IMG/VR virus record: IMGVR_UViG_3300042691_050360
Span: 1-64,000 of that record
Origin: a virus
DNA length: 64,000 bases
Strand: one strand, 5' to 3'
Shown here: piece by piece, positions 1-64,000 of the stretch
Position numbering within the stretch: the stretch's first letter is position 1
Layout: every line of letters begins with the position of its first letter
Notes under the pieces: generated by a model
Database searches by the model: none
What the model was told of the DNA's origin: nothing
What the model saw: only the letters and a program-made list of their open reading frames with translations
Made by a program: the position numbers and the translations under genes

Positions 1-408
1 TCTTTTTACTCTCCCTTCACTACTCCATGTGATTTTACCGCTCCATCTAATAGCAGCTTAAACACAGCAAACTTGAATTGCTCGCAAGTGCCGAGCCCTG
101 TGGCTTATGAGCCAATTCAGGCAAAGGATGGTTGCACGGTGGAGGGTGGTTATTCTTCTCAGAAATTCACTTCGATCCATATGGATATCGAAGATTGTTA
201 CACAATCATCAAACTTGTGTTGAAGGGTGTAGTAGCAAGAGAGAGAACAATTTCGAAAGATTATGTTTTGAAAGATTTCTATGAAAACAAATCTGAAGAT
301 CAGAGGATCTTATCAAGCAGGGAAGAATTAATTCAGCTTGAGTTGAAATTAATTGCTGCTAAAAAGGCAAAACTCACGGCGGAGCTTGCTGAATTAGCAA
401 ATGCCTAA
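1..408 (+). CDS. C-terminal part of an unidentified protein (start is upstream of the window)
   Basis: The frame is open from base 1 with no stop before 408, so this is the 3' part of a longer gene; the TTG at 73 is probably only an internal codon. The 135 visible residues show no motif I recognise. The first part is rich in Ser, Thr and Pro with four cysteines. The last 40 residues are a charged Leu/Lys/Glu/Ala helix that could form a coiled coil. A strong terminator follows 3 nt after the stop, so this gene ends a transcription unit. Function unknown. Confidence 0.6.
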   Translation, partial: SFYSPFTTPCDFTAPSNSSLNTANLNCSQVPSPVAYEPIQAKDGCTVEGGYSSQKFTSIHMDIEDCYTIIKLVLKGVVARERTISKDYVLKDFYENKSEDQRILSSREELIQLELKLIAAKKAKLTAELAELANA

Positions 409-410
409 TA

Positions 411-446
411 AAAATTGGGTGAATCCGGAACAATTCACCCAATTTT
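411..446 (+). terminator. Rho-independent terminator
   Basis: A perfect 14-bp stem (411-424 with 433-446) encloses an 8-nt loop, and the right arm ends in TTTT. It lies directly after the stop codon at 408 and just before the tRNA promoter, so it insulates the tRNA genes from the upstream unit. The A-run on the left arm means it may also work on the minus strand. Confidence 0.85.
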
Positions 447-450
447 CTCG

Positions 451-456
451 TATAAT
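451..456 (+). promoter_or_regulatory. -10-like box of the tRNA unit
   Basis: TATAAT preceded by G, with 6 nt to base 463, which is position 2 of the first tRNA. If transcription starts about 7 nt downstream of the box, the primary transcript begins at the tRNA 5' end. It is the same geometry as the protein-gene boxes elsewhere in the window. Confidence 0.55.
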
Positions 457-461
457 ATAAT

Positions 462-533
462 TACGGGGTGGAGCAGTGGTAGCTTGCCTGGCTCATAACC
501 AGGAGGTCGAAGGTTCGAGCCCTTCCCCCGTAC
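462..533 (+). tRNA. tRNA with CAT anticodon (elongator Met, or Ile2 if lysidine-modified)
   Basis: Full cloverleaf: acceptor stem 462-468 with 526-532 (7 bp), D arm 471-485 with one G-T pair, anticodon stem 487-491 with 499-503, anticodon CAT at 494-496, T stem 509-513 with 521-525. The 1:72 pair is T-A and the anticodon stem lacks the GGG/CCC of initiators, so it is not an initiator. The discriminator base would be C533, which is unusual, and no 3' CCA is encoded, so maturation needs a CCA-adding enzyme. Met versus Ile2 cannot be settled by eye. Confidence 0.85.
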
Positions 534-539
534 TTGCTC

Positions 540-616
540 GCTCTGTTCGTCTAGCGGTTCAGGATGTCGCCTTTTCACGGCGAAGATCGCGGGTTCGAAT
601 CCCGCACAGAGTACCA
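540..616 (+). tRNA. tRNA-Glu (TTC)
   Basis: Cloverleaf with acceptor stem 540-546 paired to 606-612 (including one G-T pair), a Glu-type D arm starting GTCTAG, anticodon stem 567-571 with 579-583 and anticodon TTC at 574-576. The T arm has the usual GTTCGAATC core. Discriminator A613 and an encoded CCA at 614-616 are present, unlike the neighbouring tRNA only 6 nt upstream. The arrangement matches bacterial tRNA-Glu closely. Confidence 0.93.
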
Positions 617-636
617 TTTTTTCAAAGAAATAATTG

Positions 637-642
637 TATAAA
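637..642 (+). promoter_or_regulatory. -10-like box, 6 nt before ATG 649
   Basis: TATAAA preceded by G and separated by 6 nt from ATG 649. This fixed spacing supports ATG 649, rather than TTG 634, as the start of the next gene. Confidence 0.5.
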
Positions 643-648
643 ACAATT

Positions 649-1167
649 ATGTATGATTTAGCTTCTAAGGTTTTAATGGTAGATCATGTGGATGGTCTTC
701 TTCCACGATATGAAGTAGATCCCAGCTCGATTTCTCTTATTTTTTACCCACGGCGTCCGTCTCACATCGAAAAACATTTTTACAATCTGGACATATTAGT
801 GCCCACAACAGAAGATGATATTAATTGGGATTATGAATTAATTCAGATGTTAATTCAAAGTGTAGATGAATCTGACACAATCAGAAACATAAGTGCAGAA
901 AGTTTAGACGATCACTTTGCTTGGTTAGATGCAGCTTCTTTTTTTGAAGAAAATGAACTTATTTGCACACAAGTGGTAGTTCATCCATCTCGTGCCGTGG
1001 AAATGCCACTTCTTGATGTACACGAGTCAGAGCTTTGCCCCGAAAACAAAGCTTTTTTCCTACCTCCGCCACAATTCCTGGGTGTTTTAGCCACAAGAAA
1101 CAATAAAACAGAATTTGGAATGAGTATTTTAAATTCAAATTTTGTTGTTTGCTTTAATTTCGAATGA
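649..1167 (+). CDS. Hypothetical protein, 172 aa
   Basis: Unrecognised protein. I choose ATG 649 over the in-frame TTG 634 because the former sits 6 nt behind a TATAAA box. The sequence is acidic in its middle and ends in a compact, hydrophobic segment (about residues 140-172) starting with a Pro-Pro-Pro-Gln stretch and finishing on alternating hydrophobic residues that look like beta strands. Its stop overlaps the start of the next gene by 4 nt (ATGA), so the two are probably translationally coupled. No function can be assigned. Confidence 0.6.
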   Translation: MYDLASKVLMVDHVDGLLPRYEVDPSSISLIFYPRRPSHIEKHFYNLDILVPTTEDDINWDYELIQMLIQSVDESDTIRNISAESLDDHFAWLDAASFFEENELICTQVVVHPSRAVEMPLLDVHESELCPENKAFFLPPPQFLGVLATRNNKTEFGMSILNSNFVVCFNFE

Positions 1168-1430
1168 ACGATTCCTCACACGATCTGATACAATCTCTTA
1201 TAATGCTGAAAGAGCTTGTTGAGGAAGAGTTCAAAGATAAGATTCTCATTTGGAAGCTTTATAAAGTGTATGCAGATGCGGTGAGAGATTATTTATCTCA
1301 TGGAGGGGTAAAGATTTCAGATCTTGATTTATTCACACAATCTGAATTTCATGGTTCCCTTATTGACCTAACCGCCTGCACTTCTTATTGTGTTGGGGAG
1401 AAGGGTTTATACCCTTTGATTAGAGCATGA
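1164..1430 (+). CDS. Hypothetical protein, 88 aa
   Basis: Small, mostly helical protein with no motif I recognise. It overlaps the upstream gene and the downstream glycosyltransferase gene by 4 nt each (ATGA on both sides), which is strong support for it being a real, co-translated gene. It contains one copy of the octamer ACAATCTG (1337-1344) that is over-represented in this window. Confidence 0.6.
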   Translation: MNDSSHDLIQSLIMLKELVEEEFKDKILIWKLYKVYADAVRDYLSHGGVKISDLDLFTQSEFHGSLIDLTACTSYCVGEKGLYPLIRA

Positions 1431-2434
1431 GGTTACATTGGAGTGTTTATAACAGTGGCATGTCTAATCAGATTATGTCTATTCAAGTGGGCATGATTTT
1501 GTCTTTAATTTCAAAGCGAAGATTGGTTTTACATTTAGATCATCCTTTAGCTTTTTCAGATTGTGGTTTATTTGTTAATGATTTGTTTGATATAGATGCA
1601 GATATAGTTTCTGGTTCTATAGTTGATATGGATTTATTCCCTTCTGATTTTGGTGTGTGTTATTACTCATCAGAGAAGCCGAATGATAGTTTCGCTCTTG
1701 GCCGGGAGTGTGTGAATATTTTGGATTACAATTCAAGTGATATTGGTGGTAATTCGCCTAACACATTGGGTTATTATTCATTTAAGATTTTGTTTGATAA
1801 TAAATCAGATTATGTACACAATCTTTCACGCAATCTTCGCCCCAAGGAGAGATATTCAATTTTGGCCCGTGATATTTACAGAGAGATAGGATGCAACAAT
1901 TCGATACATGTGAGAAGGGGAGATTTTTGCAAGATTGATTTTTTTGCTGAGAATTTCACATCATCTTTTGATAAATCTGAAAGCATAATATACAACAATT
2001 TCTATCACTATCCAATTTTAGTTCACACCAATGAAGAAGATGAACAATATTTCACATGTGAAAATCAGATGATATTTATTGATAAGATCATTAAGGAAAG
2101 AAATCCCGAGTTAGATAGTGTGGAGGTGGGTTTAGTGTCTATGCTAATTGCAACAATGTCAGATAATTTCATTGGCAGTTTAGGATCTACATTCACGGGT
2201 TTAATTCATCAGTCAAGAAAGATAAACAATCCTTCTGAGAAATTCAAATATTTATTTTCTGAGAAAACTATTTTAAACAGATTGGGTGAGGAGATTAGAG
2301 TAAATGGTCAATACACTTGGAATCAATTAAAATTAAGACATTGGTCTGATTGTAATTGGCAGCGAGAATTCCCCGAGTGTTATGACACCCACACATCTTT
2401 ATTCAATGCTCAAGAATTATTTGATCTGAGCTGA
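1427..2434 (+). CDS. Fucosyltransferase-like glycosyltransferase
   Basis: The 335-aa protein has the layout of alpha-1,2-fucosyltransferase-type (GT-B) enzymes. An N-terminal SNQIMSIQVG segment resembles the GNQxFQY motif of that family. The donor-binding motif HVRRGDF lies near residue 160, matching the HxRRxD signature. A GSLGSTFTGL segment near residue 249 matches the conserved Ser-rich motif that closes the nucleotide-sugar pocket. Such a phage enzyme would decorate host surface glycans or phage structural proteins. Start ATG 1427 overlaps the upstream stop. The exact donor and acceptor cannot be told; the fold assignment is fairly secure. Confidence 0.65.
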   Translation: MRLHWSVYNSGMSNQIMSIQVGMILSLISKRRLVLHLDHPLAFSDCGLFVNDLFDIDADIVSGSIVDMDLFPSDFGVCYYSSEKPNDSFALGRECVNILDYNSSDIGGNSPNTLGYYSFKILFDNKSDYVHNLSRNLRPKERYSILARDIYREIGCNNSIHVRRGDFCKIDFFAENFTSSFDKSESIIYNNFYHYPILVHTNEEDEQYFTCENQMIFIDKIIKERNPELDSVEVGLVSMLIATMSDNFIGSLGSTFTGLIHQSRKINNPSEKFKYLFSEKTILNRLGEEIRVNGQYTWNQLKLRHWSDCNWQREFPECYDTHTSLFNAQELFDLS

Positions 2435-2578
2435 ATGGATATTTTCCATTTTCTTTTCCAGATTGTTTATGAATATATCAGCTTTGCCGATATATTCTGT
2501 TAGATTGTGTTTTTCTTTCTTTTTCGCCAGGTACACTGCGGTTCCAATTAAAACAAGGAACATAATTTTGTATTTCAT
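2417..2578 (-). CDS. Possible small membrane protein, 53 aa
   Basis: This minus-strand frame begins at ATG 2578 and ends at TAA 2419-2417. Residues 3-18 are a hydrophobic segment (MFLVLIGTAVYLA core) followed by a Lys-rich stretch and a charged helix, so it would be a single-pass membrane protein with its tail outside the bilayer. It fills the otherwise empty 180 nt between two plus-strand genes and overlaps the 3' end of the glycosyltransferase gene by 18 nt antisense. No clear ribosome site is visible, so it may be spurious. Confidence 0.4.
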   Translation of the reverse strand: MKYKIMFLVLIGTAVYLAKKKEKHNLTEYIGKADIFINNLEKKMENIHSAQIK

Positions 2579-2612
2579 GAGATGCTTTTACAATTTTTTT
2601 CGTATATATTGT

Positions 2613-3230
2613 ATGGCTAAATTAAGATTATATGGAGATATTCATGCTGATGGCAAAGTAATCAACGACATGATTCAATCTTGCCATCTTTTTGATTTAA
2701 CCATTCAGATTGGAGATTATGGTGCCGGCTTCGGAGCCGAGCGTTATCTTGATTCTGCCGATAGTGAAAAACTCAAGGTATTACATGGCAATCATGATAA
2801 TCCTCAGATTTTGAATAAATACCCACATGATCTTGGTAGATTTGGTGTGTATGAATTTGCTGGTAAAAAGATTTTCTTTGTTGCTGGTGCTTGGTCTATC
2901 GACTATGCCCATCGCACCCCAGGACTCAGCTGGTGGGCCGATGAAGAACTTTCATATAAGGAAGCAGAAGATTGTCTTGTGTTATGGGAGCAGGTATGCG
3001 GCGAGATTGATTTAGTAATTTCTCACGATGGCCCTCCAAATTTCACTCAATTAATCAAAGGCATTTTCCCCAAGGAAACTCATACAGGAAGATTGCTTTG
3101 GGAGATGTGGAAGATTCATGAGCCGCCATTATGGAGAATTGGTCATTGGCACAAGTCTTTCTCTAAACAGATTGGCAACACACATTTCAAGTGTTTAGAT
3201 ATCAATCAGCAAGAGGTGCTGGAATGGTAA
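2613..3230 (+). CDS. Metallophosphoesterase
   Basis: Calcineurin-like phosphoesterase of about 205 aa. The two-metal motifs are all present in order: GDIH (residues 8-11), a GD near 41, GNHD near 59-62, SHDGPP near 136 and GHWH near 176. The frame stays open upstream to 2463, but that part looks non-coding on this strand, and ATG 2613 follows a CGTATATATT box directly, so I start there. Such enzymes hydrolyse phosphomono- or diesters on nucleotides, proteins or nucleic acid ends; the substrate cannot be inferred. It is convergent with the CCA enzyme gene, with the two stops adjacent. Confidence 0.8.
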   Translation: MAKLRLYGDIHADGKVINDMIQSCHLFDLTIQIGDYGAGFGAERYLDSADSEKLKVLHGNHDNPQILNKYPHDLGRFGVYEFAGKKIFFVAGAWSIDYAHRTPGLSWWADEELSYKEAEDCLVLWEQVCGEIDLVISHDGPPNFTQLIKGIFPKETHTGRLLWEMWKIHEPPLWRIGHWHKSFSKQIGNTHFKCLDINQQEVLEW

Positions 3231-5507
3231 TCACTGTTGTTTGAGCCATTCCAGGGCTTGTTCTTTCGTGCTGAATGTCCCCATTCTCTGTGCTCTCCAC
3301 GCTTCATCTAGCATGAGTTTCACAGATGGCCCGGTCAACCCAAGGACATTCATGATATCATTTCCATTAAGTAATCCAGCCACTTTCTTCATTCTTCGAT
3401 CAAGCCATGCAAGGGCAGATTCTCTTGATTGCATATCTGGATCGTGTCTCAAGATTAGGTTTCTGTGTTCTTTAAGGATTTCTCCAACAATCGGCCCACC
3501 TTTATTATCAAGATAGGGCATAATATCTCTGCCTTGTAGAAGATCGGGGTGCTTGCCCTCGTAGACATTGTGTTGTTTTGCCAGATCAGACATCATTCTG
3601 GCTTCTTGTGGCAGTTCTTTATTAAGTGGTGGTCTGCCTGAGTGATCCGCTTCTATTAGAAGCTCAAGCATTCTAATATTTGCTGGATGTATTTTCTCTG
3701 CAAGTGATTTAACAAAGGCTTCTTGTTTTGGTGTATTAGAATGATGAATATGGCTCAGATGGAATTGCACTAGCGGCACCACTTTATCAATGATGTGTTT
3801 TGGGGCTCCTATTGACTGTAGGAAGGCTTTAGCCTTCTTTCCGCCCTTGTCCTCATGCCCATGAGATGTAATCCTGTCTATGCCTTTTTTATTTATTACA
3901 TCGGTAGTTTCTGGTTTAGCAAAGTCGTGTGCCAGGGCGGAATAAATCAACACTTCACGGTCTTCAGGGCTAAGATTCTCTCTTGTGGCAATATTTGCCG
4001 CTTCGTTCATTACATAGGCTGTATGAGTGGCAACATCACCTAGCTCAACAAGGAGATATATGTGCTTATCAGCAATACCATTGTTATGAGTATCAACATC
4101 ACCTATACCACGAAGATAGAAGTAAAAGATTACGTTATTATCAACGATAGAGAATTTAGGGTCAATTACGCCGGGGGATATGCTAAGATTTCCGTACCCG
4201 GAAGAACCCCTGGGAGCATTTTCTTGCATAGATACATCATGGAGATTCATTTGGGAAGAATCTTGAGCACTAGCGAGCATGTTCATCACATAGACGGCGA
4301 CAGACTTAATAATTCCTTGGATAATTTGGTTGTTCTCGATGGCAGAGCCCATAATTCTGAGCACACTAGGCTTAGGAATCTTAAACATGATCCCAATAAT
4401 TTTGTCTGCTTGTTGTGCGGAGGTTCTAATTTGCCGCACAAAGCTTTTGGATGGTGTGATAAATGCTGGAGGAAAAACCAATGGAGAAAACATAAGGTCA
4501 CTAATCCCTGCACTCTTTGTGGACACCAAATTAATAAAAACAGCCCCAGGCTTGACAGGAAATTGTGTGTGAGCTGTAACATCTCTAGATTTACCGCTTG
4601 CAGGGTTTGCTCCAGAGTTAAGGAGAAGCTCCCTGGACAAAAGATCAATGGGCTTGGATATTGCCACGCCTGCAGTGAAAGAATCAGGAGGCACAATTCT
4701 AACTGACCAGCCTTCGGGATGCCACTCCGAATCCTGAGGAGTATTTTTCAGATCGTGTATTTCAGGGAAGTTTTCAGACCATCCTGTGGTGTAGAGAAAG
4801 TCTAGTGCCTTTCCTGGTTCAATTCCTTTTGTCACGAGTTTTTTAAATTCTTCATACACTCTTTCCTTTGGAAGGTGTTGATATTCTGTTCTTATAGATT
4901 GTGCTAGTTCTGCGGTTTCTGGAGCTAAACTTAAACCAAACCTAGAACCCAAAGATAAAAGTCTAAGCACTCTAAGTGGGTCTTCAGAGAAGGCACTAGA
5001 TGTATGCTTTAATGTTTTATTTTTAATATCTTCAACGCCGTTATAATTATCGATTAAATTATTTGTCAAAGGGTCATATAAAATAGAATTAATAGTTACG
5101 TCTCTTCTACTTGCAGCATCTTTTTCTGAAAGATTTGGATTTGATTTTACAGCAAAATCTTGGTGTTTTTGTCCAGATTTAGATTCAGTTCTGGGTAAAG
5201 AAAAATCATAATCTTCTCCGTCAGCATTTAATTTTATAACACCAAAAGATTTCCCCACCTCAGAAACATCTCCAAATTTTGATAAAATTTCAATAAGTTT
5301 TTCATAAGTCAATCTGAAAACCTCAACATCATAGTCTTTGGGCTTAAAATTTGTTTTATGAATTTGATTGAATAATGAATCTCTAACAATTCCGCCGACT
5401 AAATATCCAGTGCCATTTTGTTTTTGTATTTCTGAAAGTATTTTTTGTAAAACTTCTGGAATCGGTATGTTTAAGCTATTTGATTTCTGAGCAAAATTAT
5501 ACCACAT
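3231..5507 (-). CDS. cca: CCA-adding enzyme (tRNA nucleotidyltransferase), interrupted by an in-frame 672-bp insertion
   Basis: The frame encodes 758 aa. Residues 1-265 are a class II nucleotidyltransferase: VGGIVRD near 37, DYDVEVF near 60, RRDVTINSI near 132 and the DPLRVLR body motif. The last 270 residues carry an HD phosphohydrolase-type domain (ATHTAYVMNEA, ALAHDFAKPE). Residues 266-489 are foreign: they are the antisense reading of an HNH endonuclease gene inserted between WHPEG and DVATHT, exactly at the conserved HD-domain motif. Removing 4039-4710 restores HPEGDVATHT in frame and gives a normal-looking 534-aa enzyme. The enzyme would add or repair the 3' CCA of tRNAs, which the phage CAT tRNA lacks. 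Whether the inserted form is active is unknown. A TATTTA box lies 6 nt upstream of ATG 5507. Confidence 0.8.
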   Translation of the reverse strand: MWYNFAQKSNSLNIPIPEVLQKILSEIQKQNGTGYLVGGIVRDSLFNQIHKTNFKPKDYDVEVFRLTYEKLIEILSKFGDVSEVGKSFGVIKLNADGEDYDFSLPRTESKSGQKHQDFAVKSNPNLSEKDAASRRDVTINSILYDPLTNNLIDNYNGVEDIKNKTLKHTSSAFSEDPLRVLRLLSLGSRFGLSLAPETAELAQSIRTEYQHLPKERVYEEFKKLVTKGIEPGKALDFLYTTGWSENFPEIHDLKNTPQDSEWHPEGWSVRIVPPDSFTAGVAISKPIDLLSRELLLNSGANPASGKSRDVTAHTQFPVKPGAVFINLVSTKSAGISDLMFSPLVFPPAFITPSKSFVRQIRTSAQQADKIIGIMFKIPKPSVLRIMGSAIENNQIIQGIIKSVAVYVMNMLASAQDSSQMNLHDVSMQENAPRGSSGYGNLSISPGVIDPKFSIVDNNVIFYFYLRGIGDVDTHNNGIADKHIYLLVELGDVATHTAYVMNEAANIATRENLSPEDREVLIYSALAHDFAKPETTDVINKKGIDRITSHGHEDKGGKKAKAFLQSIGAPKHIIDKVVPLVQFHLSHIHHSNTPKQEAFVKSLAEKIHPANIRMLELLIEADHSGRPPLNKELPQEARMMSDLAKQHNVYEGKHPDLLQGRDIMPYLDNKGGPIVGEILKEHRNLILRHDPDMQSRESALAWLDRRMKKVAGLLNGNDIMNVLGLTGPSVKLMLDEAWRAQRMGTFSTKEQALEWLKQQ
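4021..4042. repeat. Copy 1 of a short direct repeat flanking the HNH insertion
   Basis: This stretch encodes DVATHT of the CCA enzyme on the minus strand. A near-identical copy lies 63 bp away at 4084-4105; apart from two or three bases the 21-nt cores agree. It lies on the edge of the HNH insertion and may mark the homing site. Confidence 0.6.
4062..4706 (+). CDS. HNH homing endonuclease inserted antisense in the CCA enzyme gene
   Basis: The 214-aa protein has an HNH core near residues 60-100 (FLHRYIMEIHLGR, HVHHIDGDRLNN, LDNLVVL), typical of free-standing phage HNH homing enzymes, followed by several Cys-rich zinc-ribbon-like units (CLLCGG, CDKC, CTLCGH, CVSC, CRVC, CHAC). It should nick or cut DNA at the HD motif of an uninterrupted cca allele. 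GTG 4062 is chosen because AAGGAG lies 6-7 nt upstream; ATG 4086 is the alternative. Its 18 Leu and 15 Ser codons include no TTA, CTA or TCA, which is exactly what keeps the antisense cca frame free of stops. Confidence 0.85.
   Translation: MLISNTIVMSINITYTTKIEVKDYVIINDREFRVNYAGGYAKISVPGRTPGSIFLHRYIMEIHLGRILSTSEHVHHIDGDRLNNSLDNLVVLDGRAHNSEHTRLRNLKHDPNNFVCLLCGGSNLPHKAFGWCDKCWRKNQWRKHKVTNPCTLCGHQINKNSPRLDRKLCVSCNISRFTACRVCSRVKEKLPGQKINGLGYCHACSERIRRHNSN
4084..4105. repeat. Copy 2 of the short direct repeat, inside the HNH insertion
   Basis: Near-identical to 4021-4042 with a 63-bp offset. On the plus strand it encodes the residues around the second possible start of the HNH protein (ATG 4086); on the minus strand it gives a second GDVDTH in the CCA frame just before the genuine GDVATH. 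Confidence 0.6.
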
Positions 5508-5513
5508 ATTATA

Positions 5514-5519
5514 TAAATA
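5514..5519 (-). promoter_or_regulatory. -10-like box, 6 nt before cca
   Basis: On the minus strand TATTTA preceded by G, then 6 nt, then ATG 5507. It is a weaker match to the TATAAT-type consensus but has the same spacing as the other boxes. Confidence 0.4.
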
Positions 5520-5571
5520 CGATATTATTAAAAAAAATCCTTATATTACAGGTACCATTAAGGGCACTTCG

Positions 5572-5577
5572 TAAATA
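5572..5577 (+). promoter_or_regulatory. -10-like box, 6 nt before GTG 5584
   Basis: TAAATA preceded by G, 6 nt upstream of the GTG start. No Shine-Dalgarno site fits in this space, suggesting a leaderless message. Confidence 0.45.
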
Positions 5578-5583
5578 TAATTA

Positions 5584-6678
5584 GTGAAGCAATTTAATTT
5601 CAAAGAAAGAGCTATATTAATTCATGGAGAAAAATACAATTATGACAAAGTTGACTACAAAGACACCATAACTCATATAGAAATCATATGCCCTATTCAT
5701 GGCTCGTTTTTACAAAAACCAAAAAGACATATTAAAGGTAGTGGTTGTCCAAAATGTGGTGGAACTAATAAACTAACACAATCTGACTTTATTGAAAGAT
5801 CTCAAAAAATTCATAAAAATAAATATGATTATAGTCTTTCTGTTTATGAAAATTATGAACATAAAGTTATCATCATTTGCCCGACGCACGGTGAATTTAC
5901 GCAGTCGCCACACATGCATCTTTCTGGACAGGGTTGCCCAAGGTGTGGCGGAACTAATAAACTAACACAGTCTGAATTTATTGAAAGATCTCAAAAAATT
6001 CATAACGATAAATATGATTATAGTCTTTCTGTTTATAAAAATTATGAAGAAAAAGTAATAATTGTTTGCAAAATGCATGGACAGTTTTTACAAACCCCGC
6101 ATATGCACCTATATGGAAATGGATGCCCCGCCTGCCGTGAAAATATTAAAAGAAGTTTAGAAGATTTTATTAAAATATCAAACAATGTGCACAATTTTAA
6201 ATACAATTATGACAAAACAATATATATAAATGACAGAACGGAGGTTATAATAACTTGCCCCAAGCATGGTGACTTTAATTCAGCTCCAAATAATCATATT
6301 TTTGGGGCAACAGGTTGCTATAAATGTAAATCTTCCAAGGGCGAAGAGCTCATTAGAAGATATTTAACTGAACAAAACATTCAGTTCGAAGAACAGAAAA
6401 GATTTTCTGACTGTGTAAATAAAAGATGTCTCCCGTTTGATTTTTTTATCCCTTGTAAAAATATTTTAATAGAATTTCAGGGCTACCAACATTTTAATGT
6501 AGTAAAAAGGTCAAAAACAATGGACGATAATGTATTAAAATTAAATCTTGAAAAAATACAACAAAATGACAAAATTAAAAAAGAGTGGTGTAAAAATAAC
6601 AATATTAAATTAATAGAAATAAGCTATTTAGAAAAAAAAGATATTAATGAAATATTGAAAAATCACTTGTTGGCTTAA
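5584..6678 (+). CDS. DUF723-repeat / EDxHD-type (Vsr-like) homing endonuclease
   Basis: The 364-aa protein has four consecutive ~60-aa repeats (about residues 5-60, 68-123, 131-186, 191-247), each with an IxCPxHGxF segment and a GCPxCGG-type Cys pair, matching DUF723-like zinc-ribbon DNA-binding repeats. The C-terminal domain (about 250-364) carries GEELIRRYL, PFDFFIP and ILIEFQGYQHF, the layout of Vsr/EDxHD nucleases used by mobile endonucleases. Repeats 2 and 3 are almost identical in DNA, so the array expanded recently. It lies divergent from the CCA gene, a region evidently attractive to homing enzymes. Codons are very A+T rich compared with neighbours. Confidence 0.75.
   Translation: MKQFNFKERAILIHGEKYNYDKVDYKDTITHIEIICPIHGSFLQKPKRHIKGSGCPKCGGTNKLTQSDFIERSQKIHKNKYDYSLSVYENYEHKVIIICPTHGEFTQSPHMHLSGQGCPRCGGTNKLTQSEFIERSQKIHNDKYDYSLSVYKNYEEKVIIVCKMHGQFLQTPHMHLYGNGCPACRENIKRSLEDFIKISNNVHNFKYNYDKTIYINDRTEVIITCPKHGDFNSAPNNHIFGATGCYKCKSSKGEELIRRYLTEQNIQFEEQKRFSDCVNKRCLPFDFFIPCKNILIEFQGYQHFNVVKRSKTMDDNVLKLNLEKIQQNDKIKKEWCKNNNIKLIEISYLEKKDINEILKNHLLA
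5758..5869 (+). repeat. Copy A of a 189-bp-period tandem repeat
   Basis: Encodes the start of the second zinc-ribbon repeat of the endonuclease. It is nearly identical to 5947-6058, offset by 189 bp, with only a handful of changes. Confidence 0.85.
5947..6058 (+). repeat. Copy B of a 189-bp-period tandem repeat
   Basis: Encodes the start of the third zinc-ribbon repeat. The high nucleotide identity with 5758-5869 points to recent tandem duplication or gene conversion. Confidence 0.85.
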
Positions 6679-6740
6679 CCACACAATCTTATATTAGCTG
6701 AATTTCAGATGAAAACCTATGGAAATAAGCGGGCGAAATT

Positions 6741-7328
6741 TCAATTTCTTATATTTTTAACCACTTGTTTCCAATCCATTATGCTCAAGATTGCGTCTAT
6801 ATATCCTTCACGATCTGTGCCAAAATCTGCAAAATAGGCATGCTCGTACATATCTATAGCTCCAATGAGTTCACAGTTCCACATAGGGAAAGTATTCTGT
6901 GTATCTCCAATCACATTAATAATCATCTCGTGATCGTAGCAATATCCGATGAATGCCCATCCTCTGGCTGAAAGAGCAGTGGCTTTCAGATCGTTGATAT
7001 AGTTTGAGAATGTGCCATAATCTTCTTTAATCAGGGCAAGAAATTCTTTAGTTGGTTTGCCATCTCCATTGAGATGATTAAAAAACACTTTATGGTTTAA
7101 GAATCCTCCATATGAAAATGATTCAGCCATTTTTTGGCTTCGAACATCTGAGAACGTGGAATTTACATCTTTAAGGTTCTTTCTTTGATCGAGTGCTTCC
7201 ACAGCTTTGTTATTATTTTTAGCATATCCTTGCCAAAGCTTAAGATGTTCTTCGTTGGTTTTCTTAGAAACGCCAATTTTATTCAGTTTATTAACTGGAA
7301 GTTCTTTGGGAATTTCTAATTTTACCAC
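6741..7328 (-). CDS. Fe/Mn superoxide dismutase
   Basis: The 195-aa protein fits the iron/manganese superoxide dismutase family, which converts superoxide to oxygen and hydrogen peroxide. All four metal ligands can be placed: His28 (NEEHLKLW), His79 (GGFLNHKVFF), Asp159 and His163 (AIDMYEHAYF). The family hallmarks GGFLNH, the Gly-Trp pair (ARGWAFIG) and DxYEHAYxxDF are present, as is a Gln in the QNTFP segment near 144. There is no signal peptide, so it should act in the cytoplasm of the infected cell. The start is GTG 7328 with a TAAATA box 6 nt upstream. Length is normal, with a slightly divergent N-terminus. Confidence 0.85.
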   Translation of the reverse strand: MVKLEIPKELPVNKLNKIGVSKKTNEEHLKLWQGYAKNNNKAVEALDQRKNLKDVNSTFSDVRSQKMAESFSYGGFLNHKVFFNHLNGDGKPTKEFLALIKEDYGTFSNYINDLKATALSARGWAFIGYCYDHEMIINVIGDTQNTFPMWNCELIGAIDMYEHAYFADFGTDREGYIDAILSIMDWKQVVKNIRN

Positions 7329-7334
7329 AATCTG

Positions 7335-7340
7335 TATTTA
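7335..7340 (-). promoter_or_regulatory. -10-like box, 6 nt before the superoxide dismutase gene
   Basis: Minus-strand TAAATA followed by 6 nt and GTG 7328. Same geometry as other leaderless starts; the gene is a single-gene unit between two plus-strand genes. Confidence 0.5.
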
Positions 7341-7375
7341 GAGGTAGAGTGGATGAATTCCTTTAATTAGATTAT

Positions 7376-8548
7376 GTGGAAGTATACAATCTGATACTAG
7401 ATCGGGGCTATTTAGGTGCCTTAAAGTATGCGAGCGAAATTGAAGATAAGAATTTTCGTTTAGCTTCAGAGATTGATCAGATTGTGTCTGAATTGTATCG
7501 CATTGCTAGTGGTGGTTCAGGATTTCGCTATGCTCAATCCGCGATGCCAAAGTTTAACACTTACACGCCTCGTTCGATGCCATCGGCCCCTGTTCAAACT
7601 AATGAACCCGAAAGCATTTCCACTCCTTCTTTTTCACCTGACTCTCGTCCTGCTGGAATGTCAGCACCCGGTGGGATAGGATCGGCGGCTGGTTCCATTG
7701 GTGGCCTCGTGCTAAAAATTAAAGGCCTTATAGAAAGTATGGATAGCGGAAAAATTCCGAAATCATATGGCCGGAGACTTATTAACCAATTGTTAGGCAA
7801 CACTCTCCTCGACAAGAGTCAGGTGAGAAAACTTTCACGTTTGGTTGATACAAAACAATGGACAAAAGCTACCCAATATGTTCAGCAAATTCATGACCAA
7901 TTAAATCCCGCAACCGCGACCACAAGTCCTTGGATCGGAGACAAGGCCAGAAAGTTAAAGACAAATCTTAAATTGGAAAAATCTAGATTAATTCTTAAAA
8001 TTCTAGAAGGTCTTGCAACTAAATTCCCATCACTTATGGGAGTTCTTCAGTTTATAAGCAAGAATGCGAAGTTTTTAGGAGCTTTAGCTATTCCTTTTGA
8101 TACTTATGATATTTACACAGACTATGAGAGAGAGGGATTATCATCTCGCGTAATTTGCAAAATTATTAGTATTATTCTAGGAATTAGTTCACTTATAGCA
8201 ACCGCCAGTGTTGCTGGTGCTAGTTTGGCACCTGGTCTTGCAGCCTTGTGGGCCATATCTTCATTTGGGTGCGGGTTCATTCCGCAATCAGACAAAAAAG
8301 AAGATGCTTATAAAAACTTAACACAATCTGAAATTGACAAAGCCGAATCCACGGTCACTTTAGAGAGTTTGCCACAATCTGATCAAAATCTGGTTCGAGG
8401 TCTATTCAATATCAAGAGCAAGGCAGATTTGATTAACAATCTTCGCGGTTTGAGAGATTCCAAGAAATTCGAGAAACCTGTTGAGTCCTTGGCTTATATT
8501 CAAAGGCAGCTTGCTTCAGGTAATGGTCAGATTGTGCCTATAGGTTAA
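7376..8548 (+). CDS. Hypothetical protein with hydrophobic segments, 390 aa
   Basis: Unrecognised. The N-terminal 45 residues look like a helical adaptor. A Pro/Ser-rich linker covers about residues 55-110. Around residues 215-305 there are two or three hydrophobic stretches (GVLQFISKNAKFLGALAIPF and the VICKIISIILGISSLIA region followed by an Ala/Leu-rich stretch) that could cross or perturb a membrane. The C-terminus is charged. This could be a virion protein that enters the cell envelope or a lysis-related factor, but nothing proves it. Start GTG 7376 follows TAATTA by 6 nt. The gene is closed by the inverted repeat at 8544-8597. Confidence 0.6.
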   Translation: MEVYNLILDRGYLGALKYASEIEDKNFRLASEIDQIVSELYRIASGGSGFRYAQSAMPKFNTYTPRSMPSAPVQTNEPESISTPSFSPDSRPAGMSAPGGIGSAAGSIGGLVLKIKGLIESMDSGKIPKSYGRRLINQLLGNTLLDKSQVRKLSRLVDTKQWTKATQYVQQIHDQLNPATATTSPWIGDKARKLKTNLKLEKSRLILKILEGLATKFPSLMGVLQFISKNAKFLGALAIPFDTYDIYTDYEREGLSSRVICKIISIILGISSLIATASVAGASLAPGLAALWAISSFGCGFIPQSDKKEDAYKNLTQSEIDKAESTVTLESLPQSDQNLVRGLFNIKSKADLINNLRGLRDSKKFEKPVESLAYIQRQLASGNGQIVPIG

Positions 8549-8597
8549 CACTTAAATGTTAACATTTGAAAAAAAATAATGTTATTTAAGTGTTAAC
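8544..8597. terminator. Bidirectional terminator between convergent genes
   Basis: A 14-bp perfect inverted repeat (8544-8557 with 8584-8597, beginning GTTAAC) is extended by a second paired block (AACATT 8561-8566 with AATGTT 8578-8583) around an A-rich loop. It includes the stop codon of the gene on its left and lies 9 nt before the stop of the minus gene on its right. It lacks a strong T-run after the arm, so it may act as a folded 3' end rather than a textbook terminator. Confidence 0.6.
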
Positions 8598-8605
8598 GGC
8601 TGGCT

Positions 8606-8965
8606 TCATTTAAGAGTGAGGAGATACTTGAGTTTATTAAGTAGTCCTAGCATTTCATCTCTGATATTGAGAAGATCTGTATCTTTTTCTTCAAGTGCTT
8701 TTGGTAAATCTTCCGTAAGAACATCAATAAATGCATCAATCACGGCTTCTTTATTTTCTGATATATTAACGAGCGAGATATTAAATTTGTCTTTAGCAAC
8801 AGGTCTTTCATTTTTGCCAATATATACTTCCATGAATTCATCGATTTTTTCATCGAGTCCAGAGTATGTATCTCCAAAGGCATTATGTTCTGCGAAGCTC
8901 TTTGTTTGCCAATGGAACACTCGCATTTGGTTTTGAAGTGTCAGAAACAGTTCGACAATATTCAT
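8606..8965 (-). CDS. DUF5856 (Dps/ferritin-like) phage protein
   Basis: The 119-aa protein matches the DUF5856 family seen in large phages. The N-terminal motif is diagnostic: LQNQMRVFHWQT, then FAEHNAFGDTY, LDEKIDEFMEVYIGK. It resembles the four-helix bundle of Dps/ferritin-like proteins, and conserved His and Glu residues (His18, His27 and Glu26, the LDEKIDEF helix) sit where a metal site could form. Its role in phages is unknown. It lies close to the superoxide dismutase gene, which may hint at redox or metal management, but that is inference. A TAAATA box lies 6 nt before ATG 8965. Confidence 0.7.
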   Translation of the reverse strand: MNIVELFLTLQNQMRVFHWQTKSFAEHNAFGDTYSGLDEKIDEFMEVYIGKNERPVAKDKFNISLVNISENKEAVIDAFIDVLTEDLPKALEEKDTDLLNIRDEMLGLLNKLKYLLTLK

Positions 8966-8971
8966 AATAAT

Positions 8972-8977
8972 TATTTA
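8972..8977 (-). promoter_or_regulatory. -10-like box, 6 nt before the DUF5856 gene
   Basis: Minus-strand TAAATA, 6-nt spacer, ATG 8965. The hexamer and spacing are identical to those of the superoxide dismutase gene and the gene at 16641. Confidence 0.5.
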
Positions 8978-9021
8978 GTGAAAAATCAGATTGTGTCCTG
9001 GATTCGTAATCTTCAGGCAGC

Positions 9022-9045
9022 AAAAAAGCCCCTTGCGAGGCTTTT
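9022..9045 (-). terminator. Rho-independent terminator of the 9069-11329 unit
   Basis: On the minus strand a 7-bp stem AAAAGCC/GGCTTTT with an 8-nt loop is followed by a T-run (plus-strand A-run from 9022). It lies 24 nt beyond the stop of the glycosyltransferase gene and separates this unit from the DUF5856 gene. Confidence 0.85.
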
Positions 9046-9068
9046 CATAGTTTTGCATTATTGCTCGA

Positions 9069-9875
9069 CTACCTAATCACGCACATTTTTTCATGTCCAA
9101 CCTTGATTTCAGGATCGACATAGCACTTAATGCCCTTCTCTCGGAGTTCCAAGAAGAAGCTTGCATCTTCACTTGAAAAGTCAAAAATGGAACCGCCCTT
9201 AAGTTCATGGAACTGTGGTTTGAAGAATGGGTACTCAAAAGATTCATGCACACCATATCTGACCATAAGCCATCCAAACCCGATGTACACACATGGGAAA
9301 ACACCATTGTTTTCTTTGTATTCTTGTTCTTTCTTCTTCTCTTCCATATCGGCCAGTGTAAGGAACTTGAAAGATCCATTTTCCTGGAAGAAGTCTTCAT
9401 CCCATTTGTCCACACAAGTAGTGTGATGTCCATCAGCCATGAGGTACAATCCTGAGAGCATTGGCATGCTCGGGGTCTTTTGCATTCTTTCTAGCATCTT
9501 GAAGAAATCATCTGGCGTGAAAACGATATCTGAATCGATCCACATGATATAATCATATGTATATTCGTCGTTGAATGGCTTTTGATGTCTTCCTCTTAGA
9601 ACGTGTGCTCTAAGGCATGCAGATCGTGCATAGTACACAACGGGGCTGTATGCGTTACTCAGAGCGAAAGAGATGCCATTTTGGTACATGGCATTGCAGA
9701 GATTAGTCCAGCTTTGTAAAAAGTTGGCAGTGAACTCTCTTCCTGGCACACAGAAGATAACATTAATATGCGGCTTCGCTCCTGGTGCTGGTGCTTGAGG
9801 GGTTGGGTTTTGCACTGATTGTTGCAAAAACTGTGTTTTCTGATCCTTAGAGCTTGAGTCATGCTTAAACTTCAT
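9069..9875 (-). CDS. GT-A type glycosyltransferase
   Basis: The 268-aa protein looks like a GT-A fold glycosyltransferase. INVIFCVPGREF starts the first strand near residue 38, and YIMWIDSDIVF near 111-121 supplies the DxD motif that binds the metal and sugar nucleotide. SGLYLMADG near 140 and the acidic FDFSSEDASFFLELREKG region near 235 (probable catalytic-base region) follow, then VGHEK near the end. A Gln/Pro/Ser-rich N-terminal 35 residues is probably unstructured. It likely glycosylates phage or host molecules. A TAAAAT box lies 6 nt before ATG 9875; bS21 is encoded immediately upstream. Confidence 0.7.
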   Translation of the reverse strand: MKFKHDSSSKDQKTQFLQQSVQNPTPQAPAPGAKPHINVIFCVPGREFTANFLQSWTNLCNAMYQNGISFALSNAYSPVVYYARSACLRAHVLRGRHQKPFNDEYTYDYIMWIDSDIVFTPDDFFKMLERMQKTPSMPMLSGLYLMADGHHTTCVDKWDEDFFQENGSFKFLTLADMEEKKKEQEYKENNGVFPCVYIGFGWLMVRYGVHESFEYPFFKPQFHELKGGSIFDFSSEDASFFLELREKGIKCYVDPEIKVGHEKMCVIR

Positions 9876-9879
9876 AATA

Positions 9880-10065
9880 TTATTTTACAGGATTTTTTCC
9901 TTCACGAAGCTTTTCCAATCGCTTTCTTCTCTTTTTCACTGAGGGTTTTTCGTACCTTGATCGCTCCCTCACTTCTTTGATGATTCCTTCCATTGTAACG
10001 GCTGTATTGAATCTCTTCAGTAAGCTGTCTATGTTTTCATTTTGTCTTTTAACTATTCTGACCAT
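9880..10065 (-). CDS. rpsU: Ribosomal protein bS21
   Basis: The 61-aa basic protein matches bS21: an N-terminal strand (MVRIVKRQNENIDSLLKRF), the VRERSRYEKPS core corresponding to EVRRREFYEKP of E. coli S21, and a Lys/Arg-rich helix. Phage-encoded bS21 is known from large and aquatic phages, where it is thought to replace the host protein on the 30S platform near the anti-Shine-Dalgarno end of 16S rRNA. It lies in a minus-strand unit, overlaps the upstream gene by 17 nt and precedes a glycosyltransferase gene by 4 nt. It would act in the host cytoplasm on translation initiation. Length is close to normal (71 in E. coli). Confidence 0.88.
   Translation of the reverse strand: MVRIVKRQNENIDSLLKRFNTAVTMEGIIKEVRERSRYEKPSVKKRRKRLEKLREGKNPVK
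9882..9887 (-). promoter_or_regulatory. -10-like box, 6 nt before the glycosyltransferase gene
   Basis: Minus-strand TAAAAT preceded by G, 6 nt, ATG 9875. It lies inside the last codons of rpsU, so the glycosyltransferase may be transcribed separately from rpsU as well as by read-through. Confidence 0.45.
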
Positions 10066-10582
10066 TTTTTACTCCAAAAGTATTATTTTTTGTTTGCAAT
10101 ACCATTATACCGTTATTTTCTTCGTTCATTAAATCCAGAACAATTTTACAATCAAGGAATTCATTTAGGAAGTTTGACAATTTTTTTGCATTTTCAAGTA
10201 GTGCTTGATATACGACGATTGTTTCTCCGTCTGTGAAAAAGAATCCGGGCAAATTTTGATCAACAAGATATATGTCTCCTGCCAATTTAATATTAGCCGT
10301 GTCTACATTTAGTTGCTTTAGCTGCAAAATGTGATCTTTTTCAAGGAATTGCTCAGCTGTGTCATTGGTGAAGATTTTAAATGTGAATCTTTCTGCTGGC
10401 TTTGTCAATTTGGGTTTATATATCCATCGTCCATCCATATAGAAGAACGGGCTATAATTGCCGTTTATTTTCAATCTAACAATATTATCTGGGAAAAATT
10501 CTTCAATTCTTTTGCTAAGTGCTCTCAATGTTGATTGATCATCTACATCAAGGCACACAAAGGGTTTTGATTTACTTTCCAC
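10049..10582 (-). CDS. Hypothetical protein, 177 aa
   Basis: No family recognised. It reads as a mixed alpha/beta soluble protein with a hydrophobic strand near FVCLDVDDQS at the N-terminus and an aromatic stretch around SPFFYMDGRWIY. The start is GTG 10582; a TATATT box lies 5 nt before it. The 3' end overlaps rpsU by 17 nt, which suggests coupled translation with bS21, but the functional link is unknown. Confidence 0.55.
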   Translation of the reverse strand: MESKSKPFVCLDVDDQSTLRALSKRIEEFFPDNIVRLKINGNYSPFFYMDGRWIYKPKLTKPAERFTFKIFTNDTAEQFLEKDHILQLKQLNVDTANIKLAGDIYLVDQNLPGFFFTDGETIVVYQALLENAKKLSNFLNEFLDCKIVLDLMNEENNGIMVLQTKNNTFGVKNGQNS

Positions 10583-10585
10583 GTT

Positions 10586-11329
10586 TTAATATACGGGCAT
10601 TTTGATGTGGATTTCATTGAATTTCATAACATTTTTAAGAGTTTTGTATCCTGTAAGTTTATAGATGATTGTTTTCTCAAGATAATCTCTATGCACGAAG
10701 AATCCTTTTGTTTTGTAATTATCTTGAGACACACATTCTATGATATAGAATTTCATATTTGCGAGCATTTGACACACCCTCACACAATCTGAGCTTATAT
10801 CGTCTCCGAAATACACATACATTGAGTTTGACATTATTGATTGTATGATTTGTTCTTCTTCCGTGCCTTGCATAACTTGACACAATCTTCCATCATATTG
10901 ATTTTCATCTTTAGCATCTAGAAAATCATTTAGGTTCTTTTGCTCTATTGGCAGCAAGATTTCTTGTCGAAAATATTGTTTAAAATTGGGTTTAAGATTT
11001 TTTATAATTACTATTGGTTCTTCAGATTGCACGATTATAGTTTCACCGAAGCTTCTCAATTCTTTGTATATGATTATGGCTTCTGTTTTATTTCGCGGGG
11101 CAATAATGAGCCATTGCGTATTTTCCGTTAAGATATTTCTCCAGAAAAAATCAATAAATTGTGGGGATTCTTTGTAAATGAATATAAGTTGTGCATCGTC
11201 TTCATTTTTGATTTGTTTCGTTTTTATTAATGCATTAATTCTCGAATGCATTGGAAAATTTTCCCCTAGCATTTTCATTGATGTTATTTCGTGTTTAAGA
11301 ATTGCAATAAACAGGCTATAATCGACCAT
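10586..11329 (-). CDS. Hypothetical protein, 247 aa
   Basis: Unrecognised. A frame start at ATG 11344 is possible, but ATG 11329 follows TATAAT by exactly 6 nt, and using 11344 would place the box inside the coding region. The sequence is Ile- and Lys-rich with alternating hydrophobic and charged residues, consistent with an alpha/beta protein. It contains two Cys-containing segments near the C-terminal third (SSDCVRVCQ, IIECVSQD). It heads the minus-strand unit that runs on to rpsU and the glycosyltransferase. Confidence 0.55.
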   Translation of the reverse strand: MVDYSLFIAILKHEITSMKMLGENFPMHSRINALIKTKQIKNEDDAQLIFIYKESPQFIDFFWRNILTENTQWLIIAPRNKTEAIIIYKELRSFGETIIVQSEEPIVIIKNLKPNFKQYFRQEILLPIEQKNLNDFLDAKDENQYDGRLCQVMQGTEEEQIIQSIMSNSMYVYFGDDISSDCVRVCQMLANMKFYIIECVSQDNYKTKGFFVHRDYLEKTIIYKLTGYKTLKNVMKFNEIHIKMPVY

Positions 11330-11335
11330 GATTAC

Positions 11336-11341
11336 ATTATA
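11336..11341 (-). promoter_or_regulatory. -10-like box, 6 nt before ATG 11329
   Basis: Minus-strand TATAAT preceded by G with a 6-nt spacer to ATG 11329. It is one of the four perfect TATAAT boxes with this spacing and the reason for choosing that start. Confidence 0.55.
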
Positions 11342-11384
11342 CATACTGGCAGGTTATTGAGCTGGATTGGGCGTATAAGTTTAT

Positions 11385-12287
11385 GTGGCCTCTAAAGATC
11401 CTTCTCTTCATGTTTTCGATTTTGATGATACATTATTCACAACAGACAACACAGTTGGCGTTTTGATTCCTGGTCGAGAGAGAATCGATCTTAATTCTTA
11501 TGAGTTCGGTCAATTAGAAAAAAACCATGAATTGCCCAGTATGGGTATTTCAAGAGAAGATTTAAAATCCGCGAAGATTTCGTTTGATAATTTCGAGCAT
11601 GTCAAGAACCCCCGTCCCATTAAAAAGAATCTTCTTATCTTTGGAAACATTTTGTTACACAGTCCTCAGAATTTATTCATTGTTACAGCCAGGGGTAGTG
11701 GATCTAACAAGGCTGATATTAAGAATATCATAGATGATTATTTTGGCCCGATTTTACCAGAGACGGGATTTGATATCGGCCACATTGTTACCAGAGATGA
11801 GCAAATGCATTATAAAGGTGATACAGCGGACAAAAAGAAACAAACAATCGAAGATCTTCAGGAGTTTAAAGGATTAAATAAGGTTCATTTCCTTGATGAT
11901 GCTCCTAAAAATGTGGAAAAAGTTGGTGAGATACCTGGTGCTAGAGCTCGCTTAGTGAAGCATCCCCATGAGGAAAAGGAAAACCAGGAAGATAATATAT
12001 TTAAAGGAGCTAGTAAAAAAATGCCAAGAGAAAACGTGCCACATAAAGTAGATGAAATTGCTGATTCGATTATTAAGCAAATGAAGAAAGATAAAAAAAA
12101 TATTTCTGAAGAAAAGATGTATGATATTGCTTATGGAACGGCTTGGAAGACTTATTACAAGCAGAATCCAAAAGAAAAATCTAAGCGTGAGAAGAAATCA
12201 GACGAAATTCTTAATAATATAAGAATAGCTGACATGCTTGATTCGATTGAATATTACGAGTTAGCAGATTTTGTATCAGAGCTTTAA
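11385..12287 (+). CDS. HAD-superfamily phosphatase (phage RNA-repair-like type)
   Basis: The 300-aa protein begins with HAD motif I, HVFDFDDTLF (residues about 8-17, nucleophile Asp and the +2 Asp). Motif II is FIVTARGSGSN near residue 108, and motif IV is VHFLDDAPKN near 166. This resembles the stand-alone HAD domain linked to nucleic-acid end repair in phages (polynucleotide 3'-phosphatase or the Swiss Army Knife RNA repair type). The C-terminal 100 residues are Lys/Glu-rich and probably helical, with an AYGTAWKTYYKQ segment often found in large-phage proteins. Start is GTG 11385, just after a GTATAAG box. It is convergent with the next gene and overlaps it by 4 nt. Confidence 0.7.
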   Translation: MASKDPSLHVFDFDDTLFTTDNTVGVLIPGRERIDLNSYEFGQLEKNHELPSMGISREDLKSAKISFDNFEHVKNPRPIKKNLLIFGNILLHSPQNLFIVTARGSGSNKADIKNIIDDYFGPILPETGFDIGHIVTRDEQMHYKGDTADKKKQTIEDLQEFKGLNKVHFLDDAPKNVEKVGEIPGARARLVKHPHEEKENQEDNIFKGASKKMPRENVPHKVDEIADSIIKQMKKDKKNISEEKMYDIAYGTAWKTYYKQNPKEKSKREKKSDEILNNIRIADMLDSIEYYELADFVSEL

Positions 12288-13273
12288 TTCGTAGATTTAA
12301 CCCAGATTTCAAGAGCTGGAATTGTTCCTAGGCCAGCAACAGAACCACTAGCTAGTGCAATCGATGTAATACCAAGTGCTTTATATGTGGAATTATTATA
12401 AATTCCAATATTTGCTCTTCCGATTAAGTTGGTTGTATTAAGATTGATTGTCGTACTAACTCCAGTAGATAGGTAAACAGTTAGACCCAAGTTAGAAACG
12501 ACACCTGTGCTTGCTCCTCCGGTTAAGGACGACGTACCGAATCTGAACTCTAAATATTCTGGATTTTGAATTGGTCTAAACGCGAACAAGTTAGTTGTGA
12601 GCGAACTGACTGGGCCACTGAGCGTGAGGGTGTTTGAATTATAATATCCGGTTACCGTTGTGCTAAGTGCGATATTCGCGGCTGTTGGTATAGATGCGGA
12701 GTTGCTGGCGACAATTATGTCACCTGGTAGAGCAAAATTAGAGATTGATGTTTGGAAGCCTGAAACAGCAACATTATTGCCAGAAATACTTACAGCGGTT
12801 GCAGTATTTTGCCTGTTAGTTGCAGACGAATTCGGTGGATAGATTACGAAGGCCGAGCCAGTCCAGGTTGCGAAACCCACTTGCTGAACTAATTCTTGAG
12901 TATTAGCTTGATACCACAATGATTTAAATGCGTTAGCCCAGGCGACATTTTTTGATGGGGTGATGCCAGTGAAATAATCCCTTAACGAAGATCCGTAAGT
13001 GTTTGTGAAGAAATTATTGACAGTCTGAGCTACCGATCTGGCTATATTGACTGATGCGTTGCTATAAACACTTTCAGCATTAAGATGGGCATTAACCACT
13101 GAGATGCCATTGGTTACATCTGATGTGCTCATGCTTGACAAGAATAATTGTCTAGCGGGAAAATAATTAATCAATGTTGAGGATGGGTTGTAAACTTCCT
13201 CAAATCCCTTCGCATAAGTTGAGCCAATTATGCCTTGGTAATTGTTAAAAAAACTTGTATCAGAAATAGCCAT
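12284..13273 (-). CDS. Probable virion structural protein, 329 aa
   Basis: No specific family recognised. The sequence is very rich in Ser, Thr, Asn, Gly and Ala with few charged residues, and its second half (about 140-329) reads as repeated beta strands (for example SGNNVAVSGF, TTVTGYYNSNTLTLSG). That composition is typical of phage tail-tip, fibre or decoration proteins. The first 12 codons form one arm of a hairpin that also works as terminator for the upstream gene, and the start codon is in the hairpin loop. GC content is higher than in neighbouring genes, as expected for an abundant protein. Confidence 0.55.
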   Translation of the reverse strand: MAISDTSFFNNYQGIIGSTYAKGFEEVYNPSSTLINYFPARQLFLSSMSTSDVTNGISVVNAHLNAESVYSNASVNIARSVAQTVNNFFTNTYGSSLRDYFTGITPSKNVAWANAFKSLWYQANTQELVQQVGFATWTGSAFVIYPPNSSATNRQNTATAVSISGNNVAVSGFQTSISNFALPGDIIVASNSASIPTAANIALSTTVTGYYNSNTLTLSGPVSSLTTNLFAFRPIQNPEYLEFRFGTSSLTGGASTGVVSNLGLTVYLSTGVSTTINLNTTNLIGRANIGIYNNSTYKALGITSIALASGSVAGLGTIPALEIWVKSTN

Positions 13274-13288
13274 CCTGATACAAGTTTT
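13247..13288 (-). terminator. Terminator hairpin enclosing the start codon of the next gene
   Basis: Read on the minus strand, a 14-bp perfect stem (13288-13275 with 13263-13250) with an 11-nt loop is followed by seven T. It lies 12 nt after the stop of the small membrane protein gene (13301) and fits an intrinsic terminator. The loop contains ATG 13273, and the right arm is codons 4-8 of the structural protein gene. Folding would therefore both stop upstream transcripts and hide the start region of this gene. Confidence 0.75.
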
Positions 13289-13300
13289 CGGACTACGAAA

Positions 13301-13558
13301 TTAGTTTTCCTTCTTTGTTTGCATTGCGTGAACCATTGCCTTAACTTCTGGTTGCTTGAAAAAGTTGAATGTCAACTGATCAAAACCAAGAGCCATGACA
13401 ATTGCCTGAGGCAAGACCGAAAGTCCCGCTTCTACTGCAACTTTAAGATCTTGTGTGACGTTAAGTTCCTTACTGAAAGCAGTAAGGAAAGCTGTCAAGA
13501 CAAAGATAACTACCTTTTGAACCAAAAGGTTGAACTTAAAATCCTTAAAATAACTCAT
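13301..13558 (-). CDS. Small membrane protein, holin-like in size and topology
   Basis: The 85-aa protein has two hydrophobic segments, VVIFVLTAFLTAF (about 16-28) and an amphipathic-to-hydrophobic stretch around VEAGLSVLPQAIVMALGF (about 42-59), a short charged N-terminus and a Lys/Glu-rich C-terminus. This fits a two-helix membrane protein such as a class II holin, but there is no diagnostic motif and no endolysin gene next to it. A very strong GGAGG site 8 nt before ATG 13558 predicts high translation. Confidence 0.5.
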   Translation of the reverse strand: MSYFKDFKFNLLVQKVVIFVLTAFLTAFSKELNVTQDLKVAVEAGLSVLPQAIVMALGFDQLTFNFFKQPEVKAMVHAMQTKKEN

Positions 13559-13574
13559 ATTTTTACCTCCTTAT

Positions 13575-14561
13575 TCATATACGGTTTTTAAACCTCAGAA
13601 TCGCATTTTCTTGAAAATCTTTGATGTTGTCTACACCTGTGTAAGTCAAAGCAGATTTAATCCCCGATATAAACTCTTTCAAAACATCTGCAGTTTCGCC
13701 TGTGTAAGGCATTTTAATTGTAGTTCCTTCGGGGGCAACATGTGTTTTCTTACCAGCAAAAAATGTATCCATTGCTGTTTTCGATGACATGCCATAGTGG
13801 AGCTTGTATAGAACACCATTTTCGTTTACTAATTCAGATGGTGAATCAGATGTGGGGGCCAGTACACTTCCTAAACAGACAAAATCTGCACCAGCGGCAA
13901 GTGCTTTAGCAGCATCACCTGAAGTGGCAATTCCTCCATCAGCAATGATAGAAGCATGATTTTTGTGTAAAGCACATTCAAGAACAGATTGTAGTGTTGG
14001 GATGTGATGCCCCGTGATATTTTTTGTCGTGCAAACTTTTCCGCCAGCTACTCCAACTCGCACAGCATCTGCTCCAGCATTAGAAAGGAATTGATATCCT
14101 TCAACTGTGGCAACATTCCCCGCCACTACTGTTTTATATCCAATGTTTTTAACCTTAGTCACGAACTCACCCATTTTTTTAGAGTGACCATGAGCAATAT
14201 CAATTAAAACTATTGCTTTATCTCCGAGAATATTAAATATATCCTTTGCGGTATCTAGATCTTCTTCTTTAATTCCAATGGAATAAGGAAAATAGTTTAG
14301 CTTTTGCCCTTGTGCAAGGAAGACGAGCTGATCTCGTGAAAGGAATCTGTGGCAGAAAGCGAGCGAACCACTATCATCGAAAGTTTCTGCCATAAAAGGC
14401 CCTACTACAGATGCCATATTTGACGCAATTACAGGGTGTTGAAGTGTTACACTTGAAGAGAGTTTGCTTGACAAATCTGGATTAGCTCTGCTTTCTATCT
14501 CAGAATACCTTGGTTCAAGCCATACGTCATCGAATGATAATAAATTAGATGGTTTAAGCAC
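13575..14561 (-). CDS. guaC: GMP reductase / IMP dehydrogenase family enzyme
   Basis: The 328-aa protein is a TIM-barrel enzyme of the IMPDH/GMPR family. It shows LLSFDDVWLEPR at the N-terminus, DIAHGHS near 120, VAGNVAT near 145, the catalytic loop AGGKVCTTKNITG with Cys at about 177, then IADGGIATSGDAAKALAAGAD and a LGSVLA phosphate-binding turn. There is no CBS domain insertion, and the VCTT loop plus the length point to GMP reductase, which converts GMP to IMP with NADPH. That would redirect guanine nucleotides toward adenine nucleotides. Start is GTG 14561 with a TACAAA box 5 nt upstream. Confidence 0.82.
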   Translation of the reverse strand: MLKPSNLLSFDDVWLEPRYSEIESRANPDLSSKLSSSVTLQHPVIASNMASVVGPFMAETFDDSGSLAFCHRFLSRDQLVFLAQGQKLNYFPYSIGIKEEDLDTAKDIFNILGDKAIVLIDIAHGHSKKMGEFVTKVKNIGYKTVVAGNVATVEGYQFLSNAGADAVRVGVAGGKVCTTKNITGHHIPTLQSVLECALHKNHASIIADGGIATSGDAAKALAAGADFVCLGSVLAPTSDSPSELVNENGVLYKLHYGMSSKTAMDTFFAGKKTHVAPEGTTIKMPYTGETADVLKEFISGIKSALTYTGVDNIKDFQENAILRFKNRI

Positions 14562-14575
14562 GATTATTTGTACGT

Positions 14576-15040
14576 TTAAAAATCGTCTAAATCAAAGAAA
14601 CTTTCTTCTGCGTCGAAATCTTCGCAATCATTCATTCCCTTTACAGCATTTACCCAATCTTTAAGCTCAATGGATTCCGATCCTACATCAGAAAGAATAG
14701 CTTTGATTTTATCAACCACACCTTCTTTATTTCGGCAATCACATCCCGACATCAAAGCATCGTCTAGTTCATCAATTTCTCTCTTGAATTCGTCAGAAAA
14801 TAAAAGCATTTCAATTAAGTGCTCACCAGCTTCGGTAACCACTTCCATTACTTTGCCATTTTCAAACTCAGTCTTTACCTTAATTTTCTCGTTTAAATCA
14901 CTTACTCCAGAATGATTAAGGAGATCAAGGAAGAGCACGAAAACTTTTTTGACATAATCATTTACATTGCCTTGCAAATTCGTGGTATCTTCTTTTTCAC
15001 TTAATTTGTAGTATATCGAATTTAATAAATCTGGTCTCAT
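14576..15040 (-). CDS. Hypothetical acidic protein, 154 aa
   Basis: No family recognised. It reads as helical throughout, with an acidic C-terminal tail (DCEDFDAEESFFDLDDF). A CDCRN segment in the middle has two nearby cysteines. It sits 4 nt after the DUF5872 gene on the minus strand and is probably co-transcribed with it. The acidic aromatic tail resembles protein-protein interaction tails of replication proteins, but this is only a similarity of composition. Confidence 0.55.
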   Translation of the reverse strand: MRPDLLNSIYYKLSEKEDTTNLQGNVNDYVKKVFVLFLDLLNHSGVSDLNEKIKVKTEFENGKVMEVVTEAGEHLIEMLLFSDEFKREIDELDDALMSGCDCRNKEGVVDKIKAILSDVGSESIELKDWVNAVKGMNDCEDFDAEESFFDLDDF

Positions 15041-15044
15041 CGCC

Positions 15045-15623
15045 TTACCTCATTGTAGTTTCCACTAAATATTCCGGGATCATATTAAAAACCTCAACTC
15101 CAGAACCAGGAAGTTCAAGAACTACATGCTTACTATCAATTATTACAGGAAGATTAAGAATCTCCTCTGGAAATAAATTCAAGATCATTTTTGGAGTCAT
15201 CAGGTCATCAAAATCCCAGCTTCCCTTCAAATCGAAAAAATGATCATTGTAGATTTTTAAGCAATTTTTAAAAGAAGTTTTAATCTTAACTCCTTCTGAT
15301 TTTACAAGTTTTTCCACAAGATTGTGACTGGCAGTTTTTGGATTTGATTTTCCACCTTGAGAAGGTGTGTATTCAGTCATATTAGGACTCTTGCCCTTTC
15401 TCTTTTTCTTCTCGTTCTTTCTTTTGGCCTTAATTCGATTTTTTCTTTCTTTTTCATCAAGCGTCTTTGCTTTAGAAGCTGGTGTACAGACTGGGTATTT
15501 GCCTTTGTCAGCGTCAGATCGACCACATTCTTCGTAGCCGCCTTCCTTCTTGGGCCTTGATACATCTACCCACTTCTCCTCTTTAAACCACTCCTTGAGT
15601 CCAGCTTCCCTAAAGATACCCAT
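15045..15623 (-). CDS. DUF5872-type protein
   Basis: The N-terminal 70 residues match the DUF5872 family found in large phages and eukaryotic viruses: LKEWFKEEKWVDVSRPKK, then GYEECGRSDADKGKYPVC and a Lys/Arg-rich segment with the family spacing. The middle is strongly basic (residues 55-80) and likely binds nucleic acid. The C-terminal half (about 100-192) is an unrelated alpha/beta domain that I do not recognise. Function of the family is unknown. The gene is the first of a minus-strand pair with the acidic protein downstream. Confidence 0.65.
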   Translation of the reverse strand: MGIFREAGLKEWFKEEKWVDVSRPKKEGGYEECGRSDADKGKYPVCTPASKAKTLDEKERKNRIKAKRKNEKKKRKGKSPNMTEYTPSQGGKSNPKTASHNLVEKLVKSEGVKIKTSFKNCLKIYNDHFFDLKGSWDFDDLMTPKMILNLFPEEILNLPVIIDSKHVVLELPGSGVEVFNMIPEYLVETTMR

Positions 15624-15637
15624 TAATATTAGTTTCT

Positions 15638-16336
15638 TTATTTTGTAATTGATTCCTTTTTCAATAAAACATCACAAAATTCTTTAAAAATTTCATAAGT
15701 AGATGTATTTCTGCCAATATTTGCAGAGTAACATGCCAAAACTACATTCTCCTTGACATAACCTAACTCTCTGTTTATCCGATCTATGCTCGGTTGAAAA
15801 GGATATTTTTCAATTTCAGAAGGAACTAAAGGAACCTCAAACCAATAACATTTCCCTTTTTGCTGCTCAAACAGTTTCAAAACAAAATTTTCATCTATTT
15901 CTACTAAGTCTTTTGAGTGCTTCTTTGCATTTATTACTAGCATTTTTGCCCAATTTTTTACTCTATATTCCAAGGCAACCTTGCCAGCTGTTATACTGCG
16001 ACAAATTTTACAATAGTTTCTATAACCATCTTTTGTTTTTTCGTCTTTTGTATAATTTTCAATTGATAAATTTTTTTTACATCTAGTACATGTCTTAAAA
16101 AAAATCGCCGGAAAAGTTTTATTTTTTCTCTGATCTCTCCAGGTTTTTTTTGTTTGTTTAGCTTTTTCTTTATCTAGGCCGGTTCTTTTCTCGGGAATAC
16201 CTGATGTTCTTCTTTTCACTCTATCTTTTTCATTGATGCATGAACGGCATATTGAACCCTTACCATCCTTGGTCAATTTATTATTTGGGAAATCATCAAG
16301 ATTTTTTGTTGATTTGCAACAAGAACAGCTTTTCAT
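15638..16336 (-). CDS. HNH endonuclease with zinc ribbons
   Basis: The 232-aa protein starts with two Cys pairs (CSCCKS and CRSC), then a second pair set (CTRCKKN and CKIC), followed by an HNH-type core at about residues 160-215: KGKCYWFEVPL, SIDRINRELGYVKENVVLACYSANIGRN. The DRIN and Asn residues correspond to the metal-binding HNH centre of mobile phage endonucleases. It is probably a free-standing homing enzyme rather than a phage core gene. A minus-strand TATAAAT element lies upstream (16349-16343), 8 nt before ATG 16336. Confidence 0.75.
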   Translation of the reverse strand: MKSCSCCKSTKNLDDFPNNKLTKDGKGSICRSCINEKDRVKRRTSGIPEKRTGLDKEKAKQTKKTWRDQRKNKTFPAIFFKTCTRCKKNLSIENYTKDEKTKDGYRNYCKICRSITAGKVALEYRVKNWAKMLVINAKKHSKDLVEIDENFVLKLFEQQKGKCYWFEVPLVPSEIEKYPFQPSIDRINRELGYVKENVVLACYSANIGRNTSTYEIFKEFCDVLLKKESITK

Positions 16337-16362
16337 ACATTCTATTTATACAAATAAAATGT

Positions 16363-16641
16363 TTACCCCTTGCTCTTGTATGTGCCGCCTTTTGATTTGT
16401 ATAATTTTGTTAAATATGCAGACCCATAAGCACTAGGCCAAACATCAAATTTAGCTTTAGCCTGTGATTTGCATTTGTTATATAACGCCATATTAGATGG
16501 CACATTCTTAGAAGTCCCCTTGTATTTAGGCTTCTTCTTAGCTAGTCGAAGAGCAAAATCAAGCATCGCCTCAGCCAGGGCTATGTTGCCATTTTCGTAT
16601 TCATAAATACTTTGATCGACAATCTGAGAAATTCTTAGCAT
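16363..16641 (-). CDS. Conserved-type small phage protein with KFDVWPSAY motif
   Basis: The 92-aa protein ends with a segment (CKSQAKAKFDVWPSAYGSAY, then LTKLYKSKGGTYKS) that I recognise as a motif repeatedly found in small or terminal domains of large phages; its function is unknown. The N-terminal half is an amphipathic helix pair. It has its own TAAATA box 6 nt before ATG 16641, and therefore may be a separate unit from the nuclease gene upstream. Confidence 0.6.
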   Translation of the reverse strand: MLRISQIVDQSIYEYENGNIALAEAMLDFALRLAKKKPKYKGTSKNVPSNMALYNKCKSQAKAKFDVWPSAYGSAYLTKLYKSKGGTYKSKG

Positions 16642-16647
16642 AAAATC

Positions 16648-16653
16648 TATTTA
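16648..16653 (-). promoter_or_regulatory. -10-like box, 6 nt before ATG 16641
   Basis: Minus-strand TAAATA with a 6-nt spacer to the start codon, as at 7335 and 8972. Confidence 0.5.
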
Positions 16654-16658
16654 AGATT

Positions 16659-17345
16659 CTATGCTTCATTTCCCTCTACATCTTCCACTACGAAACAGCT
16701 GGTGTATCTTGACCAAGATTTGTCTGTTCCTGATTCAAAAATTTCTTCTCTTGTGCCGTTAAGTAATGGTTTGAGTTCTTCTGTGATCCAGTTTTTAAAT
16801 TTCAATTTATCAAATTTAACAGGAATCCAGGCTAATTCGCCAGATAAATTGCCAAAATTTAGATCGAAATCGAATTTTTTGGGCTGGAATGCAATTAGGC
16901 CAAGACCCTCTATTTTCTTGGATTCTCCGCGTAGGGGTTTCTCAAGAGCGTATGCGTACGCCATAAGCTGTAGGAAGTAAATATGAGAAAGTTTTTCTGA
17001 GATATGTGTGGTTTTATAATCAACCACAAAATAATTACCATTCAATCTGTCAAGTAAACAATCTATTTTACCTTTGAAGCCCACTTTGAAATCACCCAGT
17101 TCAATTAATTGACTTTGGACGTAGATATCATCGTGCGTGATGTGCCCCTCGGGTGCACCAGTTACAATATCTGTACATGTGACTTTTTCAAAGGCATCTT
17201 TCATGCACGAGTCGATTGTATTAAATACTGAAGGGAAAGCTTGCTTAGGTCTTTGAATCTCCAAAACATACTTATCATAAAATCCTATTTTAGAGTCAGA
17301 CCAGAAATAGGAAAGATCAGAAGGCGAGAGCCATATTTCTTTCAT
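16659..17345 (-). CDS. PD-(D/E)XK nuclease (Cas4/RecB-like exonuclease)
   Basis: The 228-aa protein has the core of the RecB/Cas4-type nuclease family: a helical start with LSPSDLSYFWSD, GKIDCLLDRLNGNYFVVDYKT near residues 90-112 with the catalytic Asp and the DYK triad, and QLMAYAYAL helix near 128. It lacks the four-Cys iron-sulphur cluster of Cas4. It probably digests DNA ends during replication, recombination or host-DNA breakdown. Start ATG 17345 overlaps the stop of the RusA gene (TAATG), so the two nucleases are co-expressed. Confidence 0.8.
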   Translation of the reverse strand: MKEIWLSPSDLSYFWSDSKIGFYDKYVLEIQRPKQAFPSVFNTIDSCMKDAFEKVTCTDIVTGAPEGHITHDDIYVQSQLIELGDFKVGFKGKIDCLLDRLNGNYFVVDYKTTHISEKLSHIYFLQLMAYAYALEKPLRGESKKIEGLGLIAFQPKKFDFDLNFGNLSGELAWIPVKFDKLKFKNWITEELKPLLNGTREEIFESGTDKSWSRYTSCFVVEDVEGNEA

Positions 17346-17899
17346 TATTTCTGTTTACGTTTACTTGTAGTAGTTTTTCTTCTTTTTGTTGTTTTTTTAA
17401 CATAGATTGTGTCTTCGTCATCTTCAGAATCTTCTTTAGAAGCAAATTTAGTGGCAAAGTTTTCTCTTGTTTCCTGCGGGTGTCTATATCTATAAATTTC
17501 TATTTTAGCACCTGGGTTTTCTTTATCGGGCATAGTAATCATATGGGTTCCATTATCAATCCAATGAATCAACTGGTCATTAGCAATCACCTCGTATTTT
17601 TCTAAAATATCGCCCAAACTTTGCATATACCCCACTTCGTCCCCCAATACCCAGCTGTTTAAAGTAATTGTTAATTTTATACCTACACCATAAGACATAG
17701 GCTTATGTCCAAGATTCTTCCACACGCTTTCAAACAACTCTTGGACATTTTTTTCATAATCTTCAAACCTTTTTGACGGTAAAATCTTAGTGAATCTTCC
17801 TCTTCTAACAATTCTTTGTGAAGTTTTCTTAGTTGCGGGTCTACCGGGGACAAAAAATTCTAAAATTTTCTCCCCGTCTTTGAGTTGAGATATGTCCAT
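17345..17899 (-). CDS. rusA: RusA-type Holliday junction resolvase
   Basis: The first 125 residues match RusA-like endodeoxyribonucleases: FFVPGRPATKKTSQRI at the N-terminus, then KLTITLNSW, LGDEVGYMQSLGDILEK and VIANDQLIHWID with the spaced acidic residues (two around Asp92-Asp104 and one near 113) that bind Mg. It would cut Holliday junctions or branched replication intermediates before packaging. The C-terminal 50 residues are acidic then highly basic (KKTTKRRKTTTSKRKQK) and may bind DNA non-specifically. A TACAAT box lies 6 nt before ATG 17899. Confidence 0.75.
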   Translation of the reverse strand: MDISQLKDGEKILEFFVPGRPATKKTSQRIVRRGRFTKILPSKRFEDYEKNVQELFESVWKNLGHKPMSYGVGIKLTITLNSWVLGDEVGYMQSLGDILEKYEVIANDQLIHWIDNGTHMITMPDKENPGAKIEIYRYRHPQETRENFATKFASKEDSEDDEDTIYVKKTTKRRKTTTSKRKQK

Positions 17900-17905
17900 A
17901 TATTA

Positions 17906-17911
17906 ATTGTA
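17906..17911 (-). promoter_or_regulatory. -10-like box, 6 nt before rusA
   Basis: Minus-strand TACAAT preceded by G, 6-nt spacer, ATG 17899. It would start a leaderless message for the RusA and PD-(D/E)XK nuclease pair. Confidence 0.5.
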
Positions 17912-17915
17912 CAGC

Positions 17916-18965
17916 TTAGGTTATATCAGAGTAGAATAGATCGTTTAATGCATATGGGCTGTCTCCTGGCCCATAAGATGTTCCGTACATAGAAAAGTCA
18001 AAAGTAGTTTTAGTTGTGTCTCCTGCGTTTAATTGCAAATCTTTCGACTTTACAATTAGCGGTGCTTGGTATTGCAATAAGACATTATTTCTTGGGCCCA
18101 CGGAGATTGTGTTTTCTGTGTAATAGTAATCAAATTGTCCTTCATTATAATTGTCAGTGAAAATTAATTGTTCAAATCCAACAATATCTACACTTTGCTT
18201 AAATGTGTATCCTTTGACCATAAACACAACCACATTCCCTAGATTAACAAAGAATTTATTATCAATATCAAATGTAATATCGAAGCTTGTTCCGCTCATG
18301 AATACCGGGCTATCTGTGATATAAAAAGGTGTAGTTGGGCCATTTTGAGTGGTTCTCGAAAAAGCCATATTAGTCCATATATCATAATTTCTCGCCACTC
18401 GGCCAATGTATTTAGTGATATCATAATATCCAGCGGGATCTTGTGAAGCGAAATTAGAAATTGAGAAACCCAGAATCGGCAATAAAATGTTAGAATGGAT
18501 AACCAATGTTTGCGTAACACCAGACTCGGCCACTTTAATGGTGTAGCTTTTAACAACAAGATTGTAATCAAGTGCTTGATCAGTGCTTTGGGCTGTTGGA
18601 TGTCCATGCAATTGCTGCCATTGCCAATTTACCAGCTGCAAACCTAAATAGTTCAGTGAGTTATATGGCAAGAATTGAGAGTTTAGCCCTGGCGGGGTGG
18701 ATTGGCCTCTGATTATTAGCGGTGCTTCGATTGTGTAAGTGTAGTATGGCGTAGTTACGTCTTGAACCACCACTCCTGGTTTTCCTTGGATCATCGGTTT
18801 AGCAGATGCTTGATTTTCAAACTTTATGTCAAATTTGCTTGCAATTATTCGAGCTGGCATTGAAACAGGAATTGATGCTGTGATACCCAAACTTTCAAAA
18901 ATTGATTGTATATTTATTTCAACTACATAAAAGTTTGAAATATATGAAATTGGCAGCAGGGGCAT
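17916..18965 (-). CDS. Probable virion structural protein, 349 aa
   Basis: No family recognised. Long runs of beta-type residues with many Asn, Gln, Tyr and Pro, few charges and no cysteines suggest a virion or tail protein. A TTG start at 18995 is also open, but ATG 18965 is preferred because it follows AGAAATT with 6 nt, the same arrangement as before the small gene at 20353. It is read from a single-gene unit that ends 16 nt before the rusA start. Confidence 0.5.
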   Translation of the reverse strand: MPLLPISYISNFYVVEINIQSIFESLGITASIPVSMPARIIASKFDIKFENQASAKPMIQGKPGVVVQDVTTPYYTYTIEAPLIIRGQSTPPGLNSQFLPYNSLNYLGLQLVNWQWQQLHGHPTAQSTDQALDYNLVVKSYTIKVAESGVTQTLVIHSNILLPILGFSISNFASQDPAGYYDITKYIGRVARNYDIWTNMAFSRTTQNGPTTPFYITDSPVFMSGTSFDITFDIDNKFFVNLGNVVVFMVKGYTFKQSVDIVGFEQLIFTDNYNEGQFDYYYTENTISVGPRNNVLLQYQAPLIVKSKDLQLNAGDTTKTTFDFSMYGTSYGPGDSPYALNDLFYSDIT

Positions 18966-19008
18966 AGTTTTAATTTCTACTTTTAAACTTTGCAAACCTG
19001 ATTTCGTG

Positions 19009-19014
19009 TATAAT
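19009..19014 (+). promoter_or_regulatory. -10-like box, 6 nt before ATG 19021
   Basis: Perfect TATAAT preceded by G, 6-nt spacer, ATG 19021; no room for a ribosome-binding site. Confidence 0.55.
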
Positions 19015-19020
19015 TAAAGA

Positions 19021-19662
19021 ATGTTTGATCAAAAACAATACGTTAAAGAAAAAATCCTCACCAAGCTAGAACAATCTGAAGATTACGATGTTAAGCTCAG
19101 TGATTCAGTTTCCGAGCTGTTAGAGACAGTGAATGTAGGCTTGATGCCTAGTAGAGCAGAGGTGTTCGAAGATGCTGTGGTTGGATGGGTTAATTTCTGT
19201 AACATCGTAAAAGATATGATTTTGAACGGTCTGGAATTGACCAAAGAAAATTTCAAGAATAAGTTTCTCGAATCTTCCAACCCACGGGTGGAAAAGGCAA
19301 TTGAAAGAGGGCCAGAAGAAATTGACGAAACTCTACTAGATAAGGAAGATCCTGTAGAAAAGGCAAAACGATTGATTTCAATTGCTGAAGAATCTTATGA
19401 AGATAAGGTGATAGACGATTTTGATTTTGATCTTCTGACAGAAGAGGGTCTTCGAGCAGCGAAGCTTATTGATCAAAATGCTACCGCTATGGATGGAGAT
19501 TTTATTTACCCCGATTCTGACCGCGTTGTTAAATACATCAGAATCAATAAAGGTGATGAGATTGTCAGCCCTTATTCAGGCACAAAAGAAATCTACCAAA
19601 TCTCTTACAATAGATGGCTCGATATTGACACAGACCAAGAATTTTTGGTATTTTTTAACTAA
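19021..19662 (+). CDS. Hypothetical acidic protein, 213 aa
   Basis: Unrecognised. The protein is acidic and helical for the first 150 residues; the last 60 residues look like a small beta domain (FIYPDSDRVVKYIRI, GDEIVSPYSG). It carries one octamer ACAATCTG (19071-19078). It forms a single plus-strand unit inside the minus-strand accessory region, and its stop overlaps the stop of the convergent gene by 4 nt. Confidence 0.55.
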   Translation: MFDQKQYVKEKILTKLEQSEDYDVKLSDSVSELLETVNVGLMPSRAEVFEDAVVGWVNFCNIVKDMILNGLELTKENFKNKFLESSNPRVEKAIERGPEEIDETLLDKEDPVEKAKRLISIAEESYEDKVIDDFDFDLLTEEGLRAAKLIDQNATAMDGDFIYPDSDRVVKYIRINKGDEIVSPYSGTKEIYQISYNRWLDIDTDQEFLVFFN

Positions 19663-19940
19663 TCACAATCTGAAGAAGGATCTTCTTCCTCATCGAGTGG
19701 AAGATCTTCTTCATCCAATGCTATAATGCTATACACAGGGTTTAATAGCGTTTTAATGCTTTCCACGGAATCAAAGATAATCTCCTGATTCATATCAAGT
19801 CTTCCGATTTGATTCTTAATATCTTTTAAATGTTCTGAAAACGATTTGAACATTTCACACAAAATCTCACCAAGATCTTGATTGTTTCCATTTCCATCAG
19901 CGAATTTCTTACTTAATTCCTCTAATCTTTTAGATGTCAT
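19659..19940 (-). CDS. Hypothetical coiled-coil protein, 93 aa
   Basis: The chosen start is ATG 19940 (MTSKRLEEL), which overlaps the stop of the upstream gene by 11 nt; a longer frame to 19979 adds only a basic stretch that overlaps more. Heptad-like Leu/Ile spacing runs through residues 25-70, and the C-terminus is acidic (EEDLPLDEEEDPSSDCD). Third gene of a three-gene minus-strand unit. No function assigned. Confidence 0.5.
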   Translation of the reverse strand: MTSKRLEELSKKFADGNGNNQDLGEILCEMFKSFSEHLKDIKNQIGRLDMNQEIIFDSVESIKTLLNPVYSIIALDEEDLPLDEEEDPSSDCD

Positions 19941-20172
19941 AATTGTCGTCCTTTGTTTTTTCTTCGGCCTCTTCGCCACCTGCTTCTTCTACGGTATCTT
20001 TCAAATCCAGAACATTACTATTAATTACATCTAGTTTTGTGTTGATTTGTTGATTTGGCGTAATTTTCTTTTTAGTGAGCATAAAATTATTAACCGCTAA
20101 TAGGGTTTTTTCAAGCTTATCTGCTTGTTTGTGCATTCCCAAATTATCTAGCCGGTTAATTTTTTCAAACAT
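19930..20172 (-). CDS. Hypothetical coiled-coil protein, 80 aa
   Basis: Start ATG 20172 lies 1 nt after the stop of the upstream small gene (TAATATG), which fits translational coupling; the 21 in-frame codons further upstream would overlap that gene fully and are not used. The N-terminal 30 residues (MFEKINRLDNLGMHKQADKL type) resemble the short helical adaptors common in this phage family, followed by a Lys/Thr/Asn linker and an acidic tail. Function unknown. Confidence 0.5.
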   Translation of the reverse strand: MFEKINRLDNLGMHKQADKLEKTLLAVNNFMLTKKKITPNQQINTKLDVINSNVLDLKDTVEEAGGEEAEEKTKDDNYDI

Positions 20173-20173
20173 A

Positions 20174-20353
20174 TTATCTTCTGAATCTAATTTCGGGGTA
20201 AACTTTGTCGGGTTTGGCCTCTTCTGTATACACAATCATAGCAATCAATTCGTTAATTTTCGTTAATGTTTCTGTGTTCTGGGGTTCCACGGTGCTTCTC
20301 AATTCGTATATTTTATCAAGAACTAGATCTCTATCTATTTTAGCCAACGCCAT
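20174..20353 (-). CDS. Small hypothetical protein, 59 aa
   Basis: A clean minus-strand frame from ATG 20353 to TAA 20176-20174. The protein is a helical, charged 59-mer (MALAKIDRDLVLDKIYELRS at its start). Gene spacing supports it: the stop is 1 nt from the next start, and the upstream sequence AGAAATTTAAACT repeats that before ATG 18965 with one change. It heads the three-gene minus-strand unit, divergent from the replication block. Function unknown. Confidence 0.55.
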   Translation of the reverse strand: MALAKIDRDLVLDKIYELRSTVEPQNTETLTKINELIAMIVYTEEAKPDKVYPEIRFRR

Positions 20354-20371
20354 AGTTTAAATTTCTGCAAA

Positions 20372-20791
20372 ATGATCAATTTCCCTGTGAATGAAATAAT
20401 TAAATCAGATTCTGGTTGGACTTGTAACGTCTTTATTTTCGATCAAATAAACGCGAGCGGATTATTTGTAAGTTCTGAAAGCTATGACAACATGACTGTT
20501 GATCCTTTTGTAGATTATTGCTATAGATATTATCGGCGTACCAAAAAGATTGTGATATCTTCCTCTAAAGTAATTGATTTTAATTACTGTGCGTTACATT
20601 TCCAATACACACATTGGAAATGTTTAATATGTAGGAAATTAAGTCACATTTCCGAGCCAGATTGTTTTTGTCCGTCGTATAGTAAATGTTGGACTCCTGT
20701 AGATGGAATTATTTCGGGTGTTTTATTTTCTAATGAATTAGATTTCCCTTATCACTTCAGCGATAATAGTCTTTCAAACATAATTTTATGA
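20372..20791 (+). CDS. Hypothetical Cys-rich protein, 139 aa
   Basis: Unrecognised. The middle has a cluster of Cys and His residues (YCALHF, HWKCLICRKLSH, DCFCPSYSKCW) between residues about 68 and 110 that could bind zinc. It is aromatic-rich. Its stop overlaps the start of the rad50 N-terminal gene by 4 nt (ATGA), placing it first in the large plus-strand replication block, divergent from the gene at 20353 with only 18 nt between the start codons. Confidence 0.5.
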   Translation: MINFPVNEIIKSDSGWTCNVFIFDQINASGLFVSSESYDNMTVDPFVDYCYRYYRRTKKIVISSSKVIDFNYCALHFQYTHWKCLICRKLSHISEPDCFCPSYSKCWTPVDGIISGVLFSNELDFPYHFSDNSLSNIIL

Positions 20792-21912
20792 GCAGATATA
20801 TTAAGTCGATAACCTTAAAAAACTTCCAGAGTTATAAAGATCAAACTGTAAATTTCAAGCCAGGTTTGAATTTGCTTCTGGGAACATCAGATTCTGGCAA
20901 ATCTGCTATTTTGAGGGCAATGTCTTTCGTTCTTTACAATTACCCGAAGAAAGACAGTTTAATTCATTGGGGTGAGACCGAAACCAGTGTTACTATTGAA
21001 TTCAGCGATGGTGTGAAAGTCACGCGGATTAAAGGGGAGGGCAGAAATGCAATTGTTGCTATTGATGCGAATGGGAATAAAATTGAAAAAGAAAAGATTG
21101 ATAAAGATATTCCCGATGACATTAAATTACTTCTAGGGAACCCTCCGCAGGATGAATTCAATGGCTTGATTTCTTATGCTGATCAATTTTCACCAATGTT
21201 CCTGGTGGACTTATCACCCACAGATTTACCCCGCTCTCTTTCAGGTTTAACAGGAATTGAGATGCTTGAAGAGTCGGCAAAGCAATTAATGCAAAATTAC
21301 AAAGCCCTTGAGAAGCAAAACAAAACTGATGAAAAGGAATATTCAGCTCTCATTGCTGAGGCTCAAACTTATAGCTTTGTGGATTTTTATGAGAATAAGC
21401 TGAAAGATCTTGATAAGGATATTCAAGCAATTTCAGAACTCGAAAGTAAAATATCATTGATGGAAAGCTTTGTTAAAGATTGTGACTTTAATATAAACTT
21501 CAATTGCATTGATGACTTGGATTATTTAATTGAATTGATATCTGATAGCATTGAAGCCGCGAAACAAACTCAGCTTTTGATTGACAAATACGAAAAATTG
21601 AAAGTTTTTAATCTTCTTAATCATGGAGAATGTTCAGAAGATCAATTGAACGATTTAGAAGTTATCATTCAGAAGATAGAACAAAAACTATTAAACATAT
21701 CCGAACATCATGTTGAAGTTGAGAACTTTAAGAAGCTTGAGCAAGTAAATGCTGATGTCATTGCGATTAATCAAAATGGAAAAATTTTGACTAATGATTT
21801 TAATACTATGAAAACACAGCTAGATGAAGCGGAAAATGATTATAATTCATTTAAGGAGTTCTTAATTAAAGAGAAAATTCAATGCGAAGCTTGCGGGAGT
21901 GTACTTCGTTGA
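20788..21912 (+). CDS. Rad50/SbcC N-terminal half, ending at the zinc hook
   Basis: The 374-aa protein is the ATP-binding N-terminal lobe of an SMC-like nuclease subunit. It has IKSITLKNFQSYKDQ, then Walker A GTSDSGKS (residues 32-39) and a Q-loop region near 128. A predicted coiled coil covers about residues 155-355. It ends with CEACGSVLR, whose CxxC (Cys366, Cys369) is the zinc-hook motif normally found in the middle of Rad50. The signature motif and Walker B are missing here and are encoded at 23094-23756. Together with the Mre11 gene in between, this would form a DNA-end processing complex. Start overlaps the upstream stop. Confidence 0.82.
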   Translation: MSRYIKSITLKNFQSYKDQTVNFKPGLNLLLGTSDSGKSAILRAMSFVLYNYPKKDSLIHWGETETSVTIEFSDGVKVTRIKGEGRNAIVAIDANGNKIEKEKIDKDIPDDIKLLLGNPPQDEFNGLISYADQFSPMFLVDLSPTDLPRSLSGLTGIEMLEESAKQLMQNYKALEKQNKTDEKEYSALIAEAQTYSFVDFYENKLKDLDKDIQAISELESKISLMESFVKDCDFNINFNCIDDLDYLIELISDSIEAAKQTQLLIDKYEKLKVFNLLNHGECSEDQLNDLEVIIQKIEQKLLNISEHHVEVENFKKLEQVNADVIAINQNGKILTNDFNTMKTQLDEAENDYNSFKEFLIKEKIQCEACGSVLR

Positions 21913-22865
21913 AAAAAAGAATTCTCGTAGTTGGGGACAACCATTTGGATTCTAAAACCCCAGCATCTCGTCTGGATAATTACATGGAATCTGGGCTTAT
22001 GGAGCTCAAAGAGACGCTTAGAATTGCTAAAGCCACCAAGTGCGATGATTATGTTCTTCTTGGTGATTTATTTAATAGAATTGATGTGGGCGGTGAATGC
22101 AGGAACAGAGCTATTGAAATTTTGGCTTCAGATGATGGGGAACCTTGGCCGTTTGAAAAACATTTAACTATCGGCAATCATGATATAGCACACGATCCAG
22201 ATAAAATGGAAAAATCTGCGGCACAATCTTTGGTTTCCGCTGGCATTCTGAAGTGTGCAGATACCATCCCAGGAATGATGCGTTTTATGCATTTCACCCC
22301 TTATCTGGATCAGTCCCTAAGAGATGGCATACTCAAGGAGTATGATGAAAAGATTATCTTCCTTCATGCGTCTATCACTGAAAAGCCATTGATGTTCGAT
22401 CATGTTTTGTTTAGTGAGCTGGAAGTAAACCCAAGAACAAAACTTCTCTTCTCTGGTCATATCCATAGAAGAATGCAAGCTGAAAAGCCCGGTGTGAAGT
22501 TTTTCAATCCGGGGTCATTGGGCCGTCCAGAGATTTCATCAGATTATGAAAAGAATAAAGTAAGTGTTCTCTTAGTTGAATATGATTTTGACACAGACGA
22601 ATATAAGACAAAATTAATTGAGCTAAAAAGCTCTCTGCCTTATGATGTGGTTTTCGATATTGATGCCAATAAGAAGCGGAAAATTGAAAACAAAAACACT
22701 GAACTATTCATTAATGCTGTAACTGGAGTTTCAGTAGACAGTGGCATAACATCGAGTATCACAGAAGATTTGCTCGCTTTTGCGAAGAAGGCGAATATTT
22801 CAGAAAAAGTTTCAGATATGGCAATACAGACAATAAACATCATTAAATCAGGAGGACAGATATGA
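21909..22865 (+). CDS. Mre11/SbcD-type nuclease
   Basis: The protein has the full phosphoesterase set of Mre11-like nucleases: VVGDNHLD, LLGDLFNR, GNHD, FLHAS, SGHIH and NPGSLGRPE, over roughly 320 residues. It should cut DNA ends and hairpins together with the Rad50-like ATPase. I choose TTG 21909, which forms a TTGA overlap with the stop of the N-terminal rad50 half and has GGGAG about 9 nt upstream; ATG 21882 is the alternative and adds 9 residues. The gene lies between the two halves of rad50, and its stop overlaps the next start by 4 nt. Confidence 0.8.
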   Translation: MKKRILVVGDNHLDSKTPASRLDNYMESGLMELKETLRIAKATKCDDYVLLGDLFNRIDVGGECRNRAIEILASDDGEPWPFEKHLTIGNHDIAHDPDKMEKSAAQSLVSAGILKCADTIPGMMRFMHFTPYLDQSLRDGILKEYDEKIIFLHASITEKPLMFDHVLFSELEVNPRTKLLFSGHIHRRMQAEKPGVKFFNPGSLGRPEISSDYEKNKVSVLLVEYDFDTDEYKTKLIELKSSLPYDVVFDIDANKKRKIENKNTELFINAVTGVSVDSGITSSITEDLLAFAKKANISEKVSDMAIQTINIIKSGGQI

Positions 22866-23125
22866 ATTACGCAGATCAATTAAAACAAAAAGAATCAAAG
22901 CTTTTCGATTTGAGGGCAAAGGCTATGGCAAAGAAGCAATCCATCACGGAGATGCTAGAGAAGAGGCAGAAAGCCGAAACCGAGGTGCAAAACAGCCTTG
23001 GAATTTCTCTATCAGAAGTTCCTGCGGCTCTAGCTGAATGCAAAGATCAATTGAGTAAATTATGTAATAAACTCAGCGAGGAGGTTGAAGAAATTGAACT
23101 TGAATTCGCAAAAATTAAATGCTAA
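22862..23125 (+). CDS. Coiled-coil protein, probable piece of the split Rad50
   Basis: The 87-aa protein is almost entirely a charged helix with heptad spacing (KLFDLRAKAMAKKQSITEML, later SKLCNKLSEEVEEIELEF). It follows mre11 with an ATGA overlap and has a strong AGGAGG site at 22850-22855. Its 3' end overlaps the C-terminal rad50 half by about 32 nt. Its position suggests that it is the descending arm of the Rad50 coiled coil made as a separate chain; the alternative is an unrelated small protein. Confidence 0.55.
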   Translation: MNYADQLKQKESKLFDLRAKAMAKKQSITEMLEKRQKAETEVQNSLGISLSEVPAALAECKDQLSKLCNKLSEEVEEIELEFAKIKC

Positions 23126-23756
23126 GATAAACAATCTGTCACTCAGAGTGGCTACAGCAAAGGGTATAAAAGAGAGAATAAATGTTCAAAGTTCAACATT
23201 GAGAGAAAAGATCGATAGCAACGAAGAGGATGTCAAAATCAAGAAAGAAGCACATCTGCTTCTACTTGGGTTTATTTCTCAGCGGAGAGATGCCGCGATA
23301 AAATCAATTGAGAGCATGGGAACTTATGCTTTGCGGGCAATTTACAATGATGACAGGAAGCTGGTGTTCCTCAAGAATGAAGAGAAGAAAAATAGTTCTG
23401 CCTTTAAGATGGAAGTGGGGATTGAATCAACATTGAATGATGAAAGGATGATCACTGGTCTTAAAGACGAAAGAGGCGGCGGAGTTCTTGAAACTGCTTC
23501 ATTTGCATTAAGAATTGCTGCCCTGGAGTGGCTGGGATACAAAGGCCCTTTGATCCTTGACGAGGCTTACAAATCTGTGTCTTCTGATTCTAAGATCGTT
23601 AATGTGGCTGAGTTTCTTCGTAAATATGTTGACACTTCAGAAAGGCAGGTTTTTTTTGCAACTCACAAAGCGGATGTTTTTGAGGATTACGCGGACAATG
23701 TAATAGTTGTTCGCCAGCATCATGGCGTTTCTAAGGCTGAGGCAAAAGATGGATAA
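23094..23756 (+). CDS. Rad50/SbcC C-terminal half
   Basis: After about 60 residues of coiled coil, this protein has the ABC signature region GGGVLETASFALRI, Walker B PLILDEAYKSVS with its D-loop, and the ATHK switch His, that is, the C-terminal ATPase lobe of Rad50. With the N-terminal half at 20788-21912 it completes the ATP sites. TTG 23094 is preferred because GAGGAGG ends 9 nt before it; TTG 23085 and TTG 23100 are also in frame. Start assignment is therefore uncertain by a few residues; the family is clear. Confidence 0.8.
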   Translation: MNLNSQKLNAKINNLSLRVATAKGIKERINVQSSTLREKIDSNEEDVKIKKEAHLLLLGFISQRRDAAIKSIESMGTYALRAIYNDDRKLVFLKNEEKKNSSAFKMEVGIESTLNDERMITGLKDERGGGVLETASFALRIAALEWLGYKGPLILDEAYKSVSSDSKIVNVAEFLRKYVDTSERQVFFATHKADVFEDYADNVIVVRQHHGVSKAEAKDG

Positions 23757-24432
23757 GCATTTTGAGAAATCTCTAGTCGCTTTGCTGAATAATTGGCACG
23801 AAAATCTTTCGCAATCAGATGATCACGAAATAGTAACTTATGAATTTGCTAAAAATAAATTCAGGAACAAATATCTGGCGAAAACTGGAGAGTTCTTAAA
23901 GATCACCAAACGGTTGGAGACGAATCAGTTTAATAAAATATGCATTGGTCTTGCGAAAAATTATGAAGTGGATGAGAAGCTTATAGATGAGTACCTAGAA
24001 TGGTGTTTTGAAAATTATGATTTTTTCATTAAAAAATACAAATCATTCGGCTTAATACCTTGTGCTAATTTTGCAAGTGAATGGACTAAAGACTTCTTGA
24101 AATTTAATTTCAGTAGTAAGGTCACACTACACGATCTGGAAGAAATTGAAGTGCATAAAAGCGTTTTGTCTTATCTTGAACAATACGGCGTTCCGCTTGT
24201 GTCTACTAAGTTACAGAAAGAGAAAAACCTAAATGGTGCTTCATTGTGTAACTTAATAATAAGCAAGCTTCAAGATCTTACGAAATCCAAAGAGGGATTA
24301 TCGAAATTAAAAAATATTCTGCGTGTCACAGTAGAGAATGCCCCCTACTCTCCTGGAATATTATTTAGTAATTACAAAAAAAGTCTCGCTGATTTATTCA
24401 TTTATTTTGGTGATGAGCCTTGGTGCAAATAA
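23749..24432 (+). CDS. Hypothetical protein, 227 aa
   Basis: Start ATG 23749 (MDKHFEKSLVALL) overlaps the end of rad50 C by 8 nt; the longer frame to 23707 lies wholly inside that gene. The protein is helical and rich in Lys, Phe and Asn, with no motif I recognise. Its position between rad50 and an AAA+ ATPase gene, with the following start overlapping its stop (TAATG), suggests a role in replication or recombination. I cannot say more. Confidence 0.5.
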   Translation: MDKHFEKSLVALLNNWHENLSQSDDHEIVTYEFAKNKFRNKYLAKTGEFLKITKRLETNQFNKICIGLAKNYEVDEKLIDEYLEWCFENYDFFIKKYKSFGLIPCANFASEWTKDFLKFNFSSKVTLHDLEEIEVHKSVLSYLEQYGVPLVSTKLQKEKNLNGASLCNLIISKLQDLTKSKEGLSKLKNILRVTVENAPYSPGILFSNYKKSLADLFIYFGDEPWCK

Positions 24433-26039
24433 TGCTTAAGTCTGAAGAATATATAAAAGAATTAGAAAATCAAATTAAATCAAATCGCTCTTTGATTTAT
24501 ATCACCACGCATGAAGAGCACAGAATCAAAGAAGCTGTGCAGGCAATAGCCTGCAAGCGTTCTAAACCATGGTCTTTTGTTTTCTGGGATATTGCATCTG
24601 GCGGTATGTCAAATTCTGAAGATTTTAAATTGGAAAAAGATTTAGATCAGCATGGAATTTTAGATTGGTTCAATGATCTTATTGTTGAGAAAGATGATTT
24701 TTGCATTTTAGTTCTGCATGATTTTTATAAATTTTTAGCACCTGATGGACATCCAGGTCAGACAGAAATAACTACAATCAGGTCTTTGAAGAATTTAATT
24801 GAGAAATGCAATGTAGAGCGAAAATGCATCATTTTGACCGGGGCAAAATATTTTATGCCACTTGAATTTGAGAAGCTCGCTTGTTTAATAGACTGGCCCC
24901 TCCCAGAGAAGGAGCTGATTAGAGAAAAGGTTCGTAGCTTAATAGGGAAGACGAAGAACAAAACCGATCTTTCCAAGAACTTCCGCACGGATTACGAAGA
25001 CTCTGAATTAGAGAATATCACCAGGGCTTTTCAGGGCCTCTCATTGAGAGAAATTGAGATGATATGTACTTATTTCATCTTAACAGAAAAGGAATTTAGC
25101 CCGCAAAAAATCGCTTCTAAGAAACAAGACATCATTAAACAATCTGGAATTCTAGAATGGATCGATTTAGAATTCGATTTAAACAAAGTGGGTGGATTAG
25201 ATAATCTAAAAAACTGGCTAAACAAAAGAAAGGGTGCCTTCTCAGAGAATGCACAAAATTATGGATTGCCAGCAAACCCTAAGGGGCTTTTAATTATTGG
25301 AATCCAGGGTGCTGGTAAAACTAGAATCTCAAAGGCTATAGCTTCTTTCTGGTCACTGCCTTTGCTCCGGCTTGACATTGGAAGAGTTTTTTCTGGAATC
25401 GTGGGTAGTTCTGAAGAAAACCTACGATCTGTAATTAAAACTGCTGAATCGGTAGCACCTTGCATCATGTGGTGCGATGAAATTGATAAAGCTTTTTCCG
25501 GCGTGAGCGGAGCCACAGACTCAGGTACATCATCTAGAATTTTTGGAACATTCCTTACCTGGATGCAAGAGAAAAAATCGGCAGTTTTCGTTGTCGCCAC
25601 AGCAAATGTTGTCGCCAACTTGCCTCCGGAACTTATCAGGAAAGGTAGGTTCGATGACATCTTCTTCGTTGATTTACCCGATGATGAAGAAAGAAAACAG
25701 ATCTGGACTATTCACCTTGAGCAAAGAAGTTTTGAGACCAAAAATTTTGATTTAGAAAGGCTTGTAATTGAGTCAAATGGGTTTACTGGTGCGGAGATTG
25801 AAGCGGCGATAGTTTCTGCAATGTATGAGGGGTTTTCGGACAACGAGAGGCCCATTTCAACCGTAGATATTATTAAGGAATTAAAAGAATCGGTTCCGAT
25901 TTACGTTACAATGAAAGAAAAAATTGAAGAATTACGAGGCTGGGCTAGTAAACGAGCAAGAAATGCTTCTAAGGCTAAAAACATTGTCATTATGAATGAT
26001 GTACCAGCATCTGCACCTGGTGGTGATGAAGAATTATGA
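24432..26039 (+). CDS. AAA+ ATPase of the Ycf46/FtsH-like type
   Basis: The 535-aa protein has a non-ATPase N-terminal region (about 1-240) similar in layout to Ycf46-like ATPases. A single AAA+ module follows: GGLDNLKNWL, Walker A GIQGAGKT (about 289-296), pore-like and Walker B CIMWCDEIDKAFSG, sensor 1 VVATAN, arginine fingers RKGRFD and a sensor-2 lid (FTGAEIEAAI). It lacks the FtsH protease and membrane anchor. Such ATPases remodel protein complexes. Start ATG 24432 overlaps the previous stop, and its stop overlaps the helicase loader gene by 4 nt, so a role at the replication fork is plausible but inferred. Confidence 0.78.
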   Translation: MLKSEEYIKELENQIKSNRSLIYITTHEEHRIKEAVQAIACKRSKPWSFVFWDIASGGMSNSEDFKLEKDLDQHGILDWFNDLIVEKDDFCILVLHDFYKFLAPDGHPGQTEITTIRSLKNLIEKCNVERKCIILTGAKYFMPLEFEKLACLIDWPLPEKELIREKVRSLIGKTKNKTDLSKNFRTDYEDSELENITRAFQGLSLREIEMICTYFILTEKEFSPQKIASKKQDIIKQSGILEWIDLEFDLNKVGGLDNLKNWLNKRKGAFSENAQNYGLPANPKGLLIIGIQGAGKTRISKAIASFWSLPLLRLDIGRVFSGIVGSSEENLRSVIKTAESVAPCIMWCDEIDKAFSGVSGATDSGTSSRIFGTFLTWMQEKKSAVFVVATANVVANLPPELIRKGRFDDIFFVDLPDDEERKQIWTIHLEQRSFETKNFDLERLVIESNGFTGAEIEAAIVSAMYEGFSDNERPISTVDIIKELKESVPIYVTMKEKIEELRGWASKRARNASKAKNIVIMNDVPASAPGGDEEL

Positions 26040-26752
26040 TCTCGACACACATGTTTAACCAACCTGAGCTGATCGAGCTCGATCTGAAGAAAAAGCTCGC
26101 AAATTTATATTCTTCCGCAGGCATACCTGTGAATTATCACTTTAAGACATTAGAAACAGATTGGTCTAGAAGTTATTCCCCCAGCGGCACGTTAACCGGA
26201 ACTGCAAAGAAGAGGTCTGAAGATATTTTTAACTTTATCAAAGGCTATATTACTGCACTAGATAGCATTGCCGCAGGCGATGGATTGAAAGTAAAATTCA
26301 AGACATCCATCAAGATGATTACTGATATTATTTTGGATGGCAGTAAATCATCTGGAAAAACTATGTTGATGTCTTTAATAGCACAAGAGTCAATTAATCG
26401 CGGGTATTCTGTGAAATATGTTGAATGGGCTGAATACTGTGACAGGTTTATATCCTTTGATTCACGAGGGATAAACGAAGACTTTTTCTCAGATTGTCTT
26501 AATTGTGATTTTTTGTTTTTTGACAATTTATATCAATATGATATTTCCAACAACAAATTCTTCGTTGTGCAGTTAGATCGTTTAATTTCTTCTAGAATCA
26601 ACAAAGGAAAAGTTACAATCTGTTCCATTGATACAATTAATAATCAAAACCCAGCTTTTGGATTCATTTGGAATAAATTCTCGCGGGAAACTTTTACCTT
26701 TAAACTACCGGAGGCCAATTTAAAAATTGAAAATAAGTCAAAGAGATCTTGA
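26036..26752 (+). CDS. DnaC/IstB-like helicase loader
   Basis: The 238-aa AAA+ protein carries Walker A ILDGSKSSGKTML (about 99-111), a Walker B-like FLFFDNLYQ (about 158-166) and a sensor segment ICSIDTINN near 200. The short size and location directly before the DnaB gene fit a helicase loader that places DnaB on single-stranded DNA. Walker B has Asn instead of the usual Glu after Asp (FFDN), so ATP hydrolysis may be slow or use another residue. The 3' end overlaps dnaB by 26 nt. Confidence 0.65.
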   Translation: MISTHMFNQPELIELDLKKKLANLYSSAGIPVNYHFKTLETDWSRSYSPSGTLTGTAKKRSEDIFNFIKGYITALDSIAAGDGLKVKFKTSIKMITDIILDGSKSSGKTMLMSLIAQESINRGYSVKYVEWAEYCDRFISFDSRGINEDFFSDCLNCDFLFFDNLYQYDISNNKFFVVQLDRLISSRINKGKVTICSIDTINNQNPAFGFIWNKFSRETFTFKLPEANLKIENKSKRS

Positions 26753-28223
26753 ATTTAAGGTGCTTAAATGCATCACCACATACGACACAGCCCTGGATAT
26801 AGCCACGGAAAAATCATTACAAGATTTCTACTTCCTTTCTAAAGAGCCGGGGATAGAAATTCCACTTACTGGGAAGATTTTTAACCTATGCAAGAGTTAC
26901 TACAAAGATTCAGGTGGCTTTAAGCTGACAGAAACTGTTCTAGAGAGTTTGCTTCTTAAGAAGAATGTACAGCCAGCCGCTCAGGCAAAGATGCTTACCA
27001 TTTGGTATGATCTTTGCGAAGAAGAGGTTAGTTTAGATGATTTACCACATCTTATAGATTTGATGAAGGATCGTTATGTTGTAACCCTCCAGGCTGAATG
27101 TATTGACAAGGTTGCTGAGTTAGTCAACAAAGATCAGGTCACTGAATCTATAACTATTATTTCAGACTATGTGAGTGTGATGCATGAAGTTAAAGATGAC
27201 TTCCAAAAGGACAAAGTAGCCTTTGATATGTCCGATGCTTCAAACTTCTTCCTTGCAGAATATGACGAGCGAGCTTTAAACCCCAATCTTTACAAAGGTA
27301 TTGACTGTGGACTGTCTCATATTGACCATAAAACCTTTGGTTTTATGCCTTCACAGTTAATTGTACTTCTTGCTCCGTCTTCAGGTGGTAAGTCCGTTCA
27401 ACTTCTGAACTGGGCGGATCACGCTCATAGAGTTTGTAAGAAAAATGTTGTTTACTTCTCATTCGAAATGTCTTCTTGGCTTTGTAAGACCCGACACGCT
27501 TCGCTGATTAGCGAAGTGGACTACAGTCATATTAAGGGCATGAACATAACTGCCGCCGAAAGAGAGCAGCTTGACAAAGCTCTTCAAGCCGCCAATAATG
27601 GTAAATATTTCGAATATATTGAGGCTATTGAAGATCCTACGCCTGAGTTTATTGAGCAAAAGATTAAAGAGCTTACGCTGTCCAGGGGTAAGCCAGATCT
27701 TGTTGTCGTAGACTATGTTGGAAACATGACCACGCGAGGTACAAGTAAAAATGCAAAGCACTGGGAGAAGAATGGTGACGCATCTGAGGGTTTATTTAAA
27801 CTAGCTAAGAGATTCGGGATTCCAATTCTAACAGCTCAACAGGTCAACAGAGATGCAATTAAGGAAAACAGAAAACGCAAAGATGACGGAAAATCTGCTG
27901 CTTATTATCAGGACGCAGCATCTGGTGATCAACGGCTTATGCACCTTGCTACTTATGTAATTGGAATGGAGCCAAATAAAGATGAGCATCTCTGCTGGTA
28001 TCACCCAGTTAAAATGCGAGACTCTTGGTTTCCCCCGTTTGCGGCAAAATGGATTCCTGAGTACAACAAGGTGGTTGAACTAACTGATTCTCAACAATCA
28101 GCTCTTGATTTTGTGAAATCAGCAGATATTAACAGCTTTGCTGAAGAGAAAAATAAGCCGGTCAAAACTTATGTTGAAACTCAAGTGGACTTGTCAGGAT
28201 GGGCGGACGAAATTGATTTCTGA
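26727..28223 (+). CDS. dnaB: DnaB-family replicative helicase
   Basis: The 498-aa protein has a helical N-terminal domain (1-180) and a RecA-like motor: GLSHIDHKTFGFMPSQL, Walker A APSSGGKS near residue 217, VVYFSFEMSS, Walker B LVVVDYVGNM near 330, and the LTAQQVNR motif near 370. Late motifs include an RLMHLATYVIGM segment and the HPVKMRDS region that carries the arginine finger in this family. It would unwind DNA as a hexameric ring. Start is TTG 26727, with GGAGG 12 nt upstream, inside the end of the loader gene. A compact C-terminal tail (DLSGWADEIDF) could dock a partner. Confidence 0.9.
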   Translation: MKISQRDLEFKVLKCITTYDTALDIATEKSLQDFYFLSKEPGIEIPLTGKIFNLCKSYYKDSGGFKLTETVLESLLLKKNVQPAAQAKMLTIWYDLCEEEVSLDDLPHLIDLMKDRYVVTLQAECIDKVAELVNKDQVTESITIISDYVSVMHEVKDDFQKDKVAFDMSDASNFFLAEYDERALNPNLYKGIDCGLSHIDHKTFGFMPSQLIVLLAPSSGGKSVQLLNWADHAHRVCKKNVVYFSFEMSSWLCKTRHASLISEVDYSHIKGMNITAAEREQLDKALQAANNGKYFEYIEAIEDPTPEFIEQKIKELTLSRGKPDLVVVDYVGNMTTRGTSKNAKHWEKNGDASEGLFKLAKRFGIPILTAQQVNRDAIKENRKRKDDGKSAAYYQDAASGDQRLMHLATYVIGMEPNKDEHLCWYHPVKMRDSWFPPFAAKWIPEYNKVVELTDSQQSALDFVKSADINSFAEEKNKPVKTYVETQVDLSGWADEIDF

Positions 28224-28734
28224 TTTTGATGAAATAAATCTTCAATTCCATGCTGACAAATGGCTGGAAGAGAATTATGGTTGTGAATTTTTCCATGGCG
28301 GTGGAGGATTTCTCAATTCGTCTTGTCCGTTTGAAGATCATAACGACTCCAGCCCATCTTTCGGCGTGAACACAGAGAAGGGCTTTTTTAAATGTTTTGG
28401 TTGCGGTAGAGAGGGTTCATTAATTAAGCTCGTTAGTTTGATTATGGATATTAATTTCTTTCAAGCAATAAATGTAATTGCTGTTTACGAGAACATTAAT
28501 ATAGACAATCTTGATACTTTGGCCGTAAAGAATGATAAGTTCAAAAAAGTTATCGCAGAAAAAGACACTGAAATCGTAAAAAATAAAAGGCTTATAAAGA
28601 AGGTAACAATCAAGATAAAAAAAGTATTGCAGAAAGATTTTGACAAAGCAGATCAAATGTTTCAGCAATTAGACGATTATATCAGAGAAAACGACTATAA
28701 TAGTATTAAGGAGATGATAAATGGAATTGCATGA
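28213..28734 (+). CDS. DnaG-type primase zinc-binding domain protein
   Basis: The protein contains the CHC2 zinc finger of DnaG primases: CPFEDHNDSSPSFGV, then FFKCFGCGREGS, giving the Cys-His-Cys-Cys set near residues 36-63. The C-terminal 90 residues are a Lys-rich helical region and carry no polymerase domain. The TOPRIM half of the primase is encoded separately at 35611. I start at TTG 28213, which overlaps the end of dnaB by 11 nt; ATG 28138 would add 25 residues inside dnaB. The zinc domain selects priming sites on single-stranded DNA. Confidence 0.75.
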   Translation: MISDFDEINLQFHADKWLEENYGCEFFHGGGGFLNSSCPFEDHNDSSPSFGVNTEKGFFKCFGCGREGSLIKLVSLIMDINFFQAINVIAVYENINIDNLDTLAVKNDKFKKVIAEKDTEIVKNKRLIKKVTIKIKKVLQKDFDKADQMFQQLDDYIRENDYNSIKEMINGIA

Positions 28735-29011
28735 CGCTTTAGGGAAAAAAATAATTGACTCGGCAACTTTGGAAAGAATACAAAACAGGGTGAAAGAACT
28801 CACTGAAAATCCACCGAATCTAATTTGTGTTAATGTGGTGCTTAATGGCAACGCCGCTTTAAAGCACATGATTTGTCGAGAGATTATTATGCAATCTGCA
28901 GACATCTCTGAGCAAGATGCGGATTGGTATATTTTAAGATCTGGAGCAGAACGCGAGTTATTGCGGTTAGCCACTATCTCTGTTGAAAAACCAATCAATG
29001 ATCAAAATTAA
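28721..29011 (+). CDS. Hypothetical protein, 96 aa
   Basis: Unrecognised small helical protein with a CVNVVLNG segment in the middle. AAGGAG 7 nt before ATG 28721 is a strong ribosome site, and it overlaps the primase zinc-domain gene by 14 nt. It may be a small partner in the replication complex, but there is nothing to prove it. Confidence 0.5.
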   Translation: MELHDALGKKIIDSATLERIQNRVKELTENPPNLICVNVVLNGNAALKHMICREIIMQSADISEQDADWYILRSGAERELLRLATISVEKPINDQN

Positions 29012-29612
29012 TTCCGGCATGGCTCAATACGCCTTGAAGAATAACCTTCATGTGGAGCTTTTCATTTGGTGTTATTTGAAATCCATCAATAATAGTGGAT
29101 TCCACTCAATAAAAGATTTTGATGGTTGTCGAATCAATAATTCCTCTATCAAAAGAAAGCTCAAATCTAATATTTTCTTCTCCACATCGGGTGATAAAAT
29201 ATTCTTGAAAAGCCTAAAGAATATGCCGGCAAGTTTAAGCAAGAGAACATTCTTTTGTGGGCCGGAAGATCTTAATAAATTCCCCAGAAAATTAGCTCAT
29301 GGATCTGGAAACATAATTAAAGAATGGAATAGTACGACAATTAAGTATCTTATGATTTGCTTGGTTGCCTGTCAATATTCTGGAGAGAAGCCATATGCAT
29401 TAAAGCTGATCGCAGAAGACACTGGGTGCAGTATAACGATCATTCAAAGGGCCCTGAAGAATCTTTATGTTGAAAAATGGTTTCAAGAGCAAATTCAAGA
29501 GAGTGGCAGGTCGTATTATTGTGGCAAAAAATTGCTTAATTTCTCCCCTAACTATTACAAGTTAAATATCGGATCTTATTCCGCGAAAAAACCATCTTCA
29601 GCCCGTATATAG
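28998..29612 (+). CDS. Hypothetical protein with helix-turn-helix region, 204 aa
   Basis: Start ATG 28998 is chosen over TTG 28983; both overlap the upstream gene. The C-terminal half has a winged-helix-like segment (LKLIAEDTGCSITIIQRALKNL, about 145-166, as in replication initiator or transcription factor domains), and a Cys-containing loop near SYYCGKKLL. The N-terminal half is Lys/Asn-rich. Its place just before the polymerase gene suggests a DNA-binding replication factor. Function not established. Confidence 0.5.
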   Translation: MIKINSGMAQYALKNNLHVELFIWCYLKSINNSGFHSIKDFDGCRINNSSIKRKLKSNIFFSTSGDKIFLKSLKNMPASLSKRTFFCGPEDLNKFPRKLAHGSGNIIKEWNSTTIKYLMICLVACQYSGEKPYALKLIAEDTGCSITIIQRALKNLYVEKWFQEQIQESGRSYYCGKKLLNFSPNYYKLNIGSYSAKKPSSARI

Positions 29613-29618
29613 ATATAT

Positions 29619-32600
29619 ATGTGCAATAACAAAGATTTTGTTCATCTCCACTGCCACACTCACTTCAGTGTTCAAGATGCTTTACCTACCCCTGAAAAAC
29701 TTATTCTGGGAGCAAAAGCACAGGGATTTACATCTATTGCCATCACAGATCACGGCAAGATGGCTGGTCACGTTGAGTTTGCTGATGCTGCACACCGTAA
29801 CCAAATCAAACCAATCTTGGGCTGTGAATTTTATTTAGCAAAAGACAGATACGAAAAGAATCCTCTTGCAGAAGATGGAACGAAGAAAGGGCGAGAAAAG
29901 CTTTCTCACTTGACAATTCTGGCACAAAACAAACAAGGATATAGAAACATTCTCCAATTGGGACATGAGGCTTCTAATCCAGATTGTTATTACTATTTCC
30001 CAAGAATTGACTTTGATTATCTTGCTCAGCATAACGAGGGGCTTATCATTTTGTCGGGCTGTTTGGCGTCAGAGCTTCAACAAGCTTTGCTCAAGGGCAC
30101 ATACGAAGATGGTCTTCGTGTTGCTAAGAAGTACAAAGAAGTGTTTAATGACAGGTATTTTATCGAATTACAATATCATGGAATCGAAGAACAAAAACAC
30201 AATCTTCCCATGTTGATGAAAATCGCCAAAGACCTTGATATTCGCACGGTAGCATCCAACGACGTACACTATGTTGAATCGCAGGATTGGGAGTTACATG
30301 ATGTCCTTATTCAGATGAAGGACTTGAGAAATGACAAAGGGTCTAAGAATACGGGCAAAAAAGAAGCTTATGGTTCACACCAATTTTGGCTAAAGTCTTA
30401 CGACGAGATGAATAAGATTTTTGGAGGCAGAGTTCCTGAATCTCTTTCTAACACCAAGTTGATTGAAGAGATGGTAGAGGACTATTATCAAGTGGATCTT
30501 CCTCATATGTTGCCAGAAGGAAAAATTGATAATAACAATCTTGTTTTTAAGAATTTCTGGGAAACTAAGCTACCCCACCATGAATCAAAAGAAGCTTATT
30601 TGGCTTATCAATGCTTTGTTGGTCTGAAGAGGCTTGGGCTAGAAAAGAACCAAGAATATGTAAAGCGGCTGAAATACGAGATAGAAACAATCTGGTACAT
30701 GGGTGTAACAGATTACTTCTTGATTCAAAAAGAAATGGTCGATTACATGACCGAAAAAGACATCCTTTTTGGTGTCAGAGGTTCTGGCGTTGGTTCACTC
30801 GTTAACTATTGCTTAGGAATTTCTTCAGCCGATCCAATTAAGTTTGGCCTGATGTTTGAGCGATTCTTAAACCCAGGACGAGGAAACCAATACGCTATTG
30901 ATCTTGAGGGCTACGAAGTAAGTAGTTCGACAATTGACGAGGCAGAGGCTATAAATTGGCTCAGATCTACATGTAAAGAGTTTCTTTCTAAGCCGGAAAA
31001 CACGAAGTATGAATCAAGAATCGCCCGAGAACTTTGGGTTTTAGAGAATCAAAAAATGGCTATCACTTTGAATGAGGCAGTTAATGCTAATCACAAATTG
31101 AAGCAAAATTCATCTAATTTTGTGTTATTCTATGCAATTGGGCTAATAGATGTAGCTCCAGTTGGTGATTTGATTATCAAGAAAGTGTCTGGGTTACCTG
31201 ATATTGACACTGATATTGATGACTCGAAGCGTCAAGAGGTCATTGAATGGGCTAAGCTTAGATTTGGTGAAGAAAATGTTAAGGCTGTTGGAACCTGGGG
31301 CACTTACAAAGCAAAAGCTGCTGTTCAGGGCACACTAAAAACATCAGAAAAGTTCAAGAAGCAATTTGGCGATAATCTAGCACAAATGGCAATGAAGGTA
31401 TCTGGCACTATTCCAAACAAGCCTGGTATCACAATTGAAGAAGCCAAGAAAGAAAGCGAGGATTTTGCTTATTGGGCGAACAGGTTCAAGAAAGAAATAG
31501 ATAACGCAACTAAACTGAATGGCACTATTTCAAATCTTGGAGTTCATGCGGCGGCCATCGTTGTTTCAAAAGAACCAATACACCATGTAGTGCCTATTGA
31601 GAACTCAAAGGGTACGCTTTGTACTGCGTTTGACATGTCTAACGTAGAGAGAACCGGTGCGGTTAAATACGACTATCTTGGTCTTGCAACATATAGGCAG
31701 ATTTCGCTGGCAAGAAAACTAATCAAACAAAGACACAATCAGGATATTGATTTGCTCAAAATTCCTTTGGATGATCCACATGTATTCAAGAGTGTTTTTT
31801 CAAAAGGTCTCACATCCACCGTTTTCCAATTTGCAAGCCCAGGCATGCAGAAGGCGTTGAAAGAAATTAAAGCTTCAACTATGAATGACTTAATTGCTGT
31901 CGCCGCTCTATATCGCCCCGGCCCCATGGATTATATTCCAGATTATGCCAAGGGGAAATTTAACCCTGGTGCTATCAAATACTGCCACCCATTGGTTGAA
32001 AAGCACCTTTCTCCCACCTTTGGCATCATGGTCTATCAGGAGCAAGCTATGTTCCTTGCTCGTGAAATGGCTAATTTAGATTGGCTTGAAGTTGATAAAC
32101 TACGAAAGGGTATTTCAAAAAAGTCAGGAAAGCAATTTGACGAAGCTTGCGAAAACTTTGCAAGAAAAGCATCTGAACGTGGTATTTCGAACGAAGTTAT
32201 TAAAGAAGTTTTACAATTGATGTCTAAATTCGGTGGCTACGCATTTAACAAGAGCCACGCCTGTATGTATGCAATCGTTGCTTATTGGACAGCATATTTC
32301 AAGACATACTACCCAGCAGAATGGATGGCGGCCTGTATCGAAGCTGATAAAGACGACACAGATAAGCTGGATATTTATATCCGGGAGTGTGAGAGATTGG
32401 GTGTTAGAATTAAAGAGCCAAACGTAAGCGAATCTGATTTAACAACTACTGTATCGGAAGATGGATTAATCTACTTGCCGATCACATCCTTGAAAGGTGT
32501 TGGATTGAGTGGAAATAGTATTGTTGAAAACAAGCCTTATACCAGTCTGGATGATTTCTCAGAGCGTAGCGGATGTAATAAATCATTATTCGTTGCATTA

Positions 32601-32825
32601 GCCGCTGGTGGGGCATTGAAGTGCTTGGTTGACGATCCTGAAGTGGATGAAGAATTTTTCTTAGATTATTGGCTGGAATATTCCAAATCAAAATCGAAAA
32701 GCAAGAAACAATCTGCCGAAATCGTCGTAAATACTAATAGCATGAGCTTATTGGAAATCAGAAATCTTTCTAAGAAGACTGAATCTTCCGGATCAGATCT
32801 ACTATCATTGCTGGATAATTTCTAA
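29619..32825 (+). CDS. dnaE: DNA polymerase III alpha subunit (DnaE) with PHP domain and a palm insertion
   Basis: The 1068-aa protein starts with an intact PHP domain (HLHCHTHFS, AITDHGKMAG, GCEFYLA, LSGCLASEL, SNDVHY), so metal-dependent proofreading is possible. The C-family palm follows: FGVRGSGVGSLVNY, FERFLNPGR, catalytic PDIDTDID (about 527-534) and KYDYLGLATY. Between NPGR and the PDIDTDID motif there are about 100 extra residues (roughly 422-524) that usual DnaE lacks; they show no intein motifs. The fingers (ALYRPGPMDYI, MVYQEQAM, KKSGKQFDEA, FNKSHACMYA) and a helix-hairpin-helix region (LKGVGLSGNSI) are present, but the OB fold and tau-binding domain are absent. The C-terminus LLSLLDNF resembles a clamp-binding peptide. 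A TATATA box lies 7 nt before the ATG. Confidence 0.93.
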   Translation: MCNNKDFVHLHCHTHFSVQDALPTPEKLILGAKAQGFTSIAITDHGKMAGHVEFADAAHRNQIKPILGCEFYLAKDRYEKNPLAEDGTKKGREKLSHLTILAQNKQGYRNILQLGHEASNPDCYYYFPRIDFDYLAQHNEGLIILSGCLASELQQALLKGTYEDGLRVAKKYKEVFNDRYFIELQYHGIEEQKHNLPMLMKIAKDLDIRTVASNDVHYVESQDWELHDVLIQMKDLRNDKGSKNTGKKEAYGSHQFWLKSYDEMNKIFGGRVPESLSNTKLIEEMVEDYYQVDLPHMLPEGKIDNNNLVFKNFWETKLPHHESKEAYLAYQCFVGLKRLGLEKNQEYVKRLKYEIETIWYMGVTDYFLIQKEMVDYMTEKDILFGVRGSGVGSLVNYCLGISSADPIKFGLMFERFLNPGRGNQYAIDLEGYEVSSSTIDEAEAINWLRSTCKEFLSKPENTKYESRIARELWVLENQKMAITLNEAVNANHKLKQNSSNFVLFYAIGLIDVAPVGDLIIKKVSGLPDIDTDIDDSKRQEVIEWAKLRFGEENVKAVGTWGTYKAKAAVQGTLKTSEKFKKQFGDNLAQMAMKVSGTIPNKPGITIEEAKKESEDFAYWANRFKKEIDNATKLNGTISNLGVHAAAIVVSKEPIHHVVPIENSKGTLCTAFDMSNVERTGAVKYDYLGLATYRQISLARKLIKQRHNQDIDLLKIPLDDPHVFKSVFSKGLTSTVFQFASPGMQKALKEIKASTMNDLIAVAALYRPGPMDYIPDYAKGKFNPGAIKYCHPLVEKHLSPTFGIMVYQEQAMFLAREMANLDWLEVDKLRKGISKKSGKQFDEACENFARKASERGISNEVIKEVLQLMSKFGGYAFNKSHACMYAIVAYWTAYFKTYYPAEWMAACIEADKDDTDKLDIYIRECERLGVRIKEPNVSESDLTTTVSEDGLIYLPITSLKGVGLSGNSIVENKPYTSLDDFSERSGCNKSLFVALAAGGALKCLVDDPEVDEEFFLDYWLEYSKSKSKSKKQSAEIVVNTNSMSLLEIRNLSKKTESSGSDLLSLLDNF

Positions 32826-33481
32826 TGGAAGATAATTTTATAGAACAGTTAATTGATTGGGAGAAGTTTGACGCTTCTTCTCAGGTTTCGCGGAGAATCA
32901 ATGGTGTAACTAAAGAACACATTGAAATCGAAGTTAAAATCTGGGAACAACAGCTATCTCTTCTCAACCCACTCAATCATGACAAAGTAATGAAAGAAAT
33001 TGATGCATGGGACATTTCAGTTCCAGCTAATCATGCACTAACACAAGAAAATATCGCATCAACCTACGCACGTCTTGTATCCTACAAAGTTCGCATCAGC
33101 AAGCTTTGGGCGGACGCAAGATCGTGGCGAGAGATGTGTGAACACGCGGCTAAATACCTTGAAGAAATCGCTCAAGGTGCCTTTGCTGGCACTGGAGTAG
33201 AAAAGAAAGCAAATGCCGCTCACGTTGTCCAACCTTTCATTCATCTAAAGGTTCAAACTTCTCGGCTTGAAAATTATTTGGAGAAAATTCATTCTTCGAT
33301 TACTTTCTGTGCCTTGCAACTTGATCTTTTATTGAAAGAAAGGCAATCTCGTGCTAAGCTTAATCATAGGCTTGGCATGGAAGGTGAGGCTTCATCTTAT
33401 GACTCTCCACAAGTGGAGCAACCTGATGAAGATTCAGACGGAGAGAATTGGACACCAATCCGAAAAAATCGCAGAAGATAA
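32825..33481 (+). CDS. Hypothetical helical protein, 218 aa
   Basis: Not recognised. The gene starts on the last base of the dnaE stop (TAATG), so it is probably co-translated with the polymerase. The protein is helical, with Trp-rich N-terminal segments and a Ser/Asp/Glu-rich then basic C-terminal tail (IRKNRRR). Its position between polymerase and SSB genes suggests a replication or recombination accessory factor such as a mediator, but that is inference only. Confidence 0.5.
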   Translation: MEDNFIEQLIDWEKFDASSQVSRRINGVTKEHIEIEVKIWEQQLSLLNPLNHDKVMKEIDAWDISVPANHALTQENIASTYARLVSYKVRISKLWADARSWREMCEHAAKYLEEIAQGAFAGTGVEKKANAAHVVQPFIHLKVQTSRLENYLEKIHSSITFCALQLDLLLKERQSRAKLNHRLGMEGEASSYDSPQVEQPDEDSDGENWTPIRKNRRR

Positions 33482-33508
33482 GATAATCTTTTGCAAAAGA
33501 AACGATAA

Positions 33509-33514
33509 TAAATA
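33509..33514 (+). promoter_or_regulatory. -10-like box upstream of ssb, with a leader
   Basis: TAAATA, with a predicted start near 33521 and a leader of about 20 nt containing AAGGA (33531-33535) before ATG 33541. Unlike the leaderless cases, this gene has a conventional ribosome-binding site, in keeping with high expression. Confidence 0.4.
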
Positions 33515-33540
33515 TGACTTCTTAAGTCCTAAGGAAAAAA

Positions 33541-34419
33541 ATGAAAAGAGTTACACCTAAAACACTAGCAGACAGACAAAACAACAAAGGCAAGTATGCC
33601 GACCTTCCAAAGTTGAAGGACATTCTCGTAGATCTTTCGGTTCGGGATTCCCCGAAGGTTATTCGAAAGCTTCGGCTTATCGGAGAGGCCTTGGAGTTTT
33701 CTGAAATGCAAGATAAGATTCGAATTCCAGGAACCAAAGAAACCAAGCGTGTTCCATTCCCTGATGCTCATCGAAATGGCTTGCCTACTCGAATTGGGCA
33801 CGACGACCATGCACTTTGCCCTTGGCGTAAGCTTGGTTATGTTGCATCTCGAAGATTCGCACAGAAGTGTCTCGAAGAGCAAGAAGATGGTACATGGGTA
33901 CACAAGATTCTTGTCAAGGGCCCTTCGGTCTTTGATCCGTTCTTCGACTGGCAACTAGGTCGCCGAGAGGAAGATGATGGAGATATTTCTACATTCTTGG
34001 GCGGAGATGTTGCACCAGCAGTTAAGATTCAGGCCCTGAAGGACGCTACTAAGCTGGGTGGAGTAGACTATCGAGTCTTCGTCAACCCTAAGGATATGGC
34101 TCTCACCGAAGATCACATTAATCTCTTGCGAGCTGTTCGAGTTCCGTCAGCCGACGAGCTGAATGCGTTCCGCAACGAATACAATGAAGATCGAGAGAAC
34201 GATCCAGAAATGCCAGAGTGGCGAGACTGGTTTGAGTTTGGTCATGACATTCGTCGAATCTTTAAGTATACACCTCCTGTATCAGACGATGCCGCTGAAT
34301 CTAGTTCAGCTGCACCTGCCCAGGAAGATACTGCTGGCGAAGATAACGAAGAAACCACTTCTGCATCTCCAGCCGCTGACGCTGATCTTGACGTTTCTGA
34401 TGTTAACTGGGACTTCTAA
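33541..34419 (+). CDS. ssb: Single-stranded DNA-binding protein
   Basis: The 292-aa protein resembles the SSB proteins of other large phages. The ordered core has KIRIPGTKETKRVPFPDAHR, RIGHDDHALCPWRKLGYV, DGTWVHKILVKG, GGVDYRVFVNPKD and DWFEFGHDIRRIFKY. A Ser/Ala/Glu-rich linker ends in the acidic tip SDVNWDF, like the protein-docking tail of SSBs. It sits between the polymerase and RecA genes. Codon use is unlike its neighbours: Arg is mostly CGA/CGN rather than AGA, Ile is often ATT/ATC and codons are G+C richer, consistent with a very highly expressed gene. Confidence 0.75.
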   Translation: MKRVTPKTLADRQNNKGKYADLPKLKDILVDLSVRDSPKVIRKLRLIGEALEFSEMQDKIRIPGTKETKRVPFPDAHRNGLPTRIGHDDHALCPWRKLGYVASRRFAQKCLEEQEDGTWVHKILVKGPSVFDPFFDWQLGRREEDDGDISTFLGGDVAPAVKIQALKDATKLGGVDYRVFVNPKDMALTEDHINLLRAVRVPSADELNAFRNEYNEDRENDPEMPEWRDWFEFGHDIRRIFKYTPPVSDDAAESSSAAPAQEDTAGEDNEETTSASPAADADLDVSDVNWDF

Positions 34420-35627
34420 TGGCTAAGGAAAAGCAACCTCTCAGTAAAGAAGAAAGACAAAAGCTGCTCGATGCTAGGCTTAAGTCTATTGGCTCCCTTT
34501 ATAAAGTTATAAAGGGAGATGATTTCGATACAAGGCACAAAGACTTCATTCCTCTTGGCATCCCCGAGATTGAAACGGAGATGGGCGATCTGCCTGGATT
34601 TATGACAGGTAATCTAATTGAGCTGATCGGTGCAAGCGGATCGGGAAAGACCTACGTTGCTTTAAAAACTGCCGCACAGGCACAAAAGAAAGGAATGAAG
34701 GTCGCCTTTTTCAATGTAGAAAATTCTTTCTACGAAAAGAGAGCGAATCAAATCGGAGTAATCACAAGAGATCCTAATCTGTTTGAGATGATTCCGAATT
34801 TGGGATCGGGTGAGGACGTGTGCGACACTGTGTGTGCCATGGTTGAATCAGAGCTTTATGGGTTAATTATCGTTGACTCTGTTACAGCTCTTATCCCGAA
34901 TGATAGCTTGGAAAAGGGTTTCAATGACCCTCGTAAGATTGGTGAACATGCAAAACTCGTGGGTGAATTAGCTAAAAAGCTTACATATCTCACCGGTGAG
35001 CACGATACTTCGGTAATTCTAATTAACCAATTCAGGTTTGGATCTGGCTCAATGCCTAACACTTTTGTGAAAAAAGCTACTGGTGGAGAAGGCTTGTACT
35101 TCTATGACCATTATAGGTTCTCATTCAAGAAGATTGGCGGAGCAGCTGGAGCTATATACAACGCGGAGAAGCAGATCATCGGCGGGAGAACTGAGCTGAC
35201 AATGGAAAAAATTCGCTATGCTCCACCTATGACTAAGGTAATTTTTCCGATTTACTTCACAGAAGAAGACTCCAATATTGTTGTTGACTTCTTGATGCGA
35301 GCTAAGGCAAAGCATGTGGAGTTAATTAAGGAAGTGGGTTCTAAAAGCAAAAAGCGTTATCAATATGTCACCGAAGATGGTGAAATTATTGAATCAGGCG
35401 ATGTTAAGGAATTTATTAACCTTTTAATGGAAACTCCTGCCCCTTCAAAGCGTACAAAAAATGATCCTTCAACTACTGCATTTGAATTTATCTGTCGAAA
35501 GATTAAATTTGATGAAAAGACAGTGGGAGATATGATCGAAAAGTTGAATCAAGATGAAAATTTTGAAACTCCCAACGAGCTAATTGGATACGCTGAAGAG
35601 CCAGAAATTGATGAAAGTTCAGATTGA
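34419..35627 (+). CDS. recA: RecA/UvsX-like recombinase
   Basis: The 402-aa RecA-fold protein has Walker A LIGASGSGKTY (about 69-79), AFFNVENSFY, Walker B GLIIVDSVTALIP near 146 and a VILINQFRFGSG segment near 205 that corresponds to the DNA-binding loop L1/L2 region. It would form filaments on single-stranded DNA for recombination-dependent replication and repair, with SSB and RecJ encoded on either side. Start ATG 34419 overlaps the ssb stop (TAATG). The acidic C-terminus (EEPEIDESSD) is typical of RecA proteins. Confidence 0.88.
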   Translation: MAKEKQPLSKEERQKLLDARLKSIGSLYKVIKGDDFDTRHKDFIPLGIPEIETEMGDLPGFMTGNLIELIGASGSGKTYVALKTAAQAQKKGMKVAFFNVENSFYEKRANQIGVITRDPNLFEMIPNLGSGEDVCDTVCAMVESELYGLIIVDSVTALIPNDSLEKGFNDPRKIGEHAKLVGELAKKLTYLTGEHDTSVILINQFRFGSGSMPNTFVKKATGGEGLYFYDHYRFSFKKIGGAAGAIYNAEKQIIGGRTELTMEKIRYAPPMTKVIFPIYFTEEDSNIVVDFLMRAKAKHVELIKEVGSKSKKRYQYVTEDGEIIESGDVKEFINLLMETPAPSKRTKNDPSTTAFEFICRKIKFDEKTVGDMIEKLNQDENFETPNELIGYAEEPEIDESSD

Positions 35628-36336
35628 ACAATTCCAGAGAGAACTATCTCTGGCTTCGGGTGCCCAAAAGGTACTTGAGGACAGAGACTTTTCAAAACCC
35701 ACTTTGATTAATTTTGAAGTGGGTTTTTGCCCCGCTTACGCAGGATATGATTTTGATTTATTAAATGGCAGAATTGTCCTGCCTATTTATGATGCCTATG
35801 GAAACTGGGTTGGTTTTGCCGGACGTAAAGTTGACGATTATTCGACAACGGTTAAAGAATATTATCAGCAAAAGACAACTAAGCTACAAGGTCTTGATAG
35901 ATTTATGAAGTGGAAGGTTACCAAGTGGGTTAACACTCCGTATGCAAAATCAAATCATTTATTTAACTTAAATCGTGCTAAGAGATATATTCATGAAGCA
36001 GGGTATTGCATTATTGTTGAGGGTTATTTTGATGTAATGAGGCTATCGCAGCTTGGTTTCAATAATGTTGTGGCCCTTTCTGGCACAAGTTTAACGGAAA
36101 CACAATGCGACTTAATTTACAGATATTGTAACAAAGTTTTAATAATGCTTGATGGTGATGATGCGGGGAAAACAGCCACCAATAAAACAATGGAAAGAGC
36201 TCGGCAGAATAATATTTTTGCAAACATAGTAGAGCTACCAGACAATCTTGACCCAGATGATTTGGATGAAGAAACTATGAAAATAATTGATTCAGAAGTG
36301 AGAGCCTCTGATGAGGAGATGTATATTAAACTATGA
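35611..36336 (+). CDS. dnaG: DnaG-type primase catalytic (TOPRIM) domain
   Basis: The 241-aa protein contains the N-terminal RNA-polymerase subdomain (FEVGFCPAYAG, LLNGRIVLPIYD, GNWVGFAGRKV) and the TOPRIM core: CIIVEGYFDVMRL with the catalytic Glu, VVALSGTSLTETQ, and VLIMLDGDDAGK with the DxD. It lacks both the zinc-binding domain, encoded at 28213, and the C-terminal helicase-binding domain. Start ATG 35611 overlaps the end of recA by 17 nt. It synthesises RNA primers for the phage fork. The split form is unusual. Confidence 0.83.
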   Translation: MKVQIEQFQRELSLASGAQKVLEDRDFSKPTLINFEVGFCPAYAGYDFDLLNGRIVLPIYDAYGNWVGFAGRKVDDYSTTVKEYYQQKTTKLQGLDRFMKWKVTKWVNTPYAKSNHLFNLNRAKRYIHEAGYCIIVEGYFDVMRLSQLGFNNVVALSGTSLTETQCDLIYRYCNKVLIMLDGDDAGKTATNKTMERARQNNIFANIVELPDNLDPDDLDEETMKIIDSEVRASDEEMYIKL

Positions 36337-38078
36337 ATTCAAAAGAATGGATTGTCAAAGACGTGGACAGAGAATTATCCGCAGTATTAGCTGATGAATG
36401 TGAATTGCCTAAGTCAATTGCTACCGTCTTGGTTGGCCGCGATATTGATACAAAAGAAAAGGCGGCAATATTCATCGATAAGCCAACTAAGCTAATTAGA
36501 AGCCCTTCGAAGCTTCCAGATTGTGCCAAAGCGGTTGAAAGATTAAAAACGGCGATTGAAAATAAAGAAAAGATTTTTGTCTGGGGAGACTATGACGTAG
36601 ATGGTATTACTTCTACATCTATTATTGTAACCTGCTTTGAGATGTTTGGTGCTAAATTCATTTACAAAGTTCCAAACAGATTTGATGATGGCTATGATAT
36701 TAAACGACACTCTGTAGATGAATGTATCAAAGAAGGTGCTACTCTCCTTCTGAGTGTAGACTGTGGCATTGTTGCTTTTGACACTGCGGAATATGCAAAG
36801 GAGAAAGGAATTGATGTTATAATTACGGATCACCACACAGCTTCTGAAGATGGAAGAATTCCAGATTGTGTTGCTGTTGTTAACCCCTCTCGTATTGATT
36901 CAGAATATGGCTTTGCTGGGCTCTGTGGTGCCACTGTCGCGTTCAAACTAATGCTTGCTCTTGGTAATGCACTTAATTATGATTTAAATAAAATCATTGC
37001 CGAAACAATAGAATTTGTGGCACTTGGAACAGTAGCTGACGTTGCCCCCATGATGGATGAAAATAGAGTTCTCGTTCATAAGGGCTGTCAAGCTTTGACT
37101 AATTCAAGTAAGCCAGGGATTCAAGAGCTTTTGAAAATTGCTGGTGCCAAAGAAGTGGACACAACCACTATAGGATTTGGTATTGGCCCAAGAATGAATG
37201 CAATTGGAAGATTGTCCGACCCAATGATTGCTGTAGAGTTAATGCTTGAGAAAAATCAACAAAGGGCTAAGTTCCTAGCAAATCAGCTAGATACTGCAAA
37301 CAAAAGAAGACAATCTAAACAAGAACATATGTATCAAGAGGCAATTGCTTTGATTGAAGAGGAAAAACTTCACGAAATGCCTGTAATTGTTTGCTGGGCT
37401 AAATCTTGGCATGCTGGTTTGATTGGCCTTATGGCTGGGAAGATTGCAGAGCGTTATCATAGACCCGCTGTAGTTCTCTCACTTAACGAGGAAGGAAAAG
37501 CTAAAGGATCGTGCAGATCAGTTAAATCAATTAATATTCTCCAGGCTTTGAAGAGTCCTAAAGTCCTTGAGTATTATTCAAAAAAGATTGATGGAGCTCC
37601 AATTGTTGGTGGTCACGCTTTCGCCGCTGGCATGGAAGTGCCCGAGCAAAATCTTAAAGCTTTCAGGGATGTACTTGGTGAGGCTTTACAGGATTTAAAT
37701 CCAGATTTTGTTGCTGGTAAAAAAGTTTTTATTGCTGATTCTAGAATCGTGCCTGGAGAAATTAATGATAATACTTTCGATGCCTTGACGGGACTAGCAC
37801 CTTTTGGATCTGGTCATCCTGAGCCAATTTTCTGGGTGAAAAATCTCACAGTACAAGATCAAAAACTCCTATCATCTGATAAGCACTTAAAGTTAACGCT
37901 ATACCATGACCGCGTAAAATACAAAAAATTCTCTGCACTTTTATGGCATAAAGCGGCGGACTATCCAGATAATTACGTTGATAAAAATATTGATGTGCTG
38001 TTCTCATTCGGAAAAGAAACTAGGGGTTTTGGATCAAGATTTTACCTAAATATGGTTGATTTTAGACTTTCTAGCTAA
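36333..38078 (+). CDS. recJ: RecJ 5'-3' single-strand DNA exonuclease
   Basis: The 581-aa DHH-family protein shows WGDYDVDGITST near 88, LLSVDCGI near 140, ITDHHTAS near 162 (DHH motif) and the family motifs IGPRMNAIGR near 287 and GGHAFAAGM near 430, so it is a complete RecJ with DHH, DHHA1 and C-terminal OB-like domain. It degrades 5' ended single strands in recombination and repair. Start overlaps the primase stop by 4 nt (ATGA). Length is typical for the family (577 aa in E. coli). Confidence 0.93.
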   Translation: MNSKEWIVKDVDRELSAVLADECELPKSIATVLVGRDIDTKEKAAIFIDKPTKLIRSPSKLPDCAKAVERLKTAIENKEKIFVWGDYDVDGITSTSIIVTCFEMFGAKFIYKVPNRFDDGYDIKRHSVDECIKEGATLLLSVDCGIVAFDTAEYAKEKGIDVIITDHHTASEDGRIPDCVAVVNPSRIDSEYGFAGLCGATVAFKLMLALGNALNYDLNKIIAETIEFVALGTVADVAPMMDENRVLVHKGCQALTNSSKPGIQELLKIAGAKEVDTTTIGFGIGPRMNAIGRLSDPMIAVELMLEKNQQRAKFLANQLDTANKRRQSKQEHMYQEAIALIEEEKLHEMPVIVCWAKSWHAGLIGLMAGKIAERYHRPAVVLSLNEEGKAKGSCRSVKSINILQALKSPKVLEYYSKKIDGAPIVGGHAFAAGMEVPEQNLKAFRDVLGEALQDLNPDFVAGKKVFIADSRIVPGEINDNTFDALTGLAPFGSGHPEPIFWVKNLTVQDQKLLSSDKHLKLTLYHDRVKYKKFSALLWHKAADYPDNYVDKNIDVLFSFGKETRGFGSRFYLNMVDFRLSS

Positions 38079-38114
38079 ATTCAACGTATATATTCTTAGT
38101 GCATTAGGGAAATT

Positions 38115-39023
38115 ATGAAAGTAGATTTAATTAATTCAGAAATACAATTAAGACTTGAGGATGCCGTCTTAAAGTATCAAGCGGTGTCCGCAAAAGGTGA
38201 TAAAAACGATATAGAATTAGCTTATAAGAAAATAACTAAACTATACAATCCTCTAGATTTCTATCACAATTGGTATGATCAATATTATTATCTTTTTGAT
38301 TCTCAGGAAGATTTTGTCGCAGATTATTTGAGAGTTTTTGCCACGGTATTGCTTGGCTGGAAACCAAGAAACCAAAGGGGCAAGTCGAGATATGAAGGAT
38401 CTGGAGAATTTAAGAACTATTTTATCGGATCGCTTTACCATAATTACATAAACATGGTAAAATCTGATCAGGCGGCAAAAAGAAATATAACAAAACTATG
38501 CCCAATCTGCGATGAATGGGTCAACCCGATTTCCACTCACCTGATTACCGACCACTCACACATTCTTTGGCAATATCTGGAAGAAATGGATATTGATATT
38601 GAAAGTCTTTCATCATGCCCTTTATGCACTAATTTCAAGGTGGCAAAGAGCAACAACGATCCTAAGAAAATTACAGAACTCCTAAAGGCACATTTTATTT
38701 CAAAACACACAAGCTTGCTGTTCAATAAATTCAATGAAATGTACCCCGAAATATCAACTATTTCCCCGAAAATCTCATCCACATCTGTGCATGAGGGCGA
38801 TGAAGAGCTTGATTTATATGAAGTAGTTGAAGAAAAAAACAACTTACTTAGCAAATTGCACTTTTTAAATCTCACAGACGTGCAAAAACACGCAATCGAG
38901 CAAGTTTTAAACGGCGATACGAATTTGACGTACAAGCCTGATAAATATAAATGTACAAAAGAACAGTGGGAGATCGAAATGGAATCCCTTAGGGAGACGA
39001 TAAGTATTTATGGATATGAATGA
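38115..39023 (+). CDS. Sigma-factor-like protein with zinc-finger insertions
   Basis: The 302-aa protein has an N-terminal segment resembling sigma-70 region 2 (FVADYLRVFATVLLGW, GEFKNYFIGSLYHNYINMV, about 72-110). Two C2H2-like units follow (CPICDEWVNPISTHLITDH and CPLCTNF ending in HFISKH), then a C-terminal helical region (about 243-302) that could be region 4 or another helix-turn-helix. It has a TATATATT promoter-like box at 38087-38094 and an AGGGA ribosome site. I infer a phage transcription factor that recruits or modifies host RNA polymerase; the sigma assignment is weaker than for the two other sigma-like genes. Confidence 0.5.
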   Translation: MKVDLINSEIQLRLEDAVLKYQAVSAKGDKNDIELAYKKITKLYNPLDFYHNWYDQYYYLFDSQEDFVADYLRVFATVLLGWKPRNQRGKSRYEGSGEFKNYFIGSLYHNYINMVKSDQAAKRNITKLCPICDEWVNPISTHLITDHSHILWQYLEEMDIDIESLSSCPLCTNFKVAKSNNDPKKITELLKAHFISKHTSLLFNKFNEMYPEISTISPKISSTSVHEGDEELDLYEVVEEKNNLLSKLHFLNLTDVQKHAIEQVLNGDTNLTYKPDKYKCTKEQWEIEMESLRETISIYGYE

Positions 39024-39402
39024 AAAACCTGTTTTGGCTGAAAACACTTCAGCAACCGATGAAAGATTTACTTTTCCTGGCGACCCTCTAACTCTAAAAG
39101 TGAGAGGAGGGGATGTTGACCCCGACAGGCCAGAAAGGAAACCAACTGATCCAGTGGCGTTATCAAGAGCTATTCTTCATGTTTTGGGCAAAAATGAATA
39201 TGTAAGAATCTTATCAGTAGGCCCTAAAGCTTTGACAATCGCAATGAAGGCATTTAGAATAGCTTCGAGCGAGGCAGAAAGCCGCACCAATGGAGCTGTT
39301 TTGGTTTGTAGACAGTCGGAATATGAAGCAATTATCGCAAATAAAAAAACGAAAGGCGTATGCACAAGAATTTTCGGAATCCCAATCAAAAACGCCCTAT
39401 AG
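39010..39402 (+). CDS. SpoVS/Alba-like nucleic-acid-binding protein
   Basis: Residues about 45-130 match the SpoVS family: PVALSRAILHVL, VRILSVGPKALTIAMKAFRIA and a C-terminal strand (TRIFGIPI), with the spacing of the alpha/beta Alba-like fold. The N-terminal 40 residues are a charged, disordered tail. In Firmicutes SpoVS is a small sporulation regulator; the Alba fold binds DNA or RNA. In the phage it could coat or regulate nucleic acids. It overlaps the preceding gene by 14 nt. Confidence 0.65.
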   Translation: MDMNEKPVLAENTSATDERFTFPGDPLTLKVRGGDVDPDRPERKPTDPVALSRAILHVLGKNEYVRILSVGPKALTIAMKAFRIASSEAESRTNGAVLVCRQSEYEAIIANKKTKGVCTRIFGIPIKNAL

Positions 39403-39752
39403 TTCAGCACATTGTTGATAATATCCTGCCTAAATTAATTCAAAATCAAGTTGAAAAACCAATTGAAATTTTGCCCGTTTTAGAGAGAGAAAATGTCAAA
39501 AATTTAATCGAAAAAAGAGTGGATTTTGTAGGCAAAATACTGCCGCTGAGAGAAGATAAGATAAAGAAAAGGCTACTATGTTTTATTAAAAAAAATAGAG
39601 TGGCCTTGCGTTATGAACAAGCTTGCTGCCGACATGTAAAGCAATTTACTGTAGCAGCTTTTTTGTTCTGTGAAATTTGCGATGCAGTGCACTCGTCTCT
39701 CTCTTGGGATCGGTGCAGAAACTGCGGAAATTTTAACAAATACAAAATGTAG
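39360..39752 (+). CDS. Hypothetical protein with C-terminal zinc ribbon, 130 aa
   Basis: The first 75 residues are helical and Lys/Ile-rich. The C-terminal 45 contain Cys-Cys-Arg-His (CCRH), CEIC and CRNC pairs consistent with a zinc ribbon. The start ATG 39360 overlaps the SpoVS-like gene by 43 nt; a later start is possible. It is followed by the nrd promoter region. Function unknown. Confidence 0.45.
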   Translation: MHKNFRNPNQKRPIVQHIVDNILPKLIQNQVEKPIEILPVLERENVKNLIEKRVDFVGKILPLREDKIKKRLLCFIKKNRVALRYEQACCRHVKQFTVAAFLFCEICDAVHSSLSWDRCRNCGNFNKYKM

Positions 39753-39772
39753 GGCGGCTGGAAACAGTATAT

Positions 39773-39778
39773 TATAAG
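39773..39778 (+). promoter_or_regulatory. -10-like box of the nrdBA unit
   Basis: TATAAG, 6 nt before ATG 39785. With a start about 7 nt downstream, the transcript begins at the first codon of a 22-codon frame and gives nrdB a 58-nt leader. Confidence 0.45.
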
Positions 39779-39784
39779 TATAAA

Positions 39785-39853
39785 ATGGAGAAAAAAAACA
39801 CTAACTTATTAAAATTCCTTCCCCTCACTGGAGAAAAAAAAGATGCTTTTTGA
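39785..39853 (+). CDS. Possible 22-aa leader peptide before nrdB
   Basis: ATG 39785 opens a 22-codon frame (MEKKNTNLLKFLPLTGEKKD at its start) that ends at TGA 39853, overlapping the nrdB start by 11 nt. It begins exactly where transcription from the TATAAG box is predicted to start. Its translation could control access to the nrdB ribosome site (GGAG 39831-39834). It may equally be a chance frame in the leader. Confidence 0.25.
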   Translation: MEKKNTNLLKFLPLTGEKKDAF

Positions 39854-40817
39854 AGAACAATTATCAAGAAAACCCAATTTATACCCCTGGACTCAGGATT
39901 TTATAGACGTAATGGAGGAAGGACACTGGACGGCTAAAGAGTTCAATTTTCAGAGTGATTTACATGATTACAAAATCAAGTTTGACGATCAACAAAAAGA
40001 AGTAATTAAAAACACTTTGTCGGCAATCGCACAGATAGAAGTGGCGGTGAAAAAGTTTTGGTCAAAAGTGGGAGATAACTTCCCTCATCCCAGCATTAAT
40101 GACCTGGGGATTGTTATGTCCCATGTTGAAGTAATTCATAATATTGCATACGAAAAACTACTGAACATTCTAAACCTGGATGATGTTTTCGAAGAAAACC
40201 TTAAACTAGACATTATCAAGGGAAGGGTTAAATATCTAAGAAAATACACACACAGGTATTATGAGAACTCCAAAAAGCAGTACCTATACGCCTTGGTTTT
40301 GTTCACGCTTTTTGTCGAGAATGTCTCTTTGTTTTCGCAATTTTATATCATCAACTGGTTCAATCGTTATCATAATGTTTTGAAAGACACCGCACAGCAG
40401 GTTTCTTATACCGCTAAAGAGGAGACTATTCATGCTCTGGTTGGCATCAAGCTAATCAACACACTTCGTGAAGAATATCCTGATCTTTTCGATGAAGAAT
40501 TTGAAAACAAAATCTTAGATGAAACAATTGAAGCTTTTAATTGCGAAGCGAAAATCATTGATTGGATTCTGAGCGATTACACAGGTGAAAAATTAACACC
40601 AGACCACCTGAAAAACTTCGTCAAAGACCGGCTTAATCAATCTTTGTCGGCGATTGGATTCAGACAAGTTTTTGAAGACATTGATAAAGATATTTTGGCT
40701 GAAACCGAATGGTTTAATGAGGATGTTCTTGGTAATACCAACACTGACTTTTTCCATTCCAGACCGGTTAATTATTCGAAAGGAAATAAAAGTTATGATT
40801 CGGGAGATTTGTTTTAA
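39843..40817 (+). CDS. nrdB: Ribonucleotide reductase class I small subunit
   Basis: The 324-aa protein fits the ferritin-like beta subunit. Iron ligands can be placed at Glu66, Glu96 and His99, with Glu near 165 and the Glu/His pair in KEETIHALVG near 197-201. A Tyr at 103 stands four residues after His99, the position of the radical tyrosine in class I enzymes. It supplies the radical to NrdA for deoxynucleotide synthesis. GGAG followed by A-rich spacing precedes ATG 39843. The order small subunit then large subunit is the reverse of the common nrdAB order. Confidence 0.88.
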   Translation: MLFEEQLSRKPNLYPWTQDFIDVMEEGHWTAKEFNFQSDLHDYKIKFDDQQKEVIKNTLSAIAQIEVAVKKFWSKVGDNFPHPSINDLGIVMSHVEVIHNIAYEKLLNILNLDDVFEENLKLDIIKGRVKYLRKYTHRYYENSKKQYLYALVLFTLFVENVSLFSQFYIINWFNRYHNVLKDTAQQVSYTAKEETIHALVGIKLINTLREEYPDLFDEEFENKILDETIEAFNCEAKIIDWILSDYTGEKLTPDHLKNFVKDRLNQSLSAIGFRQVFEDIDKDILAETEWFNEDVLGNTNTDFFHSRPVNYSKGNKSYDSGDLF

Positions 40818-42466
40818 TGAAAAATATTGAGTGGCTAAATGAGGATTCGCGTGTATTTTTGTCAAGAGGTTATTTGCGAGAAGGAGTGCAAGCCGAAGAT
40901 CGGATTAAAGTTATAATCGAAACGGCAAGTAAATATCTTTATAAAATTGAAGAGTTTAGAGAAAAATTTGAAGATTATCTAGCAAGAGGCTATTACTCCT
41001 TGGCGTCACCAGTTTGGAGCAACTACGGCGAGGATAGGGGACTCCCCATTAGCTGTAATGGCCAATTCATTGGTGATTCCATGGATGATATTCTTTACAA
41101 CAACAGCGAAACGGGAATGATGACCAAATATGGAGCTGGAACCTCTGCTTATTTTGGTGCATTGAGAGGTAGAGGGTCTAATATCTCCGCTGGTGGCACA
41201 TCTTTTGGCGGAGTTCACTTTATGCAATTGTTTGACACCACCACAAGAATCGTTAGCCAGTCTAATGTCAGAAGGGGTTCATTCGCCGCGTATTATCCTG
41301 TTGAAGGTCCGGACATTTATGAATTCCTGGAAATCAGAGAGAACGGAAACGCGATACAAGATATGAGTATTGGTGTTACTATTACAGATGAATGGATGAA
41401 TTCCATGAAAGATGGGGATAAAGAAAAACGAAAATTGTGGGCAAGAATAATTCAGAAACGATTTGAAACTGGATATCCTTATATTTTCTGGACAGACACT
41501 GTGAACAATAACGCCCCTCTGTGGTATAGAGATCGCGGCATGAAGATACACGGATCAAATTTGTGTTCGGAAATATGCTTGCCAGCTGATGAAAACAATT
41601 CATTTGTTTGTGATTTGTCTTCCATGAATATGCTTTACTACGATGAGTGGAAGGACACAGATGCAGTTGAAATACTCACCTATTTCCTGGACGCAGTAAT
41701 GGAAGAGTATATTCATAAAACAAAAGATCTGCCTTTTATGAACAAAGCTCATAATTTTGCTAAAAATCATAGGGCACTTGGATTAGGTGGGCTAGGGTGG
41801 CATTCTTATTTGCAAAGTAAATCAATTGCGTTTGAGTCCCTTGATGCTAAAATTAGAAATATTCAAATCTGGAAGCTCATTGAAGAAAAATCAATTATCG
41901 CCTCAAAGAGAATGGCGGAATTATATGGTGAACCACCTGTTATGAAGGGCTACGGTAGGCGAAACTCCACTCTGGTGGCGATTGCACCTACTACTTCATC
42001 TTCATTTATTCTCGGACAAGTTTCTCCGAGTATTGAACCGCTGAATTCAAATTACTTTGTTAAAGATCTAGCTAAGGGTAAATTCACCTATAGAAATCCT
42101 CATCTAAAAGAAGTGCTTGCTAACTATGGCAAGGATGATAGCAAAACCTGGAAATCTATTTTGTCTCATGGCGGGAGTGTTCAGCACCTTGAATTCTTAA
42201 CCGATCATGAGAAAATGGTTTTCAAGACCTTTGGAGAGATTTCTCAAAAGGAAATTGTTATTCAGGCTTCTGCAAGACAAAAATATATTGATCAAAGTCA
42301 AAGTCTAAATCTAATGATTCACCCAGACACGCCATTGAGGGATGTTAACGAGCTAATGCTATTTGCTTGGGAGCAAGGCATCAAGACTTTGTACTACCAA
42401 AGAGGGACAAATCCAAGCCAGGAATTAGCAAGAAATATTCTTAATTGCGAAAGCTGCGAGGCTTAA
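40817..42466 (+). CDS. nrdA: Ribonucleotide reductase class I large subunit
   Basis: The 549-aa protein carries the catalytic core: LPISCNGQF with the first redox Cys, GAGTSAYFGALRGRGS, and the active-site NLCSEICLP near 247 (Asn-x-Cys-x-Glu). LGLGGLGWHSYLQ and APTTSSSFILGQ (substrate phosphate site), YYQRGTNPSQ, and a C-terminal CESCEA that supplies the reducing cysteine pair also occur. The N-terminal ATP cone of long NrdA is absent, so allosteric activity control by dATP is probably missing. It starts on the stop of nrdB (TAATG). The pair makes dNTPs for the phage fork. Confidence 0.92.
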   Translation: MKNIEWLNEDSRVFLSRGYLREGVQAEDRIKVIIETASKYLYKIEEFREKFEDYLARGYYSLASPVWSNYGEDRGLPISCNGQFIGDSMDDILYNNSETGMMTKYGAGTSAYFGALRGRGSNISAGGTSFGGVHFMQLFDTTTRIVSQSNVRRGSFAAYYPVEGPDIYEFLEIRENGNAIQDMSIGVTITDEWMNSMKDGDKEKRKLWARIIQKRFETGYPYIFWTDTVNNNAPLWYRDRGMKIHGSNLCSEICLPADENNSFVCDLSSMNMLYYDEWKDTDAVEILTYFLDAVMEEYIHKTKDLPFMNKAHNFAKNHRALGLGGLGWHSYLQSKSIAFESLDAKIRNIQIWKLIEEKSIIASKRMAELYGEPPVMKGYGRRNSTLVAIAPTTSSSFILGQVSPSIEPLNSNYFVKDLAKGKFTYRNPHLKEVLANYGKDDSKTWKSILSHGGSVQHLEFLTDHEKMVFKTFGEISQKEIVIQASARQKYIDQSQSLNLMIHPDTPLRDVNELMLFAWEQGIKTLYYQRGTNPSQELARNILNCESCEA

Positions 42467-42471
42467 GGCTG

Positions 42472-42477
42472 TAAAAT
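42472..42477 (+). promoter_or_regulatory. -10-like box, 6 nt before ATG 42484
   Basis: TAAAAT preceded by G, 6-nt spacer. The same hexamer and a very similar spacer occur on the other strand before the glycosyltransferase gene at 9875. Confidence 0.45.
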
Positions 42478-42483
42478 ATAATT

Positions 42484-42876
42484 ATGACTACAGAATACGA
42501 AGCAAAAGTTGTAAAAATCTTGGACGCTCTTCATGAGCATGAAGAAGAAGATAACTTGCATACCTTGCAGCTTTTGCTTCAAGATGCAGAAGAGGGATAT
42601 GTCTTCAAAGTTGTGCTTGAAGAGAAAAATGTAAGAGAGTTAGTGGGTGCCAGGGACCCTCTAACGAGTAAGCAGATGATTGAGCTCGCAATTATGCTAA
42701 GGAGCAGGGAAGAGCCTGTGAAAATGATGGTTCCTACTGATTCAAAAGAGATATCTTTGGAGGATTTGCAAGAAACTAAAAAACTAGATCCTCCGAAAAG
42801 AAATAGAAATCGAAGACGGAGAAGAAATAACAAAAAACCGAGCAATTTCAATAACGCGAAACGTAAAGATAGTTGA
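42484..42876 (+). CDS. Hypothetical protein with basic tail, 130 aa
   Basis: The first 95 residues are acidic and helical. The last 35 form a highly basic, Asn-rich tail (KRNRNRRRRRNNKKPS) that probably binds nucleic acid. No family recognised. The gene is co-transcribed with the MazG-like gene, whose start overlaps its stop (TGATG). Confidence 0.5.
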   Translation: MTTEYEAKVVKILDALHEHEEEDNLHTLQLLLQDAEEGYVFKVVLEEKNVRELVGARDPLTSKQMIELAIMLRSREEPVKMMVPTDSKEISLEDLQETKKLDPPKRNRNRRRRRNNKKPSNFNNAKRKDS

Positions 42877-43325
42877 TGGATAATTACATTAACCTTGCGT
42901 TACGAACCGACCCCTCACCAGAGCAGTACGAAGTAATCGCCAAGCGAAACGAACAACCAAACATAATGCGTCTTGAGCACGGTATTATGGGAATCGTCAC
43001 AGAAGCTGGCGAGCTCATGGATCAGCTTAAGAAACATATTGTTTATGGAAAGGATCTTGATTTAGTAAATTTAGCCGAAGAAACCGGTGATGTGTTTTGG
43101 TACTTGGCACTTTGCGTGGCAGCTTTGGCGGAACTCATGGGGCGTGAACCCGAAGAATTGGAGCGGTCTATTAAAGAAATTAATATAGCAAAGCTGAAGG
43201 CAAGATATCCTGAAAAATTCTCTGAAGTTGACGCTGTTGTGAGAAATCTTACCGCAGAGAGAGATATCTTGGACAAAGTGGAAGGGACCAATAAAATCGG
43301 TCAAGACGGGGAGGATGTAGAATAA
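42876..43325 (+). CDS. mazG: MazG-like nucleotide pyrophosphohydrolase
   Basis: The 149-aa protein has the all-alpha NTP-PPase signature: IVTEAGELMDQLKKHI followed by LAEETGDVFWYLALCV, giving the E-x-x-E ... E-x-x-D metal set near residues 45-75. Such enzymes hydrolyse (d)NTPs, or in phages may alter host alarmone or nucleotide pools. Start ATG 42876 overlaps the upstream stop; TTG 42873 is also in frame. Its stop overlaps the next start (TAATG). Confidence 0.8.
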   Translation: MDNYINLALRTDPSPEQYEVIAKRNEQPNIMRLEHGIMGIVTEAGELMDQLKKHIVYGKDLDLVNLAEETGDVFWYLALCVAALAELMGREPEELERSIKEINIAKLKARYPEKFSEVDAVVRNLTAERDILDKVEGTNKIGQDGEDVE

Positions 43326-43807
43326 TGGGTAAGACAATTCACTATTCAGAATCTAAAGAGCTGTACGAGATTGCCAAAAAACTCAAGGTGAAATATATCA
43401 ACCTTGTTGGATACATCGATCTTGACAAAATCTTCTTTTCATATAAGGGTGGAGATATTCGTGATGATTTTACCTACGAAGTGTTGGGGCTTAAGAATGA
43501 ATGGGTTAAACACACACAAGATCCTGATGAAGATGTCAAGGTTTACTGTATCGCATCTAGCTTTGATTTTTATCAAAAAGCAGATGGGCCTTTGCTTGAA
43601 TGGATCATGCTAGATTGCTTGTACTCAATCCACCCAAAGATGGATGGCAAAATCCGAAGAAAGGATGTCCATGAATTTTCAAGAATTTTGGATACACTTG
43701 ATGAGCTCGGCCATGCGAAAGATTGGCGTAAAAACACCCACCTTCCAGAGCTTCTAGGAGAGGAAACGATCTTGTTCGGCTTAGAGGCAGAAGATGACGC
43801 TCTATAA
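43325..43807 (+). CDS. Hypothetical protein resembling a degenerate phage metallopeptidase-like domain
   Basis: The 160-aa protein has the overall layout I associate with putative phage metallopeptidase-like domains, including a DGKIRRKDVHEFSRIL segment near 110-127 that resembles the segment after their active site. The HExxH zinc motif expected before it is not there; the corresponding stretch reads LLEWIMLDCLYSIH. It is therefore either an inactive homologue or an unrelated fold. It is embedded in the nucleotide and clamp-loader cluster with an overlap of 14 nt to dnaX. Low certainty. Confidence 0.35.
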   Translation: MGKTIHYSESKELYEIAKKLKVKYINLVGYIDLDKIFFSYKGGDIRDDFTYEVLGLKNEWVKHTQDPDEDVKVYCIASSFDFYQKADGPLLEWIMLDCLYSIHPKMDGKIRRKDVHEFSRILDTLDELGHAKDWRKNTHLPELLGEETILFGLEAEDDAL

Positions 43808-44783
43808 TAAATACAGGCCCAAATCTTTTTCTGAATTAATTCAGAGCAATTACAATAACGGGCTGTCGAAAGACAGCCTTACTCACCATGCATATCTATT
43901 CTTTGGCCCTCCAGGCACAGGAAAGACATCTGCGGCAAGATTGTGTATGGCTGAGTATCTTGATGAGAAAGATCTTGCTCAGGCAATCTCTGGCAATCAC
44001 CCAGACTATGTAGAAATCAATTGTGCAGTTAATAATGGCGTGGACGATATCAGAGCGATTGTGTCAGATGTAGTGAATACAATTCCGGTACAATCTGATT
44101 ACAAATTTATCATATTCGACGAGAGCCATATGCTTACAAGTCAAGCACAGAACGCCTTACTAAAGACAGTAGAAGAGCCGCCAGAGCATATCAAGTTCTT
44201 CTTCTGCACCACTGAAATTAACAAAGTTTTACCCGCAATTAGGTCAAGATGCCAGATTGTGCCGTTTTTGAAACTCTCAGATGACAATCTCACAAAAATA
44301 ATTAAGAATGTGTGTGCTGGTGAGCAAATTGATTTCAATAAAGATTCCGCACAAATGGTAGCTTCACTGTCTGATGGATCAGCTAGATCCGCCATAAATA
44401 TGCTTGAGCAATGCCAATCTGTATTTAGCTCTCCAGAATCTGTTGGTCAAATTCTTGGAACAACTAGCTTTGATAATTTTAGAAAGCTTACAGAGTTTAT
44501 TTGCGAAAAAAATAGCATTGAGGCAATCAGACTTCTTGATGAGCTATTTAACAATTCTGTTGATCCTGGATCTTTGATGAATAAATACGCGGATTATCTC
44601 GCTGATTTGATTACACGAAGACTAATTGACAAGAATAGCGTTCCCTTTGATGGCAAAAAAATGATGATAATTGCAGATTGTGTCACGGATATTTTGAAAG
44701 ACTTTAAGATATTACAGAATATAAAACTTATTTCAAAAATAAACGTACTAAAAGCTATGTCCAAAATCCACACAATCTTGTAA
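43794..44783 (+). CDS. dnaX: DNA polymerase III clamp-loader subunit (DnaX/gamma type)
   Basis: The 329-aa AAA+ protein starts with YNKYRPKSFSELIQ like bacterial DnaX. It has Walker A FFGPPGTGKTS (about 36-46), Walker B FIIFDESHML near 100, sensor 1 FFFCTTEINK and the SRC arginine-finger motif (IRSRCQIVPF) near 150. The zinc-binding Cys cluster between Walker A and B found in many DnaX proteins is missing, and no tau extension follows. It loads the DnaN clamp encoded at 45556. Start overlaps the preceding gene by 14 nt. Confidence 0.88.
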   Translation: MTLYNKYRPKSFSELIQSNYNNGLSKDSLTHHAYLFFGPPGTGKTSAARLCMAEYLDEKDLAQAISGNHPDYVEINCAVNNGVDDIRAIVSDVVNTIPVQSDYKFIIFDESHMLTSQAQNALLKTVEEPPEHIKFFFCTTEINKVLPAIRSRCQIVPFLKLSDDNLTKIIKNVCAGEQIDFNKDSAQMVASLSDGSARSAINMLEQCQSVFSSPESVGQILGTTSFDNFRKLTEFICEKNSIEAIRLLDELFNNSVDPGSLMNKYADYLADLITRRLIDKNSVPFDGKKMMIIADCVTDILKDFKILQNIKLISKINVLKAMSKIHTIL

Positions 44784-44793
44784 AATTAATTTA

Positions 44794-45522
44794 ATGCAAC
44801 ATTGTGATCAAGATTTATCTATTTTGGCGAAAAAAGCAAAAGACGGTGACCAGAAGTCATTCGAAGAAATACTAAAAATTCTTGATCCTGACATTAAAAA
44901 GTTAGCTCATAAATATTACATCGTCGGCGGAGATAGTCAGGACGTAATACAAGAATGTCGGCTTGGGGTTTGGAAGGCTGTTAAAGATTTTGATGACAAA
45001 GCCGGAATGTCATTTAAAAACTTCAGCCTCAGTCTATGTGTCAAGAGACATCTTATAACCGCAATGTCTCACGCAAATACACAAAAATTCAGATTGCAAA
45101 ATGAAGCTGTGAGTCTTAGTTCGCCAGTTTCACAAAGTGAAGAAGAAGGCATGCAGACATATGCAGATTACATTCAAGATCCCAACAGTGACCTGCTGAG
45201 TAACTATATTATTGAAGAGGAATTTAACACCAATCTTCAAATGATTTCAGAGAAATTAACTAAACTTGAAATGTCTATCTTTGGGCAATATGCATTTTCA
45301 TCTTCTTATAAAGATATAGCAGATGCTTTAAAGGTTAAACCAAAAACAGTAGATAATGCCCTGATGCGGATAAGGAAAAAGAGCTCAGAAACTTACGAGG
45401 CCTATCTATCAACGCATAGCGTGATCATGTACGGGGTGTCAACAATTTACTCAGGAATATCTACACTCAATATATGCGAAAATGCAACAATAGGTATATG
45501 CTCAAATATGTCTATTTTTTGA
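44794..45522 (+). CDS. RNA polymerase sigma factor (sigma-70 family, phage type)
   Basis: The 242-aa protein has region 2 (GDSQDVIQECRLGVWKAVKD, then FKNFSLSLCVKRHLITAMSHA, about 47-93) and a region 4 helix-turn-helix (LTKLEMSIFGQYAFSSSYKD, IADALKVKPKTVDNALMRIR, about 154-193). There is little between them, as in ECF or SigH-like factors. A hydrophobic Cys/Ile-rich tail of about 40 residues at the C-terminus is unusual. A TAAAAT box at 44781-44786 lies 7 nt before ATG 44794. It probably directs host polymerase to a class of phage promoters. Confidence 0.78.
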   Translation: MQHCDQDLSILAKKAKDGDQKSFEEILKILDPDIKKLAHKYYIVGGDSQDVIQECRLGVWKAVKDFDDKAGMSFKNFSLSLCVKRHLITAMSHANTQKFRLQNEAVSLSSPVSQSEEEGMQTYADYIQDPNSDLLSNYIIEEEFNTNLQMISEKLTKLEMSIFGQYAFSSSYKDIADALKVKPKTVDNALMRIRKKSSETYEAYLSTHSVIMYGVSTIYSGISTLNICENATIGICSNMSIF

Positions 45523-45555
45523 ATTTAGCACACACAATCTGAGCGTATATAATGT

Positions 45556-46650
45556 ATGAAGGCGAATTTGTCTACAAACTTACTTGCGTGTGCACTGTCT
45601 AGGTGTTTTGATGCATGTGAAAAAAAAACTTCTGAATCAATAGTCAGCCTGTCTTTCAAGGATTCAAATCTTTATCTTTCCGCCAAGGGTGCCTTTACTC
45701 TCTACGAGGAAACCATCTCGGTAATTTCGGCAGATGATGAGCAGACTTTTTGTATCAAAACGTCAGTTTTGCTTGAATTCGTTAAATACATTTCTGCAGA
45801 CAGTTTGTTATTGGTTTATGACGATGAAAAGAAATCTTGCTTAGTCTCAAGTTCTGATAAAAAATCCAAGATTGCTTTGCAGGTCTTGGATTCCTCTGTG
45901 GACATGGGACAATCTAGCGAATATAATGTTACATTTAATGTTAGTAATGCTCAGGAGCTTGTATCTAAACTTAGCTTTGCTTCTAAATTTTGCTCAAACA
46001 ACTTTCAAGATCACCCTCTCACTGCTATTCACTGCGAAGTGGATGTTGATAAATTCAAGATTAAGAGTACAAACGGCCCGTCTTTTTACTCATCCAGCTT
46101 GACGATCAACACTAACGATAATATTCAAATTTTTCTACCCAAGAAATCACCTTCCATTTTGAAGAATGTGTTTCACGAAGTTGCTTTTGATAAGTGTTCC
46201 ATAAACTCACGCACAATGCTATTTGAGTCGGGCAATTGTAAATTAACTTTCTTCATCGAAAAAAGTGGCAATTCTTTTCCTGATCAAGTTATGGATTGGT
46301 TGGAGAAAAAATCAAGCTCATCTATTAAGGTTTCCGTTTATGAGCTCTCTAAAACGCTTAAGTTCTTCAATGGTGTTTTCTCTGAAGCATCTGTTAATTT
46401 CAACATTAAAGATGGAAAACTCAATCTTGAATCCAAAGAAAATAATATGGCGGCAAAAGAAAGCGTAGTGACTGAAGAATGTACAGGCGAGGCTAATTCT
46501 GCCTACAATTCAAAATACTTCCTTGACTGCTTAGATTCTCTACAGTCTTCATGGGTTAACCTGGATTTCATTGAAATGAAAAGTGATTTCTATCTTTGCA
46601 GACTTACTCAAGCTAACACACTGATTTTACTATGTCCAACTACATTCTAG
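45556..46650 (+). CDS. dnaN: DNA polymerase III sliding clamp (beta subunit)
   Basis: The 364-aa protein has the length and rhythm of DnaN (366 in E. coli), with three pseudo-repeats of beta strands. Conserved segments include LVSKLSFASKFCSNNF...LTAIHCEV, a KSTNGPSFY segment at the ATDGHRL position, and the C-terminal strand ILLCPTTF where bacterial clamps have YVVMPMRL. Sequence similarity is weak, but the neighbourhood (DnaX before it, possible delta after it) supports the call. ATG 45556 follows CGTATATAATGT, a promoter-like box only 2-4 nt away. Confidence 0.68.
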   Translation: MKANLSTNLLACALSRCFDACEKKTSESIVSLSFKDSNLYLSAKGAFTLYEETISVISADDEQTFCIKTSVLLEFVKYISADSLLLVYDDEKKSCLVSSSDKKSKIALQVLDSSVDMGQSSEYNVTFNVSNAQELVSKLSFASKFCSNNFQDHPLTAIHCEVDVDKFKIKSTNGPSFYSSSLTINTNDNIQIFLPKKSPSILKNVFHEVAFDKCSINSRTMLFESGNCKLTFFIEKSGNSFPDQVMDWLEKKSSSSIKVSVYELSKTLKFFNGVFSEASVNFNIKDGKLNLESKENNMAAKESVVTEECTGEANSAYNSKYFLDCLDSLQSSWVNLDFIEMKSDFYLCRLTQANTLILLCPTTF

Positions 46651-47483
46651 AAGGGGAGGCTTTTTTCATCCTAGAGAAATTATACGATCTCACGGAAGGA
46701 AAAAAGATTGAAATTAATCCCGAGAAAATCAATTCTTTCTCGTTGCTTGGCAGTCCTGATTACTATGTTTTCTTTGATCCAGATAAGGATACATTAGAAA
46801 AACACAATCTTGATAATTTCATAATATGCTTCATGGATAAGAACGTAGATCAGAGGCTTGATTACATTAAAAAAATCAAAAAAAATGCTACACTGTTAAG
46901 TTTTGATCCAATTCCTACTACAGACCCTGAGTCTTTAAAAAAGGTTTTTCCGAAGTTCAAGGTGGATTTATACTCCTTGCCGTTCAAGAAAACAGGATTG
47001 AAGTACAAGGGTAGTAAGCAAAATTATGAATGGTTCGATTTGTGTTTAATTTCTGATATCTATACCCTAGGAGATGTTAGCATATTCGGGAAGATTTTTG
47101 ATTCTTATTTCGACATTTGGCTTTTCTCCGATTTACTTTGGAGCGGGAATGTCAAGTGCATGGAGCAAATCAAAAACATCAATGATAAAAACTTCGAAGA
47201 TTACTTCAATAGAATCCGCGAAACTTCTAAAGACTATATCGAGGTATATCAAACTGGGGCGAAAAATCTTTACTCTCACAAACAACTATATGCCGAGTCT
47301 TTAATTAATAGCGATTTTCGATTTGCTAAGATCAAAGAGAAACTAAATCTTCTCAAGCCCGAAGGGGTTCTAGATTGTATTGGTTCATTTGATGTATGTT
47401 TAAAAAATGTTAGAGAGGGATCAAACCCGAAAGTAGAATTAATAAAGTTATTTTATAAATTCAAAAACAATGCTGTCAAATGA
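46632..47483 (+). CDS. Possible clamp-loader delta subunit
   Basis: The 283-aa protein is not clearly recognisable. Its N-terminus (YILEGEAFFILEKLYDL) resembles the start of HolA-type delta subunits (Gly-Asp/Glu-x-Phe-Leu). It lies directly after dnaN, overlapping it by 19 nt, in a phage that has alpha, DnaX and clamp genes but otherwise no delta. Walker motifs are absent, as expected for delta. The call is inferred mainly from context. Confidence 0.35.
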   Translation: MSNYILEGEAFFILEKLYDLTEGKKIEINPEKINSFSLLGSPDYYVFFDPDKDTLEKHNLDNFIICFMDKNVDQRLDYIKKIKKNATLLSFDPIPTTDPESLKKVFPKFKVDLYSLPFKKTGLKYKGSKQNYEWFDLCLISDIYTLGDVSIFGKIFDSYFDIWLFSDLLWSGNVKCMEQIKNINDKNFEDYFNRIRETSKDYIEVYQTGAKNLYSHKQLYAESLINSDFRFAKIKEKLNLLKPEGVLDCIGSFDVCLKNVREGSNPKVELIKLFYKFKNNAVK

Positions 47484-48024
47484 TTATATCCACATAGACC
47501 ATTTAGTTGAAAGAGTCAAACAAGGCGAATATGATGCTTTACATGAACTTTGTGACTTTTATAAGCCATTTATAGCGTCTTCAGCGAGCAGGGTTTGCAA
47601 TAAATACAAGACCGTGGAGAAAGATGATTTAATCTCTGAAAGCGTATTCATATTGAAAGAACTATGTAAAATATACGACAAAGACAAAAGTTTTTTCTCT
47701 TATTTTCTTGAAACAAGAATGCAATCTTACATGATAGCTAAGGTCAAGTCAAAGTATTGTGAAAATGTGACGATTATACCCCTTAGCGAACATGATTCCT
47801 ATGAGCCTTGCGAGAATTGCACCTTCTTTGAAGACCACACCGAGCTAAGAGATGAAATTGATAATTTGCCCGATAAAATGCAACAGATTATAGAAATGGT
47901 GTACTTTAAACAACTCACACAAGATGAATGTGCAGTGATTTTAAATATCTCACAGGCGGCAGTAAGCAAGAGATTAAAGAAGGCTATTGAAAATCTAAGA
48001 GAAAAATTAGAGAATCGGTTATAA
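47470..48024 (+). CDS. RNA polymerase sigma factor (ECF/SigH-like)
   Basis: The 184-aa protein has sigma region 2 (YDALHELCDFYKPFIASSAS, EKDDLISESVFILKELCKIY, FFSYFLETRMQSYMIAKVK; about 18-90) and a typical region 4 (LPDKMQQIIEMVYFKQLTQ, then CAVILNISQAAVSKRLKKAI; about 135-176). The linker has a CENC pair. It is the clearest of the three sigma-like proteins in the window. It overlaps the preceding gene by 14 nt and ends before the packaging genes, so it may drive late transcription. Confidence 0.82.
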   Translation: MLSNDYIHIDHLVERVKQGEYDALHELCDFYKPFIASSASRVCNKYKTVEKDDLISESVFILKELCKIYDKDKSFFSYFLETRMQSYMIAKVKSKYCENVTIIPLSEHDSYEPCENCTFFEDHTELRDEIDNLPDKMQQIIEMVYFKQLTQDECAVILNISQAAVSKRLKKAIENLREKLENRL

Positions 48025-48088
48025 AAAGTCTAATTCGTAATTACTATTATGTAGTGCTTCTAATTTTTAGTGGCTGCAAAGAGGGCTC

Positions 48089-48808
48089 ATGCAAAAAACA
48101 GACAATGAAATTTTTTACAATTGGACAAACTCCAACAACTCAAACGATCAACTCCAATTAAGAACAATTAAATCTCGAATAGCACCGATGCTTGCGAAAC
48201 AGGTTTTTGCTCATTCAGAAATTGAGGAAATTTTAGTAGCCGAGGGATACAAGCAAAACCTAATCAAAGAAGCTCTAAAAATGGCAGATAAAGAAAACGA
48301 GGTGGAAGAGCCTGTTAAAACAGCCGAAGAAGCCATCATCCCGAAGAGATATTCTGATCTTTCTCACAGATTTGAGAAACTTTTGGAAACTAAGGGTCCA
48401 ACTAAATTTGTTAATACTCTAACTAAGGGCGAAAACCCGCTCATGAAGCTATCCAGAAAGGAATTGGAAACTTTCCAAAAAATAGCAGACACGGCTTACA
48501 CCAACACAGTTCATCATGCAACCCTTCACGCATTTATGAAGCCGTCGATTATTTCTGAGCTTGCAGAAAATGTATGTCGAGCCCGAAAAATCAGCAAAAA
48601 TTGCCGAGTTGCAAAGGTTGCCGAAAATGTTTACCAAATTAGCCACAATGATAAGAAAATCGAAGTTTCTCTTGGGCCAGTTAAATCATCTAGCACGAAA
48701 TTTGCAAGCTCAAGCTATGGCGAGCTTGGATTCCCTGACGAATATGTTATCTTGGCGTACGAAGAATCGTCACCATACTCTCAGATCAAAAAAGATCTTG
48801 GCCTTTAA
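48089..48808 (+). CDS. Hypothetical protein, 239 aa
   Basis: No family recognised. The protein is helical with an acidic linker near residue 70-85 and a small beta-type C-terminal domain. A GAGGG site lies just before ATG 48089. It lies between the sigma gene and the packaging genes; a virion or assembly role is possible. Function unknown. Confidence 0.5.
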   Translation: MQKTDNEIFYNWTNSNNSNDQLQLRTIKSRIAPMLAKQVFAHSEIEEILVAEGYKQNLIKEALKMADKENEVEEPVKTAEEAIIPKRYSDLSHRFEKLLETKGPTKFVNTLTKGENPLMKLSRKELETFQKIADTAYTNTVHHATLHAFMKPSIISELAENVCRARKISKNCRVAKVAENVYQISHNDKKIEVSLGPVKSSSTKFASSSYGELGFPDEYVILAYEESSPYSQIKKDLGL

Positions 48809-48824
48809 GGGCTGATTTAAGGTT

Positions 48825-48855
48825 TATACAGCCCGTTGCTACAACAGGCTGTATA
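48825..48855 (+). promoter_or_regulatory. Hairpin overlapping the terS promoter
   Basis: A perfect 9-bp inverted repeat (TATACAGCC 48825-48833, GGCTGTATA 48847-48855) with a 13-nt loop. It has no T-run, so it is not an ordinary terminator, and its right arm runs into the TATAAT box at 48852-48857. It could be an operator or a fold that affects promoter melting. Confidence 0.55.
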
Positions 48856-48857
48856 AT
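48852..48857 (+). promoter_or_regulatory. -10-like box, 6 nt before ATG 48864
   Basis: Perfect TATAAT preceded by G, 6-nt spacer. It opens the packaging and head operon. Confidence 0.55.
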
Positions 48858-48863
48858 TCAAAT

Positions 48864-49547
48864 ATGACATCATCAAACGAGCCTGTAATTGACAATATCA
48901 TCTTAGATGATTCAAGTCTATTAAAGATAGAAGATGGCGATGATATTATGCTTTTCAGCAGTCTCAAGGCAGACGCCAGGCCTATTATCCCATATAACCT
49001 AAATGTATCTGGCATAGAATACCCTCAATTGTATTCTGGTAAATGTGCGATTTGTAACTCCCCGCACAGAACATTGCTTGAACATGTCTATATTGATTGT
49101 GGAAAAAAGATCAACACCACAATCAAGTTTTTTGAAAGGCACTTTCGGGCAAAATTGAACTGGACTCAGGTCAACCAGCATATTAAGTTTCACTGCGATT
49201 TAAATAAAATTGAAACTCCTGGATTGCTTCACTATGAAGATAGAGAGCATGAAGTTTCAAGATGGAAATACAGAGAATATGAACTTGCGGAAACAATGAT
49301 TCTTATGGAGATTAATGATGTCAGAGGAATCAATGCAAGATCTCCCGACGACATCCTTAAAAGAGCATCAATGATCGAAAAACTCACTGGCAAACTGCTA
49401 TTGATTAAAGAAAAGAGAGATGATAATTCAATGGGGCTACCTAATGTTTTTGAAGTTCTGCATGACCTTCACAACCAGATGATCAACGAAGAGGATCAAA
49501 GAATTATTCGAGAAAAGGTTAAATTCCTAAAGCAATCTATTAGTTAA
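48864..49547 (+). CDS. Candidate terminase small subunit
   Basis: The 227-aa protein lies 10 nt before the large subunit gene, the usual place of the small terminase subunit. It has a possible zinc-binding and DNA-recognition segment (KCAICNSPHRTLLEH, then a Cys, an FFERHF helix and QHIKFHC, about 60-115), followed by helical regions (EYELAETMILMEIN, RASMIEKLTGKLL) that could form the oligomerisation core. No direct sequence match is visible, so the call rests on position, size and DNA-binding look. Confidence 0.5.
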   Translation: MTSSNEPVIDNIILDDSSLLKIEDGDDIMLFSSLKADARPIIPYNLNVSGIEYPQLYSGKCAICNSPHRTLLEHVYIDCGKKINTTIKFFERHFRAKLNWTQVNQHIKFHCDLNKIETPGLLHYEDREHEVSRWKYREYELAETMILMEINDVRGINARSPDDILKRASMIEKLTGKLLLIKEKRDDNSMGLPNVFEVLHDLHNQMINEEDQRIIREKVKFLKQSIS

Positions 49548-49557
49548 CGGCAGATAA

Positions 49558-51663
49558 ATGGACAAGAAAAAGCAACAAAAGCAAGCAATGGAGCAGCGGG
49601 AGAAAATGATCCGCGATGCTGCAAAGCTAGAGCAAATTTTTGCTCAATTTGAAGGAGATGAAGATTTCGAATCTCAATACACTTCGCGTTACGAAGTTCC
49701 AGCCCCCGAACCTAAAGACACATCTAAATACAATCCGAATAAGCTAGTTGACATTGAGACATTCATCACGCATCCGTTCTTTTTAAATCTAAGGCCTTAT
49801 CCCTGGCAGATTTTAGCACTTAAATTATTTTACGCTGGTGCTGAAGGTAATACCATTCTTGAATTCAATGAAGCTAAGAAAGAAGAAGTTACTGGGTGTG
49901 GAGATTGTGTTTGGAAATATGTTGTTGATAATGAAATTGACTGTGCAAAAAAAATCGAAGAAGAAGATAGTTACCAACCAGTTTTGAAGCCATTCAATTC
50001 GAGATGTCTTCAGTGTCTTCGGTGCCCAGTTCAGACTCGCAAAACTAGACTAGAGCATGAAATTAAAATTGCGGCTGATAAAGAGTCTGAAAAATTAATG
50101 ACAGATATTTTAGAAAATGAATTGGAAGATTTATTCCAATCTGAAATAGATTTAATTGATGAGATTCCAGATGAAGCCGTGAAGATGCAAATCAAAAATA
50201 AAATTAGAAGTAAATTTCAAGAACTTGTTCTAATTATCGGCCGACGAGGCTCCAAATCGTTTATGACTGTTGCTATTGCTCTTTATGAACTGTATCGACT
50301 TTTGTCAATGAAGCATCCACAGAAAAAACTAGGATTGCCAGATTTTCAAGAAATCGTAATTCTTAATGTTGCTAAAAACGAAGATCAGGCAAAAGATTCT
50401 ATTTTTACGCCGATGAAAAATAGTGCCGTTGCATCTCCCTTCTTTCAAAAATATATAGGTGTAGATAATGTTCTGGAAATGAAGTTTCTTACAGAAAGGG
50501 ATATTGAGGAAAACGACAGGAGAAAAGCAAGAGGACTTGCTGAGCTAGATGGAACCATTATTTTAAAATGCGGATCTTCATCTGCTTCTGGCTTGGTTGG
50601 AAAAACATGTTGGTGCATCATTCTCGACGAGCTTGCTGCAATGGCAGGAGACAACCCCAACTCGGGGATGGATAAAAAACTATACGATGAGCTAAAGCCG
50701 TCCATCGCAACCTTCGGTAAAGAAGGAAAAATAATTTGTCTTTCTAACCCTAAGGGACCTTTCGGTCAACTATTTACATTATATAACACGAGGCTTGAAG
50801 ACTCAATGACGCTAGTGTTAAAAATTCCAACGTGGCAGATTAATGCAAATATTGATAAGCTCTGGCTTGCGGCACAAAAGAAGAATGACCCCGTAGAGTA
50901 TAATATGCAATTCGGGGCTGAATTTGGAAATAACTCGCAAAATCCTTACTTATCGCCAGAGGATGTTGATTATGCATTTGTTAATTCTAACCAAATAACA
51001 AGATTAGAAAAAAGGGATACGGCTGGCGAATACTATTGCCATGTAGATCCGGCTAACAGATCGGATTACTATTGTATCGCTGTGGCTGAGGCGATCCCAA
51101 CAGGAATAACAGATGTGAACGGAAAGATGATTAAATCTTTCAATATTGTTCATTTACATTTTTGGGCACCTCAGAAGATGAAACAGCCCGTGCCTGTCAG
51201 AGAGGTTGAAGAATATTTAATAAATCTGCACTCAAACTTTAGGTTTAAGCAAATAAGCTTTGATCAATGGGGCTCCATGGAGACGATAAATAAATTACAG
51301 CAAATGGGGCTACCAGTTGTTCTTCGAGTATTCAACAAAGAATATAAAGACAAGATTTATCTCAATCTTTTAGAGGTTTTCAGAGATAAGAGAATCCGTT
51401 TCTATAAAATGTCAGCGGGCAGAGTAAAAGACTCAAGGGAGCAATGGATGGAAATTAATGAGATACCAGAAGCTAAAGACCAATTTACATTTTTGCAGAA
51501 AAAATGGAAAAATGGAAGGCAGGTTATCGAGGCACTTTCTGGATACAAAGATGATATCCCAGATGCCGTGGCTGCGGCGATTCACGAAGCAAATTCTGAC
51601 TCTGTTTTAATGCGAACCTTGCCAAGGGCTAGGGTTGCCTATACCGGTGGTCGGATTAGGTAA
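49558..51663 (+). CDS. terL: Terminase large subunit
   Basis: The 701-aa protein contains the packaging motor: LVLIIGRRGSKSFMTVAIAL with Walker A at about 228-235, Walker B CIILDELAAM near 353 and the coupling motif CLSNPKG near 395. The nuclease domain has HVDPANRSDYYCI (about 494, first Asp), ISFDQWGSM (about 567) and DDIPDAVAAAI (about 666), an RNase H-like triad. A Cys-rich insert at about 115-165 (GCGDCVW, then CLQCLRCP) suggests a zinc site not found in most terminases. It translocates and cuts DNA at the portal. AT-rich codons; good spacing from the small subunit gene. Confidence 0.93.
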   Translation: MDKKKQQKQAMEQREKMIRDAAKLEQIFAQFEGDEDFESQYTSRYEVPAPEPKDTSKYNPNKLVDIETFITHPFFLNLRPYPWQILALKLFYAGAEGNTILEFNEAKKEEVTGCGDCVWKYVVDNEIDCAKKIEEEDSYQPVLKPFNSRCLQCLRCPVQTRKTRLEHEIKIAADKESEKLMTDILENELEDLFQSEIDLIDEIPDEAVKMQIKNKIRSKFQELVLIIGRRGSKSFMTVAIALYELYRLLSMKHPQKKLGLPDFQEIVILNVAKNEDQAKDSIFTPMKNSAVASPFFQKYIGVDNVLEMKFLTERDIEENDRRKARGLAELDGTIILKCGSSSASGLVGKTCWCIILDELAAMAGDNPNSGMDKKLYDELKPSIATFGKEGKIICLSNPKGPFGQLFTLYNTRLEDSMTLVLKIPTWQINANIDKLWLAAQKKNDPVEYNMQFGAEFGNNSQNPYLSPEDVDYAFVNSNQITRLEKRDTAGEYYCHVDPANRSDYYCIAVAEAIPTGITDVNGKMIKSFNIVHLHFWAPQKMKQPVPVREVEEYLINLHSNFRFKQISFDQWGSMETINKLQQMGLPVVLRVFNKEYKDKIYLNLLEVFRDKRIRFYKMSAGRVKDSREQWMEINEIPEAKDQFTFLQKKWKNGRQVIEALSGYKDDIPDAVAAAIHEANSDSVLMRTLPRARVAYTGGRIR

Positions 51664-51693
51664 AATCTAAGTTAATTTAGAAATTTAAAAGTG

Positions 51694-52722
51694 ATGAGTA
51701 TACGGCTTGGTCAATTTGGGGGCGTGGGGGGTCAATATGCTCCAAATGCTCCAGGCGGATCTCCGAATTTCCAAGGCGGGTCTAGCGGACACGCTGGATA
51801 CGGAATAAATAATTTCTCGGGTGACATCTCATTAGATGACCTGATGGGTTTTTATCGTAAGCCGGACATACTTTCATTTGAAAGACCCATTGAAAGCTTG
51901 CTTGAAACCTTCCACGACAATCTTGAGAAAGATGCTGTGCCTTATCTTTTAGATTTTGATGAACGTGTTAAATTGAATCTAAAGAAGAAAATCCGAAACA
52001 AAGAGCAACATTTGAAAGATTTAGCCACAGAAAAGTCTACAGAGCCAACACCAATTAATAAAAAAATCAAGACTGTGGAGGAGTTGCTTCAGAAGTTTAG
52101 AAGGAACGATGGTATTGATTTTAACAAGATGGCCGCTAAAACATCAAGCTATTTTCGCCCGAAAACTGCACCACCTTTACTAGATCAATTCCTGCCAACA
52201 GTAGAAGAATATGAAGATGAAGGCAATCCTCTTAATCTAACAGGAAACAAGCTAAAGCAACCGTTTCTGGGGCCTTATGATCCCATGTATGAGCCAGAAG
52301 ATGGCATAGATAAATATGTTCAGCAAAAGCAAAGCCCAGAAAGAATTGATATGCATGCTTATTTCACGGGCTTGATGGATGCTGAACAGCCCGGTACCAC
52401 CCCTTCTTATAACGATCCAAAGCCAAAATATGACTTACCTTCCCCGATAACTCCGGAATCAAAAAAGAACAATAGAAGCTTAGAAGGTAAGCTTGAAGCT
52501 TTAAAAAACAACACAAACAATCTTGGTGGTCAAGGAACTAATATGGAATACACCCTTGATTGGGACAGGATGCTTAAAGGACAGTATCCAGAGCGAGGAG
52601 TTACCAATGAAGGGCCGTATGAAAACTCTGGATTAAATGATTATTCTCAAAATGATATGCTTAGCGTTTCTGACTCACCTATGTACAGCAGAAATCCTTA
52701 TTTCGGGGTGAGTATACTTTGA
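51694..52722 (+). CDS. Hypothetical virion-associated protein, 342 aa
   Basis: Unrecognised. The N-terminus is Gly-rich and disordered (RLGQFGGVGGQYAPN), then about residues 60-150 a Lys-rich helical region, followed by a Pro/Asn/Asp-rich low-complexity tail. The start is ATG 51694 rather than GTG 51691. The operon position after terL suggests a head or neck assembly factor. Its stop and the next start overlap as TTGA. Confidence 0.45.
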   Translation: MSIRLGQFGGVGGQYAPNAPGGSPNFQGGSSGHAGYGINNFSGDISLDDLMGFYRKPDILSFERPIESLLETFHDNLEKDAVPYLLDFDERVKLNLKKKIRNKEQHLKDLATEKSTEPTPINKKIKTVEELLQKFRRNDGIDFNKMAAKTSSYFRPKTAPPLLDQFLPTVEEYEDEGNPLNLTGNKLKQPFLGPYDPMYEPEDGIDKYVQQKQSPERIDMHAYFTGLMDAEQPGTTPSYNDPKPKYDLPSPITPESKKNNRSLEGKLEALKNNTNNLGGQGTNMEYTLDWDRMLKGQYPERGVTNEGPYENSGLNDYSQNDMLSVSDSPMYSRNPYFGVSIL

Positions 52723-53159
52723 AAAATGTACTAAAGTCTATAGATTTACTTGAGCAAAATGGCTATTATAGACTGGCTGATTTATTTCAGAATCAGCTAA
52801 TTAAGACTGCCGCGTGGCCTTACAATCTTTCTGCTATAGATGAGCTTCCTCTTTCAGCTAGATTTTATACCTGGGACAGGAATGAACAAGATTTTAATGA
52901 ATTTGACAGAAAGTTTTACAAAGAGCTTTATTACAGGCTTCCGGATTACAGGAACCTTAAAACTGATTCGGATGAAAAATTAAATCTTGAGGGAGAGATG
53001 CATGGCGAGGATGCGGTTCCGGGGCCAGCTTATGTTGATCCTACACCAATGGCCAGCTCACCTTCTATGAACGGTGGGCTGGACTACTTCACCTGGGATC
53101 AGGCTCATGATATTAATAATGGCCCAGAGTATTGGAAAAATCTCAAGCCCAGAGGGTAA
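52719..53159 (+). CDS. Hypothetical protein, 146 aa
   Basis: Starts with TTG 52719, overlapping the upstream stop. The N-terminal 40 residues (IDLLEQNGYYRLADLFQNQL) form the short amphipathic helix pair seen in several proteins of this phage (compare 19930 and 23749 genes). The rest is aromatic and acidic with Gly/Pro loops. Function unknown. Confidence 0.45.
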   Translation: MKNVLKSIDLLEQNGYYRLADLFQNQLIKTAAWPYNLSAIDELPLSARFYTWDRNEQDFNEFDRKFYKELYYRLPDYRNLKTDSDEKLNLEGEMHGEDAVPGPAYVDPTPMASSPSMNGGLDYFTWDQAHDINNGPEYWKNLKPRG

Positions 53160-53186
53160 AAACAAAATTAAAGAGAAAATTAATTT

Positions 53187-53636
53187 ATGCCACAGCCAAT
53201 CGTACCCATTCATAAACAAGAAAGTATGTCTATCACATTCGGCGATTCCATGCAGCCTGAGTTTCAATTGTCTGAATTGCAAGCAATTTTGTTACAACCT
53301 ACTGCATCGGCTAAAAGCAATGCCCGATATTCTGGTAATACAATTACAGCTTTGCAAGAAATTGATAAAAATACAGATTTTGTAGTTACTGCAGTAACCG
53401 ATTCAAATGAGAGATACTGCTCGGTTCCTTCTGAGATTGATGAGAACACAATGCTCACTTTGAAGGCGGAAGGTCTGATCAGCGGATATGGACGAAGCGT
53501 TAAAATTACTGATCGTGGCAGAACTGCTTTGAGAGATGCTTATCTTTCTACTAAAAACAGCTTGAAAGAAAATAGAACTTCTGATAAATTTGATTTCAGA
53601 TCTTTTTCAAGAATTGCTAAAAAAACCGGAGAATAA
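53187..53636 (+). CDS. Hypothetical winged-helix-like protein, 149 aa
   Basis: Residues about 50-120 look like a winged helix (LTLKAEGLISGYGRSVKITD, GRTALRDAYL), the layout of MarR/PadR-type DNA-binding domains. The first 30 residues are a Gln/Ser-rich tail. The last 30 residues are a basic linker. A GAAAAT sequence lies 6 nt before ATG 53187. It may be a late regulator or virion DNA-binding protein. Moderate uncertainty. Confidence 0.45.
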   Translation: MPQPIVPIHKQESMSITFGDSMQPEFQLSELQAILLQPTASAKSNARYSGNTITALQEIDKNTDFVVTAVTDSNERYCSVPSEIDENTMLTLKAEGLISGYGRSVKITDRGRTALRDAYLSTKNSLKENRTSDKFDFRSFSRIAKKTGE

Positions 53637-55364
53637 ATGTTTGAAAATCAAAATACTCTAGAATTACTGGCTAAGTATGCTTATAATACTTCTGTTAGCA
53701 AAAAGCCGTCAGATATTATCGTAGCAATGATGAAGCTTGCACAAAATGATAAGATTTATGATGAGATTTTTAATTTACCAGAGATGAGAATCAAATCAAT
53801 TCTTTCAGAACCCGGAAAATACGAATATAAAAAAGACGATATACGAAAAGTGCTACAGGATTCTTTGGGTGCAATAAGTAGCTACGTCATGTCTAAAGCA
53901 AAAAATGACGAAATAGCCTCAGCGGTGGCTGAATTAATGCCGGTGGCATTTGTTGATAAAAGTGTTGAAAGGCTTGAAGAATTCAACGGGGTGGCGGCAA
54001 AAGATTTTTCCTTAAAAGCATTATCAAATGGAGCGTTAAATGCAGCTAGTCAGCTTGTTCAGCAAAGACTATTGAAGCAAAAACAAGTGGAAAAGGACAA
54101 ACCCAAACCACTTTCCCTAGATGTGGAGCTTAAAGGTGGTAAAGGAGATGGAAAGCAGACTTTTCAGGACTTTATTAAGGATGAATCTTCAGCAGGAGCA
54201 TTTGAGGGCATTTATCAACAGGGATCTGAAGGAGGTCTTGATGATAAAGCAGCATCGCTCGATTCAATCATCAAGAAGATACTCGATGACCCCGAACAGG
54301 ATATTCTAAGCCTGTATGTTGAAAACAAGATTATTCCTCAGTTTAATAATCTGAAAAAAAGATTATCGACTAATAATCCACAGGAAAGGGCATCTGCTGA
54401 AGCCGATCTTGATCTTTTTTATGAGAATTTCTTCAAGTATGTCTCTGATAATATCGGACAACAAAAAAGAATCTACGATCAGGGTGGAGGAAGAAGAGAA
54501 TACAGTCTTCAGCAAGTTCAGGAATATGTCAATGATCAGCTTAAAGAACTTGATCTCGATAATGTTTTAGAGTACGTCTTTAAGCAAAACTTCTATAATT
54601 TGCCAAAGTGGGCCAAAAAAGCTGAACCAAGTCTTGTAAAGCAAGTTCTAAAATCTATAATTAAATCATCTTTAATTTTTAGTGCCAAGAGTGCAATGGA
54701 TGTTAGTCTTCCATCTGCAGAAACAAGGGGTCAGGGCGGCAGTGCACAGCTATCTCAGATTGAGTTAGTTCACCACATTTTGAAAAAAGAAATCAGAAAA
54801 ATTGCCCAAGATGAGGGAGAGCAACAAAAACTAATTAGCGAAGCTCTTAAGCTCTTAGGGTCAAAAATTGACAAAGAAACTGGCAAAGTTGTGCATAAAA
54901 CAAAAGATGCTCTTTCTTATTCACTTTTCCAACATGCAACTCCGGCATTGATGTCTGCTTTAATGCAAAAGTCTATGGAAGTATACGGCGAGCGATTCGC
55001 AGATCTTTCCCCAGATGAGCAAGAAGCGTTAATCAATGAAGTTCAGTCTAAAGTTTATACTAAAGCTAGAATGCCTTACACACAAGATGTAGGTGGATAC
55101 GAGTTAAAGACCACTCCCTATCATGCACTTGAAAACGCTGAAAGTATATCACGGGAAAATATCCGAGAGAGACTTCAGCAGGCTATGGACATTAAGGGAG
55201 GCAGAGCTCTACCAGGTGGATTCATGAAGAAGCGGGTTGAAATAGAGCGACTTGCACCACCGGAAGATTACGATTTCAATAGCGATCTTGACGATCTTGA
55301 TGATGATTTTGGCAAAGAGAGTGCTCTGTCTTATATGATTAAAAAATATGCTATTAAACATTAG
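53637..55364 (+). CDS. Hypothetical virion protein, 575 aa
   Basis: Not recognised. The 575-aa protein is mostly helical and charged, with a Lys/Gly-rich segment near 165-175, a long helical middle and an acidic C-terminal segment (SDLDDLDDDFGKESAL) followed by a short helix. Such features suit a scaffold, core or ejection-type protein of the head. It starts on the base after the previous stop. Confidence 0.45.
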   Translation: MFENQNTLELLAKYAYNTSVSKKPSDIIVAMMKLAQNDKIYDEIFNLPEMRIKSILSEPGKYEYKKDDIRKVLQDSLGAISSYVMSKAKNDEIASAVAELMPVAFVDKSVERLEEFNGVAAKDFSLKALSNGALNAASQLVQQRLLKQKQVEKDKPKPLSLDVELKGGKGDGKQTFQDFIKDESSAGAFEGIYQQGSEGGLDDKAASLDSIIKKILDDPEQDILSLYVENKIIPQFNNLKKRLSTNNPQERASAEADLDLFYENFFKYVSDNIGQQKRIYDQGGGRREYSLQQVQEYVNDQLKELDLDNVLEYVFKQNFYNLPKWAKKAEPSLVKQVLKSIIKSSLIFSAKSAMDVSLPSAETRGQGGSAQLSQIELVHHILKKEIRKIAQDEGEQQKLISEALKLLGSKIDKETGKVVHKTKDALSYSLFQHATPALMSALMQKSMEVYGERFADLSPDEQEALINEVQSKVYTKARMPYTQDVGGYELKTTPYHALENAESISRENIRERLQQAMDIKGGRALPGGFMKKRVEIERLAPPEDYDFNSDLDDLDDDFGKESALSYMIKKYAIKH

Positions 55365-55713
55365 ATTCATAGCTAAGTCATCTGAAGATCTTTCCAAGGG
55401 CTTGATGTTTTCCAAGCCCCTGGAAAATGATGAATGTGCACTTTTCATATTCAAATATCTTGATGATCATAGTTTTTGGAATAAAAATGTTGATTTTCCC
55501 ATATCATTACTTTTCATGGACGAAAACTTTGAAATTAAAAACATAGGCAAGCTTGATGCTCATCAAGAAAAACCTTGCAGGGCTGAATACCCCATGACAA
55601 AATATGTTTTGGAAGGTCATTCTGATCTACCAAAAGAATATGATATTAAGGTGGGAGACTTCTGTCTTCCAGAAAATCATAAAATAAAATTGATAAGAGG
55701 TAAAAGTAAATAA
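55348..55713 (+). CDS. DUF192 family protein
   Basis: The 121-aa protein matches DUF192: LSKGLMFSKPLENDECALFI, HSFWNKNVDFPISLLFMDEN and a VLEG...GDFCL segment, with the spacing of that small beta-barrel family. DUF192 proteins have no established enzymatic role. Here the usual Met-Leu-Phe motif reads CALFIF. It sits in the head gene operon and overlaps the upstream gene by 17 nt, so it may be a virion or assembly part. Confidence 0.7.
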   Translation: MLLNIRFIAKSSEDLSKGLMFSKPLENDECALFIFKYLDDHSFWNKNVDFPISLLFMDENFEIKNIGKLDAHQEKPCRAEYPMTKYVLEGHSDLPKEYDIKVGDFCLPENHKIKLIRGKSK

Positions 55714-55743
55714 TCTTAGAAAATAGATTTATTGGAGTAAAAA

Positions 55744-56760
55744 ATGGCAGATAGAGTTTTTCCTAACAACACAGAAGTAGACATGGGTTCTAAAATTTCA
55801 TTTAGCGGAATTGATTGGACGAGCGTGGAGCAAAATATGCAAAACAACAAGTTCGCAAGCTCCCAAGACGAACAGATCAAAAATCTTTTAAAGATGGCTG
55901 AAATGGTAATGGGGGAGGAAGCCGAGGATGAAGAGGAGGTCGAATCTGTGAAGGGAGACGATAAAGCTGAACCAGCTGAAGAAAACGCCGACAAAGATGA
56001 AAACTTTGATGGCGGGAAAATAACAGAAATGTTAAAAGAATCAAAATCAAACACAACTATGAAAAAAATCGCATTTACTCATCCAAGTCAGATTAGTGCT
56101 GAAGCTATTGAAGTTGCAAAAGCCGCTGGTGACGAAAATCTTGTCAAAACAATCCTGTCTGCTAGAAAAGCTAATAGAAAGCGGATCGCTAGTATTATTG
56201 AAGAGAAGATTGAAAATGAAACTCGGCTTGCTCAAAGACAAGCTCAGCGAGAAAACATTATCAAGGTTGCTCAGGAAGCAGAAGTTCCCGCGAGCCAGCT
56301 TGATTCAATGAGCACAGACGATTTACGACAATTGGTCGCTTCTTTCCAAGGCAACGCCCCTGATTATTTCAAGGCAGCTCTTGACAAGAGAGAAAATGAA
56401 GCGGAGATGATGGGGGCAATGGCTTTCACTTCGCCCACAAAGTTTAGCAAAGCTCAGCGTTCTGCATTTAACAAGATTGCTCAATCTCTTGGGATGCCAA
56501 GAGAATATGTTGATTCTATGTGTGCCAAGGTGTACGCAAAGGAAGTGGAAGCTCTAGCTAAAGAAGTTAAAGAAATTTATGCATCAAATGTTTCGGAGAA
56601 AACAAAAACCTCTCTGATCACAGCTACTATCAAAGAAGCCAAGCTTTCGCCAGATTCTAAAGCAGAATTCATTGATTACTGGAATGATGTTCTTGGTTAC
56701 CAAGATAAAGAGTTCTGGCCAGCGGTTGCCGCAGATTACGACAGTTCAAAGGAGAATTAA
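55744..56760 (+). CDS. Hypothetical head or scaffold-like protein, 338 aa
   Basis: The first 100 residues are strongly acidic (EEAEDEEEVESVKGDD, then another acidic run), the middle is a coiled coil (KANRKRIASIIEEKIENETRLAQRQ, in part) and the C-terminal third is helical. This composition is common for scaffold or core proteins around the portal. A GGAG site lies 8 nt before ATG 55744. No family assigned. Confidence 0.45.
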   Translation: MADRVFPNNTEVDMGSKISFSGIDWTSVEQNMQNNKFASSQDEQIKNLLKMAEMVMGEEAEDEEEVESVKGDDKAEPAEENADKDENFDGGKITEMLKESKSNTTMKKIAFTHPSQISAEAIEVAKAAGDENLVKTILSARKANRKRIASIIEEKIENETRLAQRQAQRENIIKVAQEAEVPASQLDSMSTDDLRQLVASFQGNAPDYFKAALDKRENEAEMMGAMAFTSPTKFSKAQRSAFNKIAQSLGMPREYVDSMCAKVYAKEVEALAKEVKEIYASNVSEKTKTSLITATIKEAKLSPDSKAEFIDYWNDVLGYQDKEFWPAVAADYDSSKEN

Positions 56761-56764
56761 TTAA

Positions 56765-57583
56765 ATGTCAATTTTCAGAAAAGCCTCAGAATTAAATAAT
56801 TTACCCACTTCTGTGAGTGGTGCTCTTTTTGAAAATCATGATATTAATTTTCCTGATGAATTCGAGGGCCTTCTGAAAGAGGCATCTAGTAATAAATCGG
56901 TATACGAAAATAGACTTAAAAGTTTCCGAGAAGCTGGTTTAATTAAACACGAGTTTGAAGCACCTGCACCGGCTGTTTACCAAGAGGGCCAGGGTGGAAT
57001 CAGGAGAGCTGGTTTTGGCAAGCGTTTGGACGGTGAAAAATCGGAGCTTTTCGGTGAAGATGCTGTTCGATCTATAAACCATAACACAAATAAATATGCT
57101 GAAAATCTTCTCGATAATGGCTTTTCTATTTGGGAGCCCACATTCGACGACATTCAGGATGCCTTTGAGCAATCACAGAAACAATCTGATTCCGTGTTTG
57201 ATCGAAAGTCGGCAGCTGAAAAGAAATCTGTAGCTCATAACAACTGGGAAAAAGAGCAAACGAATCAGATCCGAAAAGCGAATGTTCTTCCTTATAGAGG
57301 ACTTGGAGTATGCAGACTTGCTAATGAAACTCCAATTCACCATGGGGATTTCGGAACATTTGACGAATTCTATGCAAATACTAGCGATAGTATTCGAGAC
57401 ATGGTAAGAGAGTCAAATAGTGCTAGAAAAGCTAAAATCTCAAGAAAGGGTGTAGACCCAGCTGAGCGAATTAATCAATGGCAAAATAAGGAAGCTATCG
57501 CAGCACGAACAATGGAAGCTCTTGAGAATAACTCATTAATGGCAAAGTTCGCTGATAGTATCGGTGTTGAACTTTATGATTAA
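56765..57583 (+). CDS. Hypothetical virion protein, 272 aa
   Basis: No family recognised. It is hydrophilic, Asn/Gln/Ser/Lys-rich, with a Pro/Ala-rich linker around residue 65 and predicted helices after 115. It lies 4 nt after the previous gene, which supports co-translation in the head operon. Contains one ACAATCTG octamer (57181-57188). Function unknown. Confidence 0.45.
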   Translation: MSIFRKASELNNLPTSVSGALFENHDINFPDEFEGLLKEASSNKSVYENRLKSFREAGLIKHEFEAPAPAVYQEGQGGIRRAGFGKRLDGEKSELFGEDAVRSINHNTNKYAENLLDNGFSIWEPTFDDIQDAFEQSQKQSDSVFDRKSAAEKKSVAHNNWEKEQTNQIRKANVLPYRGLGVCRLANETPIHHGDFGTFDEFYANTSDSIRDMVRESNSARKAKISRKGVDPAERINQWQNKEAIAARTMEALENNSLMAKFADSIGVELYD

Positions 57584-58364
57584 GGAGTCTCAACTCGGTG
57601 GAGTGACACTTGATGAAATACTCGAAGTATTAAATCATTGCATGAATGAGAATGACCCTAAGGTGATTTGCGTTCAGGTTGAAAATCTAAGGAGTAGATG
57701 CCAAACTCCTGAATATTCTGATAGATTGGGGCAGATTTTGGGAGCTTTCAAAATCCCCGATGCCCCAATCAACGCAGTGACTAAAGACCCTATTAGTGGG
57801 GAACCTTACCCAAACTCAAAAAGTTTGTTGCAAAAACTGATACAAGATTTAGAGGGGCAAAAAAAGATGAGCAATAATAGTTTTAATTTCGCTAAATATG
57901 CACAAGCTAAAACGGACAAGAAAAAAACTCGTGGCAATCCGTTTCGAGTTTTAATGGGTAAAATTGGTAAGTTACTTGACCACGGCCTTGAAAAAAGAGA
58001 AATTACACGATATCTTCTCAAAGAAAAGATTTGGAACGAAGAAACTATCTCAAGGGCTGTCGGTATAGTTAAAGAGTATAATAAGAAGAAACATAGAAAA
58101 GGACTTAAAAAAGAATCTCAAACCTTACTCAATACTGCTGAAGAGTGGCCAAAGATGGATATTGATTATAGTAAGCGTTCAAATGCCGAGTTGATTACAT
58201 CAGTATGTTGGCTTAATTCGTTGCAGAAAATGAATTCAAAAGATAATGCGTTTGGTAAAGAGGTTGAAGACCGATCTGGCGTGAAAACTATGATTAGTAA
58301 AATCAAGAGTGTGCTTAAAGAAAGGGGCATGTCTCAGAGTGCTCTTGATGAAATTTTGAAGTGA
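57576..58364 (+). CDS. Hypothetical protein, 262 aa
   Basis: Start ATG 57576 (MIKESQLGG), overlapping the previous gene by 8 nt and with AAGGAG inside its first codons; TTG 57564 is the longer option. The N-terminal 90 residues include a small helical domain. A Lys-rich tract near 110-120 separates it from a helical domain (LLDHGLEKREITRYLLKE) that looks like a nucleic-acid-binding helix-turn-helix. No family. Confidence 0.45.
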   Translation: MIKESQLGGVTLDEILEVLNHCMNENDPKVICVQVENLRSRCQTPEYSDRLGQILGAFKIPDAPINAVTKDPISGEPYPNSKSLLQKLIQDLEGQKKMSNNSFNFAKYAQAKTDKKKTRGNPFRVLMGKIGKLLDHGLEKREITRYLLKEKIWNEETISRAVGIVKEYNKKKHRKGLKKESQTLLNTAEEWPKMDIDYSKRSNAELITSVCWLNSLQKMNSKDNAFGKEVEDRSGVKTMISKIKSVLKERGMSQSALDEILK

Positions 58365-58368
58365 AATT

Positions 58369-59421
58369 ATGAGAAAGTTAGCGGGCACTGATGTAATTGT
58401 ATTAATCAAAACAGCTCTAAAGGATGAAATAGTCCTTAGAGAAGCACAGACTTTATCAAGAAACGATTTTGCATCAAACGACTTACTCACAGATTGTTTT
58501 TTCCGAATTTGCCCCGCTGGATTCTCATCTGATCAATTTGCCAGTAAAACAGCAAGTGCTGAAGTTTTAAAAACTCTTGAGGCTGTAAAGAAAGAAATTC
58601 TTGATTCGGGTGTGAGAAAAGCTTTTAATTATATCCAAAATGTAAGAAATTCAGAAGACAATGCAGTTGTATTAGAGAACGCACTTAACGAAACAAATAA
58701 ATTATCTAAAGTAGAATTTCAACACAGAGCTGCAAATCTAATAAACTTTTTATCCAAGTATATAGATGGAGAGTCAAATAGACAAGCCCTGGCGAGCTCT
58801 TGCACCAAGGTTATTCATGGTGAACTAGACGATGCCTCTAACATGTTGCGTAATATTTTCGCCCGGTCAAATCCTCAACAAAACATTAAAACTGCATTTG
58901 TAACCATTAAGCAACAGATTGGAGAAGGTTATCAGATGTGCCCTAAAGGAATTTTTCAGTCAGGGTATCCAGTTCCTATGCCTATCTCAAGCTGCAGAGA
59001 TTATTGCGTAGACGCAAGACTAAATCCAGATGGCACTGTTGGCTGTAACTACGTTAAATGGCTTAATGACCACGTTATCACGCAGGAACAAGCACTTAAT
59101 ATCCCAGACAAGATCTTGACAGAGCAAACCACATCCAATCTTGAGCCAGGACAGAGAACTAAATTCCCAATGTCTGACCAAGATTCTCAAGACATGAGAA
59201 TGGTTAGAGATGAAAAACTAACAGAATCTGTAACAACAAAGTCATGGGAAGAGCAATTAAGCAAAGTTCACGAAAAGAGCCAAGCAGGAAAAGAAGATAA
59301 AAGTACGCTTTTGGCTTCTGAAGATGCACTCGAAAAGCTTCTAAAAAATGTCAGAGACGTGTTCGACGAAGACGATCTTGATAACTTAGAACAACAATTA
59401 AGAGAAGCCGTAGGTGAATAA
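58369..59421 (+). CDS. Hypothetical virion protein with Cys-rich segment, 350 aa
   Basis: Unrecognised. Residues about 190-232 hold a Cys-rich segment (QMCPKGIFQSG, SSCRDYCVDA, GCNYVKW) that could bind a metal or form disulfides. The C-terminal 60 residues are a charged helix (DEDDLDNLEQQLREAVGE). It sits in the head operon, 4 nt after the preceding gene. Function unknown. Confidence 0.45.
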   Translation: MRKLAGTDVIVLIKTALKDEIVLREAQTLSRNDFASNDLLTDCFFRICPAGFSSDQFASKTASAEVLKTLEAVKKEILDSGVRKAFNYIQNVRNSEDNAVVLENALNETNKLSKVEFQHRAANLINFLSKYIDGESNRQALASSCTKVIHGELDDASNMLRNIFARSNPQQNIKTAFVTIKQQIGEGYQMCPKGIFQSGYPVPMPISSCRDYCVDARLNPDGTVGCNYVKWLNDHVITQEQALNIPDKILTEQTTSNLEPGQRTKFPMSDQDSQDMRMVRDEKLTESVTTKSWEEQLSKVHEKSQAGKEDKSTLLASEDALEKLLKNVRDVFDEDDLDNLEQQLREAVGE

Positions 59422-59422
59422 A

Positions 59423-59764
59423 ATGTCCTGGTACAGATTGGCTAAAGATTATGTGAATACATATAATCAAAATGCATTAACTCAATATTACCAAGCAAAG
59501 GATAAAGCTCAGTTTACAAATTCGCTCGAAATCCCCGATCAACCTGACAGTAACCCAGAAGAGATGGGACTTGAAAAAGCCCTTAATCCAGAAAGAGATA
59601 ATATAGTCAAGAATCCAAAGATGATGAACGAGATTAAACAACCAGTAAGGGTTAAAGCAACAGGTCAAGGATCTGATGCACTGCTTAACATTAATAAAGA
59701 TATGCCGATATATAACAACGGCGGAAACAATTTCATAAATACGACAGACTGGAACACAAACTAG
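59423..59764 (+). CDS. Hypothetical protein, 113 aa
   Basis: I start at ATG 59423 (MSWYRLAKDY), 1 nt after the previous stop; GTG 59414 is the alternative. The protein is Asn/Gln-rich and probably disordered. Its stop codon is part of the left arm of the terminator at 59758-59780. Function unknown. Confidence 0.45.
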   Translation: MSWYRLAKDYVNTYNQNALTQYYQAKDKAQFTNSLEIPDQPDSNPEEMGLEKALNPERDNIVKNPKMMNEIKQPVRVKATGQGSDALLNINKDMPIYNNGGNNFINTTDWNTN

Positions 59765-59782
59765 GTTCACAACCTAGTTTTT
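59758..59782 (+). terminator. Rho-independent terminator before the portal gene
   Basis: A 10-bp perfect stem (59758-59767 with 59771-59780) with a CAC loop, followed by TT. It separates the upstream head genes from the portal gene, which has its own promoter. Confidence 0.85.
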
Positions 59783-59795
59783 CATAAAATCTATG

Positions 59796-59801
59796 TACAA
59801 T
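59796..59801 (+). promoter_or_regulatory. -10-like box of the portal gene
   Basis: TACAAT preceded by G, 22 nt from TTG 59823. Unlike the leaderless cases it gives a leader of about 15 nt with AGGAG (59809-59813). Confidence 0.45.
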
Positions 59802-59822
59802 CTAAACTAGGAGCTAAAAAGT

Positions 59823-62174
59823 TTGTTCAGAGATTCCAATATTCCATCATTGACTTCAGTTATGACATCTATGGCACAGAGTGTCTTTGAAAAAACTGCT
59901 TCTAGACAACCTAATGCAACAACTGGTGACCAGGAATGGCCACAAATCAGAACAGCAAAGGGTATTGGGCCAACAGGGGGGCGATATGCACAAATGTCCT
60001 CCAATATGCTTAACAACACAACTACGTCGCCCAATTTTTATTCCCCGTTTCTTACACCGTCGTCTTTCCAAATACCTAGCACCAGAAAGGAAATCTACCT
60101 CTGGTCAAACTGGTGGAGAAATAACGAGCCAAAAGTTGCAGCCGCGATTAACTTTTATACTAACTTTCCATTTAATGGCTGGAAGCTGGAATGTAAATCT
60201 GGAGTAGTTAAAGACTATTTTGAGAAGTTAATTAAAAAACTGAATTTTCAAAAGTTTCTTCCGTTGATATCTAATTCATACCACCTGTATGGAGATGCGT
60301 TCGTGCTTACTGAAATAGACTGCCCTGCGTGTGGCGGGGGAATGATTAACCAAAGAACCGGTGAACTGTGCGAGCACCAAGGTGCAACTTGGAAATCTAT
60401 TTCCATCCTGAATCCAGATTCAGTTATGATTACGCCGGGGTTCGTTTCTACAGAGCCCACTTATGCATATCTACCCAATGACCGGGAAATAAAAGTGGTC
60501 ATGGAGGGCAGACCGAGAGAGCTCTTTGATCAAATTCCAGATGTGGTAAAAGCGAAGATCAGAGCAAAGCAACCAATACCGCTCGATCCTATGTGCATTC
60601 ACCACTTTAAATATGGTTCGGATTATTGGTCAGACTACGGAACTTCAATTGTTAAGCCGCTTTTTGTTACTCTGGCTTATAAAGATAAACTGAGACAGGC
60701 ACAATGGCTGATTGCAGAAAGGCACATTATCCCAACCAAGATTGTTATGGTGGGAGATAACGAAAGACCAGCTTCACAGGCCGACCTTGATTCTGTGCAA
60801 GATCAACTCTCCGCTGTTGCGAATGATCCTAATTTAACACTGGTTGTGCCGCATGCCTTCAAATATGAATTCGTTGGTGCCAATGGCCAAATCCTCCCAG
60901 TTTCGAATGAATTTGAACTTTTAGATCAAGAGATTCTTGATGGATTGATGGTTAATAAAGCACTTCTCAATGGAGAGGGCCCGGCTTATGGTAATGCACA
61001 AGTTGGATTGCTTGCCATGAACGAGCGTCTTGAAACTTGGCGAAGAGAGGTTTCTCACTGGATTCAAGAAAAGCTTTTCAAAAAAGTTGCAGAATGGAAC
61101 GGGTTTTATGCAGAGGGCGAAGGCGGACAACAAGAGCTAATCTATCCTACAATTGTTTTTGACCCACTTCGGCTTAAAGATAACACTGGAACTCTTCAGA
61201 TGTTGGTCACAGCACAGAGCAACGGCGTTATATCTGCGGAAACCTTAGTTGAAGAATTTGGCCTTAACTGGGATCAAGAAGTTGAAAGACTCAGGTTTGA
61301 ACAAGGAATGAATTTTGTTAATTCTTCCGAGGTTATGAATACAGATCTTAATGTTGGTTTTGGTGGAGTTAGTGGGGAAGGTTTCGGGGCAGGTTCTGCA
61401 CCAGGCGGTGCACCACTTGGGGGAATGATGGATGCTGGTGCTCCACCAGCCCCCGGAGGAATGGGTGACATGGGTGCGGGAGCACCAGCTGAAGCACCCG
61501 CCGGAGGAATGGGTGCTCCAGAGCCAGCCGCAATGGCGGAAGTCCTTCATGGACAATATAAGTTCGCTTCAAATTTGATGAATGAAATTTCTTTCAACAG
61601 AACATCAATGGCAAGCCTTGATGATAGGGAATTTATTAGCGAAGTGGACAGAGAGCTGAATCAGAAGTTGGCCGTTACTGGCAGAGCACATGTTGGCGAT
61701 ATTCCTGAAGATCTGGAACCCGTGAAGCCTTGGTCTTGGCATCCTATCGGAGAACCTATGAACTACGATGCTGTAAAGCTGGTTAAAATGGCTAAGGTTA
61801 AACAAAAGCAAAATATCCACGGATATACTTCTTTGGAGAAAAAGCTTTATCAGATTGTGATGCAGATTGGTGCACCTCTGGCTTTTTACGCTCAATATGA
61901 GGCTGGGCCAGGAAAGGAATACATTCTCGATGGTGCCTTCCCTCAAATTAAACTGGCTGTGGAAGCAGATGGAGAAATCTGGCACAATAACCCACAAAAA
62001 ATAGAATCTGACAAAAACAGAGATGTGTCTATTTCAAGACAGGGTTGGACAATCCTTAGGTTCACTGACAAAGAAATTACCAAGCAACCTAAGGATGTAG
62101 CAATGGTTATTAAGCAAGCCATCCAGAAGTTACTTGGTAATTATAACACACCAAGCGGGCAACAGACTGTTTAG
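59823..62174 (+). CDS. Portal protein fused to a Vsr/DUF559-like nuclease domain
   Basis: The 783-aa protein has a portal-like body over about 1-510: WSNWWRNNEPKVAAAINFYT, WKLECKSG, GDAFVLTEIDCPACGGG, then FKYGSDYWSDYGTSIVKPL, and LNGEGPAYGNAQVGLLAMN with a helical clip/stem region. A Gly/Ala/Pro-rich linker (about 512-580) follows. The last 120 residues read as a Vsr/DUF559 PD-(D/E)XK domain: VEADGEIWHNN near 712, DKNRDVSISRQGW near 729 and ILRFTDKEI near 745, matching the E..DG..H...D..RD..G..RF..e pattern. Start is TTG 59823 with AGGAG 9 nt upstream. The portal conducts DNA; the nuclease could help cut or protect DNA at the vertex. Confidence 0.75.
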   Translation: MFRDSNIPSLTSVMTSMAQSVFEKTASRQPNATTGDQEWPQIRTAKGIGPTGGRYAQMSSNMLNNTTTSPNFYSPFLTPSSFQIPSTRKEIYLWSNWWRNNEPKVAAAINFYTNFPFNGWKLECKSGVVKDYFEKLIKKLNFQKFLPLISNSYHLYGDAFVLTEIDCPACGGGMINQRTGELCEHQGATWKSISILNPDSVMITPGFVSTEPTYAYLPNDREIKVVMEGRPRELFDQIPDVVKAKIRAKQPIPLDPMCIHHFKYGSDYWSDYGTSIVKPLFVTLAYKDKLRQAQWLIAERHIIPTKIVMVGDNERPASQADLDSVQDQLSAVANDPNLTLVVPHAFKYEFVGANGQILPVSNEFELLDQEILDGLMVNKALLNGEGPAYGNAQVGLLAMNERLETWRREVSHWIQEKLFKKVAEWNGFYAEGEGGQQELIYPTIVFDPLRLKDNTGTLQMLVTAQSNGVISAETLVEEFGLNWDQEVERLRFEQGMNFVNSSEVMNTDLNVGFGGVSGEGFGAGSAPGGAPLGGMMDAGAPPAPGGMGDMGAGAPAEAPAGGMGAPEPAAMAEVLHGQYKFASNLMNEISFNRTSMASLDDREFISEVDRELNQKLAVTGRAHVGDIPEDLEPVKPWSWHPIGEPMNYDAVKLVKMAKVKQKQNIHGYTSLEKKLYQIVMQIGAPLAFYAQYEAGPGKEYILDGAFPQIKLAVEADGEIWHNNPQKIESDKNRDVSISRQGWTILRFTDKEITKQPKDVAMVIKQAIQKLLGNYNTPSGQQTV

Positions 62175-62470
62175 GATTTCTTGAAAAAATTCAAGATCCT
62201 AGATAGGAGAGATGGCTTCTTGCATTTGCAATTATCAGGGCAACCAAATGCTTGTTGTTCTGATAAAACAATACGGTCACTTTCGGTGCAAACCACGCCA
62301 TCTACGGTGGCAGCTTCGCGGCGGATTGGTTTAGCTTCGCCCGTGTCCGCCTTCAGAGAGATATATTCCAAAGCTTCTTCCTCGCTTTGGAATAATTTAA
62401 CAGCTCTCTTTCCGCCCTCCTTCATCATGGCGTACTTGCCGTTTTTCTTGACCACATAATAATTACTCAT
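62171..62470 (-). CDS. DUF2188-like small protein
   Basis: The 99-aa protein starts at ATG 62470 (MSNYYVVKKNGKYAMMKEGG), like the DUF2188 pattern of a short strand-strand-helix domain (YVV...KYAMM...KRAVKLF...EEALEYI). A Cys-containing segment (GCPDNCKCKKPS) and an amphipathic C-terminal helix (LLSRILNFFKKS) follow. The longer frame to 62611 is ignored because ATG 62470 has a TATATT box 6 nt upstream. It is convergent with the portal gene, whose stop it overlaps by 4 nt. Role unknown. Confidence 0.6.
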   Translation of the reverse strand: MSNYYVVKKNGKYAMMKEGGKRAVKLFQSEEEALEYISLKADTGEAKPIRREAATVDGVVCTESDRIVLSEQQAFGCPDNCKCKKPSLLSRILNFFKKS

Positions 62471-62476
62471 AATATA

Positions 62477-62482
62477 AATATA
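62477..62482 (-). promoter_or_regulatory. -10-like box, 6 nt before ATG 62470
   Basis: Minus-strand TATATT preceded by G, 6-nt spacer. A second, plus-strand box (62514) lies 32 bp away, making a compact divergent promoter pair. Confidence 0.5.
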
Positions 62483-62513
62483 CATACAGGGGCAAGGAAA
62501 AGTTTCCAAGAAA

Positions 62514-62519
62514 TATAAT
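62514..62519 (+). promoter_or_regulatory. -10-like box, 6 nt before ATG 62526
   Basis: Perfect TATAAT, 6-nt spacer to the prohead protease start. Confidence 0.55.
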
Positions 62520-62525
62520 TTAAGC

Positions 62526-64000
62526 ATGATTAAAAGAGGCATAAGCGGTGGAATGTTGTCTGTTAGTTCTTTAATTGACAAGAGCGAAAGATCAGCATTA
62601 GTTAAAAACACTATGGTAAAAACATCTTCTTCTATACGGGAAGCTGCTAAAATTGGTCTTCAGTCGTTGTATGCTAATGCCGATGAAGTTCTCGAAAGAT
62701 ATAAAGATTTTGATATTATCAAGGAAATGAAGGCCAGAAACGGTGCCAACCTTCTCTGGGTAAGAGCAAGAGCTATTGATGCAGATGTTTGTAATGCAAA
62801 CGGTGACTATTTTGAAGAGTCCGAGCTAACTAAAGAAGTGGATTGCCAGGGCAAGAAAATGCCGGCATACAAAACATTCGAAGGTGTGCCTATTTACACC
62901 AACCATAAAAATGACAACATCGAAGAAGCAAAGGGGATGGTTGTTTATGCTGAATGGGATGATGAAGAAAAGTGCGTCTATTGTGTGTTCTTCATAGACG
63001 AAGATGCTTATCCAGATATCGCCAGAGGAGTGCGACAGGGCTATATCCATGATGTATCAATGGGTTGTTCTGTTAATGAAGGTAAGTGCTCCATCTGCGG
63101 CAACAAAGCAACCACTGAAAAAGATTATTGCGATTGTCTTAAAAAATACAAAGGTAAGATGCACCCATCCGGGAAGAAAGCATTTGAATATAACTATGGA
63201 ATTAAATTCATAGAACTTTCCTGCGTAGGAGATGGTGCCTTTGATGCATGTGAAATTCTTGAGCTTTATGATCAAGATGATCTTCTCCAGAAAGCCGCTG
63301 GAACAATTAAATCAGCACAAGCTTTAAACTCATCAATTTCGCTCGCTGTTTCCATGAATGATGAAATTTCTGACAAAAGAGAAGTGGAATCTGCCTTAAG
63401 ACAGCTACAAAATCTGAACAAAGATATTATTAAAATTGCTCAGACAGCTGGAACCCTAGTTGGTGGACAATTAATAGGAAATGCTGGAGCCCAAAATGCT
63501 ACAGTAGTTAAGGTTTTGCAAGGACTCGGTATTGACCCAAGCGGAAGCTTGAATATTCTTGATCTTGTAAATCTTGCACTCAACTTCCTTGAAGTGGCTG
63601 TTTTAAATCTATTCTCAAGAAAAGATAATATCGACCTTACGCATGTGGCTAAGCTCACAAAAGCAATGGGTGAATTACAGAATACGCTCCAAGACATGAT
63701 CGATGACGGAATTGAAACAGCTGGGCAAAAAGGCGGACAACCAATGATTCCAGCACAGCCTCAGCCTCAAGGCCAGCCAGCTGGAGCTGCTCCGGCAGCA
63801 CCCGCTCAAGAGCCTGCACCAGCTCAGGCTGCAGCACCGCCGGCACAGCAAATGAGTTTCACTCCTGCTGTTGGACAAATGATTTCCCCGTTTTCTCAAC
63901 AACCAATGGCTATGCCATTGGGCGGAGGAGTTTCAGCAAGCAACAACAATGTGAGAATGGTCTGGGCTTCATCAAACAATGAAGTGGAATCAACTCCTAT
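62526..64000 (+). CDS. Prohead protease (T4 gp21-like family), 3' end beyond the window
   Basis: The frame is open from ATG 62526 to the end (491 residues). Residues about 80-190 match phage prohead proteases: NANGDYFEESEL, VPIYTNHKND with the probable catalytic His near 126-128, and GYIHDVSMGCSVNEGKC with the probable catalytic Ser near 177. Two Cys pairs (CSICG and CDC) follow and may bind zinc. The C-terminal part (about 400-460) is Pro/Ala/Gln-rich and resembles a scaffold tail. Such fusions of protease and scaffold are known. It would cleave head proteins during maturation. The gene carries on beyond base 64000. Confidence 0.72.
   Translation, partial: MIKRGISGGMLSVSSLIDKSERSALVKNTMVKTSSSIREAAKIGLQSLYANADEVLERYKDFDIIKEMKARNGANLLWVRARAIDADVCNANGDYFEESELTKEVDCQGKKMPAYKTFEGVPIYTNHKNDNIEEAKGMVVYAEWDDEEKCVYCVFFIDEDAYPDIARGVRQGYIHDVSMGCSVNEGKCSICGNKATTEKDYCDCLKKYKGKMHPSGKKAFEYNYGIKFIELSCVGDGAFDACEILELYDQDDLLQKAAGTIKSAQALNSSISLAVSMNDEISDKREVESALRQLQNLNKDIIKIAQTAGTLVGGQLIGNAGAQNATVVKVLQGLGIDPSGSLNILDLVNLALNFLEVAVLNLFSRKDNIDLTHVAKLTKAMGELQNTLQDMIDDGIETAGQKGGQPMIPAQPQPQGQPAGAAPAAPAQEPAPAQAAAPPAQQMSFTPAVGQMISPFSQQPMAMPLGGGVSASNNNVRMVWASSNNEVESTP

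What the first reader, a model, noticed from the sequence alone, without database searches (positions are those of the whole stretch)
4039..4710. Antisense HNH insertion that keeps the CCA-enzyme reading frame open
The HNH gene (4062-4706) lies antisense inside the CCA-adding enzyme gene at the conserved HPEG/DVATHT site. The segment is 672 bp (224 codons), so it preserves frame, and its minus frame has no stop. In register, antisense stops correspond to sense codons TTA, CTA and TCA, and the HNH gene uses none of these in its 18 Leu and 15 Ser codons, although TTA and TCA are common elsewhere in the window. Chance alone makes this unlikely. There is no space for an intron core and there are no intein ends. 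The simplest reading is that the element evolved to be translated through, so that its host protein can still be made with a 224-residue loop in the HD domain. This would be a new way for a homing gene to reduce damage.
Basis: partly seen in the sequence, partly recalled or inferred. Interest (0 to 1): 0.82.

Follow-up and report, generated by a model that had tools for sequence, protein, structure and literature searches.

The report
Homing gene hidden backwards inside another
A selfish DNA-cutting gene sits backwards inside a phage's tRNA-repair enzyme gene, and it appears to have been kept free of reverse-strand stop signals so that the enzyme can still be made; distant phages carry the same arrangement, and one keeps the enzyme readable although its cutting gene has died.

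Summary
Confirmed: an HNH_3 endonuclease ORF (4062-4706, +) lies antisense and in codon register inside a CCA-adding enzyme ORF (3231-5507, -; 758 aa), which is open throughout. Two close relatives have the empty site, so it is a true 672-nt insertion between the catalytic core and the HD domain. A distant jumbo-phage-like contig (L130; HNH 47%, host 35% identical) has the homologous HNH at the same site, same orientation and register, again without TTA/CTA/TCA. A third phage (L182) keeps a homologous 170-codon in-frame insert although its HNH is dead (9 stops). Occupied and empty hosts are interleaved on the CCA tree. No intron or intein was found. The single-gene codon statistic is weaker than claimed once calibrated on other HNH genes (P=0.01), but L130 and L182 make chance unlikely. 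The strategy is not wholly new: the mycobacteriophage ShiLan domain is a published, same-strand, out-of-frame hidden HNH with an open host frame. The antisense form, its recurrence, and persistence of the frame after HNH death are new. Similar antisense HNHs also occur in polyvalent-protein genes and in one terminase intein.

The parts
3231..5507 (-). CCA-adding enzyme ORF (758 aa), open through the insert
   Evidence: PolyA_pol, PolyA_pol_RNAbd and HD domains; fold match to 1miv
4710..5507 (-). Host part 1: catalytic core up to ...EWHPEG
   Evidence: pLDDT mostly 80-94
3231..4040 (-). Host part 2: HD domain and tail, from GDVATHT...
   Evidence: pLDDT 76-97; dN 0.14 against saturated dS versus L055
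4041..4709 (.). Insert: 223 codons in the CCA frame plus one duplicated Gly codon (672 nt relative to empty sites)
   Evidence: empty sites in L055 and L057
4062..4706 (+). HNH endonuclease ORF (HNH_3 plus conserved Cys pairs), antisense and in register with the CCA codons; alternative start ATG 4086
   Evidence: PF13392 E=8.8e-10; 47% identical to the L130 HNH
4050..4055 (+). Shine-Dalgarno-like AAGGAG, 6 nt before GTG 4062
   Evidence: sequence
4086..4103 (-). Copy inside the insert of the host target GGTGATGTTGATACTCAT (the 21-mer including 3 flanking bases matches at 19 of 21)
   Evidence: best of 2000 codon shuffles 16/21
4023..4040 (-). Host copy GGTGATGTTGCCACTCAT of that repeat, at the insertion junction (encodes GDVATH)

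Best explanation
The insert is a homing HNH gene with no intron and no intein. It entered the conserved HPEG|GDV site of a phage CCA-adding enzyme gene, backwards relative to the host gene and in codon register with it. In that register only the codons TTA, CTA and TCA make stops in the host frame, and all three can be replaced synonymously. The homing gene could therefore shed every host-frame stop without changing its own protein. The host gene is then translated straight through, giving a CCA enzyme with a roughly 223-residue, largely unstructured linker between the catalytic core and the HD domain. The HNH is made from the other strand and presumably cuts empty alleles so that repair copies the element in. 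Shown here: insertion, empty sites, recurrence with the same site, orientation and register, open frames, patchy distribution, and persistence of the host frame after HNH death. Inferred: expression of both proteins, retained CCA activity, cleavage and homing.
For: Empty-site relatives L055 and L057. L130: homologous HNH, same site, orientation and register, open 690-aa host ORF, no TTA/CTA/TCA. L182: 170-codon insert at the same site, 0 stops in the CCA frame (P about 2e-6), 8-22 stops in the other five frames, 9 in the HNH frame; its CCA-frame peptide matches the window's at E=2.5e-7, and CCA-frame identity (27.6%) exceeds HNH-frame identity (18.6%). With both HNH proteins fixed, 12 host-frame stops are expected and none of 3000 simulations was stop-free; CCA-frame identity is 27.9% against 21-23% expected. 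Occupied hosts are scattered on the CCA tree. HD half under purifying selection. AlphaFold: core and HD confident, insert disordered. No Rfam intron and no intein family.
Against: No protein or RNA data. The HNH's codon usage is atypical in general, and 2 of 78 non-nested HNH genes also lack all three codons. Only two live members and one relic are known. Both live genes descend from one ancestor, so their register is not independent evidence. AlphaFold disorder is expected for any segment with so few relatives. The excess CCA-frame conservation is modest (p about 0.006-0.03).
Confidence: 0.8

Rival explanations
1. Chance plus codon bias: the HNH came from a genome that rarely uses TTA, CTA and TCA, and the host frame is open by luck in a gene that is really inactivated.
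For: The HNH also avoids GCA/ACA/CCA and CGN. Family-calibrated P is only 0.0099 for the window and 0.038 for L130.
Against: Two occupied alleles are both stop-free. L182 keeps 170 codons open with no HNH left to conserve. The HD half remains conserved. Non-nested HNH genes use these codons for about 30% of Leu+Ser.
Confidence: 0.08
2. The insert is a self-splicing element (unusual intron or intein) and never reaches the mature protein.
For: Site conservation and patchy spread resemble introns and inteins.
Against: No Rfam match; no intein or Hint family; the HNH ORF fills 645 of 672 nt; no Cys/Ser/Thr at the start and no His-Asn at the end; an intron would not need an open frame, yet L182 keeps one.
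Confidence: 0.05
3. The frame is kept open not for the protein but to avoid transcriptional polarity or ribosome stalling on the long minus-strand mRNA; only the catalytic core matters.
For: The catalytic core lies upstream of the insert; in L191 core and HD are separate ORFs split at this site.
Against: The HD half is under purifying selection and keeps its HD residues; avoiding polarity would not conserve the CCA-frame peptide in L182.
Confidence: 0.1
4. The CCA-frame peptide is the older feature, a true domain of these enzymes, and the HNH arose later by overprinting.
For: L182 has the peptide without a live HNH and its model is moderately ordered (pLDDT mostly 51-68 over about residues 334-440).
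Against: The HNH belongs to a large family found in many unrelated places, while the CCA-frame peptide has no Pfam match and the other CCA genes checked lack it. L182's antisense strand reads N*ARRIRCN where live genes read EHVHHIDGD, a decayed HNH.
Confidence: 0.04

Closest known systems
ShiLan domain: out-of-frame hidden HNH in mycobacteriophage DNA methylases (Arsenault, Gosselin and Gogarten 2025, PMC11855218)
   Same: HNH insertion at a conserved site of a phage gene; no stop in the host frame; no intron or intein signature; patchy distribution; insert predicted as a loop. L130's HNH detects HNHs inside mycobacteriophage methylases (E about 2e-4).
   Different: There the HNH is on the same strand, frame-shifted (checked in OwlsT2W and KashFlow). 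Here it is antisense, in register, in a CCA-adding enzyme of large phages, partly in a 38% GC genome where open frames are unlikely by chance.
Antisense homing endonuclease genes in nuclear rDNA group I introns (PMC9548176)
   Same: A homing gene on the strand opposite its host gene.
   Different: Those lie in spliced introns, so the host reading frame is irrelevant.
Inteins with nested homing endonuclease
   Same: In-frame insertion at conserved host motifs, translated with the host.
   Different: No splicing domain here; the nuclease is not in the host frame.
Free-standing phage HNH homing endonucleases (T4-type, PMC2988022)
   Same: HNH nuclease without a splicing element.
   Different: T4 free-standing genes insert in intergenic regions; this one is inside a coding gene that stays open.

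Membership tests
ShiLan-type hidden HNH insertion | HNH insertion in a phage coding gene with empty-site relatives | tested here: met
ShiLan-type hidden HNH insertion | No stop in the host frame across the insert | tested here: met
ShiLan-type hidden HNH insertion | HNH on the same strand in a shifted frame | tested here: not met
   antisense in register; same-strand confirmed for OwlsT2W and KashFlow
ShiLan-type hidden HNH insertion | No intron or intein features | tested here: met
ShiLan-type hidden HNH insertion | Disjunct distribution among related hosts | tested here: met
   three changes forced on the CCA tree
HNH_3 endonuclease (PF13392) | Pfam score above cut-off with HNH residues | tested here: met
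   38.5 bits against 24.8; EHVHHIDG..NN...NL conserved
Intein | Hint splicing domain and splice-junction residues | tested here: not met
   no match; junction HPEG|W...L|GDV
Group I/II intron | Ribozyme core | tested here: not met
   no Rfam hit at E up to 1 for window 3000-5700; none in L130 or L182 at gathering score
CCA-adding enzyme (class II, HD-containing) | PolyA_pol head, RNA-binding neck and HD domain | tested here: met
Active homing endonuclease | Cleaves the empty allele and drives its own copying | not testable with these tools
   only the patchy distribution and mosaic flanks hint at it

The most novel reading that the evidence does not exclude
Antisense in-register insertion is a general way for homing genes to live inside essential coding genes without splicing, because the host-frame stops can all be removed by synonymous changes. 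It has arisen in CCA enzymes, in ADP-ribosyltransferase domains of polyvalent proteins and elsewhere. When the nuclease dies, the antisense-encoded peptide stays behind as a new protein segment, as in L182.
Probability: 0.45. Interest if true: 0.87.

Novelty: new variant of a known kind. Interest (0 to 1): 0.74.

Why it matters
It shows how a selfish nuclease gene can occupy a conserved coding sequence without intron or intein, using only synonymous changes. It gives natural cases of long antisense protein-coding overlap with a clear selective reason, and a route by which a dead homing gene may leave a new protein segment encoded by the opposite strand. It extends the recent ShiLan finding from same-strand, GC-rich mycobacteriophages to the antisense strand, an AT-rich genome and a different host enzyme, and it is directly testable.

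Tried and rejected
Closer HNH relatives in annotated phages: the window HNH has no match at 1e-5; L130's HNH finds only partial matches in phages and plasmids. A search of 101 Dependentiae genomes found only the L130 contig; 47 Eisenbacteria-phylum and 399 Providencia-phylum genomes gave nothing. A scan aimed at the HTRLRNLKHDP stretch failed because other patterns were chosen. Promoter/terminator scan: not above shuffles for promoters. L191 first looked like an insertion at the same site, but it is a natural split into core and HD ORFs. Pairwise dS is saturated, so branch-specific dN/dS could not be resolved. The in-frame HNHs in L052 and L054 lie in polymerase-like ORFs with intein-like ends and are ordinary by comparison. 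One Pfam call on nested segments failed on coordinates and was not repeated.

Full report
What is there. The window is the first 64 kb of a 166.5-kb IMG/VR phage record, G000. On the minus strand, 3231-5507 encodes a 758-aa CCA-adding enzyme with PolyA_pol, RNA-binding and HD domains. On the plus strand, 4062-4706 encodes a 214-aa HNH_3 endonuclease lying wholly inside it. Both ORFs are open, and their codons are in register: HNH codon position 3 faces CCA codon position 1. The HNH's 18 Leu and 15 Ser codons include no TTA, CTA or TCA.

It is an insertion. Two relatives, L055 (62-kb contig) and L057 (347-kb contig), have CCA enzymes 71% and 63% identical overall with no insert: HPEG-DVDVHT and HPEG-SVDVHT against HPEG-[223 codons]-GDVATHT. 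The insert is almost nothing but the HNH ORF: 21 bp precede GTG 4062 and 3 bp follow the stop. There is no Rfam match and no intein or Hint family.

Chance. With window codon usage, the probability of no stop is 7e-6, and with the host ORF's usage 1.3e-6. This overstates the case. The gene also lacks GCA, ACA, CCA and all CGN codons. When 78 other, non-nested HNH genes set the expectation, with GC3 and overdispersion, the probability is 0.0099 for the window and 0.038 for L130. Two of those 78 also have none. The single-gene argument is therefore suggestive, not decisive.

What decides it is comparison. L130, on a 226-kb contig binned with a Dependentiae MAG but carrying phage RNA polymerase, DNA polymerase and tail-fibre genes, has a homologous HNH (47% identical) in a CCA gene 35% identical to the window's. 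It is at the same site, antisense, in register, with an open 690-aa host ORF and no TTA, CTA or TCA. If both HNH proteins are held fixed and codons drawn from each genome, 12.2 host-frame stops are expected; none occurred in nature and none of 3000 simulations was stop-free. CCA-frame amino-acid identity is 27.9% against 21-23% expected (p about 0.006-0.03), a modest sign of constraint on the antisense peptide.

A relic. L182 (379-kb contig) has a 722-aa CCA enzyme with a 170-codon insert at the same site, beginning with the same Trp. Its CCA-frame peptide matches the window's at E=2.5e-7 and L130's at 2e-4 (single comparisons). The HNH strand is dead: 9 in-register stops, and the EHVHHIDGD motif decayed to N*ARRIRCN. 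The CCA frame has no stop in 170 codons (P about 2e-6 from base composition), while the other five frames have 8-22. CCA-frame identity to the window (27.6%) exceeds HNH-frame identity (18.6%), the reverse of the window-L130 pair. Selection thus kept the host frame after the nuclease was lost.

Spread. On the CCA tree the three occupied alleles are scattered, with three changes forced by well-supported branches, which fits homing or repeated loss. The window CCA gene is a mosaic: residues after about 180, on both sides of the insert, are 82-95% identical to L055 up to about residue 480, while the first 180 are 31-68% identical (host numbering without the insert). This could be a co-conversion tract, but that is inference.

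Does the host still work? The HD half has dN 0.14 against saturated dS versus L055 and keeps the HD-domain residues. AlphaFold gives mostly 80-94 pLDDT for the core and 76-97 for the HD/tail, and below 50 over most of residues 267-486, the insert. The fold matches CCA-adding enzymes, for example 1miv. The insert lies between core and HD; in L191 these are separate ORFs, so the junction tolerates separation. Function is inferred, not shown.

Why antisense in register. In this register the only host-frame stops come from TTA, CTA and TCA, which can all be changed synonymously. The homing gene can therefore become translatable through without altering its own protein. This follows from the genetic code and is my inference for why the orientation recurs.

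Wider occurrence. Among about 100 distinct HNH loci from the searches, seven more have an HNH antisense and in register inside a very long open ORF: L008, L060, L135, L136, L139, L153, L155. In L136, L139 and L155 recognisable polyvalent ADP-ribosyltransferase sequence lies before the insert and conserved in-frame sequence after it. These were found through their open frames, so they cannot by themselves prove selection. L047 has an antisense HNH, in another register, inside an intein-like insert of a terminase-like ORF.

What is known. The closest published case is the ShiLan domain: a hidden HNH, same strand but frame-shifted, in a mycobacteriophage methylase, with no stop in the host frame and no splicing features (PMC11855218). 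OwlsT2W and KashFlow confirm the same-strand arrangement. 'Antisense', 'reverse' and 'opposite' do not occur in that paper's text, and seven literature searches found no antisense translate-through case; only open-access papers were searched. Antisense homing genes are known in introns (PMC9548176), where the host frame does not matter. I therefore rate this a new variant of a known kind.

Limits. Two live CCA-site members and one relic; no expression, proteomic or activity data; metagenome contigs only.

Noticed in passing
L136:4704-5402, L139:4676-5197, L155:4854-5408: HNH genes antisense and in register within the ADP-ribosyltransferase (ART-PolyVal) region of giant polyvalent-protein ORFs, whose frame stays open: a second host family with this arrangement.
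   Followed up: partly
L008:3827-4372, L060:4866-5333, L153:4578-5441, L135:116-535: Further antisense in-register HNH genes inside very long open ORFs (667-3272 codons), some with polyvalent-protein features.
   Followed up: partly
L047:3929-4708: An HNH gene antisense inside an intein-like insert (starts CVVEGTPVLMADG, ends FVNKNC) of a terminase-like ORF (2682-5222, minus), in a different register.
   Followed up: partly
window 4023-4040 and 4086-4103: Near-repeat (19 of 21 bases) of the host target inside the insert at the HNH's 5' coding end; not found in L130 or L182. Possibly a duplication made on insertion.
   Followed up: partly
L055:1126, 2087, 2656, 3221; L057:968, 1936, 7509; L182:3998; window 5507: Several neighbouring unrelated phage proteins begin MWY[KR][YF]... 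and in L055/L057 have a similar upstream sequence ending AGATT: a shared start cassette of unknown role.
   Followed up: partly
window 5584-6678: ORF with repeated zinc-finger-like units (DUF723/DUF4379) beside the CCA gene; possibly another mobile nuclease.
   Followed up: no
L191:1790-2557 and the following ORF: CCA core and HD domain as two ORFs, split at the insertion site used in the window.
   Followed up: partly
window 3231-5507: Mosaic CCA gene: the first ~180 residues are far more diverged from L055 than the rest.
   Followed up: partly
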